Origin: Dehalogenimonas sp. THU2
GTDB taxonomy: Bacteria; Chloroflexota; Dehalococcoidia; Dehalococcoidales; Dehalococcoidaceae
Reading direction: 5' to 3'
Length of the DNA: 64,000 nucleotides
NCBI RefSeq assembly: GCF_039749495.1
Contig: NZ_JBDLLU010000001.1
Span: 1-64,000, forward strand
Positions 1-64,000 of the stretch are shown here, one piece after another (positions within the stretch are counted from its first letter, which is position 1; the number at the start of each line of letters is the position of its first letter). The position numbers and the translations under genes were made by a program. The notes below the pieces were generated by a model. That model ran no database searches. It saw only the letters and a list, made by a program, of their open reading frames with translations, and had not been told where the DNA came from.

Positions 1-197
1 TACTAAATAGTACTATACCTCAATTATTGCACCGTTACAAGACCCCAAATAGTACTAATTTTTAGCGGCGATATGGGAAGATGGTACGGGTGGGGAAAAT
101 TCGAAATTCGAAACAAATTCTAAATACCAAACATTAAATTAAAACGGGGACGTAGTATTAATTTGCTTGAAGTTAGTGGTGGCGTCATAATGGATTT
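1..197. other. Intergenic leader, AT-rich
   Basis: No gene is visible. The stretch holds two copies of an ATAGTACTA core (near 8-15 and 49-57), which is nearly self-complementary and could be an operator. At about 98-150 it holds a CGAAATTCGAAACAAATTC-type string related to the AT-rich dispersed repeats found elsewhere in the window. The upstream gene lies outside the window. Confidence 0.4.
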
Positions 198-1187
198 ATG
201 GACAAACAGATGACCATCGGCAAGCTGCGGGGCTTGCAGCAGATCGCTGACGAGACGGGGCGGTTCACTATGGCGGCTATGGACCACCGCGGGTCACTGG
301 AAAAGGGGCTGTGTCTCCAGGCCGGGGAAGACTGTTACCAGCCGATGGTAGATTTCAAGCTGGACCTGTGCGCCGCTCTGGCACCGCATGCCTCGGCGGT
401 GCTGCTGGATCCGATTTACGGCGCCGCCCAGTGTATAGGGGTGGGGGTTTTGCCGCGGCAAACCGGGCTTCTGGTCAGCGTGGAGGCTACCGGCTATGAA
501 GGCGGCAAAACGGCGCGCGTGACCCGGCTGCTGGATGGGTGGGGCGTCGAGAAGATCAAGCGCATGGGCGCTTCCGCGGTGAAGATGCTGATCTATTTTA
601 GGCCGGACTCCGGTGAACTGGCCACGACGCAACTGTCCACCGTCGCGCAGGTCGCCGCCGATTGCCTCAAGTACGATATCCCGTTCCTGGTGGAGCCGGT
701 AAGTTATGCCCTGGACGGCGAGACCGCGATGGAATTCGGGCGTAAGAAAACCGAAATCGTCGTAGCGACGGCGAAAGTGATGACAGCGCTGCCCATCGAC
801 GTGCTCAAAGCTGAATTTCCCGCCGATATGTCGGTGATCGAAGATGAAGCAAAACTGATGGATGCCTGCCGGGAACTCGATGAGGCATCGGCCAAACCAT
901 GGGTGATCCTGTCAGCCGGAGCCGATTTCGCAGTATTCCGGCGCCAGGTTGAACTGGCCTGCCGAGCCGGAGCCTCCGGATTCCTGGGCGGCAGGGCGAT
1001 CTGGCAGGAGGCGGTGGACATAGCCGGCCGGGTGGAGCGGCGCCGCTTCTTCGAATCGACGGCCGTGGAACGATTGAAAGAACTCAAAGACCTGACCCGG
1101 CGTCATGGGGGACCTTGGTTTCGCAAACAAGGGCTGGAGCCGGATGCACTGGGAGAGGTAGCCGACGGCTGGTACCGGGGATACTAG
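198..1187 (+). CDS. LacD-type tagatose-1,6-bisphosphate aldolase family protein
   Basis: A 329-residue protein that resembles the LacD/DhnA class I aldolases, which cleave a ketose bisphosphate through a lysine Schiff base in a TIM barrel. Seen directly: an AMDHRGSL motif near residues 27-34, a VKML strand with Lys129, and DVLKAEFP with Lys204, which matches the position of the Schiff-base lysine described for LacD. GASGFLGGRAIW near the C terminus fits the phosphate-binding end of the barrel. Length is that of the family. The physiological substrate cannot be told; no lactose or tagatose genes are nearby, so a role in general sugar-phosphate metabolism is only a guess. ATG198 has no strong Shine-Dalgarno sequence, and ATG210 is an alternative start. 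Confidence 0.8.
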   Translation: MDKQMTIGKLRGLQQIADETGRFTMAAMDHRGSLEKGLCLQAGEDCYQPMVDFKLDLCAALAPHASAVLLDPIYGAAQCIGVGVLPRQTGLLVSVEATGYEGGKTARVTRLLDGWGVEKIKRMGASAVKMLIYFRPDSGELATTQLSTVAQVAADCLKYDIPFLVEPVSYALDGETAMEFGRKKTEIVVATAKVMTALPIDVLKAEFPADMSVIEDEAKLMDACRELDEASAKPWVILSAGADFAVFRRQVELACRAGASGFLGGRAIWQEAVDIAGRVERRRFFESTAVERLKELKDLTRRHGGPWFRKQGLEPDALGEVADGWYRGY

Positions 1188-1214
1188 TTTTCAGTCGTCA
1201 GTTATCAGTTGAGA
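1188..1214. repeat. Short dispersed CTGATAACTGAC-type repeat
   Basis: Read on the minus strand, this segment contains AACTGATAACTGACGACTGA, just between the ends of two convergent genes. Related strings built from CTGATAGCTG or CTGATAACTGACGGCTGA occur at about 59656-59675, 59971-60005 and 60165-60210. All copies are intergenic. They look like a low-complexity dispersed repeat and not a coding or regulatory element. Confidence 0.5.
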
Positions 1215-2602
1215 GCCGGCGGGGTCCCCGAGACGGTTATCTGGTTTTCCTGACGCTCCACCCCGGCGACACCCGGCAGGCTTGAGAGGGCGTCCGTCAG
1301 CAGTATCGGCTGTTCCAGTTTGATTTTCAGGGCGATGCCGTCACCGCCACCTGTAACCATCACCAGTCTAACACCTTCGACACGACGCATCGCCTCCTTG
1401 AAGGCGGTCAGCGATCTGCTGTTGAAGCCGTTCAGGCGCAGCATGTAATCGCCAGGGGCGAATTCCCGGGTAACCGGCTCGGGTTCGATGACGGGTTCTG
1501 TCGGGATCATCTCGGTCGCGGCTGTTGCCGCGGTGGTATCGGCCGGTACCGGGGGAACGACAGGTACGGCGACAGTGGGTGGCGGGGCGGGCGGTGAGGC
1601 TATGGTGGACGACGATGTCGCCGGCTGTTTCCCGGCTTTCTGCTCGAGTTTTTGTTTTTCCAGCTTAGCCTGAAGAACGGCCTCTTTTTGAGCGCGTTTT
1701 TCCGCTTCGGCCTTTTCCCTGGCTTCCCGTTCCGCTAGAACCCTAGCCTCCGCTTCTTCCTTTGCTTTTGCTTGAGCTTTGGCGCGGGCTTGTGCTTCAG
1801 CTTCCAGCTTCTGACGGCGTTCCGTTTCAGCCTTTTCCTTAGCTTCTTTTTCCTGCTGTTGTTTTGCCAGTTTAGCCTGAAGTTCGGCCTCTTTTAGAGC
1901 CTGTCTCTCTGCTTCAGCCTTTTCCCTGGCTTCCTGTTCGAGTCTCTGTTTTTCCAATTTAGCCTGAAGTTGTGCCTCTTTTTGGGCCAATTTCTCGGCT
2001 TCGGCTTTTATCTTTGCTTCCCGTTCCGCCTGTGCTCTGGCCTCCGCTTCTTCCTTTGCTTTGGCGGCGGCTTCGGCACGAGCCTGTGCTTCGGCTTCCA
2101 GCTTCTGCCGGCGTTCGGTTTCCACTCTTTCCCTGGCTTCTTTCTCTTCCTGTTGCTTTTGCAGTTTAGCCTGAAGTTCAGCTTCCTTGCGGGCGCGCTT
2201 ATCCGCTTCCAAGGCTTCCCTGGCCGCTTTTTCCCGATGCAGGCTTTCCATTTTCGCCAGGAGGATAGCCTCCCTCTGTGATTGTCTTTCCGATTCCAAC
2301 CTGAGACGGGCTTCCCGCTCAGCCTGGCGTTTTTGTTCTTTATCGGAAACGTCCGAGGCAGCTTTATCCTCTACGGCGGCGACACGGATCTGGGTTTTTA
2401 ATACCTCAGCCTGGCGCGCATGATTTTCCGCGGCGGCATCGAGGCGGCGTTGTTCATCGGTGGCGCGGGCTTCTGCGGCGAGGCGTTCGGCGGTGGCCCG
2501 GCGCTCGATAGCTTCCGCTTCTCTGGCTGTCCGCTGTTCGCGTTCAACTGCCAGGCGCTCGGTCTCTTTGCGGATACGTTCCTCGATGCTGCGTTCGTCC
2601 AT
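1205..2602 (-). CDS. Long Ala/Glu/Lys-rich coiled-coil protein
   Basis: 465 residues, function not recognised. Residues about 1-330 are an almost uninterrupted charged alpha-helix (repeats of LQAKL, ERRQKLEAEAQARA, KEEAEARA), TolA-like in composition. A Pro/Thr/Val-rich linker follows at about 335-375. A compact C-terminal domain of about 85 residues (from REFAPGDYMLRLNGF) ends the protein and has an alpha/beta pattern like small ligand- or peptidoglycan-binding modules. A unit of about 98 residues is tandemly duplicated inside the coiled coil. The start is supported by AAGGGGG just upstream of ATG. There is no signal peptide or membrane span, so a cytoplasmic structural or scaffold role is possible but unproven. 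Confidence 0.75.
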   Translation of the reverse strand: MDERSIEERIRKETERLAVEREQRTAREAEAIERRATAERLAAEARATDEQRRLDAAAENHARQAEVLKTQIRVAAVEDKAASDVSDKEQKRQAEREARLRLESERQSQREAILLAKMESLHREKAAREALEADKRARKEAELQAKLQKQQEEKEARERVETERRQKLEAEAQARAEAAAKAKEEAEARAQAEREAKIKAEAEKLAQKEAQLQAKLEKQRLEQEAREKAEAERQALKEAELQAKLAKQQQEKEAKEKAETERRQKLEAEAQARAKAQAKAKEEAEARVLAEREAREKAEAEKRAQKEAVLQAKLEKQKLEQKAGKQPATSSSTIASPPAPPPTVAVPVVPPVPADTTAATAATEMIPTEPVIEPEPVTREFAPGDYMLRLNGFNSRSLTAFKEAMRRVEGVRLVMVTGGGDGIALKIKLEQPILLTDALSSLPGVAGVERQENQITVSGTPPALN

Positions 2603-2743
2603 GACGCCCCCTTTCCGGCAATGCCGAAAGGTTATTTGGGAGAAGTATAAAACGCAAACGTAGAGGTGTCAATGGGTACTATTGTCGAGAGGTATGAAAT
2701 CGCCGTCTGCAGGCTGAACGGCGTTTATCCGGGGGACCGGTTT

Positions 2744-2965
2744 TTACCGGCTGCCGAGGTAGCAGTGCCAGTCCAGCGCCGCGGCCCGGCCGTCATCGTC
2801 GGAGGTGCTCCCGGGGAAACCAGGGAGCGGCATTTGGACACCGCCGGCCATCGGCAACGCATAGAAATCCAGCTGCCCCGGGGGGCGGGAGAGCAGGGCC
2901 GCCGGTTTCCTGGCTTCGGCCAGCGCCGGCGGGAATCCGGACTGTCGCTGTTTCGATTGCATCAT
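2744..2965 (-). CDS. Possible small hypothetical protein
   Basis: A 73-residue open frame starting at tandem ATGs, in an otherwise gene-free stretch between 2603 and 3242. In its favour, the minus strand has a TATACAAT box and GGAATGAG a few bases ahead of the start, and the composition does not look random (mixed, with Pro, Gly and Leu). Against it, no family is recognised and there are overlapping open frames on both strands. It could be a decayed fragment. The rest of the 2603-3242 gap shows nothing else clear. Confidence 0.25.
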   Translation of the reverse strand: MMQSKQRQSGFPPALAEARKPAALLSRPPGQLDFYALPMAGGVQMPLPGFPGSTSDDDGRAAALDWHCYLGSR

Positions 2966-3242
2966 AGCTCATTCCATTGTATACCGCCCGAGCGTCTATT
3001 GGAATAGGTAGTTTTACCTGTTTTAGGCTGCAGAGAGCCCATATTTTAATCAGGGAAGGCGTAATCCGGCGTCTCGGCTGAAAATAGGGGTTGTAAATAC
3101 TTTTCACATGGGAACTTCAAAAATAGGTGGGTCAAGATGCAAAAAGCCGTATTTATACGCATTTCAATCCAAATCATACAGGTGTAGACTTTGGAAGAAA
3201 GACGAGTTCAAAACAAGATGACAAAATAAGAGAGGATGACAG

Positions 3243-3932
3243 ATGAACAAGTATCGAAGGATATTATTATCAGCCGGTGGGGTAATGCTGGCGGTCCTGG
3301 CGATAGCCGGGTGCACCCAACCATCCACAACGCCTCCGTTAACCACGTCCGGGCAGTATTACCCGGGCGGCGGCTTCGGCCCGGGGGGGATGATGGGCAA
3401 TGGCGGTATGATGTACCCCGGTTCCGGTTTTTACCAACTTGCGGGTCCGCGAATCACCCTGGCTGCCGCCAATACCATCGCGACGGACTATTTGCAAAGC
3501 CGGACTGATCTTGATTTTGAAATCGGTCACATGATGGAATTCCAGTATAATTTCTATATGGACTTTGTCGAACGATCCACGGGCATCCATGCCTTCGAAG
3601 CCCTGATCGATCCTTTCACCGGCGACCTCTATCCCGAACCCGGTCCCAGTGTCATGTGGAATACCAAGTACGGCATGATGTCCGGGGTACTCTGGGGGTC
3701 GGCCGATGCCTCCGCTCCGATGACGGTAACGCCAGCTCAGGCGAAGGATCTGGCGCAGGATTTTCTGGACGGTTATCTTCCCGGAGCCCAGGCCCTCGAA
3801 GCCGAACGATTTTACGGTTATTACACGCTGGATTTTACCCGGGGTGGCCAGACCTACGGCATGTTGTCGGTCAACGGGTATACCGGGCAGGTGTGGTACC
3901 ACTCATGGCACGGGCAATATTTGGGCGGTTGA
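3243..3932 (+). CDS. Lipoprotein with PepSY-like repeats
   Basis: 229 residues. The N terminus has a positively charged start, a hydrophobic run and a lipobox (AIAGC, Cys at about residue 24), so it should be a lipid-anchored exported protein. A Gly/Met-rich segment follows (GGMMGNGGMMYPG), then two similar halves, each with a helix and a beta hairpin ending in DPFTGDLY and NGYTGQVWY. These endings resemble PepSY-type domains, in which a Gly-x-x-G turn follows a strand. The start is supported by GAGAGGA just upstream. Its role is unknown. The Met-rich patch could bind a metal ion, but this is inference from composition only. Confidence 0.7.
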   Translation: MNKYRRILLSAGGVMLAVLAIAGCTQPSTTPPLTTSGQYYPGGGFGPGGMMGNGGMMYPGSGFYQLAGPRITLAAANTIATDYLQSRTDLDFEIGHMMEFQYNFYMDFVERSTGIHAFEALIDPFTGDLYPEPGPSVMWNTKYGMMSGVLWGSADASAPMTVTPAQAKDLAQDFLDGYLPGAQALEAERFYGYYTLDFTRGGQTYGMLSVNGYTGQVWYHSWHGQYLGG

Positions 3933-3968
3933 GGGGCTATCGCCGGGCTGAAATGATATAATCTGGTT

Positions 3969-4283
3969 ATGGCCCGGAAAAATCATCGTAAACCTGCACC
4001 TGCCGGAGGGAACCGGGCGGTTCCTTCGTTCATAATCGCGCCGGAACTGGACCTTCACGCCCTTACCGTGGTCGAGGCGCTGCCGAAACTTGACGAGTTC
4101 CTCCACTCCTGTTTCAGGGCGGGATATTACCGGGTGAGGATAGTTCACGGCAAAGGCACCGGGGTGCTCAAGCTGGAGGTCGGCCGCTACCTGGCCGGTC
4201 ATCCGCTGGTGCTGGCGTACCGGTTTGCCGATACCTGGCACGGAGGTAGCGGGGCTACCGAAGTGGATCTCAGCTCCCGCTAG
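3969..4283 (+). CDS. Smr-domain protein
   Basis: 104 residues, almost entirely an Smr domain, the small nuclease-like module found at the C terminus of MutS2 and as stand-alone proteins. The hallmarks are LDLHALTVVEAL near residues 30-42 and VRIVHGKGTGVLK near residues 55-67, which correspond to the conserved DLHG-type and HGxG motifs. Here Ala replaces the Gly of DLHG. The N-terminal 25 residues are basic and Pro-rich. Stand-alone Smr proteins can act on DNA or RNA; the target of this one cannot be told. Its last codons overlap by 4 bp the 3' end of the convergent dUTPase-family gene. Confidence 0.8.
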   Translation: MARKNHRKPAPAGGNRAVPSFIIAPELDLHALTVVEALPKLDEFLHSCFRAGYYRVRIVHGKGTGVLKLEVGRYLAGHPLVLAYRFADTWHGGSGATEVDLSSR

Positions 4284-4795
4284 ACGCCGGTATTTTCACC
4301 CTGGTAAACACCACAGTAGCCTTCGGTCTCGGCGTCCAGGCGGAAAAAGACCAGTTGCAGCAGCCGGGCGTTCTTCTCCAGTGTGATACCCTCTTTGTTG
4401 TATACCACCAGTAGCGATTGAGAGCGCCCGGAGTACCCGGCGTCCCAAACTGCTGTATGGATGGCGGCGCCGCAGCGCAGCAGGCTGGAGCGGGGGCGTC
4501 CCAGTGCCATGACATCCGCTGGCAGGCTGACCACCTCGTTGTAGGTGATGAGATAAATGCCCTCTTTGAGGTGAACGCGGCCGTCAGTGTCGAACGGCCT
4601 AGTTGCAACGGGCGCCAGTTTGCGGCCGGCGTTATCGACGGGGATGATCCCCGGGCCTGCGTAGTCGAAAATTTCTTTAAATGTCAGGTCGATACCATTG
4701 GGCTGGAGCTGCTGATCGAGGTCGAGGTATTCAGCCAGGAGGGGCGGCGTGCCAGCGATAAGGTGTCGTAGTTCTGCTTTGGGTAATGCGGTCAT
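4280..4795 (-). CDS. dUTPase/dCTP-deaminase family protein
   Basis: 171 residues of the trimeric all-beta dUTPase superfamily, closest in pattern to the Dcd branch. RPRSSLLRCGAAIHT (from about residue 100) matches the nucleotide-binding RSSLxR segment, and VWDAGYSG matches the following conserved motif. Family enzymes hydrolyse dUTP to dUMP, deaminate dCTP, or do both. In deaminases a Glu lies in the strand after this motif; here the corresponding strand reads SLLVVYN with Val130 at that place. That favours a dUTP diphosphatase over a deaminase, by inference. The gene converges on the Smr gene and is monocistronic. Confidence 0.75.
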   Translation of the reverse strand: MTALPKAELRHLIAGTPPLLAEYLDLDQQLQPNGIDLTFKEIFDYAGPGIIPVDNAGRKLAPVATRPFDTDGRVHLKEGIYLITYNEVVSLPADVMALGRPRSSLLRCGAAIHTAVWDAGYSGRSQSLLVVYNKEGITLEKNARLLQLVFFRLDAETEGYCGVYQGENTGV

Positions 4796-4922
4796 GGCGC
4801 AGAGTTTAACACGGGGGGCGGGCGCCGGGCAACGGGCAGCATCGACAGAGTGGCTTTCGGTCGAAGACGTTATGAAACTAAGCCTTATTGTGAAAATATT
4901 ATCGCTCTGTTAAGCTGTCGCT

Positions 4923-6179
4923 ATGAAAATGCCGAAATTCCCGTCACTCGGGATATCCGGTTACGTCAAAATCACCATTCTCAGCCTGGCTTTCGCGGCG
5001 TTATCACAGAGCCTGCACGGCCTCATCCTGCCGCTTCGCGTGCTCGATTTCGTCTCCGAGGCCGATAAGAACACTGTCCTGGGAGCCATCACTTTTACCG
5101 GCCTGGTAGTCGCCATGCTGGCTCAACCGGTGGCCGGAGCACTTTCTGATTCTACCGCTTCCCGCTGGGGCAGACGCAAGCCATATGTGCTAGGTGGCGC
5201 CATCGCCGTAATGGTGCTGCTTCCGGGTATCGGTCTGGCAAATGGCATCGCCTATCTTTTTGTCGTCTATTGCCTGATGCAACTGGCTTCTAACACCGCC
5301 CAGGGTCCCTACCAGGGCTATTTACCTGAACTGGTGGCACCGAATTACCGCGGGCGGGCATCTTCGCTGAAGTCGCTCATGGAAATAACCGGTGGTGCGC
5401 TGGGGATTTTCCTCATCGGTCGGCTGATGTCCGGTCATTCCCTGGCAAACGAGGGTGGTTTGTGGGTGGCGCTGGCGGCATTATCGACCATAATCGGTAT
5501 CATTCTGCTTTATCTAGGGCGCAGCCTCAAGGACCCGCCGATCACAGGGCCGCTGCCTCACTTCAAGAACCCCCTGTTAAGCTACCGGTTTAGCCTGCGT
5601 GAATCTCCAGGTTTCGGCTGGTTCCTGGCTTCACGTCTTTTGTTTTTCATGGGCGCGGCCACTATTCAACAATTTGCCCTGTTTTATCTCCGGGACGTTA
5701 TCGGCGTGGAGAACCCGGCTGGCGCCACGGCAGCGTTCCTGCTGGTGGCGGTGGTCAGCATGGGCCTGGCCGTATTCCCGGCGGGGTACCTGTCCGACCG
5801 TTACGGCAGGGGCAGGCTGTCGATGGCCGCCGGGCTGGCGGGCGCATTGGGCGTTCTGGTCATGCTGGTCTGGCCGTCAGTGGCGGCGGTATATTTCGCG
5901 GCAGCGGTGACGGGATACGCCATCGGCACCTTTGGGGTTACCAACTGGGCAATGGCTACCGACCTGGTGGTAAGAGGACAGGAAGCCCGGTACCTGGCTA
6001 TCGCCAATATGGCGACGGCGGGTGGGGCGGCGCTGGCGCGGCTGATCGGGCCGGTCATCGACCGTTTCAACGCGGCATCGCCCAACCTGGGTTATGAGGT
6101 GATGCTGGGGACATCGGTCCTATACTTCGTCGCCGGCGGGTTGCTGGTGCTGATGGTTAAGCGGCCAGCCAGTCGATAA
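4923..6179 (+). CDS. MFS transporter
   Basis: 418 residues with about 12 predicted transmembrane segments. The signature between TM2 and TM3 is visible as GALSDSTASRWGRRKPYV, and a second-half counterpart GYLSDRYGRGRLS follows TM8. The RxGRRKP form is common in the glycoside-pentoside-hexuronide and sugar-transport branch of the major facilitator superfamily, so a sugar or related solute is plausible. The substrate cannot be fixed from sequence. The gene is preceded by an AT-rich promoter region, and its 3' end overlaps the convergent DedA-type gene by 23 bp. Confidence 0.82.
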   Translation: MKMPKFPSLGISGYVKITILSLAFAALSQSLHGLILPLRVLDFVSEADKNTVLGAITFTGLVVAMLAQPVAGALSDSTASRWGRRKPYVLGGAIAVMVLLPGIGLANGIAYLFVVYCLMQLASNTAQGPYQGYLPELVAPNYRGRASSLKSLMEITGGALGIFLIGRLMSGHSLANEGGLWVALAALSTIIGIILLYLGRSLKDPPITGPLPHFKNPLLSYRFSLRESPGFGWFLASRLLFFMGAATIQQFALFYLRDVIGVENPAGATAAFLLVAVVSMGLAVFPAGYLSDRYGRGRLSMAAGLAGALGVLVMLVWPSVAAVYFAAAVTGYAIGTFGVTNWAMATDLVVRGQEARYLAIANMATAGGAALARLIGPVIDRFNAASPNLGYEVMLGTSVLYFVAGGLLVLMVKRPASR

Positions 6180-6783
6180 CCTGCTGCCATCCCAGGGCTC
6201 CGGCCCAGGCTAGAACGATGTAGAGTACGCTCCGGCCGAGGAAGCAGGCGATAAAGAATTTGCGCGCCGGAAATCGCATCACCCCGGCTGTGATACCGGC
6301 AACGTCGAACATGAGCGGCGCCGCCGACAGCCCGAAGATGGCCCACACGCCGAACCGGTCCAACCAGTGATGAACGCGGATATACCACTTATGGTGCTGT
6401 GGCACCACCGCCCGGCCGGAGTATCCGGCCAGATACCCGGTCATCTCACCGACAGCCGCACCGAGCGCGGCGGCCAGGCCGACGAGGGTAGGCGATGGCA
6501 ATGTAGCGCCCAGAGCCGCCAGGACCAAAAAGTTCCCTGCCGGCAGCACCACCGTGGCGTTGAGGATGGCGCTGATAACGAAGGCACCGACATAGCCGTA
6601 CTCTTTCAAACTCTCGACGAGGTCAGGGTTGGCGTTGTAAATGTATAACACGGCGGCTACGATGGCGATGACGAAAACGATGGAAAGAATAGGCAGAAAT
6701 CGCCGCTGCACCCAGCCGCCGGTGGGGACGATGTGCTCATCGGAATTGGGGGGTTGACCGTTTGGGGTGGGGTTATTTACCAT
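6157..6783 (-). CDS. DedA/VTT-family membrane protein
   Basis: 208 residues with 4-5 hydrophobic segments. A cytoplasmic N-terminal tail of about 28 residues precedes TM1. The middle contains LGAAVGEMTGYLAGYSGR, a form of the G-x-x-x-G-Y motif of the VTT (SNARE-associated Golgi/DedA) domain, and a C-terminal RFPARKFFIACFLGRSVLY helix. Bacterial homologues take part in membrane homeostasis and lipid-carrier flipping. The gene is convergent with the MFS gene and lies just left of tRNA-Glu. Confidence 0.8.
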   Translation of the reverse strand: MVNNPTPNGQPPNSDEHIVPTGGWVQRRFLPILSIVFVIAIVAAVLYIYNANPDLVESLKEYGYVGAFVISAILNATVVLPAGNFLVLAALGATLPSPTLVGLAAALGAAVGEMTGYLAGYSGRAVVPQHHKWYIRVHHWLDRFGVWAIFGLSAAPLMFDVAGITAGVMRFPARKFFIACFLGRSVLYIVLAWAGALGWQQVIDWLAA

Positions 6784-6873
6784 CGTGGGCTATTTTAGCA
6801 TATCGGCGGCGGGCTTACTCCGGCCGACGTTGTCAAGCTTCCGGGCTTTTGCTATACTTCAATGGTTTTCCGC

Positions 6874-6946
6874 GCCCCCATCGTCTAGTGGCCTAGGACA
6901 ACGGCCTTTCACGCCGTCAACAGGGATTCGAATTCCCTTGGGGGTA
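6874..6946 (+). tRNA. tRNA-Glu (anticodon TTC)
   Basis: The cloverleaf can be drawn by hand. The 7-bp acceptor stem GCCCCCA/TGGGGGT includes a terminal G-T pair. The 5-bp anticodon stem is ACGGC/GCCGT and encloses a 7-base loop with TTC at 6908-6910. The T arm is AGGGATTCGAATTCCCT. The discriminator is A6946, and CCA is not encoded. The identity is Glu. Confidence 0.95.
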
Positions 6947-7013
6947 CTCTAAATCTTCCTCTCTCGGAATATGATGTTCCATGACTGCTTCCAAGCCCCA
7001 CACCAACGTCCTG

Positions 7014-10000
7014 TCATGTTCGCGACAGCAATTTGTTGACCTTATCAAGAAACTCCATCCGGTCAAATGGTTTGACGATATAAGGAATGTTATGAGTATT
7101 GAGGTACTCTCTGGTTACCAGATCCGAGGTATCCCCTGTCAGGAACATCACCCGGTCAGCCATATGCACCCATCTTTGTTTGACCTGGTTATAAAATTCG
7201 ATGCCGCTCATCCCCGGCATTCGGATGTCTAAAATAATGAAATCGTAGCTGTTTTCTGTCAACCTTTCCAATCCTAAAAGGGGATCATGACACACCGTTA
7301 CCTCATGCCCAAAGCGATTCAATATGGCCTTGACGAGTTCCCCCACGGTTGGTTCGTCATCAACTATTAGTATCTGCGCTTTATTAATTACATGGTGAGT
7401 ATTGACCGACTCAGCCTCGACAACGGGCAATGCGACCGACTCCACGATGGGCAATTCAACAATGAAGGCTGCCCCCTCACCCTCCCTGCTTTCCACGTTG
7501 ATGGTGCCGCCATGTTCACGGATGATACCCAAAGATAACGATAGACCTAAACCGGTGCCTTCTCCTGGGTCTTTGGTTGTAAAAAAAGGTTGGAACAATT
7601 TACGCATAATTTCATCGGACATTCCCGGTCCATCATCAGTTATTGAAATGCGGATATTCCCGTTCATCCTCTCTGTTTTGACGACCAATTTGCCCTTATC
7701 ATGCGCTTTTTTCATAGCATGTTCGGCGTTGACAATCAAATTCAAAAACACCTGTTGTAGCTGACCGGCGTCAGCCATAACCCAGGGTAGATCCGGCGCA
7801 TAATCTTTTACCACTTCGATATTGGCTGTCTTCAAAACATAACTTCTAAGTTCCAGGGTGTTATCCAACAGCTCTTCAATAGAAACTGCGCTTTTCACCG
7901 GCTTGGCTTGTCTGGCAAAAGTCAGCATGCGTCTGACGATATCTTTTACCCGCTGAGAACCGGCATTGATGATGGTCAATTCTTCTTTCATGTCATCGGG
8001 AATGTTCGTGCGACCCAGAAGAAGTTCAGAAAATCCAATAACGCCGGTCAATGGATTATTAATCTCATGGGCAATGCCGGCGGCCATTTCGCCGACCGCC
8101 GCCAGCCGTGAGGCCATCTCAGCTTTATCCCGAAGTTGCTGCTGTTCTGCCTCCGATTGTTTCTTATCGGTAATATCCTGGACGATACCCGATAGGATTA
8201 CCGGTTTGCCGTTATCGTCGAGTATCAGTTCACCCGCCTCGGCCCAGACGGTACGAACAACACCGTCAGGCCGGATTATCCGATATTCCAGAGGAATCGG
8301 ATTTTTATCTTTGAGGACAGCCAAGTTTGACGCTTCGACTGCAGCCTGGTCATCGGGATGAATTGCCGCCGCAATAACGTCGGCTAAATCTCCTGAAAAG
8401 CTGTCTTTGGCGATGCCGAATATGCGGAACATCTCGTCCGACCATTCCAGGCGGTTTTCCCGGATGTGCCATACCCAGCTTCCCAAATGAGCCATTGACT
8501 GGGCTTTATTCAATTGTTCTGTTGACTCAAGAAGCCTGGTTTCCGCCTCTTTGCGTTCAGTGATGTCCGTTGCGGCGGAGAGCCCGCCGATGACTTTTCC
8601 TTGACTATCTTTCAAAGAGCGGCACCACCAGGCAAGCAAACGTTTTGCCCCATCTTTCCGCCTTTGCCAGCTTTCGATATACACATTATTCTCGGTGCCA
8701 TCAAAAACCGGTTGTACTTTTTCATAGGTGGCCTGTTCCCCTTCAAAGTAGTACGAGGCTTCTTTGCCGACAGCATCATCGCCGAAGAAATCCAGCCCGG
8801 CTTGATTCGCCCAGGTGTAGACCTTGTCGTTATCGACCTCCATAATGATGTCCGGTACGGCCGACAGGATGGTTGACTGGTGAACAGATATCTCCAGTAA
8901 TTCCGTTTCCGCGTGCTTCCGTTCCGATATATCTTTGATGATGTGCACGGAACCAGTCAATTGCCCTTCGGCACCAAAGATGGGCGAGGAAGTGGCTTCA
9001 ACCCAGATCTTCAGTTTCTTGTCAAAATACTCGCTTGACTCTACTTTTTTGGAGGCTATGGTTCGGGCATGGGGACACATCGGGTGCGGCTGGTTCATGG
9101 CATGTATAACTTCATAACAGTGTTGGCCGATAAGTACTTGTGGGGTTTCACCGAGCTTCTTGGCGAAGGCTTGATTGACTCTGACTATTTTATGGTCGGC
9201 ATCAACAATGGCTACCATGTCGGTGATGGAATCAAAGGTTGAACGCCATTCTTCAGCGGCGTCCGATAATTTTTTTTGAGCCAACAGCCTGTCAGATGCC
9301 TCTTTCTGAAGTTCATCACGCGATACCAGGGTAGCTTGTAACTGCGCAGTCATATCCTGAAAGGCAACGGCTAATATCCCTGTTTCATCAGAACTACGGC
9401 TACCAAGTGGTGTATTGAAATTTCCCCGCCCAATTTCCCGGGCGGAACGGGTAAGTTTGCGTATCGGCCGGGTGATGCTGAAAGCTAGAAAGGCAGCTAT
9501 TAAGGCGGCGATACCGCCGGTGACAGTGGCGGTAAGCACGGCCTGGCGATTCAGCACTGAAATCTGTTCAGTTATTACCGATAACGAGGTGCTGACCAGC
9601 ACACCCAGCGGCAGATCGGATAACGGGAAAAAGCTTACCAGCCCTGATGGATTGCCCTGGACGGAAGTTTCAATATTTCCAGATAAACCTGATCTCATGA
9701 GACCAATTGCTTCCAGATACTCAGTTTCAAATGGCTTCATGATGTAAGATTTTTCAGAGTCAGCGGTAACGATTCCAGATCGGAGATCAATGATGGTTGA
9801 ATGATGGGTGTGAGAATCATCTAAATTCAACGCCGATATCAGCCCATCGAGGGTAATATCGCCGCTCAGGATGGCTATTAGATCGCCGGACCCATTGATT
9901 ATCGGCACTGCGCAAGGAGTTATGGGACTGCCGGTAACACGGGAAATAAGAGGGACACTCAGTTCCGGCATACCGGTAGATACGACGGCATTATACCAAT

Positions 10001-10394
10001 CACGGTCGGAAAAGGATGTTCCTATCATTGGAGTATCGGGGATGCTGTAGACCCTTAAGGTTCCATCGCTGTCAAATATCCCCACTGTCTCTAAAGAACG
10101 CTGGGTTTCAGCAAAAGAGGATATGGCTTTCTGAACGGCGGCAAAATTGCCAGTGTCAGCCGCCTCAATGACATCAGGCCGGCCGGCAAACACTAACAGA
10201 TGGGCTTTGATGGTGGAGATATAGCTGGATGTATAATCAGCGATAAGCTCGGCGCGGCTCTGATTATGAGTGATATTATCTTGTTTGACTATTTCTGATG
10301 TCTGGTTTGACCCGAATAACGCCACAACCATAGTGGGTAATAAAACCGAAAACACCACCAGAAAAACCACTTTTGTTACAATTGATATCTTCAT
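7014..10394 (-). CDS. Hybrid sensor histidine kinase (Cache-HAMP-PASx3-HisKA-HATPase-REC)
   Basis: 1126 residues. Order: TM1 (about 7-27), extracytoplasmic double-Cache sensor (about 40-285) with typical SFSDRDWYNAV and SVPLIS strands, TM2 (about 287-308), HAMP, three PAS domains (about 385-760, each ending in an I-T-E/D-R/K-K motif), a HisKA box with AAGIAHEINNPLTG, HATPase with DDGPGM and GTGLGLSLS, and a C-terminal receiver with VDDE, phospho-acceptor Asp1056 and the KP motif. Such kinases sense a small extracytoplasmic ligand and pass phosphate from His to the fused receiver and then to a separate output. No partner regulator is adjacent. The signal is unknown. Confidence 0.9.
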   Translation of the reverse strand: MKISIVTKVVFLVVFSVLLPTMVVALFGSNQTSEIVKQDNITHNQSRAELIADYTSSYISTIKAHLLVFAGRPDVIEAADTGNFAAVQKAISSFAETQRSLETVGIFDSDGTLRVYSIPDTPMIGTSFSDRDWYNAVVSTGMPELSVPLISRVTGSPITPCAVPIINGSGDLIAILSGDITLDGLISALNLDDSHTHHSTIIDLRSGIVTADSEKSYIMKPFETEYLEAIGLMRSGLSGNIETSVQGNPSGLVSFFPLSDLPLGVLVSTSLSVITEQISVLNRQAVLTATVTGGIAALIAAFLAFSITRPIRKLTRSAREIGRGNFNTPLGSRSSDETGILAVAFQDMTAQLQATLVSRDELQKEASDRLLAQKKLSDAAEEWRSTFDSITDMVAIVDADHKIVRVNQAFAKKLGETPQVLIGQHCYEVIHAMNQPHPMCPHARTIASKKVESSEYFDKKLKIWVEATSSPIFGAEGQLTGSVHIIKDISERKHAETELLEISVHQSTILSAVPDIIMEVDNDKVYTWANQAGLDFFGDDAVGKEASYYFEGEQATYEKVQPVFDGTENNVYIESWQRRKDGAKRLLAWWCRSLKDSQGKVIGGLSAATDITERKEAETRLLESTEQLNKAQSMAHLGSWVWHIRENRLEWSDEMFRIFGIAKDSFSGDLADVIAAAIHPDDQAAVEASNLAVLKDKNPIPLEYRIIRPDGVVRTVWAEAGELILDDNGKPVILSGIVQDITDKKQSEAEQQQLRDKAEMASRLAAVGEMAAGIAHEINNPLTGVIGFSELLLGRTNIPDDMKEELTIINAGSQRVKDIVRRMLTFARQAKPVKSAVSIEELLDNTLELRSYVLKTANIEVVKDYAPDLPWVMADAGQLQQVFLNLIVNAEHAMKKAHDKGKLVVKTERMNGNIRISITDDGPGMSDEIMRKLFQPFFTTKDPGEGTGLGLSLSLGIIREHGGTINVESREGEGAAFIVELPIVESVALPVVEAESVNTHHVINKAQILIVDDEPTVGELVKAILNRFGHEVTVCHDPLLGLERLTENSYDFIILDIRMPGMSGIEFYNQVKQRWVHMADRVMFLTGDTSDLVTREYLNTHNIPYIVKPFDRMEFLDKVNKLLSRT

Positions 10395-10780
10395 TGGTGA
10401 CGTACACTATTCCGTTGTTGCTGGAAAGAGACAATCCTACAATGCAAGTATACACCATATCACTGACTCGTCAATGCGATCAGTTGTGGGAAAGTTTTCA
10501 AGAAGTAACATAGATTGCCCTTGTGGTAAGGACCTGGCGGAATTCCCAATTGTAACTTCAATCTTGGGAAGCCTGAGGGCATAGGATTGGCTTAAAATAG
10601 CCTCAAGAATGGAGGTTGTCAGAGGTAGCTAAGATTACTACCACTGTTAATCTCAGCTCCATCTACATAGGTTTGATAAGAAGTTGAGCGGGGTCCCAGT
10701 GGGAAGTGGGGAGTCCCCCTGGCGCACCGTGTCAGTCTGCAATATAATTGTACGGTATGGCGTTATTATCGAGGTGAATC
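10395..10780. promoter_or_regulatory. Divergent intergenic region with lemA promoter
   Basis: 386 bp between the hybrid kinase and the LemA gene, which are transcribed away from each other. A TATAAT box at 10743-10748 and a GAGGTG ribosome-binding site at 10771-10776 (4 bases before the ATG) serve the LemA gene. No clear -35 box is seen. Nothing else recognisable is found in the stretch. Confidence 0.5.
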
Positions 10781-11347
10781 ATGAAAAAACCCCTGATCGC
10801 GGCCGGAATAGTTTTTGTTCTGTTGCTCCTTGTCGGTTTATCACTGGTGGGCACCTACAACTCACTGGTAACCCGGGCTCAATCGATAGATGCACAGTGG
10901 GCGCAGGTAGAAACCCAGTATCAACGCCGCTTCGACCTCGTACCTAATCTGGTCGAATCAGTCAAGGGTATTATGGCTCAGGAACAAACGGTCTTTATCG
11001 CCATCGCTGAAGCCCGCACGCGTTACGCTGGTGCCGTAACTCCGGAGGATCGGGCTGAAGCCGCTAACGAAGTTGAAAGCGCTTTGGCGCGTCTTCTGGT
11101 TATTATGGAGAACTATCCTGAACTGCGCAGTATTGAGGCGGTTGTAACCCTGATGGACGAATTGGCCGGCACGGAAAACCGCATCGCGGTTGAGCGAGGC
11201 CGATATAACACAGAAGTGCAGGGGTATAACACCGCTATTAAAAGATTCCCCACGGTCCTGGTGGCCGGTATGTTTGGTTTTGACCCAAGGGGATATTTTG
11301 AAAGTTACTCCGGCGCTGACCAGGCGCCTCAAGTAACCTTCAGCTGA
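10781..11347 (+). CDS. LemA family protein
   Basis: 188 residues with one N-terminal membrane anchor (about 5-25) followed by an all-helical domain. The family segment YNSLVTRAQSIDAQWAQVE leads into the QYQRRFDLVPNLVESVKG motif, diagnostic of LemA. LemA proteins are membrane-anchored helical bundles of unclear biochemical role. They are often encoded next to TPM-domain proteins, as here: the next gene begins 1 bp downstream, so the two are surely co-transcribed. GAGGTG supports the start. Confidence 0.9.
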   Translation: MKKPLIAAGIVFVLLLLVGLSLVGTYNSLVTRAQSIDAQWAQVETQYQRRFDLVPNLVESVKGIMAQEQTVFIAIAEARTRYAGAVTPEDRAEAANEVESALARLLVIMENYPELRSIEAVVTLMDELAGTENRIAVERGRYNTEVQGYNTAIKRFPTVLVAGMFGFDPRGYFESYSGADQAPQVTFS

Positions 11348-11348
11348 T

Positions 11349-12236
11349 ATGCGACTGTTTTTACGGATCTGGATTGCGGCGATACTGCTACTCGTCAGCG
11401 GCAGTATCGCAGTGATCGCCCAGTCGTTTCCACCGCCCCAGGGGTATGTATCAGATTTCGCCAATCTGTTCGATCCCACCACCCGTTCATCTCTGGAAAG
11501 CCGCCTCGAACTGTTGAGTAAAGAGACCGGCACCGAATTGGCCGTGGTTACTGTTATTACTCTTGACGGCGATTCCATAGAGGGATATGCCGTAAGACTT
11601 TTTGATGAATGGGGCATCGGTCAGGCAGGGTCGGATAACGGCGTCCTTTTTATTACCGCGCTGGCTGAGCGCCAGGTACGCATCGAAGTCGGTTACGGTT
11701 TGGAACCAGTCATCACTGACGGCCGGGCCGGCCGCATTCTTGATAACAGTGTCTTGCCATCGTTCCGTGAAGGCGATTATGCCTCCGGCATTGTCGCCGG
11801 GGTAGATGCATTGGAAGCATTTATCCGTTCCGGGTCGCCTCCAACCTTTGTTGAGGAAAACCCCTTCCGCGGTCTTTTCGGTGATCTGGAAACCCTGTTT
11901 TTTAGTATTGGTCTCATTTCCATGTATATGATTTCCTGGATGGCCCGCTCTAAAAGCATTTGGCTGGGCGGCATTTGGGGTGCTTTGACAGGGATCGTGC
12001 TTGGGTTGGCTACAGGTAATGCTTGGGCGCTGCTTGGAATCACTCTCGGATTAACAGCAGTAGGGTTGTTCCTGGATGCGGTGGTGTCGCGCAACTACCA
12101 AACACGCACCTCCTCTGGCTTACCTACCACATGGTCTGCTTCCGGTGGCGGTTTCCGCAGTTCATCCGGTAGCTCCAGTTTCGGTGGTTTCAGCGGAGGT
12201 CGTTCCGGCGGCGGCGGTGCCAGCCGGGGTTGGTAG
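11349..12236 (+). CDS. TPM-domain (YgcG-type) membrane protein
   Basis: 295 residues. A signal peptide or anchor at 1-25 is followed by a TPM domain (about 30-165) with GYVSDFANLFDPTTR at its start, the RQVRIEVGYGLEP segment in its core and SVLPSFREGDYASGI near its end. Two or three hydrophobic helices follow, then a Gly/Ser-rich tail (GGFSGGRSGGGGASRGW) typical of this family. TPM domains are also found in a thylakoid photosystem repair factor; the bacterial function is not settled. It pairs with the LemA gene just upstream. Confidence 0.88.
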   Translation: MRLFLRIWIAAILLLVSGSIAVIAQSFPPPQGYVSDFANLFDPTTRSSLESRLELLSKETGTELAVVTVITLDGDSIEGYAVRLFDEWGIGQAGSDNGVLFITALAERQVRIEVGYGLEPVITDGRAGRILDNSVLPSFREGDYASGIVAGVDALEAFIRSGSPPTFVEENPFRGLFGDLETLFFSIGLISMYMISWMARSKSIWLGGIWGALTGIVLGLATGNAWALLGITLGLTAVGLFLDAVVSRNYQTRTSSGLPTTWSASGGGFRSSSGSSSFGGFSGGRSGGGGASRGW

Positions 12237-12252
12237 TACTAGCGCGGGCATG

Positions 12253-14226
12253 CTACTCCTGGCTGAAGGACAATACCTTTAGAGTCGCCATGCTGGTGAG
12301 ATCATTCAGTTGGAGCCGCGACTGGGAAACCGTGTACAGGATATTGCCGATATACAGACTGCGAGTTATCTCGCTTTGCCCGCCGTAGAAATACTGCCCG
12401 CTCTTTTGAAAATCTTCTTTGGTATCGTAATGGGTGATTTTACCATTTAAGGTAAAACCGTCTTTCAGAGTCAAGTTATACACGTAAGCGCCTTGGAAGA
12501 CATAATCTCCCTGTGTGTTTTTAGGTTGTCCCGGCTCCAACTCCGCCACGGTCACCGGCAGTACCAGCAGCCCCGACTCTCTGTCAAAAAGAAAAGCTTT
12601 ATGATCGGAAGTAGCCAGACTTTCTGTGCCCCGGTCACCGATGACTTCCTTGTAAACTTCAACCGGATTAGCGACGTCACTCACATCGAAGAGAGACAGC
12701 TTGACACCCTGGATTGCGGTGTAGTAGATCGCGTTCTCGGTGTGGATCAGGTCGGCATCAATGCTGGGGTCGACTTCATGGCCGATGCCGATCAGGTGGG
12801 TTTCATCGTAGGGTTCCAGGTAATTGCTATAGCCCGGTATTTTAAGCTTGCCCAGTATCTTCGGTGCCGACGGTTGGGAAAGGTCGATAACGAAAAGTGG
12901 ATCCACGTGCAGGAATGTCACCATGTAAACCCGCTTGCCCATAAATCTGGCGGCATAGATGCTCTCCCCGGGAGCAACATCCTCCAGCTCGCCGACCATT
13001 TTCAGGGAGCTATCCAACACGTAGATATTATTGGTGGAGGTATCACGATTAGATACATAGCCGCTCACGGTGGTGGCGATACGGAAGTAACCGTCGTATT
13101 CGTCCATGGCGAACTGGTTCAGGATGTGTCCCTTGACCTTTCCAGTGGAGGCATAAATTGCGTTGCCGCCGGATAGGGAGAACTTGGTGATGACGGTACT
13201 TTGAATGTTATCGGCGATCGTCATGCCGATCTCGCCGTAAACTGGCCAGGAGGTCTGGGCGATAAACAGGCTTTCCGTCGAGGCATGAACGTTTTCACCG
13301 CTGCCGACGATAACGGTCTTCCCGATCTCTTTATTCGCATCAGTCATCGACAGAGAGGCGATAGTGAGAAAGCTAGCCGCCTGGACCGGTGGGATATAGC
13401 CTATCTGGTTGAAAGTCGCGATGGGCTTGAGGTAGCTGGGGGCGGTGGTGCCGCCAAGAATCTCCCGATACCCGGGGATGAGATCGCCGGCGGTGGGCTT
13501 AGTTTGAATGTAGCTGGGATATGAGTTGACGACGAAGTAGACGTCGGTACCTATTTTGCGTGAGGTCAGGTACGATCCCTCGATGTCGACGCTCTTGAGC
13601 AGCTTAGGATTCGAACGGTCTTCGATATCGTAGAGTTTTACGGATACCATGCCTGTCCGGTACGGATAGACAGAAGATATACCCGATTTTGCGTCGGCGG
13701 GGAGGACTGTAATTGGATAACCTGGGTCGCCGCCGCTGGAAAAAGTGAAACCGAAGACTACCAGGCGGTCTCCGTCGACAAAAAGCTCCTGGGGGGTGAA
13801 CCCCGGGATGGCGATCTGCCCGACGATCTTGGCTGTTTCTGCGGGATAGGCTTGAGCCAGGTAAATAGTGCTGCCGGATACCACGTAAATGTATTTGCCG
13901 TCCGTTTTGACGATATCGGCTTCGTCCACGCCGGCTACCTGGACATTGGTACCGGAGTAAGAGACATCATTGGTTGCCCCCGCGGCGCCCGTAAGGGCCG
14001 CCTCCGGCGCCATTGCCTGGGGTATTACTCCATCTTTAGCAAAGTAGTTACCTGAATATCCGCGGGCTTGCGCCTGGGTAAAAGCGGAAACCAACGCATC
14101 TTCCGAGGTAAAAGTGGGAAAACCACTATTTGAATCCGGGTCTCTTGCATCACCAGTGCAGCCGGGGATTGTCAAGATAGCAGTTAAAATCAAAGTCGAC
14201 AATACGAGAAAAGCAGTCTTTTTCAT
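12253..14226 (-). CDS. Secreted beta-propeller lipoprotein
   Basis: 657 residues. The N terminus is a lipoprotein signal (TIPGC, Cys at about 23). The body reads as a beta-propeller family known from bacteria and archaea: a first segment with VQVAGVDEADIVKTDGKYIY, then repeated blades with phrases such as LFIAQTSWP, RFMGKRVYMVTFLHVDPL and LIGIGHEVD. The GVDEADIVKTDG motif is the hallmark of that family. It should lie outside the membrane, attached by lipid, perhaps binding other surface proteins; the ligand is unknown. It is the last gene before the AT-rich rdh island and reads away from it. Confidence 0.82.
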   Translation of the reverse strand: MKKTAFLVLSTLILTAILTIPGCTGDARDPDSNSGFPTFTSEDALVSAFTQAQARGYSGNYFAKDGVIPQAMAPEAALTGAAGATNDVSYSGTNVQVAGVDEADIVKTDGKYIYVVSGSTIYLAQAYPAETAKIVGQIAIPGFTPQELFVDGDRLVVFGFTFSSGGDPGYPITVLPADAKSGISSVYPYRTGMVSVKLYDIEDRSNPKLLKSVDIEGSYLTSRKIGTDVYFVVNSYPSYIQTKPTAGDLIPGYREILGGTTAPSYLKPIATFNQIGYIPPVQAASFLTIASLSMTDANKEIGKTVIVGSGENVHASTESLFIAQTSWPVYGEIGMTIADNIQSTVITKFSLSGGNAIYASTGKVKGHILNQFAMDEYDGYFRIATTVSGYVSNRDTSTNNIYVLDSSLKMVGELEDVAPGESIYAARFMGKRVYMVTFLHVDPLFVIDLSQPSAPKILGKLKIPGYSNYLEPYDETHLIGIGHEVDPSIDADLIHTENAIYYTAIQGVKLSLFDVSDVANPVEVYKEVIGDRGTESLATSDHKAFLFDRESGLLVLPVTVAELEPGQPKNTQGDYVFQGAYVYNLTLKDGFTLNGKITHYDTKEDFQKSGQYFYGGQSEITRSLYIGNILYTVSQSRLQLNDLTSMATLKVLSFSQE

Positions 14227-14381
14227 GGAGTATCAACCTCACGGCGACTATCTACCTCATATAACGCAGATAGCGGCGTAAAGTTATCATTGCTTTCCCC
14301 ACCGGCGAGAAAGAGCCGAAAGGGAATATCACAACGATAGATTGAGCTTTTTTGACCTTATCCCACTGTTCTTTAAGCGCC

Positions 14382-14613
14382 CTAATTATCAAGCGCCTGG
14401 TCGGTCACGATCTGCTTGAAACGGCGGTTTTCATCCTCCAGACTTTTAAGCTGTTTAAGCTCACTGACCGAAAGACCTGCATATTTGGCTTTCCATTTCT
14501 TGTAAGTGGCGTCATTGACTTTGTATTTACGGCATACTCGCCGATCTTTGCCCCGGCTTTGGTTCCTTGAGTACAGTGATGATCTGCTCTTCGGTGAATT
14601 TTTTCCTAATCAA
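14382..14613 (-). pseudogene. IS3-type transposase OrfA remnant, frameshifted
   Basis: Translation of the minus strand from a TTG at 14613 gives KKFTEEQIITVLKE, the start of IS3-family OrfA. After PGAKIGEY the frame shifts, and the second half reads CRKYKVNDATYKKWKAKYAG, then LEDENRRFKQIVTDQALDN and a stop at 14382. The order and wording match OrfA helix-turn-helix plus leucine-zipper segments, but at least one frameshift separates the halves and OrfB is absent. It is a dead insertion-sequence fragment sitting downstream of the rdhA1 gene. Confidence 0.75.
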
Positions 14614-14740
14614 TTGAGCCCTCCGTGAACACTTAATTTTAGCGGAGGACTCTACTTCTCGGCGATACAAATTATTGGGGGAGGGTCAGCCGGACCAACT
14701 ATTCGTCAATGTTCCAGATTGGATATCAATAGCAAGACAA

Positions 14741-14780
14741 TACGATGTGATGCATGGCAATTGCCATGCATCACATCGTA
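14741..14780. repeat. Perfect 40-bp palindrome, 18 bp after rdhA1
   Basis: The two 20-base halves (14741-14760 and 14761-14780) are exact reverse complements with no spacer, centred on AATT. It begins 18 bp past the stop codon of the minus-strand rdhA. Read in that direction it is followed by TTGTCTTGCTATTG, so it may act as a terminator or 3'-end stabiliser. A protein-binding or recombination site is also possible. A smaller dyad (AGAGA/TCTCT) lies between it and the stop codon. Confidence 0.85.
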
Positions 14781-14798
14781 GAGATAACGTCTCTGAGT

Positions 14799-16199
14799 TT
14801 AGATTTTAGAATCAAACCCGAACATGGGCTGTTTCTTTAGATCCCACCAAGTCTCAGGATCACGGTTATCGTAGTTGTAGCCGAAAGCCTGATCCATATT
14901 TGTAAAAAACGAATTGAATGCGCTCGTAGTCGCTACTGTAGCTTTGATTACATCGTGGATACTCGCAGAGTTTTTCTTGGCGAATACACATGTGGCTACA
15001 CAAATAGAACACAAACTAGTAGCCTCAAACCAGTAACTTCGGCATTTGATGCCATCGCAGTGAAACGCCTTCTTACCGGGATGGTTGCCGGCGTATTTTG
15101 TATCCCATGAAATGGTGTCATTCGGGTCAAGAGCACCTGATGGACAGTGGCTGGCGCATAGTGCGCACGTTTGGCAAAACTTCCAGATACCAGCGTCGAT
15201 AGGTTTGTCTGGAGCAAGTGGTAGATCCGTTACTATGCTTCCAAGTCTTGCCATTGTGCCGTACTCCGGCATAATACATTGACCCAATCTACCTTGTTCT
15301 CCCAAACCACTTACTACGGCCAAAGCCGGGTTAATATTCAGATTATTAACGAATTGGTAACTTCCAAGTCCTTGGTATCCCAGCATGCGCACGAACCGTT
15401 GCGCCCTGATCTGGAATAATGTGCTCAAAGAGTAGGATAGGGCAGTGGTTGCGTCTCCTAGCAGCGTAGGCGCCCTTTTGTTCATTTCTTCTGACATTGG
15501 CAGGGAAAATACGATTGCATATTTGCATTTGTTGGGAACTACTCTTTTCTTATCGGTTTCGTAGGCCTCTTCAACGTCTTCGAATTCGATATTTTTTCCG
15601 TCCCAGTCAATACCATCAACTAATTTCCGATGATTTTGGTCTAATTCCACAATTGAAACTGTGCCGGCGCCGAGGAAACGAAACGCCTTTCTGATAACTG
15701 CAGAACTCTCTTCCGGGCTAGCTTGCCAGATAGGGACGCCTAAATCGGATGGCTTTCCCATTCCGTAAGGGGTGGCAGTGGTATCACCCAAGAAGTCATG
15801 AGAATACCCTACCTGCCATCCATATGCTGCGGCATCAAAAAGGGCGTAATCTTTCAGTGTGTATCCGGATTTATTTTCTAAGATCCAATTCTTCCGGTCT
15901 TCTTTTTGTTTTGCTCCCTGTTGTTTGGCCTTATCGGCACCTACGTATTTACCATAAGAGACTTGTGGGATTTTAGTTGCATCGAAACGTTCTACCATAC
16001 TCCAATCGATTTCTACGGTTGGGATCTCAACTTCTTTTACCCACCAATCACGTTTGGCATCATCGGTACTTGTCGACAACAGGTCATCCAGGCCATTAAT
16101 AGCCGGGTTTAATAACGCCGCAGTCCCCAATCCGGTCCCGACCAAGCCAAGACTTTTCATAAAATCGCGGCGGCTCAACGTTGAGTGGAAATTTGCCAT
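14799..16199 (-). CDS. rdhA: Reductive dehalogenase catalytic subunit, orphan (rdhA1)
   Basis: 466 residues counted from ATG16199, which has GGAGG 5 bases upstream; a TTG at 16211 overlaps that ribosome-binding site. A Tat signal SRRDFMKSLGLVGTGLG is followed by the corrinoid-binding region and two iron-sulfur motifs: CQTCALCASHCP and, further on, a Cys at GIKC followed by CSICVATC. RdhA enzymes are Tat-exported, corrinoid and two [4Fe-4S] cluster enzymes that remove halogen from organohalides, as terminal reductases of the respiratory chain. The substrate cannot be read from sequence. No rdhB follows; downstream are a 40-bp palindrome and an IS remnant. A regulator gene set lies directly upstream on the same strand. 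Confidence 0.95.
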   Translation of the reverse strand: MANFHSTLSRRDFMKSLGLVGTGLGTAALLNPAINGLDDLLSTSTDDAKRDWWVKEVEIPTVEIDWSMVERFDATKIPQVSYGKYVGADKAKQQGAKQKEDRKNWILENKSGYTLKDYALFDAAAYGWQVGYSHDFLGDTTATPYGMGKPSDLGVPIWQASPEESSAVIRKAFRFLGAGTVSIVELDQNHRKLVDGIDWDGKNIEFEDVEEAYETDKKRVVPNKCKYAIVFSLPMSEEMNKRAPTLLGDATTALSYSLSTLFQIRAQRFVRMLGYQGLGSYQFVNNLNINPALAVVSGLGEQGRLGQCIMPEYGTMARLGSIVTDLPLAPDKPIDAGIWKFCQTCALCASHCPSGALDPNDTISWDTKYAGNHPGKKAFHCDGIKCRSYWFEATSLCSICVATCVFAKKNSASIHDVIKATVATTSAFNSFFTNMDQAFGYNYDNRDPETWWDLKKQPMFGFDSKI

Positions 16200-16228
16200 T
16201 ACATCCTCCAAGTTCCATTTTTGATTTC

Positions 16229-16297
16229 ATTATAGAAGCAAGGAGGTATCGTTAGGAGTAGTGGTCAGTGCCAATACAGTGATATAGAGTAACTATA
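16229..16297 (-). promoter_or_regulatory. rdhA1 promoter region with candidate regulator site
   Basis: Between the response regulator and rdhA1. A TATAAT box for the minus strand lies at 16229-16234; no good -35 box accompanies it. At 16276-16297 the plus strand reads ACAGTGATATAGAGTAACTA and a few more bases. Near-identical wording occurs upstream of rdhA2 at 20652-20671. CAGTG is also repeated with an 11-bp period (16266 and 16277), the spacing used by OmpR-type regulators on DNA. Confidence 0.45.
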
Positions 16298-16311
16298 AGG
16301 TAATAACAAAA

Positions 16312-16995
16312 CTATGATTTAATCGGAATTATATAACCCAAACCACGGCGGTTCTGGATAATCAAGGGCTTTTCAAAATCCTTTTCAATCTTTTTCCGCA
16401 ACCTTGAGACATAGTTTTTTATATTATCAGTCGCCCCGGGGATGTACTCCCCCCAAAGCATCTCAGCCAACTCGTGGGTACTAATTACGCGACCAGCGTT
16501 TTTAACCAAGTGATATAACAACCTCCCCTCAGTGGAAGTCAGCAATAAGGTTTGGTCGTCAATTTTAATTTCTTGGATTGATGAACCAAAGCCGATGCCA
16601 CCGGCTGATACCGAGAGATCTTCTTCAAGAAATGAGTGGCGCTTCAATGCGGCTTTTAATCTTGCCAACAATTCCATTTGACGGAACGGTTTCTCAATAT
16701 AGTCGTTTGCATCTAAGGAAAAAGCTTTTACCAGGGCATTTTCATCGGTTTTTACTGTAATGATGATGATCGGAACCGTTGAAAAAGCCCGGATCTGTTT
16801 TAATACTTCGTATCCATCTATATCTGGCAAACCTAAGTCCAATAAAATAGCGTCTGGGTTTTGAGTCTCAGCAAGGGTAATCCCGTTTGTCCCGTAGGTG
16901 CTACTAACGATTTTCGAATCCGGCCATGCAAGTTTTAATACCAGTGAGACCGTATCAGTAATCGACATATCATCCTCGATGATTAGGAATTTCAT
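16312..16995 (-). CDS. OmpR/KdpE-type response regulator
   Basis: 227 residues. The receiver domain (1-120) has the acidic pair E7-D8-D9, phospho-acceptor Asp53 (LLDLGLPD), Thr in IIIITVK and Lys in EKPF. A winged-helix DNA-binding domain occupies about 130-227, with LTSTEGRLLYHLVKNAGRV and the recognition helix region NIKNYVSRLRKKIE. The start codon overlaps the stop of the upstream kinase (ATGA), so the pair is translationally coupled. The rdhA1 gene begins about 110 bp downstream, making it the natural target. The 11-bp CAGTG repeat in that gap suits an OmpR-type dimer. Confidence 0.93.
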   Translation of the reverse strand: MKFLIIEDDMSITDTVSLVLKLAWPDSKIVSSTYGTNGITLAETQNPDAILLDLGLPDIDGYEVLKQIRAFSTVPIIIITVKTDENALVKAFSLDANDYIEKPFRQMELLARLKAALKRHSFLEEDLSVSAGGIGFGSSIQEIKIDDQTLLLTSTEGRLLYHLVKNAGRVISTHELAEMLWGEYIPGATDNIKNYVSRLRKKIEKDFEKPLIIQNRRGLGYIIPIKS

Positions 16996-18758
16996 TTTGT
17001 CGCTCCTTGCCGACTATTAACAGGGATAGAGAATTGGAATGAACAGCCTTTTTGGTATCGACCATTTAACCATATCCTACCGCCATGTTTTTCGATGATC
17101 ATTTTGGAAAGCGCAAGTCCCAAGCCAAGGCCACTAAGACGGTTGTTAGGAGCACGTTTATATGGATCGAAAATATTATTTTGGTTTGATTTAGGAATAC
17201 CCTTGCCTGTGTCGCGTACCGTGGTGACGATATCATCCTTTCTCACATCAGTCACGATTGTAATCGTGGTGTTCACTCCTGAATATTTGATAGCATTATC
17301 AACCAGGTTGGTGATTACTTCTTTGATCCTTCGTCGGTCTGCTAGAATTAATGGAGTGTCAGGAGATAATTGGGTGGTAATTGATTGTTGATTGTTAGTT
17401 GCCTTGGATGTAAGAAATGCTGTAACTTCCTTGATTACCTCATTGATATTCATTTCCTCGGTGTCCAGAGTTAATAGCCCAACTTCGCCTCTGGCCAGGT
17501 CGAGCAATTCGTCTATTCTAAAACATAATTCATTGGCACCAATCTTGATCTGCTCTAAGAGAAGCTGATAATTAGGTTCCTCTACAATATTAGCCAAAGT
17601 ATCACTCGCTAGGATTATCGGAGTCAGGGGAGTTTTTAGTTCGTGGACCAGGGCGTTGGTAAAATGAATACGACGCTTGATTTCTTTTTCCAATGCCGCT
17701 CGTAAATCCACCTCTTTTCTAAGAGCCTTTTTAAGTTCCTCTTCGTTCTTCTTCCAATCGGTTATATCTTCAAGTTTTCCGATCAAACTGGGTTGTATCG
17801 ACCCATCCTTATAATACTTGGGGTATAAGCTTTCTCTTATCCAGATGGAGTCCCCGTTTTTTTTAAGCGACTCATATTCAACTGAATAAGGTAACTGAAT
17901 ACCTTGAGCAAGGCACTTCGAAATGTATGAGTACCTGGATTCAGTGACGGATTGGTATACTTGGCTATCTTTGTAATATCCGTTACCCGGTCCGGCCAGG
18001 AATGACTGGATAAATTCATCGGTAGTGTAGCCTAACAAACTTCGAATTCTTGGACTGACAAACGTTATGTCTTTAGTAACGACATTAATCTTGTAAAATA
18101 CTTCCTTTTCATAAACGCCCTTGAACATCGATTGAAGCTTATTGGTCGGGCTATTGCGTTGAGGGTTCGGTTGCGCACCGCCTTGTAACTCGTCTATCGA
18201 TTTGTTGATTAATGACCTGAAGCTAGTCATATCAACATTTGTAATTTCGTATGGCACATTGAATGCTGAAGCGAAAGTAGCCACGTCAGATTCATGGGGT
18301 TTTTCAGATTCAAATCGACATGCAAGTATCTTTTTGGTTCCACATGCCTTAATCATGTTACTGTCTTCTGAGAAGGCACCATATGACACGAACACCTCAT
18401 TTTTCCATTTGGTACACAGGGCATCCTTTAACAGCCAGTACCCTTCTGAAATGTATTCTTGGGTTTTCTCTTTACCCAATAACATTTCCCAACAGTTGCC
18501 GCCTTTGATTTTGGTTATCTGATTGGAATAATGTTTCAAGATATGTTCGATTTCAGAATGGCAAAATCCGTAAATTAAAAGCGTTCGATCGTTTTCTAAA
18601 CATGATTGTTCAAAGACGTGTTTTATCAGTTCAGGAGAAATGGTGAACATACAGGATGGCACCAACTGATAAAGACGGTAATCTTTTCTGGTCTGCAGGG
18701 TACTTTTGACCTGATCCGCTATTGATGAACAAGTAATCATGCCGATACTGGTAGCCAT
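16992..18758 (-). CDS. Histidine kinase with N-terminal DUF1638-like domain and PAS
   Basis: 588 residues, no membrane span, so cytoplasmic. Residues about 1-195 resemble DUF1638: an ITC start, LIYGFCHSEIEHIL (about 61-74), GNCWEMLLGK (about 87-96) and EGYWLLKDALCTKW (105-118), in the order seen in that family. DUF1638 proteins are, as I recall, often encoded near corrinoid methyltransferase systems. A PAS domain follows (about 215-335), then HisKA with NALVHELKTPLTP (His372) and HATPase with NLVDNAIKYS, RDTGKGI and LGLGLAL. It overlaps the B12-binding-like gene upstream by 22 bp and the regulator downstream by 4 bp. A corrinoid-related signal is inference; the DUF1638 call is by pattern only. 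Confidence 0.8.
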   Translation of the reverse strand: MATSIGMITCSSIADQVKSTLQTRKDYRLYQLVPSCMFTISPELIKHVFEQSCLENDRTLLIYGFCHSEIEHILKHYSNQITKIKGGNCWEMLLGKEKTQEYISEGYWLLKDALCTKWKNEVFVSYGAFSEDSNMIKACGTKKILACRFESEKPHESDVATFASAFNVPYEITNVDMTSFRSLINKSIDELQGGAQPNPQRNSPTNKLQSMFKGVYEKEVFYKINVVTKDITFVSPRIRSLLGYTTDEFIQSFLAGPGNGYYKDSQVYQSVTESRYSYISKCLAQGIQLPYSVEYESLKKNGDSIWIRESLYPKYYKDGSIQPSLIGKLEDITDWKKNEEELKKALRKEVDLRAALEKEIKRRIHFTNALVHELKTPLTPIILASDTLANIVEEPNYQLLLEQIKIGANELCFRIDELLDLARGEVGLLTLDTEEMNINEVIKEVTAFLTSKATNNQQSITTQLSPDTPLILADRRRIKEVITNLVDNAIKYSGVNTTITIVTDVRKDDIVTTVRDTGKGIPKSNQNNIFDPYKRAPNNRLSGLGLGLALSKMIIEKHGGRIWLNGRYQKGCSFQFSIPVNSRQGATK

Positions 18759-19345
18759 CGTTCACTCCCACTCTCAACGTGTTTAAGCAGCAAACGTAAG
18801 CTTGAAGGGAAATGGAAAAACGGAAGGTGATCTTTCTCCTCGCTGCTACGTTTAAATACTATGCCTCCCGCAAATATCTTGGTATTCAATGCCTTGAGTG
18901 CGCTCCCTCTGGTTTTCACCATATCAATGTAGTTCAACGCGGAAAAACTGAAAATGATAACTTTTGGGGTCTCCTTTTCCCATATAGAAATCGTATTATC
19001 CAGTTCATCTTGATCCTTAATCCCAACCAGGTAGGTCTGTAAATTGTTGCTCCTTAGATAAACGTCAACTAATAAGGCACCAATAGTTTGTAGTTCTGAA
19101 AAATAGCAAATGGGAATAGGTTCGTTGTTTTTGTAGTCGATATCCAGTTGGCTCAGTGCTTTATCACACATACTTATGATCGAATATACGTGAGATGGCC
19201 TTACTTCGTTAGCATCCCAGGCCTTGATTAGTTTTTCGATAAGTCGTCTGACCTGAACCGTGTTATTGAACTCGCTGTTGTTTCGAGAGGGATGCCCTTC
19301 ATAACACCAATCCCAATCATTTTTGTTGTTGGCTAACTCGAACAT
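18737..19345 (-). CDS. B12-binding-like sensor protein lacking the base-off histidine
   Basis: 202 residues. Residues about 30-70 form helices like the cap of cobalamin sensor modules. Residues about 76-190 have the Rossmann-like B12-binding pattern: ICYFSELQTIGALLVDVYL, then YLVG, then PKVIIFSFSA, then IFAGGIVF. In cobalamin-binding sensors the first motif is usually GE-x-H-x-IG, with His as lower axial ligand. Here it is SELQTIG, with Gln86 in place of His. So the protein could bind corrinoid base-on, bind another tetrapyrrole, or have lost binding. It overlaps the following kinase gene by 22 bp and is probably part of the same signalling unit upstream of rdhA1. Confidence 0.7.
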   Translation of the reverse strand: MFELANNKNDWDWCYEGHPSRNNSEFNNTVQVRRLIEKLIKAWDANEVRPSHVYSIISMCDKALSQLDIDYKNNEPIPICYFSELQTIGALLVDVYLRSNNLQTYLVGIKDQDELDNTISIWEKETPKVIIFSFSALNYIDMVKTRGSALKALNTKIFAGGIVFKRSSEEKDHLPFFHFPSSLRLLLKHVESGSERWLPVSA

Positions 19346-19439
19346 CTCATTTACCCCGCTACTTGATTATACGCCTATTATCATGGAGTAATCGGTGTCT
19401 GTGAATAACTGAACGGTAACATTAAGTGACGGAAGGGTA

Positions 19440-20357
19440 TCATGGAGATTCCTTCCTGACAAACCGGATTGATAACCAAAAGTAAAATATAAAACCGACA
19501 ATCATCGCGGTGATAGGTGGTATCGCTGCTATTGGTCCAAACAGCATATACGTTATAGCGCTGGCACCGGCCCATTTTTTCATGGTCCCGAATAACATAA
19601 ACACAATGGCTTCCGAGTGTTCATACTTGAGTGCTAGGCTCATACGGTATATCAATTCACCCAAGAGAAAAATTGTGATGAAGGCAACCAACAATGACAC
19701 CCCAGAATATTCGGGGAAAGCAAAAAGAGTATCTCTATTAATTCCGATAAGACTGAAAATTACTATTGCTAGGCACCAATTAATTATTTTACTACCGGAG
19801 GCCTGCGTCTTCTTGTACAGAAGAGTTTTACGATAAAACCTTGAAAGCACTAAAGGTAAAACAATGATCTGGCCAATCAAAATAAATAGACCTTGATTAT
19901 CGTAACCATGGCCAAAAAACATGAATAATGAAACGGGCAAGATAACAATTGAGGCAAGATATCCAAATGTTGTCCCCAGATATGCCAGAGTAACGTTTGA
20001 ACCTAGGTTGTAACTAAAAGGAGGGATGGTCATCGATGGAGGTACTGTAGCTAAGACAACAAACCCAGCTCTTAAAAGAGTATCATCACTTAAGAGGTGT
20101 CCCAACGAGATGTTCACGCCGCCTAGAACAATAAAATTGAACAGGAGAACAAGAAGACTTGGGATTATGATTGACTTCAGATTATAAAAATGTTTAGTCT
20201 CAAGCCGTGTTAGGGAAATGGTCATTGCGAGAACAAGCAATGGGATAATCCAGGACTTAAATAATTGTGAAAGAGGATTTCCCAAGAGACCCAATAGGAT
20301 GGCTGCCACAAGAATAAAATTGTGTTGATCACTTAGGAGAGATTTCAGTTTTGCCAT
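19440..20357 (-). CDS. BASS-type (bile acid:sodium symporter-like) membrane transporter
   Basis: 305 residues with 9-10 hydrophobic segments and no signal peptide. The pattern, with VVLATVPPSMTIPPFSYNLG in the first half and FGTMKKWAGASAI in the second, matches the bile acid:sodium symporter/arsenite permease-like fold with two crossing unwound helices. Family members move organic anions. An AEC-type carrier is the alternative. It lies 94 bp upstream of the B12-binding-like gene on the same strand, so it may be part of the rdhA1-associated unit, but it could also have its own promoter. The substrate is unknown. Confidence 0.6.
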   Translation of the reverse strand: MAKLKSLLSDQHNFILVAAILLGLLGNPLSQLFKSWIIPLLVLAMTISLTRLETKHFYNLKSIIIPSLLVLLFNFIVLGGVNISLGHLLSDDTLLRAGFVVLATVPPSMTIPPFSYNLGSNVTLAYLGTTFGYLASIVILPVSLFMFFGHGYDNQGLFILIGQIIVLPLVLSRFYRKTLLYKKTQASGSKIINWCLAIVIFSLIGINRDTLFAFPEYSGVSLLVAFITIFLLGELIYRMSLALKYEHSEAIVFMLFGTMKKWAGASAITYMLFGPIAAIPPITAMIVGFIFYFWLSIRFVRKESP

Positions 20358-20788
20358 GGTTCAACTGGTTTACCTTTTGGCTGGAGTCTAGGAATTATAA
20401 AGCCAAGTTGACCAAGTATAATCCGTATAGCCAGCAAAATGCTAGGATCGACCATTGGGAGGAACCGACAGACAGGAGATTGAACCCAATAGTCTAAGGA
20501 CGAATCTTTTATTCTACGGTAAACTGGTTCAAGAATATGATAGGCTGTCCCTCCTGGGGTTTATCAAGCCATCCAGTTAACAACTTGAGTGTAAGAAGTA
20601 ATAAAAAATTGCCAAGGTACTAATACTTTAGTACGATGCTATTTTGAATACACAGTGATACAGTAACGATATAATAAAATAGTATTACAAACAGAAATAT
20701 GACAGGAGGATGCTTATAAACTGTTGACCCTCCGGGAAAGTCCGGAGACCCACGGAAAAATCAGAATAAAATCTAAGAGGTACCGCGT
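20358..20788. promoter_or_regulatory. Divergent control region between the transporter and rdhA2
   Basis: 431 bp without a gene. Elements for rdhA2 are: a 7-bp dyad GTACTAA-TACT-TTAGTAC at 20617-20634; TTGAAT at 20644-20649 with TATAAT at 20670-20675 (20-bp spacing) or GATATA at 20668-20673 (18-bp spacing); the motif ACAGTGATACAGTAACGATA at 20652-20671, which is shared with rdhA1; a leader hairpin CTCCGG/CCGGAG at 20730-20747; and AGAGG shortly before the ATG. An AACTGG/CCAGTT pair around 20525-20580 could form a larger stem. Confidence 0.55.
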
Positions 20789-22198
20789 ATGTCAAAATTT
20801 CACTCAAATGTAAGCCGCAGGGATTTTATGAAAGCCCTGGGATTAACCGGAGCCGGACTTGGCGCTGTTGCTGCGGCGACAGCGCCTGTCTTCCATGATA
20901 TGGATGAGGTGCTATCAACCCCTGACACGGAGTGGAAAAACCCATGGTGGATTAAGGACAAGGAGCATGAAAAACCTACTGTCGAGGTAGATTGGGATGT
21001 GTATCCGGGGTCGGCGGGGCGCGACACGGCATGGAATGACCAACAAATAGCGAATACCATGGCCATAGTCGAAAAGGAATACGGGACCACAGACCTGGAC
21101 ATACTTGAGGCACGATGGGCCCAGCAGAATGTACCGGGAATGTCCTTAAGGGATCGTGCTTTAGAGAATGCGGCCAATTGTTGTAACAGTGGACTCAAGA
21201 GTAGTTGGAAACCAGTATCCTTAGAGGAACTGGGAGTTCCGAAGTGGCAAGGCAGCCCCGAGGAAAATCTTCATATGATGCGGGTAGCCAGTCGATTTTT
21301 TGGTTCCTACGCCTCCGGGGCCGCAGAGCTAAACGACAAAACGTTGCGAGTGATCAAGGCGGGCAGGGGCCCGACCCCCATGAATGTTGTATACACGGAT
21401 ACTGGTGTGTTCAAAAAAACTTCTACAGAAGTCACGATTCCTAATGGTTGGAACTATGCTTTTACCTGGGTCATGCAGCATCCCCAACTCGCGTTATCCA
21501 CCTCCCCCGGCGAAGTGACAAATCCTTATGGCTATTTTTTCTGCACGAACACTGCAGCCAGAATCCGCGCTTTCATCCAGAATCTGGGCTACAGCCAGGC
21601 TGAACCCACGGTTGGGACAGGAGCATTTCCGACACTAACCGGTGTTACGGAAATGACCCGCCAGGGAGCAAACGTAATCGTGCCCAGCCACGGTGCGATG
21701 CCAAGGCGTACCGAGACCGCTCTAACCAACCTGCCGTTAGCCTACTCCCCGCCCATTGACAGCGGTATATACAAATTCTGTCATACATGCAAAAAATGCG
21801 CTGAAACATGCATAACCGGGTCGATAAGTATGGAAGATGAACCTTCGTGGGAAGTAAGGGATAAATACCAGAATATCCCCGGTTTGAAGCACTTCTACTT
21901 TAATTACGCTTCCTGTGGATCCTGGAAGAGCGCATATGGCCCGGGATATTGCGGAATGTGTCTTTCTACTTGCGTTTTCCGCAACTTCAATGAGTCTATG
22001 GTGCACCCGCTCATTCAGTCTGTGGCGGCAACTACACCGATATTCAACGGCTTCTTCAGACAGATGGATGATGTTTTTGGTTTCAGGACTAATCAAATGG
22101 GCAGCAAGGCGCATACTGAAGACGACACTATAGGACAATTCTGGAGAACGATTGGACCCGAGCATGGGTTACTTACGCATTTCGGTTCTCACGAATAA
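20789..22198 (+). CDS. rdhA: Reductive dehalogenase catalytic subunit (rdhA2)
   Basis: 469 residues. The Tat signal is SRRDFMKALGLTGAGLGAV, then an Ala-rich hydrophobic stretch. Two iron-sulfur motifs lie in the C-terminal third: CHTCKKCAETC and, after a Cys at ASCGSW, CGMCLSTC. In both motifs the Pro that often follows the last Cys is replaced (by Ile and Val). The enzyme should be a corrinoid and [4Fe-4S] reductive dehalogenase facing the outside of the membrane. It differs strongly from rdhA1 outside the motifs, so a different substrate range is likely. It is followed by rdhB and a strong terminator, giving a simple rdhAB operon. Confidence 0.96.
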   Translation: MSKFHSNVSRRDFMKALGLTGAGLGAVAAATAPVFHDMDEVLSTPDTEWKNPWWIKDKEHEKPTVEVDWDVYPGSAGRDTAWNDQQIANTMAIVEKEYGTTDLDILEARWAQQNVPGMSLRDRALENAANCCNSGLKSSWKPVSLEELGVPKWQGSPEENLHMMRVASRFFGSYASGAAELNDKTLRVIKAGRGPTPMNVVYTDTGVFKKTSTEVTIPNGWNYAFTWVMQHPQLALSTSPGEVTNPYGYFFCTNTAARIRAFIQNLGYSQAEPTVGTGAFPTLTGVTEMTRQGANVIVPSHGAMPRRTETALTNLPLAYSPPIDSGIYKFCHTCKKCAETCITGSISMEDEPSWEVRDKYQNIPGLKHFYFNYASCGSWKSAYGPGYCGMCLSTCVFRNFNESMVHPLIQSVAATTPIFNGFFRQMDDVFGFRTNQMGSKAHTEDDTIGQFWRTIGPEHGLLTHFGSHE

Positions 22199-22234
22199 CA
22201 ATAGGGGTAAACAAATCAGAAAGGAGTATTCACA

Positions 22235-22528
22235 TTGGATATATTTGCGATCATGGTTGGACTGATTGTCGGTATCGCGGTGATAAGTTTAGTATTCTGG
22301 CTACGCGCCCGAAAAATGACATTGAAATGGTATGAATGGCTTTTGGGATCAATTGGCTTGTTGTTACTTGTTTTTACCATAATTATTATTAGTAGCAGCG
22401 CAAGAACTATTGGTGACCCCACCCTGGCTCGTTGGATGATGGCGGCAGTCATGGGCTTACCGGCGCTCGTTTTATTGGCCGCCGCTTGGTCGATGGTGTG
22501 GCGCCGCATTCGAGGTACTTCTTCTTAA
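22235..22528 (+). CDS. rdhB: Reductive dehalogenase membrane anchor (rdhB)
   Basis: 97 residues with three membrane helices (about 4-23, 35-53 and 66-88), the size and layout of RdhB, which holds RdhA at the outer face of the cytoplasmic membrane. A KWYEWLLGSIGL segment links TM1 and TM2, similar to the W-Y-E-W pattern common in RdhB. The start is TTG at 22235, supported by AAGGAG 8 bases upstream. It follows rdhA2 by 36 bp and is followed by a terminator. Confidence 0.92.
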   Translation: MDIFAIMVGLIVGIAVISLVFWLRARKMTLKWYEWLLGSIGLLLLVFTIIIISSSARTIGDPTLARWMMAAVMGLPALVLLAAAWSMVWRRIRGTSS

Positions 22529-22549
22529 TCTAGAGACTCAGTAAAAATA

Positions 22550-22595
22550 TTGGCGGGCTTTGGTATTCAAGAGTTATAATATCAAAGCCCGCCAA
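22550..22595 (+). terminator. Rho-independent terminator of rdhA2B
   Basis: An 18-bp stem with one G-T wobble: arms 22550-22567 and 22578-22595, with a 10-base loop, containing GGCGGGCTTTG/CAAAGCCCGCC. It is followed by ATAATTT. It separates rdhAB from the YkgJ-type gene. Confidence 0.85.
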
Positions 22596-22649
22596 ATAAT
22601 TTGAAGTCGTCGATATTTCGCGATATGCAAAGAAAGGACGGGGTTTAAC

Positions 22650-23297
22650 ATTAACGAAAAGGCAGCCCAAGTAATCACTCCTGACGCTTTACGAAAATAC
22701 TGGGATAAGGTGTTCAAAGAATACGGCCCGAATAGGATTATTGGGGTTCCGATGGATGCCGTGGTTGCAGATTCCCGTTCTCTCGGGGCTTTTTTGCCGT
22801 TATATCTAGTGGCTAGTTTTTTAAAATGCCAGCATTGCGGGAATTGTTGCAGGCCAAATCAGAGGCAATGGGATAAAGGGGTTGTCCTGTCCAAAGAAGA
22901 GGCGGTGTCTTTGGGTTCCTTCTGTGAATTAAAAAAGAGTGGAAGCACGTATCTGCTTGAGTATCCTTGTCCGTTGCTGGATAAGGAGAATAGCACCTGC
23001 CTTCAATATCACCTTCGTCCATTCGGCTGTCGGGCGTTTCCTTTCAGTATCAATTCGGAGAAGAAGGCCGGTGATTTACAATTCGGCATAATTATGGTTT
23101 GCCCAGCAGGAAAGGAACTATACGTTTCTTCCCAGCTATTTCTAAACGAGTTATCGTCATTCCTGCAAACCCGCCGGAAAATGGGAATACTGAGATTCGG
23201 GATAAAAGAGTTCGAAACGATAACAAACCGATTTGAACATAACTCAATCGATGAGCAAGAAATGCGGTATATGAAAAAGCTGGCTATGAGCTATTAA
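22650..23297 (+). CDS. YkgJ-type cysteine-cluster protein
   Basis: 216 residues if it begins at ATT22650, or 196 from GTG22710. The ATT has AAAGGA about 11 bases upstream and extends the frame with a helical segment, while the GTG has only a weak site. The protein holds CQHCGNCC, a CPLLDKENSTCLQYHLRP segment and a CRAFPF motif, the Cys pattern of the YkgJ (zinc- or iron-binding cluster) family. Its function is not known. It lies after the rdhAB terminator, so it is probably a separate transcript, but its position in the rdh island is suggestive. A second, unlike YkgJ-type gene is at 38705. Confidence 0.75.
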   Translation: MNEKAAQVITPDALRKYWDKVFKEYGPNRIIGVPMDAVVADSRSLGAFLPLYLVASFLKCQHCGNCCRPNQRQWDKGVVLSKEEAVSLGSFCELKKSGSTYLLEYPCPLLDKENSTCLQYHLRPFGCRAFPFSINSEKKAGDLQFGIIMVCPAGKELYVSSQLFLNELSSFLQTRRKMGILRFGIKEFETITNRFEHNSIDEQEMRYMKKLAMSY

Positions 23298-23304
23298 AGG
23301 ATCC

Positions 23305-23347
23305 CTGAACTTCCTGGAACTTCCTGTTACTGAAACAGGAAGTTCAG
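23305..23347 (+). promoter_or_regulatory. Mutually exclusive hairpins before the ABC transporter SBP gene
   Basis: CTGAACTTCCTG (23305-23316) and GAACTTCCTGTT (23317-23328) can each pair, over 12 bp, with the single downstream arm spanning 23334-23347. That arm also carries the only AGGAAG near the SBP start codon at 23358, about 15 bases ahead. The structure may end the YkgJ transcript, or it may hide the ribosome-binding site. Confidence 0.6.
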
Positions 23348-23357
23348 CACTAACACC

Positions 23358-25019
23358 ATGAAACTGACCCGCCGTACCTTCGTCACATGGCTACTGGCTG
23401 TTGCGGCGATCATCTTTATCTTCAAAGACCGCTTCGATATTGGAGCGGGGACCAAAATCCTTGTCCTGGCCAACCGCAGCGATCCTCCATCCAATTTTAA
23501 TTCGATGCGCACCAGCAGTATCGCTCTTCATCATGTAGCGGGGGCTTTGTTCGGCGCCGGCAACCTGGTGATGCGGAACCGGGGTAATATGTATCTACCT
23601 AGCCCCTACCTGGCCCGGCGCTGGTACTCCAATCCTGATTTCACCGAGTGGACGTTTATACTCGAGCGGAACGTCCTCTGGCACGACGGGACCCTGTTTA
23701 CACCGGAAGACGTAAAATTCTGGCTGGATCTCGCTGTTTTCGGGGCGAAAGTTGGGGACAAGGTACGCGCACCGGCATATTATAAGGGCGCGCTGGACAT
23801 CGAAAAGGTGGAAGTGATTCCAACGGATCAAGTGAAGATCACGTTACAGAATCCAAACCGGTTTTTCCCCGATGTTCTTGCCGATCCGAGGATCAAGATC
23901 GATCACCCCAGGCATCTGATGGAATCCCGGATCAACGCCGGTGAAATCAATCTCTCGCCACTCGACGTCGGGCTGGTCGGCCTGGGACCATTTGAATTTG
24001 ACAGCTATGAACCGGGGAGTATAATCCGGGTTCGCCGTTTCGGCCGTTACTTCGAGTCGGACGCTGAAGGGAAAAAACTGCCCTACCTCGACGGTATAGA
24101 TTACATAATCACCTCTGAGGCATTATCCATGGATATCGCCTTCCGCACCGGTCGCCTGGACGGCACCGCCCGCGGCTTCGGACATTACCTCACCGAGCAG
24201 CGCATGGACAACTATGTCAAGGATTTTGGCGATGATATTAATTTTGCCAAAATGGACGGGGGCACTTTCCGGCTCGCTTTCAACGTGCTCAAACCCGGCC
24301 CGTGGCAGGATGCCCGGGTCAGGCGGGCGATAGCGCTGTGGATCGATAAAAAGGCGGCTATTCCTATCGTGCTGGATGGGTTTGGGTGGACCACACCTGA
24401 AATCAGCCCTGATAACCCGTTCAGGGATAAAAACTTTGTGGTTTGGACAAGGTTCGATACCGGCCCCCTGGAAGAGCGGCGTTCGGAAGCCCGGCGGCTG
24501 TTAACCGAAGCCGGTTATGCCGGCGGCTTCACCATGGGCTATCTTTGCCGCGCCCAGAACGGGATACCCGGCGGCCAGTTTCTCAAAGACCAACTGGCAG
24601 GTCTGGGCATAGACCTTCAACTACGGATCGTCGAAGAGGGGGAATGGAACCGGGGCCGGGTCAGCCTGGATTATGATTCACAATCCGGCAACCTGTCGGT
24701 GCTGGCCACGCCGGAAGGGACAGAAGGCGTTTACGGCCGTTTCAGTAAGAGCCCGGACGCCTATAGCAAGCATGAGGATGCTGAAATCGATAGGTTCTAT
24801 ACGATCATGAAGGACGCTACGACCTATGACCGGCGTGTCGATGTCTGGTACCAGTTACAAAAATACCTGTTCATGGATCAGACATATGTGATCCCGATTG
24901 CCGAAATCACCTATGTCCAGGCTTTCCGCACCTGGGTGAAGGGACTTGCCATTCCCCCTGAGGACGGTCATACTTTTACCGATTACTCGACTGTCTGGTT
25001 AGACCGAGGAGCAGATTGA
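23358..25019 (+). CDS. ABC transporter substrate-binding protein, peptide/nickel type
   Basis: 553 residues, SBP family 5 (DppA/OppA/NikA fold). It has an N-terminal signal or anchor (RRTFVTWLLAVAAIIFIF) without an obvious lipobox. Family landmarks are LARRWYSNPDFTEWTFILER, then WHDGTLFTPEDVKFWLD, and DARVRRAIALWIDKKAAI in the middle. It should bind a peptide, a metal complex or another small solute outside the membrane and hand it to the permeases encoded next. Its stop overlaps the following start (ATGA). The start is preceded by a hairpin, with little free ribosome-binding sequence. Confidence 0.9.
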   Translation: MKLTRRTFVTWLLAVAAIIFIFKDRFDIGAGTKILVLANRSDPPSNFNSMRTSSIALHHVAGALFGAGNLVMRNRGNMYLPSPYLARRWYSNPDFTEWTFILERNVLWHDGTLFTPEDVKFWLDLAVFGAKVGDKVRAPAYYKGALDIEKVEVIPTDQVKITLQNPNRFFPDVLADPRIKIDHPRHLMESRINAGEINLSPLDVGLVGLGPFEFDSYEPGSIIRVRRFGRYFESDAEGKKLPYLDGIDYIITSEALSMDIAFRTGRLDGTARGFGHYLTEQRMDNYVKDFGDDINFAKMDGGTFRLAFNVLKPGPWQDARVRRAIALWIDKKAAIPIVLDGFGWTTPEISPDNPFRDKNFVVWTRFDTGPLEERRSEARRLLTEAGYAGGFTMGYLCRAQNGIPGGQFLKDQLAGLGIDLQLRIVEEGEWNRGRVSLDYDSQSGNLSVLATPEGTEGVYGRFSKSPDAYSKHEDAEIDRFYTIMKDATTYDRRVDVWYQLQKYLFMDQTYVIPIAEITYVQAFRTWVKGLAIPPEDGHTFTDYSTVWLDRGAD

Positions 25020-26019
25020 TGAATTTAAAGCGGTTCGCAGCAAATTACTGGGTACGACGCATCGCCGTTTTTTTCTGACCGGGCTTCTCGCCTCGATCAT
25101 CGTCTTTATGGCGATGCACCTATTGCCGGGAGACATCGTCGACCTGATCGCGGGAGACGTTATCACCAGCGCAGAGGTGAAAGAAGCCTTAAGGGAAGAA
25201 TTAGGCCTTAACGATCCCCTGGTCGTTCAGTACGGGAGATGGGCATTGAGCATGCTCAAGGGAGACTTTGGCGGGCAATCCCTTTTTTCCGGACAATCTA
25301 TCGGGGATCTGCTGGCTCGGCAGCTTCCCGTCACTCTGCTTTTAGCCGTCTACACTGTGATTCTGTCTTTTGTTGCGGCGGTATCGCTGGGGATTTTAGC
25401 GGCTTTGAAGCAAAACTGCTGGCAGGATTACTTCTTGAGACTGATTGCCCTGCCCGGTCAGGCATTACCTAATTTCTGGCTGGCTCTTTTATTACTTCTC
25501 GGATTGATGCTCTTATTCCGTTGGTCCCCGCCGCTGGTTTATACCCATCCCTGGGAGAACCCCTGGAACCATTTGCAGATAATCTTCCTACCCGTGCTGC
25601 TTTTAGTTTGGGAATTCGGGTCGCATATATTACGGGTGACACGTGCCAGCGTGCTTGGAACCATGCAGGAGGATCACATTATCGCCGCACGCGCCAAAGG
25701 ATTGTCGGAGAACCAGATCATCGTCAAGCATGCGCTCCGTGCAGCCGCAGCCCCGATCATCACCGTCATGGGTTTACAGTTTGGTGTCCTGCTTGGCGGC
25801 ACCATGATTTTGGAATCTGTCTTTGGTTTACCTGGTATAGGCCGGGGACTAGTGCAGGCTGCCTTAGCCCGGGATTTTCCGGTGGTCCAGAGTTACGTCA
25901 TCGTCGTGGTGTTCGCGATACTTCTCGTGAACCTGATCGTGGACGTGTTGTACAGGGCTCTTGATCCCCGTATTTCAAACGGCCAGCCCGGGGAGGTGAA
26001 GCTATTAACAAGCTTTTAG
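25019..26019 (+). CDS. ABC transporter permease (DppB type) with apparent N-terminal frameshift
   Basis: From ATG25019 (GAGGAG 7 bases upstream) the frame gives MNLKRFAANYWVRRIAVFF and then TGA at 25076-25078. A one-base slip back at the T7 run (25068-25074) continues as LTGLLASIIVFMAMHLLPGD and on to the end at 26019. The joined product has the N-terminal pattern of DppB/OppB permeases, with the R-R...F-L-x-x-LPGD region. The rest has about six membrane spans and the EAA loop ARAKGLSENQIIVKHALRAA. The open part without the shift begins at ATG25108. Causes could be a sequencing error, a real mutation, or programmed -1 frameshifting. Confidence 0.75.
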
Positions 26020-26828
26020 CCCTCGCGGGTGGAATAATGTTGGTAGTGATTGCCTCGGCGGCGATATTCGCCGATTTGCTCCCGCTCAAGGATCCCCTTG
26101 CGCAGGATGCGTTCGGCCGTCTATTGCCACCAGGAGAGGGGTTCTTCTTCGGCACCGATAACTTCGGGCGGGACGTATTCAGCCGTATCGTTTACGGTTC
26201 GAGATCGTCACTATATATCGCCATTGTTTCGGTCACCCTGGGTACGCTGATAGGGACTGTCGTTGGAACGGTTTCAGCGTATCGGGGAGGTTGGGTCGAT
26301 TCGCTACTGCAAAGAATTACGGATGCCCTGTTAGGGTTCCCAGTTCTGGTGCTGGCGATTATCCTGGTGGTGGCTTTGAGACCGTCCGCTAATACGGTGA
26401 TGATTGCCATCGCCGTGGGAATAACACCTCAAATGGTGAGACTGGCCAGATCCCGTTCGTTATCGATCAAGGAAGAAACTTTTATTCTTACGGCGCGGGC
26501 TCAAGGCGTGTCATCGCCTCGTATCGTTTTCAAACATGTCTTGCCGCATGCGTTTTCTCCCATTCTTGCTTATGCGACCGGTTATGTGGGCATAGCTTTG
26601 ATAGCTGAATCTGCTCTAAACTTTCTCGGCCTGGGCGTTCCCCCGCCCAGCCCCACCTGGGGGGGTATACTTCAGGAAAGCCGGTCTTACATGGAGGCCG
26701 CGCCCTGGCTGGCGGTTTTCCCCGGACTGGTCTTGAGCCTGACCGCGTTCAGTTTTGTATTCCTGGGTGACGCCATTCGTGACCGGTTGGATCCTAGGGC
26801 AAGATACTCTCCAAACAACAGAGGTTGA
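26004..26828 (+). CDS. ABC transporter permease (DppC type), probable ATT start
   Basis: 274 residues from ATT26004, or 263 from ATG26037. The ATT is favoured because GGAGG lies 7 bases ahead and the longer form gives a full first membrane helix (INKLLALAGGIMLVVIASAA); the ATG form cuts it. The family segments FGTDNFGRDVFSRI, the EAA loop TARAQGVSSPRIVFKHVLP and the LNFLGLGVPPPSPTWG motif are present. It forms the second channel subunit with the preceding permease and overlaps that gene by 16 bp. Confidence 0.88.
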   Translation: MNKLLALAGGIMLVVIASAAIFADLLPLKDPLAQDAFGRLLPPGEGFFFGTDNFGRDVFSRIVYGSRSSLYIAIVSVTLGTLIGTVVGTVSAYRGGWVDSLLQRITDALLGFPVLVLAIILVVALRPSANTVMIAIAVGITPQMVRLARSRSLSIKEETFILTARAQGVSSPRIVFKHVLPHAFSPILAYATGYVGIALIAESALNFLGLGVPPPSPTWGGILQESRSYMEAAPWLAVFPGLVLSLTAFSFVFLGDAIRDRLDPRARYSPNNRG

Positions 26829-26829
26829 A

Positions 26830-27777
26830 ATGAACGAGTTTTTGAAGGTCGAGGACCTGAAGCTGCATTACCGGACGGAAAACGGTATCGTGCGGGCGGT
26901 GGATGGGGTTTCCCTGGAAATAGAAAAGGCGGGGCAGGCCCTGGCGCTGATAGGTGAGTCCGGTTGCGGTAAATCCAGCCTGGGTCTGGCTCTGATGCGG
27001 CTGGTGCCGGGTAACGCGGTTGAGTTTTCCGGAAAGGTGTGGCTGGACGGCCGGGAATTGTTTTCTTTAACGGATACCGAATTTCGCCGGGAGTACCGCT
27101 GGCGCAAGATCGCCTGGGTTCCCCAGAATACAAAGGGCTCACTCGATCCCTTCTATAAGATAGAGGCTCAATTTGAAGAAATTTTCAAGACCCACGGTGT
27201 CGCAGTTACCGCGGAAGAAATCCGGAAACATATGGCCACGGTGGGGCTTTCCATGGATAAGGGCAAGGCAATTCCCGACAGGTTGAGCGGAGGAGAGATT
27301 CAAAGGGTTTGCATTGCCCTCGCTGTTGCGTTGAAGCCGGCTTTGATCATCCTCGACGAACCTACTTCGGCGTTGGATCCCAGTTTGAAGGGTCAGATCA
27401 TCTCACTGCTGGGGGACCTGAAACAGAAATATGCCTCATCTTACGTATTCATTACCCATGACATCAACCAGGCAAGCTCTATCTGTGAATGGTTTGCCGT
27501 TCTCTATGCCGGACATATCGTGGAAAAAGGCAGCCGGGAGGACGTTTTACGGTCGCCGTTGCACCCTTACACCCGCAAACTGCTGGATTGCATCGCGGTC
27601 TTTGCCTCAGAAAGCGGGCCGAAGTTTATCCCCGGCGAACCTCCCAGGTTAACCGAGGTGACCGCGGGCTGCCCTTTCACGCCCAGGTGCGAGATTGCCG
27701 GCGCTGAATGCAGAGAGAAAGTGCCAGTCCTGGAGGATAAAGGCGGGGGGCATTTCGTGGCCTGTTTCAATGCCTGA
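26830..27777 (+). CDS. ABC transporter ATPase (DppD type)
   Basis: 315 residues from ATG26830, just past the permease stop. Walker A is GESGCGKSS, the ABC signature LSGGEIQR, Walker B LIILDEPTSALD and the switch histidine FITHD. The C-terminal extension has the Pro/Cys-rich tail found in oligopeptide-type ATPases (GCPFTPRCEIA). It powers import through the two permeases. The plus-strand operon has no second ATPase of DppF type. Either this one works as a homodimer, or it pairs with the DppF-type protein of the convergent cluster. Confidence 0.92.
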   Translation: MNEFLKVEDLKLHYRTENGIVRAVDGVSLEIEKAGQALALIGESGCGKSSLGLALMRLVPGNAVEFSGKVWLDGRELFSLTDTEFRREYRWRKIAWVPQNTKGSLDPFYKIEAQFEEIFKTHGVAVTAEEIRKHMATVGLSMDKGKAIPDRLSGGEIQRVCIALAVALKPALIILDEPTSALDPSLKGQIISLLGDLKQKYASSYVFITHDINQASSICEWFAVLYAGHIVEKGSREDVLRSPLHPYTRKLLDCIAVFASESGPKFIPGEPPRLTEVTAGCPFTPRCEIAGAECREKVPVLEDKGGGHFVACFNA

Positions 27778-27794
27778 TCAACCTGACATAACGA

Positions 27795-28757
27795 TTATAC
27801 TCTTAAGCACTCCACCCAATGCCCCTCGGACACCTCGACCGGCGACGGTTTGGTAGACTCGCAAAGCCCGGGCTTGGCGTCAGGGCAGCGGGGATAAAAC
27901 GCACATCCATTGACCTCCGCGAGAGTCGTCTCCAGGGGTATTACGGAGCGTTCGCGGAAACGGTTTTGCGGGTCGGGCGTGGGTATGGCGCCGATGAGAG
28001 CCCGGGTGTACGGGTGCCGCGGCGTGCGGATAACATCTTTGGCGGGACCGGATTCCACTATCCGCCCCAGGTACATTACGACGATTCGGTGGCAAAAATA
28101 TCCGGCAGTAGCGATGTCGTGGGTGATATACAGAAACCCTAAATGATGGCTCTTCTGGAGTTCGGAGAAGAGGGACAATATCTCGGCCCGGCTTGATGCG
28201 TCGATCATCGATACCGGCTCATCGGCGACGATATATTCCGGTTTGAGCAACAACGCCCGAGCGATAGCCACCCTCTGACGCTGGCCTCCGGAAAGGAGAT
28301 GGGTGAAGCCGCCCAGGTAGTCTTTAGCCGGCCGAAGCTTCACCTCCTCGAGGGCTATAGCCGCCGCTTCCCGGCGTTCCGCGGTGGTACCGAGGCGGTG
28401 AATGATCAACGGCTCTTCCAGGATCTGGCCGATGTTCATGAACGGGTCGAGTGAGGCGAAGGGGTCTTGGAAAATGCCTTGAACCTTGCGCCGGAGTTCT
28501 TTAAGTTCTTTTTCCGGCCGTTGGGTGATGTCTTCGCCATTGAACAGGACGGTTCCGCCGGTGGGTTTTAACAGACGCAAGGCTATCCGGGCCAACGTCG
28601 TCTTGCCGGAACCGGATTCACCGACGATACCTAGAGTCTCTCCCGGCCTTAACGAAACGCTCGCCCCGTCGACCGCCCGGACGATGGACGAGTGAAACAG
28701 CGACTTCCGGGATTTGAAGTCCATGGTCACGTTTTGCAGTTCCAGTTCCGCCGTCAT
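27795..28757 (-). CDS. ABC transporter ATPase (DppF type)
   Basis: 320 residues. Walker A GESGSGKTT, signature LSGGQRQR, Walker B YIVADEPVSMID and switch His in YITHD are all present. A C-terminal Cys/Pro-rich segment GCAFYPRCPDA marks the oligopeptide importer ATPases. It is the last gene of the minus-strand cluster and overlaps the DppD-type gene upstream by 4 bp. Its 3' end meets the 3' end of the plus-strand ATPase, with 17 bp between. Confidence 0.92.
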   Translation of the reverse strand: MTAELELQNVTMDFKSRKSLFHSSIVRAVDGASVSLRPGETLGIVGESGSGKTTLARIALRLLKPTGGTVLFNGEDITQRPEKELKELRRKVQGIFQDPFASLDPFMNIGQILEEPLIIHRLGTTAERREAAAIALEEVKLRPAKDYLGGFTHLLSGGQRQRVAIARALLLKPEYIVADEPVSMIDASSRAEILSLFSELQKSHHLGFLYITHDIATAGYFCHRIVVMYLGRIVESGPAKDVIRTPRHPYTRALIGAIPTPDPQNRFRERSVIPLETTLAEVNGCAFYPRCPDAKPGLCESTKPSPVEVSEGHWVECLRV

Positions 28758-29710
28758 TTGGACCTCGCCAGGTGACAGCGGGTTTGCTGTCCGCTGTCGC
28801 AGACTTCAAGTTCAGGATGGACGGCGCATTCGCCGCAGACGTCAGGGCAGCGCGGTGAAAAGTAGCAGCCGGCGGGTGGGTCCATCATCTTGGGAGGCGA
28901 ACCCGGAATGAATTCCGGGCGGATATCACCGGATAACAGAGGGATGCTGCCCAGCAGCTTTTTCGTATAAGGATGGCGTGGCGAAGTGAGCACCTGTTCG
29001 GCACTGCCGATCTCGACGAATTCCCCGGCGTACATCACGGCGATCCGGTCAGCCAGATCGGAGGCCAGAGCCAGGTCGTGGGTGATGAATAAGCCACCGA
29101 GTTTCAAATCGCGTTTGAGCTGTTTCAGCAGGTTCATTATTTGCGCCTGGATGATCACATCCAGGGCGGAGGTTGGTTCATCGAGGATGACAAGTTTAGG
29201 TGAACAGGTCAGGGCCATGGCGATCATGATCCTTTGTTTCATACCGCCGGACAGCTCGTGGGGGTAGCGGCGGGACGTCTCGGGCGGCAGGCGCACCAGG
29301 CTTAGGAGTTCGGCGACTCGCTCCGACGCCGCGACTTTACCGGTCTTGCCGTCGAGGAGCAGCGGCTCGGCGATCTGGTCGCCCACCCTTCTTACCGGAT
29401 GCAGTGAGTCCATGGCTCCCTGAAAAACCATAGACAGTTTTTGCCAGCGCACCTGTTTACGGAACTCCTCCTCGGAAAGGCCGAGACAGTCGATGTCATC
29501 CAGGATGAACTTGCCTTGAGTTGGTGCGGCGTTGCGCGGCAGCAGGCGCATCAATCCCAGCGACAATGAACTCTTGCCTGCGCCTGATTCTCCGACAACC
29601 GCCAGCGTTTCACCTTCGCTTATATCGAAAGACACGCCACCGACGGCAGTTAAAAGCCCTTCACCGGTCTGATAGCTGATCCTGAGATCGCTGACTTCAA
29701 GCAGTGCCAT
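28754..29710 (-). CDS. ABC transporter ATPase (DppD type)
   Basis: 318 residues. Walker A GESGAGKSS, signature LSGGMKQR, Walker B LVILDEPTSALD and switch His in FITHD are visible, with the C-terminal GCYFSPRCPDVCGEC segment. It forms the heterodimeric motor together with the DppF-type product. It overlaps the permease gene upstream by 14 bp, a sign of tight operon packing. Confidence 0.92.
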   Translation of the reverse strand: MALLEVSDLRISYQTGEGLLTAVGGVSFDISEGETLAVVGESGAGKSSLSLGLMRLLPRNAAPTQGKFILDDIDCLGLSEEEFRKQVRWQKLSMVFQGAMDSLHPVRRVGDQIAEPLLLDGKTGKVAASERVAELLSLVRLPPETSRRYPHELSGGMKQRIMIAMALTCSPKLVILDEPTSALDVIIQAQIMNLLKQLKRDLKLGGLFITHDLALASDLADRIAVMYAGEFVEIGSAEQVLTSPRHPYTKKLLGSIPLLSGDIRPEFIPGSPPKMMDPPAGCYFSPRCPDVCGECAVHPELEVCDSGQQTRCHLARSK

Positions 29711-31130
29711 GTTGCCTCAGCTTCGGGTTGACTACAGGTTCGAATCCAAGCGCCAGGAGGACGAACGTCATAGCGGCAAAGACCACCAGGAGGCCGGGCG
29801 GCAGCACCCACCACCAGTAACCCACGTAGACGGCGCCGGTGGAAAAGCCGCTTTCAAGAATCTGGCCCCAGGTGGGGACGGAGGGATCGCCTAAACCCAG
29901 GAAAGATAGTCCCGCCTCGGCCAGGATGGCGCCGGGGGTGGCGAAGATCATCTGCGACAGGACGAATGGGCCGATCTGAAACAGGACATGGCGGAACATG
30001 ATCCTGCTGGGGCTGGCTCCCAGTGCCCGGGTGGCTTCCACCAACTGGGAAGAAGCGTGCTGCAGCACCATGCTCCGGGTGATGATGGTCAGTCCCGGCC
30101 AACCGAATATGACCATGACGAAGATGACAAGCCATAACTTCTGGCCGATAATGAAGGCTAAAAATATCAATATGGGCAGAAGGGGCACATTAGCCAGGAC
30201 GTCGCACAGGCGCTGGATGAATGTATCGGTGCGGCCGCCGACGTAACCGGAGACGATACCGGTTGCCGTGCCTATGAAGGTGATGAACACACTGGTCACC
30301 ACGCCGATGAGAAGAGCCACCGGGAAGCCGAAGAGCAGCCCCGTGGCCAGGTCGCGCCCCAGCGAGTCGGTGCCCATTAGACCGTAAACCGTACCGCCGA
30401 GAACGTATTTCACCTCGGCGATCGAATCGGCCGGACCGTAGGTCAAAGCCGTGATATCGATGCGGTATTCGCCCGGCAGGGGTATGAGACCCCCCTGGCC
30501 GTCGGGTTGCCCGAAAATGAAGGCCTCTGGTTTTTGTTGCACTTCGGCCAGTGTCATTGACAGCCCCAGTTCGGTACCGGCGAAATCACGGACGTTGTAG
30601 GCGACTGACTGGTCGCCGGAGAGATAGACCCGGAAAGGCGTTTCGGTATAGCGTGTGAAAGGCGGGGTTTCACCAGCAGCGGGGCCGGGCACGATATGGC
30701 GCAGCAGCAATACCTCTTTGCCGTCAGGGCGAACGATAGACAGTGAAAGTGTTGGTGACCGGTCGCTGAAATTGACACCCGAGAGGGAAAAAGAAGTGAA
30801 GGCGGGGAATTCGTTGTATATATAATCTAGATTGAAATGATAAACCAGGTAACGTTCCGTATCATCGATGATAATATCATCCGGCTCGTTCGCGGTGAAA
30901 ATGGTGTGTTCCACTTTTTCCGCGGCGGAGAAGAAGTTGGTCCAGGCCGGCGGCGCGCTCTGCGGGTAGTCCGACCAGTAGACCGGATTATTCCAGACGC
31001 TTTTACCGAAGTCGAGCGGGTAGGTGGCGATCACATAAATCGAAATAAGCAGCATGGAGCCCAGGAAGGCAGCCCCGGCGCGACCCACCCAGCTTTTCAA
31101 TAAAGTCCGTAATATGTCTTTAGGTTTCAT
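29697..31130 (-). CDS. ABC transporter permease (DppC type) with large extracytoplasmic insert
   Basis: 477 residues, against about 280-300 for ordinary DppC. TM1 (about 20-38) is followed by about 190 residues of beta-rich, soluble sequence (about 40-235) with DIIIDDTERYLVYHFNLDY and similar strands. The family part then begins with GTDSLGRDLATGLLFG, four more spans, the EAA loop ATRALGASPSRIMFRHVLF and LSFLGLGDPSVPTWG. The insert should face outside the membrane and could help dock the substrate-binding protein. It is not a fusion to a domain I recognise. Confidence 0.88.
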   Translation of the reverse strand: MKPKDILRTLLKSWVGRAGAAFLGSMLLISIYVIATYPLDFGKSVWNNPVYWSDYPQSAPPAWTNFFSAAEKVEHTIFTANEPDDIIIDDTERYLVYHFNLDYIYNEFPAFTSFSLSGVNFSDRSPTLSLSIVRPDGKEVLLLRHIVPGPAAGETPPFTRYTETPFRVYLSGDQSVAYNVRDFAGTELGLSMTLAEVQQKPEAFIFGQPDGQGGLIPLPGEYRIDITALTYGPADSIAEVKYVLGGTVYGLMGTDSLGRDLATGLLFGFPVALLIGVVTSVFITFIGTATGIVSGYVGGRTDTFIQRLCDVLANVPLLPILIFLAFIIGQKLWLVIFVMVIFGWPGLTIITRSMVLQHASSQLVEATRALGASPSRIMFRHVLFQIGPFVLSQMIFATPGAILAEAGLSFLGLGDPSVPTWGQILESGFSTGAVYVGYWWWVLPPGLLVVFAAMTFVLLALGFEPVVNPKLRQHGTA

Positions 31131-31146
31131 CTATGCGCGCAAATCA

Positions 31147-32199
31147 TCACGTGTATCTGATCCTGGGGTCCAGCCAGAGGTAGAGCACTTCCAATACGAA
31201 ACGGGCGAAAAGGTAAATCAGGGTGAAAACGAAGGTCAGGGCGACGATGACCGTCTCGTCAGCCGCCAGGATGGCGTCGTAATACAGTCTCCCCATGCCT
31301 GGCCAGTTGAATACCGTTTCGGTCAGGATGGCGCCACCCAATGAGCCCGCGAGGCCCAGGATGAGGCTTGTCACGATGGGTGGCGCCGCCGCCCGCAGGA
31401 CGTAACGCCGCTCTATCAAATTCTGCGGCAATCCTTTAGCCCGGCCGACAGTGACGAAGGGTTCCTGGGCAGTGTTCAGGACCATGGTGCGCACGGCATA
31501 TGCCCATGAACCGAACGAGACGATGACCATAGCCGCGATCGGCAGCGCAGCATGCCAGGCCATATCGGCCAACCGTGCCAGCGTCCCGTCAGGCGGCGGC
31601 GCCGATACCAACCCGCCATAAGGAAAGAATCCCCATTCGAAGGCGAAGATGAGGACGAAGAAGATGCCTACCCACCAGGCGGGCAGGGCATATGACACAG
31701 CTAAAACCAGGCAGGAGATACGGTCCAGTCTTGTCCCGGCACGGGAAGCCAGACGGGGTCCGATCAGGAGTCCCAGGATGGAGGTGAGCACGGTGGCGGT
31801 GGTGATCAGGAAGATGGTATTACCCAGGCGCTCGGCGACTATATCGACCACCCGGGCGGAGCCATCGGTGCTTCTCAGCGTCCGGGCTTCACCAAGATCG
31901 AAGGTGATCACTCGAGCCACCGTATCCGGCAGCCGGTAATACCACTCCCGATCCAGGTGGTAGAAAGCCTCCAGTTGCTCTCTTCGCTGGGCAACCGCCT
32001 GTTCGAGTTCATCGGGGTCGCGGATGGTTTGCGACAGGGTGGTGCGCAGCGCCCGCACTTCTTCGTTCACCGTCGACTGGAGCATGCGGTCGGAAAAGCC
32101 GGTGGCTCCCAGCGACACCACCACCATAAGTAGCACGATGACGAGCACGCCCAATAGGGTGAGGCCGCGCCCCAGCAATTTCCAGACTATCGGCGACAT
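31147..32199 (-). CDS. ABC transporter permease (DppB type)
   Basis: 350 residues from the ATG at 32199 (MSPIVWKLLGRGLTLLGV); an earlier in-frame start at 32250 lies in a dispersed repeat and is less likely. The first helix is followed by about 75 residues with a helical, charged stretch (LSQTIRDPDELEQAVAQRRE) before the second helix. The EAA loop is GRAKGLPQNLIERRYVLRAA, and the final LTETVFNWPGMGRLYYDAI motif is family-typical. Together with the DppC-type product it forms the channel of the second importer. Confidence 0.87.
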   Translation of the reverse strand: MSPIVWKLLGRGLTLLGVLVIVLLMVVVSLGATGFSDRMLQSTVNEEVRALRTTLSQTIRDPDELEQAVAQRREQLEAFYHLDREWYYRLPDTVARVITFDLGEARTLRSTDGSARVVDIVAERLGNTIFLITTATVLTSILGLLIGPRLASRAGTRLDRISCLVLAVSYALPAWWVGIFFVLIFAFEWGFFPYGGLVSAPPPDGTLARLADMAWHAALPIAAMVIVSFGSWAYAVRTMVLNTAQEPFVTVGRAKGLPQNLIERRYVLRAAAPPIVTSLILGLAGSLGGAILTETVFNWPGMGRLYYDAILAADETVIVALTFVFTLIYLFARFVLEVLYLWLDPRIRYT

Positions 32200-32204
32200 G
32201 CTAC

Positions 32205-32320
32205 TCGACAATAACCAATAACCAAGAGACAACTCCCAAACAAATTCCAAATTTCAACGATCAATACCCAAACATTTGGTTATTTGGTGCTTGTTTTGTA
32301 ACTTGGAACTTGGTTATGAC
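32205..32320. repeat. AT-rich imperfect inverted repeat, copy 1
   Basis: The left half contains AATAACCAAGAGACAACTCC and AACAAATTCCAAATTTC; the right half contains TTTGGTTATTTGGTGCTTG and GGAACTTGGTTAT, which read back on the left half. It lies between the SBP gene and the DppB gene. Related elements are at 40196-40318, 50080-50200 and 51913-52045. Confidence 0.65.
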
Positions 32321-34869
32321 TTTTTAGGTTTGGCCCCCTTCATGATCAGCATGACCAGACCACTGCCGACCAGTAGAGCTACAGGAATGACGATGAGAAT
32401 CGGCGATATTCCGCCGCTTCCGCCACCGTTATCGTTTGTACCGTTGCTCTGTTCGGGTGGGGCGATGATACCGCCGCCGGCCATGTCCACATCCACCCGT
32501 CGTTCAGTCACCAGCGACACCGTGTCGCTGTACGCGAGCAGGTAGAGATGATAAATGCCTTTGGACAGGTTCTGGGTATCGGAGGCGGAAAGATTAACGC
32601 TGAACTTTGTGCCGCTGCCCTGGGCCTGGCCGCTCTTGAGTACCCTGTTACTGGATGGGTCTACCAAACAATAATCCACGGCCAGCTTACCGTCCCCGGT
32701 CAGTTCGACGCTGATGTCAGCTGTCTTGCCCGGTTCCAGCTTGCCGGAGGAAACTTCTTTGATATCCACCAGGTTTGCGGTGCCAAGGAACTTATCGCCG
32801 GGCTTAAAGGGGTAACCCGGATCACGGAACGCTTCCAATTCGGCGTATTGGGCGCCGGATTCGAACCTCACCAGCTTGAACGGCCCGTTGGAGATGGCCA
32901 GATTGCCGTAGCTGTTGAAGAAGGCGATGTCTGCTTGGTAACGTGCCTGAGCCGAGGCGAAACTTACCCTGGTTTGCGGAGTGTCGAAGATCAGGTTAGG
33001 CACATAGCTGGAGTTGATGAAACCGGTCAGAACGTTTTTCACTTTGATAGCATGGTTGTTGTTGACCAGTGACAGCCAGTCGACGTTGAAACGCGCAGCG
33101 GCGGTATCGGAATAGGCTCCCTGCCTTTTTTCGAAGACGAGGTTGTCCATGGCCGCCAGCATCTCCCATGGCATGGACAGGGAAGCCGGCACGGCGTAGG
33201 AGGCGATGTAGTCTGGCACGAAGTGCCAGTAGTCGACATAAACCTCGATCTTATTGGCATCGATGATCCTGAATCCTTTGAAAGTATCCAGAACCGGCTT
33301 GGAAGTGGTGGCGGCGGCGAATTCAATGGCGGATTTGTTTTTATTATAGACCATGTCGAAGCTCTGATAGATAGCATAGACCAGGTCGGCCATCTCTATC
33401 TGCTGGCCGTTGTGCCACTTCGACTGGAAGTACTTGGAGTAATCGAAAACGACCTTGCTGGTGGCCTTGGCGCTTGCCCCGACAGAAGCGAATCGTCCTT
33501 TGTCGGCGTCCCATCTGAAAGCGTCAGCCGGGATACTGAGGGTGCCAGCCGGACCGGAAGTTTCGACCGAATAGCTTGCCCGGTAAGAGACGGGCAGACC
33601 GGTGAATGGGTGATTGATGAGCGGGGGATCGACCATATTGCGCCAGATGTCGGATGAATATGCGTCACCGAAGCCGCCCACCGGATTCCAGGTGGAGCGC
33701 TCGGTCCAGACCCACTGGTTGCCGATGGTCAGCGTGGACTGGCCGGGTACGTACGCTTCCCGCAGGGTGAAGATAGAGCGCGGACCGGCAGCGATATCCT
33801 GGGTAACGCCATCCATTACTGACTTGGCGGCGAAATTATTGATCCCGGTGACAACCCACAACCTGACGGCATCTTCCATAGCCAGTTTGGTCATCTGTTT
33901 GTACAGGTCGTCGCGCTGAGAGACAGAGGTGAAGGTTCCCATATAGATCTTCTTGCCCAGTTCATCCAGTTGAGAGTTCTGATACTGCCAGAACCCCTGT
34001 TCCTGCCAGCCGGGCATATTGCCCAGCCATGGGGCATACATCTGGTTGATCAGGCCGGCATCGTATTTATCAGCAGAACCTTTGCTCCAGCCTTCGGTAT
34101 AAAGATGCCATTGCAACAAGCCGGGGTCTTGAGAGTAGACGATATTGATGGCCTGGGCAAACTGCTGATAAACGACCCTGGCGGTAAAACCGAGCTTGGT
34201 CAATTCAGCGGCGATGGTATCGCCCACTACCCGTCGTTCGTCCTCCGTGCGCACGATGAATTTAAGCTCGATGGGTTTACCCTGGTAATTCCAGAGGTTA
34301 TTGACCAGGGTGCAACCGGCCTTCTGCATCTCGGCGGCGATCGTCGCCTTGGCCTGCTCCGGTTGGTACCCCAGGTTCATCTCGTAGATCATGGAGTTGA
34401 TGGCGCGGTAATCATAGTCGCCTGAACTCAGATGGGAGACCATCGGTAACGCCGAGCCATGGTAGATCTGCTGGGCGATGTAATTGCGGTCGATGATCTG
34501 GTTTAAAGCGAAACGGATAGTTTTGATGGAGAAAGGGTTAAACTGGCCGTCCGGCGCCGGAGCTGGGTTAAGCACCAGGCCGATCGAAGTGGCCGGTGCC
34601 TGGTACATGGCGATATTCTGGTTTGTAGCCAGGTCCTGGGCAGCAAGCGTCTTCAGTGAATAGATATACATGTCCATCTCGCCCTTTGCCAGAGCAGCCG
34701 CGGCGATGTCAACATTAAAGGCTTTGAAAATGAGCTTGTCGGCTGCCGGGCCGGGCTTTGAGTGCGGCGGAGTGTAGGCTACTACCGGAGACAACAGGAA
34801 AGACAAGGCCAATCCCAGACTCAAGACTATGGAGAATACTCGTCCCGCCAGGCGTTCTCGCTTGTACAT
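32314..34869 (-). CDS. ABC transporter substrate-binding protein with C-terminal membrane anchor
   Basis: 851 residues, far longer than the usual 500-550. A signal peptide (about 1-31) is followed by family-5 SBP sequence, in which IKTIRFALNQIIDRNYIAQQ is the counterpart of the hinge motif and NGPFKLVRFESGAQY closes the core. A beta-sandwich segment with Ig-like wording (about 700-800) follows, then a Gly/Asn-rich linker and a single membrane helix ending in KGAKPKKS. So it is held by a C-terminal helix and not by lipid. It heads the second, complete importer cluster. The ligand is unknown. Confidence 0.85.
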   Translation of the reverse strand: MYKRERLAGRVFSIVLSLGLALSFLLSPVVAYTPPHSKPGPAADKLIFKAFNVDIAAAALAKGEMDMYIYSLKTLAAQDLATNQNIAMYQAPATSIGLVLNPAPAPDGQFNPFSIKTIRFALNQIIDRNYIAQQIYHGSALPMVSHLSSGDYDYRAINSMIYEMNLGYQPEQAKATIAAEMQKAGCTLVNNLWNYQGKPIELKFIVRTEDERRVVGDTIAAELTKLGFTARVVYQQFAQAINIVYSQDPGLLQWHLYTEGWSKGSADKYDAGLINQMYAPWLGNMPGWQEQGFWQYQNSQLDELGKKIYMGTFTSVSQRDDLYKQMTKLAMEDAVRLWVVTGINNFAAKSVMDGVTQDIAAGPRSIFTLREAYVPGQSTLTIGNQWVWTERSTWNPVGGFGDAYSSDIWRNMVDPPLINHPFTGLPVSYRASYSVETSGPAGTLSIPADAFRWDADKGRFASVGASAKATSKVVFDYSKYFQSKWHNGQQIEMADLVYAIYQSFDMVYNKNKSAIEFAAATTSKPVLDTFKGFRIIDANKIEVYVDYWHFVPDYIASYAVPASLSMPWEMLAAMDNLVFEKRQGAYSDTAAARFNVDWLSLVNNNHAIKVKNVLTGFINSSYVPNLIFDTPQTRVSFASAQARYQADIAFFNSYGNLAISNGPFKLVRFESGAQYAELEAFRDPGYPFKPGDKFLGTANLVDIKEVSSGKLEPGKTADISVELTGDGKLAVDYCLVDPSSNRVLKSGQAQGSGTKFSVNLSASDTQNLSKGIYHLYLLAYSDTVSLVTERRVDVDMAGGGIIAPPEQSNGTNDNGGGSGGISPILIVIPVALLVGSGLVMLIMKGAKPKKS

Positions 34870-34904
34870 GTCTCTCCTCCTCAGCCGCTATTGATCGATG
34901 GATT

Positions 34905-37055
34905 CTATTTATTGTTCGATACCAGTCGCATCCGGTAATACATGGCGCCTGAAGCCACCAAACTGATGAAAAGGGCTGCGGATAGTGTCGCCAGCAGCCA
35001 GGTATTATTGCCTCCGCCGGAGTCCGACGGAGGAGCGGCATTCAATCCCGTAATGCTGGTGGAGAGGTCGTTCAGGCTGGTCTGAAATGTATCGAAACCA
35101 AATTCGGTGAAAAACGACGCCACAGATACGTTGCCTGAAATATCAGCCACCACTACGTCCCGGGCGCCTTCACCGGCAACCGGGGCGTAAATGGTCTGCA
35201 TGAAATTGCCGCTTGCGTCGGTGAAACCGGTGCTGATTAGCACGCCGCCCAGGGAGATGAATATCTCCGATTCCGGCTGGAAATTGGAGCCCTGGACGAT
35301 GATGTCCCGGCCGGCGGGGCCGGACGGCGGTGACAGGAATAGCTGTGGCGTCGGCATGGCTTTCTGTCGGGCAAAGGCGATCTTCTGATTGGCGCCCATG
35401 ACTTCGCCCAGGCGGCTGTCAGCCCAGACCATGTAAACATCGGTACTGGAAACCTTCATCGAAAAGTAATCGCCAAGGAATCCGCCATAGGGGAATGCCA
35501 GATTCGGATTGGATGGATAGTCGGTGACCCGGCTGTTGAACTCCCAGGTCTTACCGTTATCGGAGGATACCGAATAATAGATATGATAGGCCAGTTCGCT
35601 GATATCGTCGCGGGTGTCTCCCCACATCAAATGCACTTTACCGTCAGGCCCGGCGGCGATGGACGGGAAAAACTGCAAGTGGTCGGTGACGTCGTCGTTG
35701 ACCCGCTTCGGGATCGAATAAGTTTTACCGCCATCGAGGGACGCTACCATGAAGATATCGCCCGTGTCGGACAACTTGTCGGAAGGATACGCTACATAGG
35801 TGATATAGATCTCCCCGTTGGGTCCCATGGCTGTTTGGGGGAAACCGGAAGCCCAAAATCGGAAATTAGCTGAACGGGGCAGGTAGTCCAGTTCTATTAA
35901 ATGGGCTACGGAACGGCGGGTGAAGTTCTGTCCTTTATCCTTGGAGGTGGCCACCATGATCTCGGCGTCACCCTGCCAGGTACCGTCAAGCCAGGAGTCG
36001 AGGTAAGCCACGTACACGGTGCCGTCGGGCGCCACCATGGGTTGGGAACCATGCACCAGCCGGTCCTCTTCATCGCCGTGACCGGTAGTGTTGACATAGG
36101 GACTGACAGCAACCGGTTCTGACCAGGTACGGCCGCCGTCCTCGCTCCTTACCATCTCGATGACAGCTACCTCTTCGACGACCTGTAGCGCCGGTAATTC
36201 ATCGATCCAGGCCAGGGAATAGACTTCGATAAACAAGGTATAGGTCAGGTAAAGGATTTCTTTGGACAGGTCGCTCGGGTTGGGGCCTATCGCCATCCAT
36301 GGTTTATCCACGAAGAAACTGTAAACCTCACCCCGGGGCCGTTCCCCCTCGGGGACCTCGTAATCATATGAATAGACTTCACCCAGACCGGCGGTCACGG
36401 AATCATTCCAGGTGAGGCCGCCGTCCGTAGAACGGTTAACCACGATACTGGCCACCTGAGAATAGCCAGTAATGCCGGATACCTCGAATTTTTCGTGTGA
36501 GATAGCCATCTGGCAGATATAGACGTTGCCATTTTTATCGAACACGGTTACGGGATCACCGGCGCCGGATATCAGAGTACGGGGAATCTTGGGTTGTACC
36601 GGGCCCTGCCAGGTCGCGCCACCATCAAAGCTCGTGTAAGTGGATACACCGGGGAAGTTGTAATCGATCATGCCTACGACAAGGTGATTGGGGTCGTTAG
36701 GATTGACCGAGAGGTGCGGTTCGGTTTGATAAGGGACGTGGCCGTAGTCCTGGGATACGAGGATATTTCGGCTGAAGTTCGCGGCTGGGCTGCGGTAGGG
36801 TATGAGAGCGGCTGCGGCGCCGCCTACCGCTTGTGTCGTATTTATGTTCGGGTTGTTGATGAGAGCAGACATAAAAGGGTCTTGCTCGGTGATACTGAGG
36901 TATGCGGAACTGGACAGGAGATGCGGGTTTCTGGCGCCTATGATTTCATCGATTGTCGTTTTACTGCGGTCGGCCGCGGTTGCAACGAGGGGAGCCGAAA
37001 ACATCCCTGATAGCAGCATCAATGTTACCAGGCTGAGAAACACCTTTTTCAACAT
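34905..37055 (-). CDS. Exported sialidase-like (Asp-box) protein with C-terminal anchor
   Basis: 716 residues. A signal peptide at 1-28 precedes a propeller-type domain with about six Asp-boxes: SFDGGATW, STDGGLTW, SEDGGRTW, SKDKGQNF, SLDGGKTY and SSDNGKTW. These mark BNR repeats, found in sialidases and in many non-enzymatic propellers. An IPT/Ig-like domain (IIVQGSNFQPESEIFISLGG) and a Gly/Ser linker lead to a C-terminal membrane helix and MRLVSNNK. Catalytic residues of sialidases (the Arg triad, Tyr/Glu pair) cannot be confirmed. The same layout of exported body, linker and C-terminal helix is shared with the neighbouring SBP, 35 bp away on the same strand. Confidence 0.75.
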   Translation of the reverse strand: MLKKVFLSLVTLMLLSGMFSAPLVATAADRSKTTIDEIIGARNPHLLSSSAYLSITEQDPFMSALINNPNINTTQAVGGAAAALIPYRSPAANFSRNILVSQDYGHVPYQTEPHLSVNPNDPNHLVVGMIDYNFPGVSTYTSFDGGATWQGPVQPKIPRTLISGAGDPVTVFDKNGNVYICQMAISHEKFEVSGITGYSQVASIVVNRSTDGGLTWNDSVTAGLGEVYSYDYEVPEGERPRGEVYSFFVDKPWMAIGPNPSDLSKEILYLTYTLFIEVYSLAWIDELPALQVVEEVAVIEMVRSEDGGRTWSEPVAVSPYVNTTGHGDEEDRLVHGSQPMVAPDGTVYVAYLDSWLDGTWQGDAEIMVATSKDKGQNFTRRSVAHLIELDYLPRSANFRFWASGFPQTAMGPNGEIYITYVAYPSDKLSDTGDIFMVASLDGGKTYSIPKRVNDDVTDHLQFFPSIAAGPDGKVHLMWGDTRDDISELAYHIYYSVSSDNGKTWEFNSRVTDYPSNPNLAFPYGGFLGDYFSMKVSSTDVYMVWADSRLGEVMGANQKIAFARQKAMPTPQLFLSPPSGPAGRDIIVQGSNFQPESEIFISLGGVLISTGFTDASGNFMQTIYAPVAGEGARDVVVADISGNVSVASFFTEFGFDTFQTSLNDLSTSITGLNAAPPSDSGGGNNTWLLATLSAALFISLVASGAMYYRMRLVSNNK

Positions 37056-37100
37056 GAATCCCTCCCTCCGCGCGACGCGCCTTCAAATAATTTATACCCG

Positions 37101-37592
37101 CTATGAACCCCGGCTTACCTTCCCCCAACCGATCGGCTGATAGGGTTCATCGGTGTCGATGTCCCAGACCCATAATTCGCCATCGATGACAGCGATGCCG
37201 AGGACAAAACTGAAAAACTCGTTGATATACTCCTGGTCGACGGAAATAATAAACCCGTCTTTGAGCGCGGCCAATTGCTGTTGCAAACCCTTCGAATACT
37301 GGTCTTCGATATTGGCGGCGGTCGGGGTTTCGTTGGTGTTGTCTTTGGACAACCATTCGTTGAGTTCTTGAAGACTGCCGAAATCACGCGGGGGGAAGAC
37401 TTTCGCTATATCTTCATATTGCGCCCGCATAGCATCCAATTGGGCCGACAGATCGGAATTCTGGGCGTTGAGGGTAGTGTTTTCATCAAGGGCTAATTGA
37501 TAATTGGAATTCGACGTACAGCCGGCCAGGAGCACGGCGGGGATCAGGAGAGTAATAAGCCAACACCATCGTTTCATGACATTCTCCAGCAA
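37101..37592 (-). CDS. Small lipoprotein with coiled coil
   Basis: 163 residues. A lipobox (VLLAGC, Cys at about 24) sets the mature end, then a coiled-coil segment (about 30-62, LNAQNSDLSAQLDAMRAQYE) and a C-terminal domain of about 95 residues beginning FPPRDFGSLQELNEWLS. The latter resembles the C-terminal domain of the product encoded at 37809, where the wording is FPLKNFGTEFELQNWLL. The two look like paralogues with different N-terminal anchors. The function is not recognised. Confidence 0.7.
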   Translation of the reverse strand: MLENVMKRWCWLITLLIPAVLLAGCTSNSNYQLALDENTTLNAQNSDLSAQLDAMRAQYEDIAKVFPPRDFGSLQELNEWLSKDNTNETPTAANIEDQYSKGLQQQLAALKDGFIISVDQEYINEFFSFVLGIAVIDGELWVWDIDTDEPYQPIGWGKVSRGS

Positions 37593-37808
37593 ACGAGAGA
37601 CGCGATCCTTTGGGGCTCGCGTCCGTTAGCTTAATATATATGTACAAAAATTACAAGGAGCTGTAAAGGACTATAACATAATCCGGATGATGGGATTTGT
37701 AGTCTACACATCGATAACCTCCGCCATCCCACATCGACGACGCCCCCCCTCCCTGTCCGGGTAAAAAAGCGTACTGAGCAACTTACCTTCGATAGAGTTT
37801 TACGGAAG

Positions 37809-38513
37809 TTATAACTGGAATGAAGGGTAGATACTGCCGTCTTCGAAGCAGATATACACCATGTCGCCGGCTACGGCGTAGAGTTCGGGGTAGTAGAACT
37901 GCTCATCCTCCCAGATTGCCACTGATAGAAAATACCCGTCGTCCATGGCCAGGCGTTGCAACATGTAGTATTGTTCCGGATAGTCATCGAGGGGATTCAG
38001 TTTTTTGATGGCGGCGAGAAGCCAATTTTGCAGCTCAAATTCAGTACCGAAGTTTTTAAGCGGGAATTTAGATTGAATCTTGGCCAGGTCGTCAGATAGT
38101 CTGGACTTGTCGGCTTCCAATGCTGAGACACTGGCGGAAAGAGTTGTGATCTGGCTGGATAAGTTTTGTATCTGTAAACTGAGGTCATCGCGTTCGGCGG
38201 TGACCTCGTCTTTTTGAACGGTTAGATCATCTACCTGTCCGCTGGCGCTTTGCCACTGAGCCGCCGATACACCACCGAAGATGACAGCCAGGCCGAGGAT
38301 TGCGGAAAGCACGATAACCGGCATGCCGATGCCCGTCTTTTTGTTGGGAGGTGTGGTTGCGCCCGGCAGAGTCGGAATTGTGGCGCTTGTTTCGGAAGGG
38401 GCGGGGGGTGATTCAACAGGGGATTTTGCGGTGTGACCTGCCGTTTTGCCGCAATTGGCGCAAAATTCGTCCTCAGGTCCGGTGGTATGCCCGCAGGAAG
38501 TGCAGAAAGCCAT
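37809..38513 (-). CDS. Zinc-ribbon membrane protein with coiled coil
   Basis: 234 residues. The N-terminal zinc ribbon is CTSCGHTTGPEDEFCANC. A Pro/Thr-rich linker, one membrane span (about 65-85), a coiled coil (about 92-142) and a C-terminal domain follow, the last related to that of the lipoprotein encoded at 37101. With the ribbon inside the cell, the coiled coil and the end domain would be outside. No function is known. Between it and 37592 is a 216-bp gap with a GACGCGA/TCGCGTC dyad (about 37600-37626). Confidence 0.72.
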   Translation of the reverse strand: MAFCTSCGHTTGPEDEFCANCGKTAGHTAKSPVESPPAPSETSATIPTLPGATTPPNKKTGIGMPVIVLSAILGLAVIFGGVSAAQWQSASGQVDDLTVQKDEVTAERDDLSLQIQNLSSQITTLSASVSALEADKSRLSDDLAKIQSKFPLKNFGTEFELQNWLLAAIKKLNPLDDYPEQYYMLQRLAMDDGYFLSVAIWEDEQFYYPELYAVAGDMVYICFEDGSIYPSFQL

Positions 38514-38704
38514 AGCGCGCCCCCTTTGCCCAGGATGACCTCACCCTGTAACCAAAATACTTTACCACTGGCGCAGAGACTCGTCAATGGTGAGGGATAT
38601 TATAGGCCATGATTCCAGCGATAAAAATGGGACTTAATTGGATTTCCAATGTGCCGCGACGGAAGCATCCGCAGTTAACGTCCTTTAGTTGCTAATCGTA
38701 CTGG

Positions 38705-39283
38705 TCACGCTACTCTGACCTTACAGGGTAGTCCTATTTCGTTGGTTTTATATACGTATTTTCCACCATTCGGGTCGAAATCCGGAAGCAGCTTCTGGAT
38801 TTCATGTACCGGCCATATACCGTTATACGTTATTGTCGGATTCTCCCAGCAGACGGAACTCTTTGCTGACTTGGGTCGGACGGAATGTATCTTGCACTCG
38901 TGGTTTTCTTTGTCGAAAAACACGCAGTATCCCCGGTCGTAAGTGCGGTAGTAAGGTATGTATTTCCCGGCGATGTCACCTTGTGTTTCCCTGATCCATA
39001 GTAGAAAATAGCCTTTTTTATCTTCGTTGACGACCGTATATTTTTGCGCGAGTTCCGCCGGTTCCATACCTAAAAACCGCGCTATTGCCTCGAACTCCCC
39101 TGGTTCCGGTACGCACGGCTGCTGCAAACAGCAATAGCCGCACTGCTGGCACGACGTGCTTCCGCTGTTTTTCGCCATATTGTGCTTTTTTTGCTCTTCC
39201 GCAAATTGTGCCACGCTTTCCGCTTTCAACCGGTTTACATCTTCCGGACCGGAAATACGCGATGGATTATTCATTGTGTACAT
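38705..39283 (-). CDS. YkgJ-type cysteine-cluster protein
   Basis: 192 residues. The Cys motifs are CQQCGYCCLQQPC (about 43-55), then CVFFDKENHECKIHSVRP and SSVCWENP. These match the CxxCxxCC and C-x-x-Y/H-x-x-RP-x-x-C patterns of the YkgJ family. It should bind metal; its role is unknown. It is not near a dehalogenase gene, in contrast to its counterpart at 22650, and the two are only distantly alike outside the Cys motifs. Confidence 0.75.
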   Translation of the reverse strand: MYTMNNPSRISGPEDVNRLKAESVAQFAEEQKKHNMAKNSGSTSCQQCGYCCLQQPCVPEPGEFEAIARFLGMEPAELAQKYTVVNEDKKGYFLLWIRETQGDIAGKYIPYYRTYDRGYCVFFDKENHECKIHSVRPKSAKSSVCWENPTITYNGIWPVHEIQKLLPDFDPNGGKYVYKTNEIGLPCKVRVA

Positions 39284-39407
39284 AGCAAAATCCGCAATAT
39301 TATTTACATAAAAGTATACAATGGGTTATTGATATTAGCAAATAACAAGGGTTTCTACCGGGAAAAGCCATTGGTAGCTAAAGCGTTTGTGTTGATAAGG
39401 CGAGTAA

Positions 39408-40178
39408 CTATTTCAGGAAAAAGCCCAGGTACCAGTCGATGATCTGGTCGCCCCAGAGGAAGGTGATGAACATTGCCAGGGCCAGGAATGGGCCGAACGC
39501 GATGGCTTCCCGGCGGCCTTTGCGGCGCAAGGTCAGGAAGGCGATAGCCACCAGCCCGGAGGCTATCCAGGACATGATCACGGCCACGATGATATTAGGC
39601 CAGCCGGTCATCAATCCGGCCAGGGCGCCCAGTTTGACGTCTCCCTCTCCCATCCCCCCCCGTGAAACGATGTAGACCAGCAGGAAGATGCCGAACCCGG
39701 CGGCGGCTCCGATGCCGGCGTTGAGGGGTGTGGGCGCCAGGTCGATCTGACCGGAAAACAGGCTGATGCTCAGGGCCACCGCCATGGCTGGCAGCAGAAT
39801 ATTGTTGAGGATAAGCTGGTGCTCCATGTCGATGACGAAGATGACAACGGTCACCGCGGCGTAGAAGAGAGCTGCCCACAGCACTGGTGTCAGGCCGAAA
39901 TAGAGGTAAAGGAAGGCGAAAGTGAGGCCGGTTATTGCCTCCACCCAGAATACCCGCGCCGGAATCTTCTCGCCGCAGGTGCGACAACGGCCCCGGAGCA
40001 CAAGCCAGGAAAGCACCGGGATCATGTCGGCGGGGGTTAGGCGGCGGCTGCAGCCCGGACATTTGGACGGGGGCATGACGACGGATTTATCATGAGGTAA
40101 GCGGTCAGCCAGTACGTTCAAGAAGCTGCCGATGACAGCGCCGAACATGAAGAAGATGATTGCGTAGGCGGTTTCCAT
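39408..40178 (-). CDS. Prepilin peptidase (type IV leader peptidase)
   Basis: 256 residues with about 7 membrane spans. The cytoplasmic zinc-binding loop has two CxxC pairs (CPGC and CRTC). The two catalytic aspartates of GxGD-type peptidases are visible as VIDMEHQLILN and GGMGEGDVKLG. It cleaves and N-methylates type IV pilin-like signal sequences. No pilin genes lie in this window. The N-terminal domain GSFLNVLADRLP is typical. Confidence 0.9.
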   Translation of the reverse strand: METAYAIIFFMFGAVIGSFLNVLADRLPHDKSVVMPPSKCPGCSRRLTPADMIPVLSWLVLRGRCRTCGEKIPARVFWVEAITGLTFAFLYLYFGLTPVLWAALFYAAVTVVIFVIDMEHQLILNNILLPAMAVALSISLFSGQIDLAPTPLNAGIGAAAGFGIFLLVYIVSRGGMGEGDVKLGALAGLMTGWPNIIVAVIMSWIASGLVAIAFLTLRRKGRREAIAFGPFLALAMFITFLWGDQIIDWYLGFFLK

Positions 40179-40195
40179 TGGGGCACATTATAGAT

Positions 40196-40318
40196 GGAGT
40201 CACAAATAAATTCCAAGTTACAAACCCGGAATAGCTCCAAACACGAAATATCAGAGTTTGGTCATTGGTGTTTTGGTAATTTGAAATTTGTTTCGTGCTT
40301 GGTATTCGAATTTCGGCT
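40196..40318. repeat. AT-rich imperfect inverted repeat, copy 2
   Basis: The left half has CACAAATAAATTCCAAGTTAC and the right half TGGTAATTTGAAATTTGTTTC followed by TTGGTATTCGAATTTCG. The halves read back on one another with gaps. It lies between the YihY-type gene and the prepilin peptidase gene, upstream of the latter. Confidence 0.6.
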
Positions 40319-40350
40319 TTGGGGAGGCATGTAAGGCGGGGTAAAACAGG

Positions 40351-41247
40351 TTATTCACCTTTGGTCAAGAGCTCGAATTTACCTGTGCCCTCGATCTCCT
40401 GGTGCAGCACTGAGTTAACCTCCACCCCCAGGATGAGGATGATGGCGGAGATATAGATCCACATCAGCAGCACGATGACTGAGCCCAGCGGGCCATATAC
40501 CGACTCGTAGTTGGCGAAATTGGTCAGGAAAAAGATAAAGAGATATGTACCCGCCTGAAAAAGTACTGCGGCCAGGATGGTGCCAGGCCAGGTCCATTTC
40601 CAGATGGTGCGGGTGTTGGGCACATATTTATAGATGATGAGAAAAACCAGCAGCGCCAACAGGAAGCCGATGAGGCGGCCACCGAACGGCACCAGGAAAT
40701 TTAGCAGTGGATTGGGTGACTCATCGACGAAATTCACCAGGTTGATCGCCGTCAGCGACAGTAGGAAGAGGGCGCCGGTGCCCACCACCATAGCCAGATC
40801 CCGCGCCTTGCCGATGACGAAATGGCGCTCCGATTTGATGCCCCAGGCGCGGTTGACCGCCCGGCGGATGGCGGCGAACAAATTGCTGCCGCTCCATAGA
40901 AGACCAACCACACCGGCGATACCGCCAACACCCCTGAGTTCGATGACGGCATCCAGTGTGGTTTCAACGAAATCGGCAGAGCCGGGAAGAACATGGATCA
41001 GTGCGTCCGAAACTGCCCGGCGGATATCTTCATTTGGCAGAAAAAAGCCCATCAGGGAGACCACGCCTAGCAGGAGCGGGAAGATCGACAGGAAGGCATA
41101 GAAGGCGACAGCGCCGGCGCGGTCGGAAGCGTCATCGCGGCTCCACTCCTCGGCTATGCGCCGAAGGAAGCGGAAGGCGATGCTCTTTTCCAGGGCGCCC
41201 TTGATACGGTTGACCCACGCGTTGATGGACTGTCTCAACTTTTTCAT
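40351..41247 (-). CDS. YihY/BrkB-type membrane protein
   Basis: 298 residues with 6 membrane spans. The family segments DRAGAVAFYAFLSIFPLLLG (near residue 41) and LWSGSNLFAAIRRAVNRAWG are clear, as is WKWTWPGTILAAVLFQAGTY. The name RNase BN has been used for this family, but it is not a proven nuclease; an integral membrane transport or stress role is more likely. It may be co-transcribed with the small gene upstream (36-bp gap). Confidence 0.85.
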   Translation of the reverse strand: MKKLRQSINAWVNRIKGALEKSIAFRFLRRIAEEWSRDDASDRAGAVAFYAFLSIFPLLLGVVSLMGFFLPNEDIRRAVSDALIHVLPGSADFVETTLDAVIELRGVGGIAGVVGLLWSGSNLFAAIRRAVNRAWGIKSERHFVIGKARDLAMVVGTGALFLLSLTAINLVNFVDESPNPLLNFLVPFGGRLIGFLLALLVFLIIYKYVPNTRTIWKWTWPGTILAAVLFQAGTYLFIFFLTNFANYESVYGPLGSVIVLLMWIYISAIILILGVEVNSVLHQEIEGTGKFELLTKGE

Positions 41248-41283
41248 ATCGTTTACGATCTGCCCGGCGATATAAAACTCTGG

Positions 41284-41490
41284 TTACTTCTTGACCGCCC
41301 AAACCAGGGCAACCACCCAGCCGATGAAAGTCCAGCCCAGGAGCAGATTCAGCAGGAAAATGGCGCCAGTATTACGGCGTTTACGAGCGATGGCGATAGT
41401 TGTGGGCAGGAAATAGATCACCAGGCTGATGATGAATGAGATGATCCCAAAGATGCTGGCGAAGAAAAACCCGAAGATGCCTTCAATCAT
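41284..41490 (-). CDS. Superinfection-immunity-like small membrane protein
   Basis: 68 residues with two membrane helices (about 7-29 and 44-65) and a basic loop RKRRNTGAIFLLNLLLGWTF. That wording, N-x-LxGWTxIGWVxALxWA, is the hallmark of the Imm_superinfect (T4 Imm-like) family. Most chromosomal copies have no link to a phage, and none is seen here, so the name should be taken only as a family label. Confidence 0.8.
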   Translation of the reverse strand: MIEGIFGFFFASIFGIISFIISLVIYFLPTTIAIARKRRNTGAIFLLNLLLGWTFIGWVVALVWAVKK

Positions 41491-41596
41491 AATGCGAAAC
41501 TCCTGACAATGTTATAAAGATAGACTACCTTAAATCAGGGCACCGGGCAACAGGAAAATATTCGGGAGGCTCTGGGGATATGATATAATCCGGGTT

Positions 41597-42586
41597 GTGA
41601 AAAGAGCTAAATTGAGCGAATTCGAACTTATCGACCGGATCATTTCCGAGGTAAACCGGGTGAAACCGGGCGATTGGCCGTCGCTTCTTTCCGGTATCGG
41701 CGACGATACGGCGCTTATCAAGTTCAAGGGCAAGTACCAATTGGCTACTGTCGACTGTCTTGTCGAGGACGTTCATTTCAAAAAGGAATTCCTTGATTGG
41801 ACGTCTCTGGGATGGAAGGCGCTGGCGGTGAACCTGTCCGATATCGCCGCCATGGGTGGTAAGCCGAAGTACGCTTTGGTATCGCTTGCTCTACCTTCTG
41901 ATGTCGATACCGATAACGTGGTCAAACTTTACCGCGGCATGCTGGAACTAGCCAGGGAGTCCGGCACCGTTATCGCCGGGGGCAATATCAGCCGCGCCGC
42001 GCAGTTGGGCGTCCATGTGACGGTTATCGGCGAAGCGGAGTCGAAATCGAAAACGTTGCTGCGCTCGAAGGCCAAAAAGGGCGACCTTATCGCCGTGACG
42101 GGGCGGCTGGGTGGAGCGGCAGCGGGACTGCAAGCGCTCCAAGGTGCCTTCCGGCCGGGGAAGTTCGACACCGATGAACTGACGCGAGCTTTTTGGCGGC
42201 CGCAACCGAGGCTCGATGTCGGGCAACTGCTGGTTAAACACGGCGTTAAATGCGCCATAGATATCAGCGACGGGTTGCTTGCCGACCTGGGGCATATCCT
42301 CAAGGCCAGCAAGGTCGGAGCTAAGGTCGAGGTCGCCCGTATCCCGGTTCACCCATCGGCGGCATCGTCGAGCGAAGTCGACGCGTTGGAAGCGGCTCTT
42401 AACGGCGGAGAAGATTACGAACTTTTATTCACCGGAAAACGTGAAATTATCGAAAAAGTGGCTGCCGATGCCTGCTGTCCGGTAACGGTCATCGGCGAGA
42501 TCGTCCGTGGCACGGGCAAGATTGAATTGCTCGATACCCTGGGTTGTCCGCTGTCGGTTGACCCCGCGGGATGGCGGCACTTTTAG
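41597..42586 (+). CDS. thiL: Thiamine-monophosphate kinase
   Basis: 329 residues, starting at GTG41597. The PurM-like fold shows GIGDDTALI (metal-binding Asp), TVDCLVEDVHF, AVNLSDIAAMGGKP and DISDGLLADLGH, all family motifs, and GGEDYELLFTG near the C terminus. It phosphorylates thiamine monophosphate to thiamine diphosphate. It heads a plus-strand housekeeping run. No TPP riboswitch was found upstream in the 106-bp gap. Confidence 0.93.
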   Translation: MKRAKLSEFELIDRIISEVNRVKPGDWPSLLSGIGDDTALIKFKGKYQLATVDCLVEDVHFKKEFLDWTSLGWKALAVNLSDIAAMGGKPKYALVSLALPSDVDTDNVVKLYRGMLELARESGTVIAGGNISRAAQLGVHVTVIGEAESKSKTLLRSKAKKGDLIAVTGRLGGAAAGLQALQGAFRPGKFDTDELTRAFWRPQPRLDVGQLLVKHGVKCAIDISDGLLADLGHILKASKVGAKVEVARIPVHPSAASSSEVDALEAALNGGEDYELLFTGKREIIEKVAADACCPVTVIGEIVRGTGKIELLDTLGCPLSVDPAGWRHF

Positions 42587-42636
42587 GTATAATAACCCGA
42601 TCGTCGGCTGCCCGAATTAGAAAATCGCTCCAAAAT

Positions 42637-43116
42637 ATGAACTCACTCACAATTAACGCGAATTCCCCCGTATCCACCCGTCGTATCGGAGAAGCCGTGG
42701 GCAAAGCCTTAGGCTCCGGCGACGTTGTGCTGCTCGCCGGACCACTGGGAGCGGGTAAAACGACATTGACCCAGGGTCTCGCCCTTGGATTGGGCATCAC
42801 TGAAAGCGTGATGAGCCCCACGTTCGTCCTTATGCGTGAACTCAAGGGCAGGCTGCCGTTGTATCACCTGGACTTATACCGCTTGGAAAATCTGCCGGAG
42901 ATCTCGGACCTGGGCCTGGATGATTATTTTTACGGTGACGGGGTCACGGTGGTGGAGTGGGCCGACCGCGCCGGGGTGCTGCTGCCGGAAGAACACCTGC
43001 GCGTTGACTTGGAGTATGCCGGCAACCGGTCCCGGAGCTTGTGTTTCACCGCTCGCGGCGAGCGTTACGAGCAATTGCTGACCGGCTTGGCTGCCCGGTT
43101 CGAGGCAAAATCATGA
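42637..43116 (+). CDS. tsaE: tRNA threonylcarbamoyladenosine synthesis ATPase TsaE
   Basis: 159 residues from ATG42637; an earlier in-frame start at 42571 would overlap thiL. Walker A is GPLGAGKTTLTQGLA, then the switch region SPTFVLMREL and the YHLDLYRL strand; VVEWADR completes the family pattern. TsaE is the ATPase that drives the t6A modification of tRNAs together with TsaB and TsaD. The gene overlaps tsaB by 4 bp (ATGA). Confidence 0.93.
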   Translation: MNSLTINANSPVSTRRIGEAVGKALGSGDVVLLAGPLGAGKTTLTQGLALGLGITESVMSPTFVLMRELKGRLPLYHLDLYRLENLPEISDLGLDDYFYGDGVTVVEWADRAGVLLPEEHLRVDLEYAGNRSRSLCFTARGERYEQLLTGLAARFEAKS

Positions 43117-44477
43117 CACTGATACTGGCTATCGACGCCGCCACGGCGCACGCCGGGCTGGCATTGCTTCGGGACGGTGAAATGGTCGCCGAAGACGCCT
43201 GGCTGACTCACCATAATCAGACGGTGGAACTGCTGCCTCGTTTGGAATCCCTGCTGCTTAAATCGAACTTGACGATTCAGAATGTCGATGCCATCGCCGT
43301 GAGCCGCGGACCGGGAAGCTACAACGGAGTACGGGTGGGCATCGCCAACGCCAAAGGCCTGGCTTTCGCTTTAGCCAAACCACTTATCGGCGTCGGTACC
43401 CTTGAGGCTGAGGCGTGGCGTTTCCGTGCTGCCAGCCGCCCGGTATGGGCTATCCTGCCATTGGGACATGATTATGCCGTCGTTATGTTTGAACCCGTTG
43501 ACGGGGAGTGGACTAAGAGTCTACCGGAGCAGGCGATGACGCCCGATCAACTGATTGCGGCGTTGCCGCCGGGGACGCTGGTGGCTGGCGAACTGCCGGA
43601 GAGGATTCTTGAACTGTTGCGTTCTTCTCGTAGCGATATCGAAATCGCCGTCGAGAGCCCCTTGAACCGGGCGGCGGCGCTTGGGCAGATCGGATTCGAA
43701 CGCCTGCAACGGGGTGAAACGGATACTGCCGCGTCCCTCCAGGCTTTGTACCTACGGCGGCCGCAGGTCACTCCTCCCAAAACGCCGCGGGATACCTCCG
43801 GGCTGCCCGGGCGCGGTGTTATCTGGGATATGGATGGTGTTATAATTGACTCCGCTGAATTACATTTCCGGTCATGGCGGGACGCACTGGGCAAACGCGG
43901 CATCGAGATGAGCCGGGAGCAATTCGACGCCACCTTCGGCCGCCGCAATGACGATATCATCGCCTACGTCACCGGCCGGCCGGCAATACCGGAAGAAGTC
44001 GCGACAATCGGCAATGAGAAAGAGACTGCGTACCGGCGGATGGTTGTGGGGCAGGCACGCGCTTTCCCCGGCGTCATGGAACTGATGCGCACCCTGAAGG
44101 AGAGCGATTTCAAACAGGCGGTGGCCTCATCGGCGCCGCCGGAGAATGTAGCTCTCATTGTCAGGGAGATGGCTCTTGAAGGGTTGATCGATGCCACCGT
44201 CGATGCATCCCAGGTGTCTAAGGGGAAACCCGATCCGGAAGTTTTTCTAAAGGCGGCGGCCGGGCTCGGGCTTGAGCCGGAATCTTGTCTGGTCATCGAG
44301 GACGCCGTGGCGGGAGTTGAAGCGGCGGTTCGTGCCGGCATGGCGGTCATCGCCGTCTCCAATACTCACCCGAAGGATAAACTGGCTGCGGCGGATCTGG
44401 TCGTCGCCTCTTTGGAAGAGGTGGACGCGTCTCAAATACTGGAACTGATAAATCGTAAATTACAAAAAGGAGTATAA
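43113..44477 (+). CDS. tsaB: TsaB fused to HAD-type phosphatase
   Basis: 454 residues from ATG43113. Residues 1-215 are TsaB, the non-catalytic partner of TsaD in tRNA t6A synthesis: ILAIDAAT, VSRGPGSYNGVRVG and the ALYLRRPQVT segment where free-standing TsaB proteins usually end. After a short Pro-rich linker, residues about 233-450 form a HAD-superfamily hydrolase of beta-phosphoglucomutase type: WDMDGVIIDS (Asp239 and Asp241), VASSAPPENV, SKGKPDPEVFL and VIEDAVAGVEAA. One continuous frame, no stop. The fusion joins a tRNA-modification factor to a phosphatase or phosphomutase domain. The HAD substrate is unknown. Confidence 0.9.
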   Translation: MTLILAIDAATAHAGLALLRDGEMVAEDAWLTHHNQTVELLPRLESLLLKSNLTIQNVDAIAVSRGPGSYNGVRVGIANAKGLAFALAKPLIGVGTLEAEAWRFRAASRPVWAILPLGHDYAVVMFEPVDGEWTKSLPEQAMTPDQLIAALPPGTLVAGELPERILELLRSSRSDIEIAVESPLNRAAALGQIGFERLQRGETDTAASLQALYLRRPQVTPPKTPRDTSGLPGRGVIWDMDGVIIDSAELHFRSWRDALGKRGIEMSREQFDATFGRRNDDIIAYVTGRPAIPEEVATIGNEKETAYRRMVVGQARAFPGVMELMRTLKESDFKQAVASSAPPENVALIVREMALEGLIDATVDASQVSKGKPDPEVFLKAAAGLGLEPESCLVIEDAVAGVEAAVRAGMAVIAVSNTHPKDKLAAADLVVASLEEVDASQILELINRKLQKGV

Positions 44478-44897
44478 ATGGAAAAGACACTGGTACTCAT
44501 CAAACCCGACGGTGTAGAAAACGGTCATGCCTGCGCCATCCTGGCCCGGCTGGAAGCCACCGGCGTTAAACTGGCGGCGACGCGGATGCTGAAGATCTCC
44601 CGGGAAACCGCGGAAGCTCATTACGCCGTCCACAAAGAGAGGCCGTTCTTCGCCAGCGTGGTCAGTTACATCACCTCCGGCCCGGTGGTGGCGGCGGTCT
44701 TCCAGGGTGAGGATGCGGTGATCAAGGTGCGCAAGGCCATGGGCGCCACCGATCCGGCTAAAGCCGAAGTAGGCACCATCCGCAAGGATTTCGCCGAGAG
44801 CATCGAGCGCAACGCCATTCACGGATCGGATTCCCCGGAAACCGCGCAGTTTGAGATCGGGCTGTATTTCAAACCGGAAGACATCTTCTCTTATTAG
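44478..44897 (+). CDS. ndk: Nucleoside diphosphate kinase
   Basis: 139 residues. TLVLIKPDGVENG (from residue 4) starts the fold, and NAIHGSDS holds the phosphorylated His115. It exchanges phosphate between nucleoside di- and triphosphates. The ATG follows the stop codon of the upstream gene directly, with AAGGAG in the coding end of the tsaB-HAD gene. Confidence 0.96.
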   Translation: MEKTLVLIKPDGVENGHACAILARLEATGVKLAATRMLKISRETAEAHYAVHKERPFFASVVSYITSGPVVAAVFQGEDAVIKVRKAMGATDPAKAEVGTIRKDFAESIERNAIHGSDSPETAQFEIGLYFKPEDIFSY

Positions 44898-44921
44898 ATT
44901 GGAATCGCTTGAGCATTCGGG

Positions 44922-44950
44922 AGGGGGCGCAAGCCCCCTTCTTGTCTATT
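44922..44950 (+). terminator. Rho-independent terminator after ndk
   Basis: AGGGGGC (44922-44928), GCAA loop, GCCCCCT (44933-44939), followed by TCTTGTCTATT. A 7-bp GC stem with a GNRA loop. Confidence 0.9.
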
Positions 44951-45020
44951 GGGCGCATCCTAATTCAGTATCCGATCCGCCAAGATGACTCAACCGTGAA
45001 ATAGTAGTAAAGTGTTAACA

Positions 45021-45902
45021 ATGGACGAGAGAACTATCCTCGCCCTGGTCTCTAAAAGAGCCAGTCACTTTCACCCGGATGTGTGCCGGAGTCTAGACTC
45101 GGCGTTTTCCGGTGTTGGATTGACTCTGCAATTCCACTATATCGATGAGAACTCCGGTGTTGCGGAGGAGATCGACCGTGCGTTGAAATCCGGCTGTCAC
45201 ACCTTTCTGGCCGTCGGCGGGGACGGTACCGTCAGCCTGGCGGCTGGCCATCTCCATGGCAAGCCGCATCGCCTCGGCATCATACCCGCCGGAACCGCCA
45301 ATACCCTGGCGCGCATCCTGGGAATCCCCATGAATATCGGCAGGGCGATTAAGCTGGCCGCGACCTCCCAGAAGACCCGGTCGATCGACGGCATGGAGGT
45401 TCGGGGACGCTTATGCCTGCAAAATGTTTCTACAGGCATTTCTTCAATTTCCCTCGACGGCCTGGACGCCAGGCAGAAAGCCCAGGCGGGCATGTTCTCC
45501 TATGTTATCGGCGCAGCCCGCGCCACCTGGAGGATAGCGCCTTGCGATTATAAAATCACCATCGACGGCCGGGATTATGCCGTGAACGCCGTGGAGATTC
45601 ATGTTACCAATACCGGCGTTCTGGGTGTGCCGCAATACCATATTCATGAATCTTCCTGCATCGATGACGGCAGTGTCGAAGTGCTGGGGATCACCCGCTG
45701 GACGCCTCAGAAAATCGCCGATACCGTGCTGGATATTACGTTGCGCAGGAAGAAACGCGCCATTCAATTCATCGGTGGAGGCAGCGACATCCGGATCAGG
45801 AGCGCCCATGGGCTTGCTGTGCAGGGTGACGGCGATATCATCGGCACTACGCCGGTCGATATCACGGTACGCCCGAGGGCGGTCAATTTCATTGTTCGCT
45901 GA
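45021..45902 (+). CDS. Diacylglycerol/sphingosine kinase-type lipid kinase
   Basis: 293 residues from ATG45021; a GTG at 45012 is possible. The catalytic domain (about 1-135) has the FLAVGGDGTVSLAAG motif and IIPAGTANTLARILGIP, hallmarks of the DAGK_cat family. The C-terminal half is the beta-sandwich found in YegS/DgkB-like enzymes. It phosphorylates a lipid alcohol with ATP; whether this is diacylglycerol or another lipid cannot be told. It is preceded by the ndk terminator, so it has its own promoter. A GGGCC-x-ATCT dyad (45940-45960) follows the gene. Confidence 0.85.
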   Translation: MDERTILALVSKRASHFHPDVCRSLDSAFSGVGLTLQFHYIDENSGVAEEIDRALKSGCHTFLAVGGDGTVSLAAGHLHGKPHRLGIIPAGTANTLARILGIPMNIGRAIKLAATSQKTRSIDGMEVRGRLCLQNVSTGISSISLDGLDARQKAQAGMFSYVIGAARATWRIAPCDYKITIDGRDYAVNAVEIHVTNTGVLGVPQYHIHESSCIDDGSVEVLGITRWTPQKIADTVLDITLRRKKRAIQFIGGGSDIRIRSAHGLAVQGDGDIIGTTPVDITVRPRAVNFIVR

Positions 45903-46026
45903 TGATGCGTTTTCGTCAGATCCCTTCGTTCTCGTGTAGGGGCCAATCTCAGATCGGCCCTGGGGAGGGGCGGGTAGTATGGATATGTTTGCCCGGCTGA
46001 TGCCGGTCGCCTATACTTAACGGATT

Positions 46027-46878
46027 ATGCTTAATTTCGGCACCGCCGGCATACCCGCCGGCACCAAGGGCAAAGGCGATACCGTCGCCGGTCTCAGGCA
46101 GGTCGCTGATCTTGGTTTGGGCGGCATGGAGATAGAGTTTGTCCGCGGTATATATCTCAAGGAGAACACCGCGCCGCCGGTCGCTTATGTTGCTAAGAAG
46201 CTCGGACTCAAGCTCTCCTGTCACGCGCCGTATTATCTCAATCTCAACGCATCCGATGAGATCAAGCAACGGCAGTCGGGAGGCGTGCTGCATCACGCGG
46301 CGCGCATTGCCGCTCTTGCCGGCGCCGGAAGCATCGTATTTCACGCCGGTTACTATTTGAAAGACACGCCGGAAACGGCTTATGGCCGGATCAGAGAGCA
46401 AATCGAAGTGGTGCTGGAGAAACTCCGTGATGAAAACATCCGGATTACTCTGCGGCCGGAATTGGCTGGTAAGGTCAGCCAGTTCGGCAACCTGACCGAA
46501 CTTCTGCGCTTGTCGAAGGAACTGCTGGGTGTGGTTCCGGCCATCGACTTCGCTCATCTGCGTGCCGTCACCGGCCGCTACAACAGTTACGCTGAATTCG
46601 CCGAGGTGTTGAACCGGATCGGCGACTCACTGGGCGCTGAGGCGCTGTCGGATCTCCATTTGCATGTGTCCGGCATCGAATACGGTAAGAGCGGTGAGCG
46701 GCGGCATCTCAACCTGGCTGAGACGGATTACCGCTATGAGGAGTTGTTGCAAGCTTTGATTGATGTCGATGCCGGCGGATTACTCATCTGTGAAAGCCCC
46801 AATATAGAGGAGGACGCGTTATTGTTGCAGCGTACCCGTTGGGAATTGGCGGGAGGGAAGCAGTCGCCTGGCCGGTAA
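46027..46878 (+). CDS. AP-endonuclease-2-family TIM barrel protein (Nfo-like)
   Basis: 283 residues. The barrel starts LNFGTAGIPAGTKGKGDTVA, a form common in archaeal-type endonuclease IV-like proteins. LKLSCHAPYYLNL, SIVFHAGYY, LRPELAGKVSQFG, PAIDFAHLRA and DLHLHVSG supply the metal-binding His, Glu and Asp set. Members are either DNA repair endonucleases IV or sugar isomerases; the presence of HAPYYLNL and HAG favours the endonuclease IV branch. It lies between the lipid kinase and ftsH genes, with its own short upstream region. Confidence 0.8.
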   Translation: MLNFGTAGIPAGTKGKGDTVAGLRQVADLGLGGMEIEFVRGIYLKENTAPPVAYVAKKLGLKLSCHAPYYLNLNASDEIKQRQSGGVLHHAARIAALAGAGSIVFHAGYYLKDTPETAYGRIREQIEVVLEKLRDENIRITLRPELAGKVSQFGNLTELLRLSKELLGVVPAIDFAHLRAVTGRYNSYAEFAEVLNRIGDSLGAEALSDLHLHVSGIEYGKSGERRHLNLAETDYRYEELLQALIDVDAGGLLICESPNIEEDALLLQRTRWELAGGKQSPGR

Positions 46879-46972
46879 TGACAACGATTCTTTCGAGATA
46901 TAGCGGTCTCTGGTATAATATACATAATATTCTATCAACTATTTTTGCCACCGGACTATTTTTGAGGCTGAT

Positions 46973-48952
<1,980 letters not shown>

Positions 48953-48974
48953 TAAGAACCAGGTACAAACAGAA

Positions 48975-49010
48975 AGGCGCTGATATAAGCATCAGCGCCT
49001 TTTCTTATTA
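48975..49010 (+). terminator. Rho-independent terminator after ftsH
   Basis: AGGCGCTGAT (48975-48984), ATAAGC loop, ATCAGCGCCT (48991-49000), followed by TTTCTTATTA. A perfect 10-bp stem. Confidence 0.93.
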
Positions 49011-49034
49011 TTATTATTCGTTGGGTTCACCACT

Positions 49035-49085
49035 GATTCACGTCTCTCCCTTTCGCAAAGGGAGATTAAGAGGGATTTCGTCCCC
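49035..49085. repeat. 51-bp hairpin repeat, copy 1
   Basis: Contains CTCCCTTT-CGC-AAAGGGAG followed by ATTAAGAGGGATTTCGTCCC. The same 51 bases recur at 53189-53239 with only a few differences. It lies between the ends of the convergent genes ftsH and the polyprenyl synthase gene. Confidence 0.8.
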
Positions 49086-49089
49086 AGCC

Positions 49090-50067
49090 CTACACCCGCC
49101 GCCGGATCAGGTAAGCGGTAAGTTCCTTCAGTGCCTCACGGCAGTCACTCAGCGGCAGGGTGTCCAGCGCTTCGATTGCCCTGTCGGAATAGATCACGGC
49201 GCGGCGGTAACTTTCGTCGATAAGGTCGCTGTGGCGGATCATGTCAATGGCGCGGGTGAAGTCAGCTTCGCGGTTTTTGCCTTCCAGGAAATCCTTGACC
49301 GGGTTAGAATCCGGGTAACGTTCCATCAGGAGAAGGGCGGGGAGGGTCACCGTGCCCTGGCGCAGGTCGGAGCCTACCGGTTTGCCCAGTTCCGCCTCGG
49401 TGCCTATGAAATCCAGGATATCATCGACGATCTGGAAGGCCAGGCCGAGATTGTAGCCGAAATCCGTCAGCGCCTGGATCTGGGTCTCGGTACCCCCCGC
49501 CAGCACCGCCCCGGACTCGGTGGACATCTTGAGAAGTTCCGCCGTCTTGCCGGCGATGCGCTGATAATAGCCTTCCAGGCTCTGTTCCGGGCTGAAAACA
49601 TCGCGGGCCTGCCGCAGTTCGCCCACTGCAATCACCTGGAGTGTGTGTGAGAACAGTTTTACCACCCGCAGATTGTCGGTGGCGGCGGCGAATTCACCGG
49701 CGCGGGCAAAGAGAAAATCGCCCAGCAGGATCGCTTTCTCGGTACCCCAGAGCTTGTTGACGGTCAGCCTGCCGCGGCGGGTGTCGGCGCGGTCGATAGC
49801 GTCGTCGTGGACGAGCGTTGAAATGTGCAGCAGTTCATTGGCTGTGGCCATATTCAGGATACGGTGGGTGTTTCCGTCGATACAGCGTCCAGCCATGAAG
49901 GTCAGTGCCGGGCGCAATATCTTGCCACCCGCCAGGATATGGCGCAGCATGTCGTGGAGTTCGGGGAACTCCTCACGCCACTGGTTGAATAGCGCATTGA
50001 AGTTCGCCTCGACGGCGCCAAGGTCTCCGACCACCGGGGCATACAGATCTTTTAGTCTCAAGGTCAA
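49090..50067 (-). CDS. Polyprenyl diphosphate synthase
   Basis: 325 residues of the trans-prenyltransferase family. The first aspartate-rich motif is LVHDDAIDRADTRRG (the first region is DDxxD) and the second is QIVDDILDFIG. GKILRPALTFMAG near the N terminus and GNFAL-type segments fit as well. It makes the side chain of a quinone or similar long prenyl chain, using C5 units; the length cannot be told. It ends the minus-strand run from the Rieske gene. Confidence 0.92.
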   Translation of the reverse strand: MTLRLKDLYAPVVGDLGAVEANFNALFNQWREEFPELHDMLRHILAGGKILRPALTFMAGRCIDGNTHRILNMATANELLHISTLVHDDAIDRADTRRGRLTVNKLWGTEKAILLGDFLFARAGEFAAATDNLRVVKLFSHTLQVIAVGELRQARDVFSPEQSLEGYYQRIAGKTAELLKMSTESGAVLAGGTETQIQALTDFGYNLGLAFQIVDDILDFIGTEAELGKPVGSDLRQGTVTLPALLLMERYPDSNPVKDFLEGKNREADFTRAIDMIRHSDLIDESYRRAVIYSDRAIEALDTLPLSDCREALKELTAYLIRRRV

Positions 50068-50079
50068 TTCCTAATCACC

Positions 50080-50200
50080 ATGAAATAACCAACAACCAAG
50101 AAACAAATTCCATGCAATATCCAATTTCCAATATTCAAACCACGAACAAACTTGATGGTTGGAATTTGAATATTGATTTTTGTTTGGTTCACCATGAAGA
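50080..50200. repeat. AT-rich imperfect inverted repeat, copy 3
   Basis: The left half includes AATAACCAACAACCAAGAAAC and ATATCCAATTTCCAATATTC; the right half includes GGTTGGAATTTGAATATTG and TTTTTGTTTGGTT. It lies between metG and the polyprenyl synthase gene, ahead of the latter. Confidence 0.65.
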
Positions 50201-50244
50201 GGGCTCACCATGAATGGTTATTGTACCTTGTTTCCTGTGGATTG

Positions 50245-51912
50245 CTACATTAGTCCCAGACGGGCCGTTTCTTCCTCGACCACCGTCTCATCCAGCTTGA
50301 TGAACAGCGCTTCCGGCGGGTTCAATGCCGAGCCGGGCACAGGGCGCCGCAGCTTCCAGCCGTCGGCTTGAATGGTGCTGTCGTAACCCAGGAATCCGTG
50401 CAGCTTCTCCGAGCTGAAGGGCAGGAAGGGGTAGAAGGCGGTACGCAGGCCGGAGATGACGGTGAGGGCGGTATACAGCGCATCGGCGGCGGCCGGCTTA
50501 TCCGTCTTGACCGATTTCCAAGGGGACTTCTCGTCCAGGTAACGGTTAGCCTCGGCGGCCAGCGCCATGGCGGTCTTGATGGCTTCTTTGAACTTGCAGC
50601 CGTAAAGTAGTTCATCCATCGTTTGGAGCGTCGCTCCGGTCTTGCCGATGATTTCCAGGCTGCGCTCGTCGAGGCCGCCGTGTTCCGGCACTCGTCCCTC
50701 GAAATGCTTTTGCAGCATGGACAGCACCCGGTTGACCAGGTTGCCATAGGTGGCCACCAGTTCGTCGTTATTGCGGCGCACGAACTCACGCCAAGAAAAA
50801 TCGGTATCCGAGGTGTCCGGCATATTGGCTGAAAGCATGTAGCGCAGGGCATCGGGCTGATAGCGTGACAGGAAGTCGTCCAGCCAGATGGCGATGTTTC
50901 TGCTCTTGGACAGCTTCTGCGCCTCTATGGTCAGGAACTCGTTGGAGGGCACGTCGTAAGGCAGGTTCAGCCCGCCGTAGCCCATGAGCATGGCCGGCCA
51001 GATGATGGTGTGGAAGGGAATATTGTCCTTGCCGATGAAATAGTAGCTCTTGCAGTCTTCTTGCCAGAACCGGCGCCAAGCCTCCGGATCACCGCTCCGC
51101 TGCGCCCATTCCTTGCTGGCCGAAAGGTACCCGATGACCGCCTCGAACCAGACATAAATGCGCTTATCGTCATAACCGGGCAAGGGCACAGGTATGCCCC
51201 AGGTGATATCGCGGGTGATAGCCCGGTCATGCAGGCCTTCTTCCAAATAACGCCGGGTAAAGCGCTGCACGTTGAGCCGCCAGTGATCCTGCTGCTCCTT
51301 AACCCACTCCAGTAGGGGCTGCTCGAAGGCGGACAACCGCAGGAAGAAATGCTCCGTTTCCCGGAACTCCGGAGCGGTGCCGCAGAGCTTGCAGCAGGCG
51401 CCGATCAGATCGGCCGGGTTCATCGGCTTGCCGCAGGCGTCGCACTGGTCGCCGCGGGCGCCGGGGGTCTTACACGACGGGCAGACGCCCTCGACGTAGC
51501 GGTCGGGCAGGAAGCGTTTACAACTGGCGCAATAGGGTTGCGACACAGTTTCTTTGTAGAGATAACCCTTTTCCAGCAGGGTGAGGAAGATATCCTGGAC
51601 CACTGCCGTATGGTTGGGGGTGCCGGTGGTGGTGTAAAGGTCGAAGGTGATGCCCAGCGCCGCCCAGTTCTCGACGAACTTATCGTGAAAATAGCCCGCC
51701 ACCTCCGCCGGGGTTTTCCCCTCAGCCTCTGCCCGGATGGTTACCGGCGTGCCGTGCTGATCAGAACCGGAAACCATCAGCACCTCATCGCCGCGGGTGC
51801 GGTGATACCGGGCAAAAATATCCGGCGGCAGATAAGCCCCGGCGACATGCCCCAGGTGCAGGCGATTGTTGGCGTAAGGCCAGGCCACGCCGATTAAGAT
51901 GCGTTCTGTCAT
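50245..51912 (-). CDS. metG: Methionyl-tRNA synthetase
   Basis: 555 residues. Class I signatures are HLGH (residues 19-22, in PYANNRLHLGHVAG) and KLSKS (EAQKLSKSRNIAIW). Two zinc knuckles lie in the connective peptide: CASCKRF...CPSC and CDACGKP...CKLCG. The C-terminal anticodon domain is present; there is no extra dimerisation domain. It charges tRNA-Met. The start is followed by TERILIGVAWPYANN, which is the family's N terminus. Confidence 0.96.
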   Translation of the reverse strand: MTERILIGVAWPYANNRLHLGHVAGAYLPPDIFARYHRTRGDEVLMVSGSDQHGTPVTIRAEAEGKTPAEVAGYFHDKFVENWAALGITFDLYTTTGTPNHTAVVQDIFLTLLEKGYLYKETVSQPYCASCKRFLPDRYVEGVCPSCKTPGARGDQCDACGKPMNPADLIGACCKLCGTAPEFRETEHFFLRLSAFEQPLLEWVKEQQDHWRLNVQRFTRRYLEEGLHDRAITRDITWGIPVPLPGYDDKRIYVWFEAVIGYLSASKEWAQRSGDPEAWRRFWQEDCKSYYFIGKDNIPFHTIIWPAMLMGYGGLNLPYDVPSNEFLTIEAQKLSKSRNIAIWLDDFLSRYQPDALRYMLSANMPDTSDTDFSWREFVRRNNDELVATYGNLVNRVLSMLQKHFEGRVPEHGGLDERSLEIIGKTGATLQTMDELLYGCKFKEAIKTAMALAAEANRYLDEKSPWKSVKTDKPAAADALYTALTVISGLRTAFYPFLPFSSEKLHGFLGYDSTIQADGWKLRRPVPGSALNPPEALFIKLDETVVEEETARLGLM

Positions 51913-52045
51913 CTATTGAATAACCAAGATACAAGTTACAATAACCAAACAAACACCATTACCAAATCTCAATGACCAAACGTTTGGGAATTGGTTATTG
52001 GACTTTGGAACTTGTTTGGTGTTTGTTTCTTGGTTATTGGTCATT
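51913..52045. repeat. AT-rich imperfect inverted repeat, copy 4
   Basis: The left half has AATAACCAAGATACAAGTTAC and AACAAACACC; the right half has GGAACTTGTTTGGTGTTTG and TTTCTTGGTTATTGG. The central part is ACCAAACGTTTGGG, itself a dyad. It lies upstream of metG. Confidence 0.7.
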
Positions 52046-52056
52046 TCGCGTAGCGA

Positions 52057-52242
52057 TCAGGGCAGGAACGTCAGCGTCCGTTCGCCTTTGTCCTCGCGGT
52101 AGTGGGCGTAGCCTTTTTCCAGGGCGCACTCCACGCAATAGCGCACCGAAGCGCCTTTGACCACTTCCTCGCCGTCTTTCTCGTCCACCACGAGGTAACG
52201 TTCCGGGTAGCCGATGACCCGCCCGCAAACGTCACATTTCAT
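52057..52242 (-). CDS. Small zinc-ribbon protein
   Basis: 61 residues from the ATG at 52242 (MKCDVCGRVIGYPERYLVV); an upstream in-frame start at 52272 is possible. Two Cys pairs, CDVCG and CVEC, suggest a zinc-bound finger. The function is not recognised. It lies between rsmI and metG in the minus-strand run. Confidence 0.7.
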   Translation of the reverse strand: MKCDVCGRVIGYPERYLVVDEKDGEEVVKGASVRYCVECALEKGYAHYREDKGERTLTFLP

Positions 52243-52307
52243 ATTACCCAGGGAAATACATCCGCGTCGCATTTTGTTGCCTCCGAAATATCTACGTATT
52301 ATAAAGG

Positions 52308-53126
52308 TTACTTAAGTTTAAGCCAAGCCCCATAGAGTTCGCGCCGTGACAATCCCGTTGTTGCCGCCAGCCGCGCCGTCGCTTCTTTAGCCGGGGCGCC
52401 CTCGTTTTTCAGCTTCAATAGTTGGCCGATGATCTTGTCATCGAGCACCGGCGCGGCTTCTACCGCCCTGGTTCCTTCGACGACGATGACGAACTCGCCT
52501 CTCGGTTCCCCGAAGTGTTCCAATGCTTTGCTCAGCGTGCCCCGGAACACTTCTTCATGCAGCTTGGTCAGTTCACGGCACACCGCTACCGGCCGGTCGC
52601 CCAGTGTCTCGATCATCGCCTTCAGCATGACTCTCAATCTATGCGGCGCTTCGAGAAACACCAGCGTGGCTTTATCGGCTGCTAGCCTTTCCAGGACTCC
52701 CCGTCGTTCCGAAGCCTGCCGCGGCAGGAAAGCCAGGAAGCGGAATTCCGCCGTCGGCAAACCGGAAACTGCTAGGGCGGCGATAACGCTGGACGGTCCG
52801 GGAGTCGCCTCCACGCGAAACCCCCGGGCGATGGCCGCGGCGATGAGTTCCTGTCCCGGATCGGCGATGCCCGGCGTGCCGGCGTCCGACACCAGGGCAA
52901 CGTCCCCATCTTCCAGCTTGGAAAGGATATAATCCAGCTTGGACAGCTTATTATGCTCGTAATAACTGGTCAGCGGCGTCTTGATCTGAAGCGCGTTGAG
53001 GAGCTTCAAAGTACGCCGGGTGTCCTCCGCGGCGATAAGACTGACCTCTTTGAGCACCCGCATGGCGCGGAGGGTGATGTCCTCAAGGTTGCCGATAGGC
53101 GTGGCCACAATATACAGCGTCGGCAT
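52308..53126 (-). CDS. rsmI: 16S rRNA 2'-O-methyltransferase RsmI
   Basis: 272 residues from the ATG at 53126, with GGAGGT 4 bases upstream. The tetrapyrrole-methylase-like fold has LYIVATPIGNLEDITLRA at its start, IAAEDTRRTLKLL, LVSDAGTPGIADPG and the VEATPGPSSVIAALAVSGL segment, all diagnostic of RsmI. It methylates the ribose of C1402 in the ribosomal P site with SAM as donor. Confidence 0.95.
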   Translation of the reverse strand: MPTLYIVATPIGNLEDITLRAMRVLKEVSLIAAEDTRRTLKLLNALQIKTPLTSYYEHNKLSKLDYILSKLEDGDVALVSDAGTPGIADPGQELIAAAIARGFRVEATPGPSSVIAALAVSGLPTAEFRFLAFLPRQASERRGVLERLAADKATLVFLEAPHRLRVMLKAMIETLGDRPVAVCRELTKLHEEVFRGTLSKALEHFGEPRGEFVIVVEGTRAVEAAPVLDDKIIGQLLKLKNEGAPAKEATARLAATTGLSRRELYGAWLKLK

Positions 53127-53140
53127 CGCTACCTCCGCGT

Positions 53141-53239
53141 AGGGACACGGCGTGCCGTGCCCTCCCCGTCGCCCCGACGGCAACCTCCGATTCGCGTTTC
53201 TCCCTTTCGTAAAGGGAGATTAAGAGGGATTTCGTCCCC
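53141..53239. repeat. Palindrome plus 51-bp hairpin repeat, copy 2
   Basis: At 53141-53163 there is a near-palindrome AGGGACACGGC-GTGCCGTGCCCT-type sequence. At 53189-53239 the hairpin repeat of 49035-49085 recurs: CTCCCTTT-CGT-AAAGGGAG followed by ATTAAGAGGGATTTCGTCCC. Both lie in the 176-bp gap ahead of rsmI. Confidence 0.75.
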
Positions 53240-53302
53240 CGTCGCCCTCAATTCGCTGATACTATCTTTTGAAGACACGGCCTCGTTTGCCCCGACTATC
53301 GC

Positions 53303-54016
53303 CTACTCGTCCTCGTCAGTTTCGATCTCCGGTTCCTCCTCCGCGGACGGGGTGGCGGCCGGGGGGCAGTGGAGGATGGCTGAAGATTTATCCTTACCGC
53401 GTTTCTTGGCCTCCAGTGAATCCACCGTCTCCCGCAGGGCTGTGGTATTCACCACCGCCGGATCGACGATGACCCCGGTGATGCCGCGGTCGCTGAGAGA
53501 CTGAAGCTCAACCTTGGAATAGAGCTTCGGCAGTCTCAGGATGAGCGGTTTGCCGCAGAAATCGGTCAGGCGCTGTACCACCAGTAAGTCATGGAAGGTC
53601 AGGGACTCGCCCAATCCGGCTTCGGCGATGACCGCCACCGGTTCCAGCCCGCCGATTGCCCGTAATTGAGCGTCGGTCAGACCGGCTTCGATGCGCAGGA
53701 GTCGCGCCGTGTCCTCGCCGAGGTCAGCGCCAACCGCCCCGTCCAGGCTGACGACCACGAACTCGCAGCCGGAGTGCTCCGTCTCACCACCGATGGCGCA
53801 GCCGCGCAGCACGCCGGATTTCTCCGATTTACAGTTGCAGGGCCCGGGCACGAGTACGGCGTCGATGCCGGGGAGACCGGCGCCTTCGTCGATGACCGTC
53901 GCTTCGGCCATGATGAACAGGCGCGGCTTGATCGCCGCGGCGTTCTGCCCGAAGCCCATCGGCCGCCCGGCGCCCCGGATGATCTTTTCCATTTGGTCGC
54001 TGAATCGGTTACCCAT
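53303..54016 (-). CDS. Conserved hypothetical protein
   Basis: 237 residues, not recognised. Segments with strand-helix alternation (GIDAVLVPGPC, EPVAVIAEAGLGESLTFHDLLVVQRL, KPLILRLPKLY, GITGVIVDP) suggest an alpha/beta barrel or Rossmann-like fold. A patch with three Cys (NCKSEKSGVLRGCAIGGETE and HSGC) could bind metal. An acidic, disordered tail ends the protein. The start is 10 bp past the stop of the Rieske-like gene, so the two are surely co-transcribed and may function together. Confidence 0.6.
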   Translation of the reverse strand: MGNRFSDQMEKIIRGAGRPMGFGQNAAAIKPRLFIMAEATVIDEGAGLPGIDAVLVPGPCNCKSEKSGVLRGCAIGGETEHSGCEFVVVSLDGAVGADLGEDTARLLRIEAGLTDAQLRAIGGLEPVAVIAEAGLGESLTFHDLLVVQRLTDFCGKPLILRLPKLYSKVELQSLSDRGITGVIVDPAVVNTTALRETVDSLEAKKRGKDKSSAILHCPPAATPSAEEEPEIETDEDE

Positions 54017-54026
54017 TCTTTTTATC

Positions 54027-54422
54027 CTAAGTGATTTTTATTACCAGGCGCCCGGAGGATTCCGTCGTCTCGTAGCGCTTGATGTCGTGCTTAGCCGGTC
54101 CGGACAGCGGCTTGCCGTCATAGTTGAAGGTGCTGTGGTTGACGCTACAGCACTTGAGCTTCCCTTCGTTGGCGACGGGGTCGATCTTGCGGCCGCCGTG
54201 AGTGCAGCGGTCCTGGTAGGCGTACAATTTGTTGTCCTGGCCGCGGACCACCAGCACCGGCTTTTCCAGGCCTTTGCCCTTGAGATAAGCGGCGCCGCCC
54301 TTTGCCGTCAGCATGGTCGCTGCCTTCAGATCGACGATAGCCTGTCCGTCCCGGGACTCCCAGGCGGTCTCCGCCAGGGGCTTGGTGTCGCATATGCCCA
54401 GGATCGCCTTGAAGATGCTCAC
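54027..54422 (-). CDS. Rieske-like [2Fe-2S] domain protein with atypical second motif
   Basis: 131 residues. The C-terminal half resembles a Rieske domain: CTHGG (Cys73, His75) and then CCSVNHSTFNYDGKPLSGPA. In ordinary Rieske proteins the second motif is C-x-x-H, followed by G-S-x-F. Here the four positions read C-S-V-N, with Asn95 where His is expected and His96 one step later. So the second half-site is C-x3-H (or C-x4-H from Cys91). The cluster may be altered or absent. The N-terminal part (about 1-45) is not familiar. The gene starts the minus-strand run that continues to the polyprenyl synthase gene. Confidence 0.75.
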   Translation of the reverse strand: MSIFKAILGICDTKPLAETAWESRDGQAIVDLKAATMLTAKGGAAYLKGKGLEKPVLVVRGQDNKLYAYQDRCTHGGRKIDPVANEGKLKCCSVNHSTFNYDGKPLSGPAKHDIKRYETTESSGRLVIKIT

Positions 54423-54630
54423 ATGTCCTCCATATCCAGCTTATGAATACTCATTCTATCACGGCTCAGCGTGACTTATAAAGAAACACGAACGCCGCCA
54501 GGTATCGGAATGCCGGCAAAAAATAAAAATCCCACAAACCGTCATCGTGAGTCTACGGCGAAATGAACTCAGTGCTGCCACAAGAGCATGACGCATGACT
54601 AACCCCCCCCGGGTACCGCCCCCGCTCCAC

Positions 54631-56340
54631 CTAAACGCCGGCGTACGGCAGTTCGAGTTCTATCCTGGTGCCGCAGCCGGGTCCCGTCTCCAACTGAAAA
54701 CTGCCCCCCAGCGTCAGGACGCGCTCGCGCATGCCGCTGATGCCGCTGCTGCGTCCGCCGCCCAGGTCGGCCAAGTCGAAACCTTTACCCTTGTCGCTGA
54801 TGGTGACAGTGAAGCTGTCGCCTTTGTCCGCCATCGTCACCCGCGCCTCCTTGACCCCGGCATAGCGCAGCACGTTGGTCAGCGCCTCCTGGACCACCCG
54901 GTAGGCGCAGAGCCTGGTATCCGGATTGAGCCGGCTGTCGTCGACGTCGCTGTGCAGTTCGACGGTAAGGCCGGTCGTGGATTTTAGTCGCTCGAACAGG
55001 GCGTTCAACGCTGTTTCCAGTCCGAGGACGTTCAGCATCGAGGGGTGCAGTTCCATGGACAGGTTCCTCACCTGGGTGATGACCTGCTTGACCTGGTCAA
55101 TAGCTGAATTGATGGCATTCTTGCTCATGGCGTCTTCGCGCTTAAGACCCGTGTCCAGTATCATCTTGAGCACCGTCAGATGCTGCCCTACCTCGTCATG
55201 AAGCTCCTTGGAAATCCGGCGGCGTTCCTCCTCCTGGACCTCCACCAGGCGACGCGACAGTGACCTCAGCTCCGCTTCCGCCAGGGTACGGCGGTCCACC
55301 TCGCCGGCCAGGTTCTGATTCAGGTCATAGAGTTCCGAGGTGCGTTCGCTGACCGTCTCTTCCAATTGTTCGGCGGCCAGCTTTAAGATGTTAGCAGCCC
55401 GGACCCGCTGGGTGGTCTCGGCCAATGCAAAAACCATTCCCTCGGTTTCGCCGGAAGGTGACTTGACCGGGGTGAGAGACCAGTCCCAATAGGTGATACC
55501 GCGTCCCGGCTGGTCTGGAAACTCGAAAGGTTTGTCGTGATAACTTTCGGCGATGCCTTTATCCCTGACCCGCCGGAAGATGGCTTCATTCTCCTCGTCT
55601 GGAAACAGGTCGAAGTGATTTTTACCGATGAGTTCCTCGCGGCTGCGGCCGCTGCCGGTGACGTAAGCGTTGTTGACCATTTGGAAGTTGAAATCACGGT
55701 CCAGGTAGGCCACATGGGTGCCGATGCTTTCAGTGACCGTTTCCAACAGAATCTTATCCTTGATCGTCGCCGCAATCAGGCGGTTTATCTCCGCCTGCCG
55801 CTCCTGTAATTCCGCTATAAATTGCCTGCGTTCGGTGATGTCACGAACGGACAGCAGGAAATTCTCTCCTTCGGAGCCGGTGCGGGCGGCCATGACTTCT
55901 GCGTGGATGGGGGGACCGTCCTGGCTTTTCAATACCACATCGATCGATGTCCTCAGCGACCTTTGGTGCAGACCGATCAGGCGGCGATGGAAGATATCCT
56001 GTGATTCCGGGGCGACGAAGCGGGTGAAACGCAGTCCGGTGAGTTTGGCCGGATATTCGTTTAGGAGTTCAGCACCGGCCTTATTGACGACTTTGATGAT
56101 ATGGTTGGAGTCGAGTACAAAGTACGCTATCGGTGCCAGGTTGAATAACTGGCGGTATAGCGCGTGGGATTCTTCTAGCCGGCACTCGGTCTCCCGCAAA
56201 GTCTCGTTCTGCAGCTCCAGTTCGGCTTCATATGTCTGAAGTTCGGTTTCGAGTTGTTCTATTGATGGGGGTTTGCGAGGCGGTGGCCCCTGAAGCGGCT
56301 GGTTTTCTGGGTTACGCGGTTCGCAGTTATTGTTTTCCAT
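54631..56340 (-). CDS. PAS-PAS-HisKA_3 histidine kinase (NarX/DegS type)
   Basis: 569 residues, no membrane span. A coiled coil (about 25-60) precedes PAS1 (about 62-175) and PAS2 (about 195-325), then a second helical stretch, HisKA_3 with EERRRISKELHDEVGQHL (the phospho-His in ELHDEVGQ) and HATPase with RVVQEALTNVLRYAG and SDKGKGFDL. It is a cytoplasmic sensor, possibly of redox, gas or small molecules; no Cys- or haem-binding site is evident. No NarL-type regulator is adjacent, so it is an orphan here. Confidence 0.9.
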   Translation of the reverse strand: MENNNCEPRNPENQPLQGPPPRKPPSIEQLETELQTYEAELELQNETLRETECRLEESHALYRQLFNLAPIAYFVLDSNHIIKVVNKAGAELLNEYPAKLTGLRFTRFVAPESQDIFHRRLIGLHQRSLRTSIDVVLKSQDGPPIHAEVMAARTGSEGENFLLSVRDITERRQFIAELQERQAEINRLIAATIKDKILLETVTESIGTHVAYLDRDFNFQMVNNAYVTGSGRSREELIGKNHFDLFPDEENEAIFRRVRDKGIAESYHDKPFEFPDQPGRGITYWDWSLTPVKSPSGETEGMVFALAETTQRVRAANILKLAAEQLEETVSERTSELYDLNQNLAGEVDRRTLAEAELRSLSRRLVEVQEEERRRISKELHDEVGQHLTVLKMILDTGLKREDAMSKNAINSAIDQVKQVITQVRNLSMELHPSMLNVLGLETALNALFERLKSTTGLTVELHSDVDDSRLNPDTRLCAYRVVQEALTNVLRYAGVKEARVTMADKGDSFTVTISDKGKGFDLADLGGGRSSGISGMRERVLTLGGSFQLETGPGCGTRIELELPYAGV

Positions 56341-56784
56341 TTTATTACCTTTTGAGCGCCTCCTGCCTGCCTACCGGCTGAAGCTCCCAATCCCGAGCCG
56401 GTATCTTCGGTCATTTTTTACGATGAGGCATTATCTGGCCTTTGTCACCTTTCCATTCTTAATTATAGTGTACCATCCCGTGCAACGATATAGGTATTTT
56501 AGAGAAGATAAATGAACCGTCATCACAAGCCAAAACTAAAAATCAGTTATTGTGAGGCCTGTCCTGGTTCCACTGAGTCACCACGAAGTGAGCCTGTCGA
56601 AGGGATTCCGCCGCCTGCCCTTTCCGAAGGTTAGGGAAGCAATCCAATGCCTATGTGAGAGCATGATAAGCCAGAATCTGTCGTAAAACCACGCGAAATT
56701 TGGTATATGGTAGAATCTTTGTATTAATGCTTCCCGGAACCGGAGGCTTTCAAAAATACCATCGATCGATATCGGTCTTAAATA
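56341..56784. other. Divergent intergenic region
   Basis: 444 bp between the histidine kinase and the CaCA exchanger, which are transcribed away from each other. It contains a degenerate string with GAAGTGAGCCTGTCGAAGGG at about 56585-56605, a kind of intergenic repeat wording, and an AT-rich segment near 56700-56735 likely to be the exchanger promoter. No gene is seen. Confidence 0.4.
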
Positions 56785-57780
56785 ATGATCACATACATCC
56801 TATTCGTAATCGGTTTCGTGATCCTGGTCAAAGGCGCCGACTTCATCGTGGACGGCGGCTCCGCCATGGGGTTGCGACTGAAGATTTCGAGTCTCATCAT
56901 CGGCCTCACCGTGGTCGCCTTGGGGACTTCGGCGCCGGAGTTGATGGTAACTCTGTTCGCCAGCGCCAGCGCCAGCGAAGCGTCCCAATTGGTGATCGGC
57001 AACATCATCGGCAGTAACATCGCCAACATTTTACTCGTACTGGGCGTTGCATCCCTTATCTTTCCCATCGTCGTAAGACGGGATGTCATCTGGGTGCAGA
57101 TACCGTTAAGTTTGTTGGCCGTGATGACGCTGGGCGTTATAGCCTCCGATTCTATTCTCGATAACGAAGCCGTTTCGATACTCACCCGGTCCGATGGAAT
57201 AATACTACTTCTGTTTTTTACGGTCTTCCTGTACTACACCATCGCCCAGGTGCGCCGGCAGCGTTCGAGTTTCTACACCGATGTTGCGGCGGAACAGGAT
57301 GTAGAAACGCAAACGGTCCAGTATTCATGGTTGAAGATAATTAACCTGATAACCCTCGGTCTGCTGGGGTTGTTTTTCGGCGGGCGCTGGATAGTGGACG
57401 GAGCAATCCGGTTGTCACAGGATCTGAATTGGGATCAGTCATTTGTGGGTTTGACCATCGTGGCTGTTGGCACTTCCCTGCCGGAACTGGCCACTTCTGT
57501 GGTCGCTGCGTTTAAAAAGAACGCCGATATCGCCGTCGGTAACATCGTCGGTTCCAATATTGTCAATGTATTTTTCATCCTGGGCGTTGGCGCGGTTATC
57601 AAACCTATTCCGTTCGATGCCCATAATTATCCCGCCCTGTTCGTCGCCGTGCTGTCATCCCTGGTGCTTTTTGCCGCCATGTTTACCGGGCCGAAGCACC
57701 ACCTGCTTGTGCGTCCCACCGGCATAGTCTTTCTGGTTCTTTATGCGTTGTTCATTGGCTATTCGGTGATCGCCGCCTAG
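56785..57780 (+). CDS. CaCA-family cation exchanger (YrbG type)
   Basis: 331 residues with 10 membrane spans in two inverted halves. The alpha-repeats are GTSAPELMVTLFAS...GNIIGSNIANILL and GTSLPELATSVVAA...GNIVGSNIVNVFF, both with the catalytic Glu of the PEL motif. Members exchange Ca2+ for Na+ or H+. The specificity cannot be told here. The gene is monocistronic. Confidence 0.93.
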   Translation: MITYILFVIGFVILVKGADFIVDGGSAMGLRLKISSLIIGLTVVALGTSAPELMVTLFASASASEASQLVIGNIIGSNIANILLVLGVASLIFPIVVRRDVIWVQIPLSLLAVMTLGVIASDSILDNEAVSILTRSDGIILLLFFTVFLYYTIAQVRRQRSSFYTDVAAEQDVETQTVQYSWLKIINLITLGLLGLFFGGRWIVDGAIRLSQDLNWDQSFVGLTIVAVGTSLPELATSVVAAFKKNADIAVGNIVGSNIVNVFFILGVGAVIKPIPFDAHNYPALFVAVLSSLVLFAAMFTGPKHHLLVRPTGIVFLVLYALFIGYSVIAA

Positions 57781-57904
57781 CGTACTTTTGTAATAGTCCG
57801 CCTGGTACTTTTGGGTGATTGCTAAACTCGCGAACAATGCTTACTATCTTGAGCATAGCGCAATTTACTTGCGCGCAGTTGGTCACGGCCAGGCGGGAGA
57901 ATAG

Positions 57905-59053
57905 ATGCTGTTGCCTAACCCAATAAAAATGGCCGCGATGATCCATCGGGACACCATTTTGCTGGTCGGTCTCGATGAGCAGGCGCAAAGCCTCCTCTTC
58001 TCCCGGCTGGCGGCGGAGGGTCACCGGTGCCTGTTGGCCGTTGACGGTGTGGCGGCTATGGAAGCCATCGAGCGTCAGGACATCGCTCTGGTCCTGCTCG
58101 ATATAAACCTGCCTTACGGGCTGGGTCTTCAGGTCCTTCAGGAGATCAAAGCTAAAAGTTCTGATACCGATGTCATCATGGTAACCGGCGGCGGAGATGC
58201 CGCCGTTCCGGTCGAGTGCCTCAGGCTGGGCGCTTATGATTATCTTACCCGTCCGTTGAATCCGGGAATTGTTACCTTCTGCGCCGGGAGGGCATTGGAA
58301 AAACGGCGCCTGGTGCTGGAGAACCGTGAATCCAAGGAAACCCTGGAATCGAAAATAGCCGTACGGACCAGGGAGATCACCCAGGCACTCGTCAAGCTTA
58401 AATCCGCTTCTATCGACACCATCATGCGGCTGTCACGCGCCGCCGAATTCAAGGATGAAGATACCGGCACTCACATTCAAAGGATGAGCCGGTATACCGC
58501 TTACATCGCTGAGAGGATGGGTTTGCCGGACGACTACGTTGAAACCATCCTGTATGCTTCTACGATGCATGACATCGGTAAGATCGGCATTCCGGACAAC
58601 ATCCTGTTGAAACCGGGCAAGCTCGACGACGAGGAATGGGTGATCATGAAGCAGCACACCGTCATCGGCGCCCGGATTTTGGACGGCGCCGACGCCGAGG
58701 TCATGAGACTGGGATCAGCCATCGCCATCAGCCACCACGAGAAATGGAACGGCACCGGCTACCCGTTCGGCCTGAAGGGAGAGGAGATACCGTTGTCGGG
58801 CCGGATAGCGGCCGTCGCCGACGTTTTCGATTCCGTTACCTCAAAACGGGGATATCGTAAGACTGATTTCACCCCGCAAGAAGCATTCAAGCTGATAGAA
58901 CAGAACATCGGCTCACAGTTCGATCCTGCTGTATTTCAGGCGTTTAAGACCGCCTGGCCTGATATCCAGGACGAACAGGAGAGGTGCCGCCGCCTGGAAA
59001 CCTGCCGGCGGCAGGAGATGGACGGTCAATTGGCGGCTGCCGAAACGGCTTGA
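57905..59053 (+). CDS. Response regulator with HD-GYP domain
   Basis: 382 residues. The receiver domain (about 18-130) has phospho-acceptor Asp in LVLLDINLP, Thr in MVTGGG and, in place of the usual conserved Lys, Arg (LTRPLNP). A coiled-coil linker follows (about 140-170), then HD-GYP: HIQRMSRYTAYIAERMG, HDIGK (from residue 222), HHEKWNGTGYP and VFDSVTSKRGYRK. HD-GYP domains degrade cyclic di-GMP to GMP or a linear dinucleotide. No diguanylate cyclase is seen in the window. The start could also be a later ATG, M9 or M12. Confidence 0.9.
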   Translation: MLLPNPIKMAAMIHRDTILLVGLDEQAQSLLFSRLAAEGHRCLLAVDGVAAMEAIERQDIALVLLDINLPYGLGLQVLQEIKAKSSDTDVIMVTGGGDAAVPVECLRLGAYDYLTRPLNPGIVTFCAGRALEKRRLVLENRESKETLESKIAVRTREITQALVKLKSASIDTIMRLSRAAEFKDEDTGTHIQRMSRYTAYIAERMGLPDDYVETILYASTMHDIGKIGIPDNILLKPGKLDDEEWVIMKQHTVIGARILDGADAEVMRLGSAIAISHHEKWNGTGYPFGLKGEEIPLSGRIAAVADVFDSVTSKRGYRKTDFTPQEAFKLIEQNIGSQFDPAVFQAFKTAWPDIQDEQERCRRLETCRRQEMDGQLAAAETA

Positions 59054-59060
59054 TTTCAGA

Positions 59061-59136
59061 TGGAGCCAGCGTGGGGGCTCGAACCCCAGACCTGCGGTTT
59101 ACGAAACCGCTGCTCTACCAACTGAGCTACGCTGGC
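59061..59136 (-). tRNA. tRNA-Thr (anticodon CGT)
   Basis: Minus-strand cloverleaf: the 7-bp acceptor stem GCCAGCG/CGCTGGC, a D arm with AGCTCAGTTGGTAGAGC, the anticodon stem GCGGT/ACCGC around TTCGTAA (anticodon CGT), the T arm GGGGTTCGAGCCCC, discriminator T and an encoded CCA. CGT reads ACG, so Thr. Confidence 0.95.
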
Positions 59137-59201
59137 GCGCAAAAGCGAACGTAATTATACATTAAGCCTCAAGCGATGAGCAACGGACGACACACCCGGA
59201 G

Positions 59202-59582
59202 TTAGATGCTGTCGACGACCTTCTTCAGTTTATCCTCCACCACCACGGCGATGCCTCCAAGGTTCTCGTTGTCCACCGCCTTCATGGCCTCGGTGGCCAG
59301 GATAGCTGAAACAAAAACCTGCCCGCCGTCTTCGTAAACGATGACGTTGCAGGGCAGCAGCAGCCCGATCTCCTTCTCCGCCTGGAGCGCCTTGTAAGCG
59401 AACGGCGGGTTGCAGGCGCCCAGGATAACGTAGTTGTCATAATCAACGTCGAGCTTCTTCTTGAGCGTTTCCCTGACGTCTATCTCGGTCATAATGCCGA
59501 AACCTTCTTTTTTGAGTTCCTCGCGGGTCTTTTGCACCACCGCGTCGAATGTCCCATGGACCTGTCGTTTATATCCGTACAT
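59202..59582 (-). CDS. DUF302 family protein
   Basis: 126 residues. The N terminus is YKRQVHGTFDAVVQKTREELKKEGFG; the core has ILGACNPPFAYKALQAEKEI, then LLLPCNVIVYED, the wording of the DUF302 family (PF03625), with GACNP conserved. Two-layer alpha/beta fold, cytoplasmic, role not defined. The start is supported by GGAGG about 5 bases upstream. Confidence 0.9.
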   Translation of the reverse strand: MYGYKRQVHGTFDAVVQKTREELKKEGFGIMTEIDVRETLKKKLDVDYDNYVILGACNPPFAYKALQAEKEIGLLLPCNVIVYEDGGQVFVSAILATEAMKAVDNENLGGIAVVVEDKLKKVVDSI

Positions 59583-60354
59583 GTCGCACCTCCTGAAAAA
59601 AATGATACACCGATACGGCTCCTATCCCTAAATAGCACTTACTCCCCCCCCCAAAAAGGCTGACAGCTGATAGCTAAAAATATATTTTCCAAACCCGCCA
59701 AAATCTCATTGACAACCCATGAGTGACCGTGTGGTATCATGTGTGCTCCCCCGTCAGATACTAGCCTTCCCTGCGCCTGTTCGCATCGTTCAGCGATAGA
59801 TCTGATAATGGTCAACGGGGGGAAAACTAACAGGAAGGACTGCCTTGAACCACCATCGCTTTGAATCCGCCGGATCCGGCGCCGTAAACTGTCTGCCGCT
59901 GGCTGCATACAGGAAAAGTGTATTCGTTTCCTTGGTTTTCGCGAAGCATACGAATCATTCAGTCCGGTCTAAAACTGAAGGTTGACGGCTGATTGCTGAT
60001 AGCTGCCCAAAGAAATTGTTTCAATTGTTTCCCCCTCAGAAAACAACCCGATATCAGGACAGGCGCAACGATGATACTTGGGGATACATCGCCATGTATT
60101 CCGGGAGATTGTCACTTGAAAATATCATCGAGGTCGAAAAAACCTCGCCCGTCAACCGCATCTTAAAAACTGAAAGCTGATAACTGACGGCTGATTACTG
60201 GTAACTGACACCGCCCATGGAATTGTTTTAATTGTACTGATTGTTTCAGCGGAGCAATCCCACGTGTGGACCGCCGGATCCCAATCGTGAAAAATCGGGA
60301 TTGTTTCCAGATAAAAGCATCGTGAATAAACAATTCCCAGCCCGGACTCTCGGG
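59583..60354. other. Gene-poor gap with dyads and dispersed repeats
   Basis: 772 bp between the DUF302 gene and the 3' end of argC. There are three copies of the CTGATAACTGACGGCTGA-type repeat (59656-59675, 59971-60005, 60165-60210). A TTGACA box (59709-59714) precedes TATCAT (59735-59740) by 20 bp. Downstream of it CCCCCGT and ACGGGGG (about 59749-59820) can pair around an inner TCAGAT/ATCTGA stem. A CGAGGT/ACCTCG hairpin lies at about 60129-60146. A short minus-strand open frame at 59639-59908 is not convincing. A structured RNA is possible. Confidence 0.4.
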
Positions 60355-61374
60355 CTAGGGATACTGGGCAAAAAGCGGGAGTCCTGCGGTCTCAGGGAAC
60401 CCCAGCATCAGGTTCATGTTCTGGACTGCCTGACCGGCGGCACCCTTGATAAGGTTGTCGATGACCGACACCACGATCAAAAAGCCACTTCGCCGGTCGA
60501 TCATAGGGTGGATCAGACCCAGGTTGGTGCCGGTGGCGTATTTGGTGTGCGGCGGCTCGCTCATCACCCGGACGAAAGGCTTGTCGCGGTAGAACTCGGC
60601 ATAGAGGGAGGTTATCTCCTCGGCCAGCGCGTTCTCCCTGAGTGGCGCGTAGCAGGTGGCCAGGATACCGCGGGCCATCGGTACCAGGTGGGGTGTGAAG
60701 GTGATGTCGCCGATCTTGTTGTCGAGGGCGGTCAGCTCCTGCTGGATTTCGGGCTGATGTCGGTGGTTGCCCAGCGCATAGGCTGTGACGTCCTCGTTGG
60801 CCTCGCAGTAGTGGCTCCGGAAGTTGAGGCTGCGGCCGGCCCCGGACAGACCGCTCTTGGCGTCAATGACGATCTTGCCGGCGACGATGCCCGCTTTGAG
60901 GGCTGGGGCCAGCGCCAATATCGAGGCAGTCGGGTAACATCCGGGGTTGGCGATGATCTTGGCGGTTTTGATCGATTCCCTGTAAAGCTCCGGAAGACCG
61001 TAAACGGCGTCTGACAGGAGTTCGGGCGCCGGGTGCGGGAAACCGTACCATTCCTCGTACAGGGATGGGTTTGTAAGCCGAAAGTCGGCGCTAATGTCGA
61101 TGACCCTGACGCCTCTTTCGATGAACGGTAATAACTGAGCTGAACTCTCGTGGTGCGGTAAGGCCGAGAAAACGAAGTCCACCTCACCCAATTCTTCTTC
61201 GATGGTCAAACCGAGAGATTCCAAATGGGGGAAGATTTTTCCCAGCGGCTGCCCGGCGGCGGAGCGGCCGGTGACGGAAGCCAACTCGACGTCAGGATGC
61301 CCGGCGAGCAGCCTCGCCAGTTCCACCCCGGCGTAACCGGTGACGTTAAGTATCCCGACACGTACTTTAGACAT
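60355..61374 (-). CDS. argC: N-acetyl-gamma-glutamyl-phosphate reductase
   Basis: 339 residues. The NAD(P)-binding start is VRVGILNVTGYAGVELARLL, and the active-site Cys146 lies in NPGCYPTA. SALPHHES and DISADFRL are further family motifs, and MARGILATCYAPL closes the catalytic domain. It reduces N-acetylglutamyl phosphate to the semialdehyde in arginine synthesis. No other arg genes lie in the window. It is divergent from the CPA2 antiporter gene. Confidence 0.96.
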   Translation of the reverse strand: MSKVRVGILNVTGYAGVELARLLAGHPDVELASVTGRSAAGQPLGKIFPHLESLGLTIEEELGEVDFVFSALPHHESSAQLLPFIERGVRVIDISADFRLTNPSLYEEWYGFPHPAPELLSDAVYGLPELYRESIKTAKIIANPGCYPTASILALAPALKAGIVAGKIVIDAKSGLSGAGRSLNFRSHYCEANEDVTAYALGNHRHQPEIQQELTALDNKIGDITFTPHLVPMARGILATCYAPLRENALAEEITSLYAEFYRDKPFVRVMSEPPHTKYATGTNLGLIHPMIDRRSGFLIVVSVIDNLIKGAAGQAVQNMNLMLGFPETAGLPLFAQYP

Positions 61375-61478
61375 AACACCCTAGTATACACAAGCTATGG
61401 GCTGCGATGCCAGCCAGGTTACTGTGGTAGCTGTCCTTATGTTAAAATTGGGAATCCTTAGATAGACCGGAGCGGCGC

Positions 61479-63176
61479 TTGGAAGACCTGAGTCTGGGTT
61501 TTGAACTCATCATCGTGCTCATCGCCGCTGTCATCGGCGGCGTGGTGGCGCACCGGTTCAAACTCCCGGTCCTCCTGGGCTACCTGCTGGCCGGTATGCT
61601 GGTCAGCCCCCACGGACTCGGATTGGTGCAGGAAACCGAGGCCATCGAGGCTTTGGCCGGCATCGGTGTCATCCTGCTTTTGTTCACGCTGGGTCTGGAA
61701 TTCTCCCTTTCCGAACTGCGGCGCATCGGCGCGGTAGCCATACTGGGCGGCATCTCCCAGATATTGCTGACCGCCGCTGCCGGTTTCGGCCTGGGCAAGG
61801 TTCTGGGTTGGGCTACGCCCGAATCGATTTTCTTCGGTTTCCTGATGTCGCTGAGTTCGACTCTCATCGTCCTCAAGCTGCTGATGGAGCGCGGAGAACT
61901 GGATACCACCCACGGGCGCATCATGACTGGTATTCTGCTGGTACAGGACCTGTCGCTGGTACCGTTGATGATCATCCTGCCGACGCTGGGCAAAGAGGGC
62001 GCGGATATCGGACCAGCTCTCCTGGACGCGGGTGGGAAGGCGCTGGGATTCATCGTCGTCATGGCCGGTCTGGGCCTGTGGCTGTTGCCCCGCGTCCTGG
62101 AACGCGTCGCCCGGGCGAGGTCCCGGGAACTGTTCCTAATCACCGTGGTGTCCCTGTCGCTGGCCGCGGCTATCGCGGCTCAGTTCTTCGGCGTCTCGGC
62201 GGCGGTCGGGGCCTTCATCGCCGGTCTGCTTATCGGGCAATCGGTCTTTGCGCGGCAGGCCCTGGCGGATATCGTGCCTTTTCGCGACGCCTTCGGCGCG
62301 TTGTTCTTTGTGTCCCTCGGCACCCTCGCCGATCTTTCGTTCATCGTTGGCAACCTGTGGTTGGTCATCGCAGTGGTGCTTTTCATCGTCTTTCTCAAGT
62401 TCATCATCTGCGCCGCTGTTCCCTTGGTCTTCGGCTACAGCGCCCGAACCGCGCTCTTTACCGGCTTTGGACTGACCCAGATCGGTGAGTTCAGCTTCGT
62501 ACTGGCCGGTGTCGGTGTGGCTGCCGGGATATTGCGGGAAACCACATACGCCCTGACGCTGGGGGCAGCCATTACTACCATGGTGTTGACGCCGTTCATC
62601 ATCAGCCTGGGCAATTCACTCTACCGCCGTCTGGAGCGCGCAAGCTTCGGACAAAAATTGCTCAACCTGAGAGGCGAGATTTCCAGCGCCAGATCTACTT
62701 TGATCATGTCCGGGCACGCTGTAATCTGCGGGCACGGACGTTCAGCGGAGGCATTGACCAAGGTGCTTACCCGGCGCAACCTATCATACCTGGTCATCGA
62801 ACTCGACCCCAAGAAGATCGCCCAGTTGCGACGGCATGGTATCCCCTGCATCTACGGAGATGCCTCCAATCCGGAGATACTGGCCTGCGCCCAGGTGGAA
62901 AAAGCCAAACTCCTGGTCTGCACTTTCCCTGGTTTCCTCGATGTTGAACTTACGGTCAAAAACGCCCGCACTTTGAACCCCAGGATCGACATCGTCGCCA
63001 GGGTGGAGCGCGACCGCGACGCCGATGTCCTCAAGAACATCGGCGTCAATGAACTGGTCCGGCCCCAGTTCGAGGCCAGCCTGGAGATTACCCGCCACGC
63101 CCTGCACCGCTACGGCGTGTCAGCCACGGAGATCCAGTACCTCCTCAACAGCCTGCGCCAGGGCACGATGAGCTGA
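61479..63176 (+). CDS. CPA2 cation:proton antiporter with TrkA-N domain (KefB/KefC-like)
   Basis: 565 residues starting at TTG61479 (MEDLSLGFELII). Residues about 1-380 contain 12 or so membrane spans with LPVLLGYLLAGMLVSPHGL and LLFTLGLEFSLSELR, as in CPA2 antiporters. A C-terminal RCK/TrkA-N domain (about 405-530) has VICGHGRSAEALTKVL and IELDP, a dinucleotide-binding Rossmann fold. It should move K+ or Na+ against protons under nucleotide control. It is transcribed from the gap shared with argC. Confidence 0.92.
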   Translation: MEDLSLGFELIIVLIAAVIGGVVAHRFKLPVLLGYLLAGMLVSPHGLGLVQETEAIEALAGIGVILLLFTLGLEFSLSELRRIGAVAILGGISQILLTAAAGFGLGKVLGWATPESIFFGFLMSLSSTLIVLKLLMERGELDTTHGRIMTGILLVQDLSLVPLMIILPTLGKEGADIGPALLDAGGKALGFIVVMAGLGLWLLPRVLERVARARSRELFLITVVSLSLAAAIAAQFFGVSAAVGAFIAGLLIGQSVFARQALADIVPFRDAFGALFFVSLGTLADLSFIVGNLWLVIAVVLFIVFLKFIICAAVPLVFGYSARTALFTGFGLTQIGEFSFVLAGVGVAAGILRETTYALTLGAAITTMVLTPFIISLGNSLYRRLERASFGQKLLNLRGEISSARSTLIMSGHAVICGHGRSAEALTKVLTRRNLSYLVIELDPKKIAQLRRHGIPCIYGDASNPEILACAQVEKAKLLVCTFPGFLDVELTVKNARTLNPRIDIVARVERDRDADVLKNIGVNELVRPQFEASLEITRHALHRYGVSATEIQYLLNSLRQGTMS

Positions 63177-63222
63177 CCTCCCCCATTTGCCCATGTCTGA
63201 CTGCGGTGCTATCATTACCCAA

Positions 63223-64000
63223 ATGTCCGCAGCCATCGAGATCCGCAACCTGACCAAGCGCTTCAAAGACCTGACCGCTGTCGATGAAGTGTCGTTGGAT
63301 ATCATTGAAGGCGAATGCTTCGGGCTGCTCGGACCCAACGGAGCCGGTAAGACCACTCTGGTCAAAATGCTCACCACCACTTCCCCGATCACCGGAGGCG
63401 GCATCAAGGTGATGGGCATGGATCTGGCAACCGAACCGCGGCGCATCAAATCGCTCTACGGCGTGGTGCCGCAGGGCGACAACCTGGACCCGGAGCTTTC
63501 GGTCATCGAAAACCTGACCGTCTTCGCCCGGTACTTCGAGATCCCCCGCGAAGAAGCTCTCCGCCGCTCCCGGGAAGTCCTGGCATTGTTCAAGCTGGAA
63601 CACAAAGCCCTGGGAAAGATCAAGACTCTGTCCGGCGGCATGAAGCGCCGGCTCCTGCTCGCCCGTAGCCTGATGAACAAACCGCGCATCATCATATTGG
63701 ACGAGCCTTCGGTGGGGCTGGATCCTCAGTCCAAATACCTGGTGTGGCAGAAGCTCAAGGAGCTGAAAGGCGGCGGCGTCACCCTGCTCCTGACGACCCA
63801 GAACATGGATGAAGCGGCCGTCCTGTGCGACCGGGTGGCCATCATGCACCAGGGCCATATTCTTGCACTCGATACCCCCAAAAACCTCGTCGTGCAGCAC
63901 GTCGGACCAAGGGTGGTTGAAATACTGCCTGATGAATCCCGCCGCTCAGAACTGCTCGCCGATTTGAACAGCCGCGGACTCCAGTTCGACCAGGTGGAAG
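63223..64000 (+). CDS. ABC transporter ATPase, truncated by the window end
   Basis: From ATG63223 to the window edge, 259 residues visible. Walker A is GPNGAGKTT, the signature LSGGMKRR, Walker B IIILDEPSVGLD and the H-loop region LLTTQNMDE, where the usual switch His is Gln. It belongs to the DrrA/CcmA-type exporters, with a C-terminal extension beginning after DTPKNLV. The partner permease is expected to the right, outside the window. Confidence 0.9.
   Translation, partial: MSAAIEIRNLTKRFKDLTAVDEVSLDIIEGECFGLLGPNGAGKTTLVKMLTTTSPITGGGIKVMGMDLATEPRRIKSLYGVVPQGDNLDPELSVIENLTVFARYFEIPREEALRRSREVLALFKLEHKALGKIKTLSGGMKRRLLLARSLMNKPRIIILDEPSVGLDPQSKYLVWQKLKELKGGGVTLLLTTQNMDEAAVLCDRVAIMHQGHILALDTPKNLVVQHVGPRVVEILPDESRRSELLADLNSRGLQFDQVE

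Follow-up and report, generated by a model that had tools for sequence, protein, structure and literature searches.

A candidate two-component unit with a B12-like/DUF1638 sensor pair beside a reductive dehalogenase gene in Dehalogenimonas

In a 64-kb stretch of DNA (the window) from a draft genome of 1.84 Mb, three overlapping signaling genes precede the reductive dehalogenase gene rdhA1. With a probability of roughly 0.55, we read them as a two-component unit of the rdhP/rdhS kind, cytoplasmic and self-regulated, that would control rdhA1 and whose two-part sensor would derive from corrinoid methyltransferase systems. One sensor part would be a small B12-binding-like protein, the other the kinase's DUF1638 domain. 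What soluble kinases beside rdhA sense is a standing question in organohalide respiration. The unit offers concrete targets for it, namely two proteins, four cysteines and two promoter boxes, and thus a lead on what switches on dehalogenase genes in pollutant-respiring bacteria.

Gene arrangement and protein domains

Five ORFs were confirmed on the minus strand of the window, at the positions claimed in the earlier note: a BASS/SBF-like membrane transporter (19440-20357; 305 aa), a B12-binding-like protein (18737-19345; 202 aa), a cytoplasmic histidine kinase (16992-18758; 588 aa), an OmpR/PhoB-type, rdhP-like response regulator (16312-16995; 227 aa), and rdhA1 (14799-16211), the gene for a reductive dehalogenase catalytic subunit. 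The claimed overlaps of 22 bp between the B12-like and kinase genes (18737-18758) and of 4 bp between the kinase and regulator genes (16992-16995) were also found. However, the overlapping order described for the whole set holds for the three signaling genes and not for the outer two, as the transporter gene lies 94 bp from the B12-like gene and rdhA1 lies 100 bp from the regulator gene. Both gaps contain a candidate regulator box and a TATAAT sequence.

Pfam models assigned DUF1638, PAS_3, HisKA and HATPase_c domains to the kinase, in which no transmembrane-like segment was found, and Response_reg (PF00072) and Trans_reg_C (PF00486) domains, both above cut-off, to the regulator. The DUF1638 sensor domain occupies approximately residues 1-190 of the kinase (18189-18758, minus strand) and scored 43 to 47 bits with PF07796, whose cut-off is 27; the model was matched by all 13 sensor domains compared at E values up to 1. 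The rdhA1 product scored 287 bits with TIGR02486 (cut-off of 160) and 107 bits with the Dehalogenase model PF13486, and it carries a TAT signal and Fe-S motifs; it is a bona fide RdhA. Translation likely starts at the ATG at 16199 rather than at the TTG at 16211.

Conservation beside rdhA and promoter boxes

Among 294 genomes of the class, the B12-like protein was confined to Dehalococcoidaceae. The source genome belongs to one genus of this family, whose sister genus resembles Dehalococcoides. In the 11 Dehalococcoidaceae genomes, a profile search revealed 17 copies of the pair, distributed over 9 genomes. The two genes were directly adjoining in every copy, overlapping in 15 and 1 bp apart in 2. 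The DUF1638 gene encoded an intact kinase in 14/17 copies (the exceptions being L055, L057, and L058), and the OmpR-type regulator followed in all copies but L057 and L058. An rdhA gene was close to all 17 copies, with start-to-start distances of 0.7 to 5.7 kb for the 16 that could be mapped, while random positions would place only ~1.2 of 16 within 5 kb of rdhA. The earlier note had proposed that the sensor pair and the regulator are a unit and that its linkage to rdhA be sought in relatives; this conservation bears the proposal out. The pair was absent from two congeneric genomes that are rich in rdhA genes, and it is therefore dispensable for rdhA control in general.

The exceptional copies are damaged genes. 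In L057 (6754-8173) and at the same site in L058, the kinase gene is interrupted by an IS3-type transposase immediately behind its DUF1638 part, so we rejected the stand-alone DUF1638 of these loci as a kinase-free version of the sensor. A CRP/FNR-type regulator gene lies upstream of the neighboring rdhA. In L055, from a Dehalococcoides-like genome, the reading frame of the trio's kinase gene is broken (6572-8413).

A candidate tandem-repeat box, GTTACC-N5-GTTACY with an 11-bp period, was found upstream of the sensor operon (GTTACCGTTCAGTTATT, 19404-19420, minus strand; TATAAT at 19366-19371) and upstream of rdhA1 (ATTACCTTATAGTTACT, 16288-16304, minus strand; TATAAT at 16229-16234). OmpR/PhoB regulators typically recognize tandem sites spaced by roughly one turn of the helix. 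With one mismatch allowed, the 64-kb window holds three matches against 0.27 expected, the third lying inside rdhA1. At the same stringency, the box occurs within 130 bp upstream of 8/17 trios (~5 of them independent), where it is positioned 62 to 75 bp upstream of the B12-like gene, compared with 9 matches in 4,000 random 130-bp pieces; the strict box was missing upstream of the other 9 trios. It was also not present at the promoter of the second rdhA in the window (rdhA2). Across the genome, the pattern was not enriched (12 matches versus 11 for the reversed control) and its remaining matches fall in unrelated genes, so the case for the box rests on its position and we claim no wider regulon. 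The box thus marks the promoters of the sensor operon and of rdhA1 and recurs in the window only inside rdhA1, which points to one self-regulated unit, and the common promoter box suggests that the regulator may control rdhA1 transcription.

Close homologues of rdhA1 were found once each in L048 and L051, on the same strand and directly after the regulator gene as in the window. Upstream, the three genes have in common a block that contains TTAC-N7-TTAC (period of 11 bp) and a conserved -10 element. The box before rdhA1 has no more than one mismatch in the window and L048, and two mismatches in L051. This agreement makes it very improbable that the unit is real but rdhA1 a mere neighbor, the regulator controlling its own operon and genes elsewhere, even though rdhA genes are frequent in the Dehalococcoidaceae genomes examined and the nearest rdhA in several relatives is on the opposite strand or of another subtype.

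Possible origin and signal of the sensor pair

The B12-like protein appears to consist of a helical cap and a B12-domain-like fold. It scored 24 bits with PF02310 (E value of 3e-5), under the cut-off of 32, and the model was matched, weakly, by just 4 of 13 such proteins. An hhalign comparison of the 20-member family profile with MtbC-type corrinoid proteins gave a probability of 50 and an E value of 1.6e-4 over residues 35 to 169, which span the cap and the B12 domain; controls with reversed corrinoid proteins, regulators, RdhA, and transporters gave probabilities of 0.1 to 1.6. MtaC/MtbC-type corrinoid proteins carry the cobalt-ligating motif DxHxxG, whereas it was found in 0/20 of the B12-like proteins, which keep the GG of the third loop. 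Because no family member has kept the motif, binding of a cobamide in the usual mode is unlikely. A PDB sequence search returned no relative. The AlphaFold models of the B12-like protein (pLDDT of 50) and of the DUF1638 domain (pLDDT of 36), both from four-row alignments, were too poor for use or to reveal a pocket, and a Foldseek search with the former gave nothing significant.

The DUF1638 domains of the sensors form one clade with a support of 0.99, and Cys10, Cys36, Cys66, and Cys89 are present in 16/16 of them. Stand-alone DUF1638 proteins have the cysteines at positions 66 and 89 in 18/18 cases and that at position 10 in all 16 that are not truncated; the fourth site is mostly His in these proteins but Cys in the sensors. 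Since three cysteines are kept and the fourth site is His or Cys, a metal or redox signal is, on these residues, an equal candidate besides a corrinoid one.

In the class, most stand-alone DUF1638 genes are located between genes for MttB-type methyltransferases and RACo/RamA-like activases. The source genome's own stand-alone DUF1638 protein (L001, 1456-2046, minus strand; G000:C8:56365) is encoded beside a MerR-type regulator. In three genomes of three other lineages (L122, L123, and L124), the gene order is a corrinoid protein with DxHxxG kept, a URO-D-type methyltransferase, DUF1638, and a kinase of the PAS or GAF type; in L124, DUF1638 is joined to PAS domains. The window sensor looks like a derived form of this arrangement, and these three operons are possibly an undescribed class of sensor modules. 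Beyond Dehalococcoidaceae, the pair and a kinase also occur in at least one assembly of Desulfobacterales and two of Neomarinimicrobiota, and the kinases are longer wherever the gene is readable; this spread outside the class is a lower bound, as the collection was scanned with a single peptide pattern. Neither of the two whole Neomarinimicrobiota genomes carrying the pair has an rdhA above cut-off, so the signal need not concern dehalogenation.

The earlier note had read the two sensor parts as pointing to a corrinoid or tetrapyrrole-related signal. This reading is partly supported. The similarity of DUF1638 and the B12-like protein to the DUF1638/corrinoid-protein pair of corrinoid methyltransferase operons backs the corrinoid theme independently; however, the loss of DxHxxG throughout the family and the occurrence of the pair in genomes without rdhA speak against the proposal. 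In Phaeobacter, B12-dependent methionine synthesis requires both a DUF1638 protein and a RamA-like protein, which have phenotypes in common; the DUF1638 gene there adjoins one for a B12-binding cap/domain protein (PMC5764234). DUF1638 is a family with almost no functional data, which gains a second context here.

In the two-component reading, both sensor parts would descend from the corrinoid protein and the DUF1638 partner of corrinoid methyltransferase systems. The B12-like protein and the kinase would be translationally coupled and would assemble into a complex that responds to the state of a cofactor bound to it. This cofactor may be a cobamide that has no histidine ligand from the protein, or a metal or Fe-S site on the four DUF1638 cysteines. 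A change of state would pass through the PAS linker, upon which the kinase would phosphorylate the OmpR-type regulator. The regulator would in turn bind the tandem GTTAC repeats before its own operon and rdhA1, probably activating rather than repressing them. Dehalogenase control would thereby be linked to corrinoid methyl-transfer machinery, a link that matters for these organisms, as they rely on scavenged cobamides. We propose more tentatively that parts of corrinoid methyltransferase systems were recruited as kinase sensor heads, serving as cofactor-state sensors, in several phyla and were rewired to rdhA in Dehalococcoidaceae. If so, cobamide or redox status, and not the organohalide itself, would set rdhA expression in this family.

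The invariant cysteines, the His/Cys exchange relative to stand-alone DUF1638, the missing DxHxxG, and the pairs without rdhA would also fit a metal or redox sensor without any corrinoid, in which the cysteine site holds an Fe-S cluster or another metal and the B12-like protein is a tetrapyrrole-free adaptor. We regard this as rather doubtful, as the B12-like protein has been retained in all copies and is thus likely to have a role, and operons of the ancestral type contain true corrinoid proteins. Direct binding of the halogenated substrate by the PAS domain, or by a degenerate B12-like pocket, appears less probable still. The kinase is soluble, has PAS_3 and is closely linked to rdhA, and the same idea has been stated for the soluble rdhS kinases of Dehalogenimonas (PMC13390414). 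However, the DUF1638 part and its partner protein are conserved beyond dehalogenating lineages, and the PAS domain of the kinase in L061 (Dehalococcoides-like) was under the threshold.

B12-domain folds also serve in signaling in the CarH/LitR and photocobilin light sensors, which bind cobalamin through a histidine ligand and either act on DNA directly or carry a bilin domain; we know of no kinase partner for either. In SCHIC/PpaA-type domains, likened here by description only, a B12-like fold senses with changed ligand use, and to our knowledge no DUF1638 or kinase partner exists. Corrinoid methyltransferase systems (a corrinoid protein, an MttB or URO-D methyltransferase, RamA/RACo, and DUF1638) share with the window unit DUF1638 and, by profile, a probably homologous B12-like protein. 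In contrast, the unit has no methyltransferase or activase, and its DUF1638 is fused to a kinase. In the part of the account of the mec cassette used here, a corrinoid protein is likewise encoded beside a kinase and a regulator in a dehalogenation context, in dichloromethane-degrading bacteria; MecA there has a PocR domain, methyltransferases are present, and that part does not mention DUF1638 (PMC9768040).

Soluble kinases and regulators beside rdhA are known from Dehalococcoides and Dehalogenimonas as rdhP/rdhS, with their signal stated to be unknown (PMC13390414). The window unit is like them in its kinase, which has HisKA and HATPase_c but lacks a transmembrane segment, in the adjacent OmpR-type regulator gene, and in the nearby rdhA. 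The account of rdhP/rdhS, however, makes no mention of DUF1638 or a B12-like partner, both of which are present and conserved in the window unit (PMC13390414). No description of the sensor pair was found in the open-access literature, a scope that leaves most subscription journals outside. The earlier note, which knew of no described system of this make-up, is thus borne out within that literature for the sensor pair but not for the two-component side; only the sensor make-up is new, since the rest is of the known rdhP/rdhS kind.

Transporter and other neighboring genes

The window transporter has hydrophobic segments and matched no Pfam model, whereas its homologues in L049, L050, and L052 scored above the SBF/SBF_like cut-offs. 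A homologue lies within ~5 kb of the trio in L048 to L050, L052, and L053, on either strand. Its inclusion in the module by the earlier note is weakly backed, as its position varies and no box was found at its promoter; it appears loosely associated with the sensor unit.

No rdhB-like ORF for an anchor protein was found downstream of rdhA1 in a scan for small ORFs. The expected place of rdhB, directly downstream of rdhA1 (~14400-14670, minus strand), holds a frame-broken remnant resembling an IS3-type transposase, whose intact counterpart is present in L050 (14655-15737). The second rdhA (20789-22528, plus strand; 469 aa) is divergent from the transporter gene and has a gene for an rdhB-like membrane protein downstream. 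The stretch between the two contains an inverted repeat with a GTACTAA/TTAGTAC core and arms at 20606-20623 and 20628-20645.

Ribonucleotide reductase genes, with several copies per genome, are often near trios and other rdhA genes (L049, 12696-14501; L050, 9460-11241; L052, 4945-6738; L053, 5137-6930; L059, 117-1910). They occur within 10 kb of 8/16 trios versus 18/130 other rdhA genes. We gave this proximity little weight as evidence for a corrinoid signal, as the copies are partly syntenic and their B12 dependence is inferred. Downstream of rdhAB in L054 (11257-15678) are genes for a diphthamide-synthase-like protein, a radical SAM protein, and a tetrapyrrole methylase (PF00590), which are possibly corrinoid-related.
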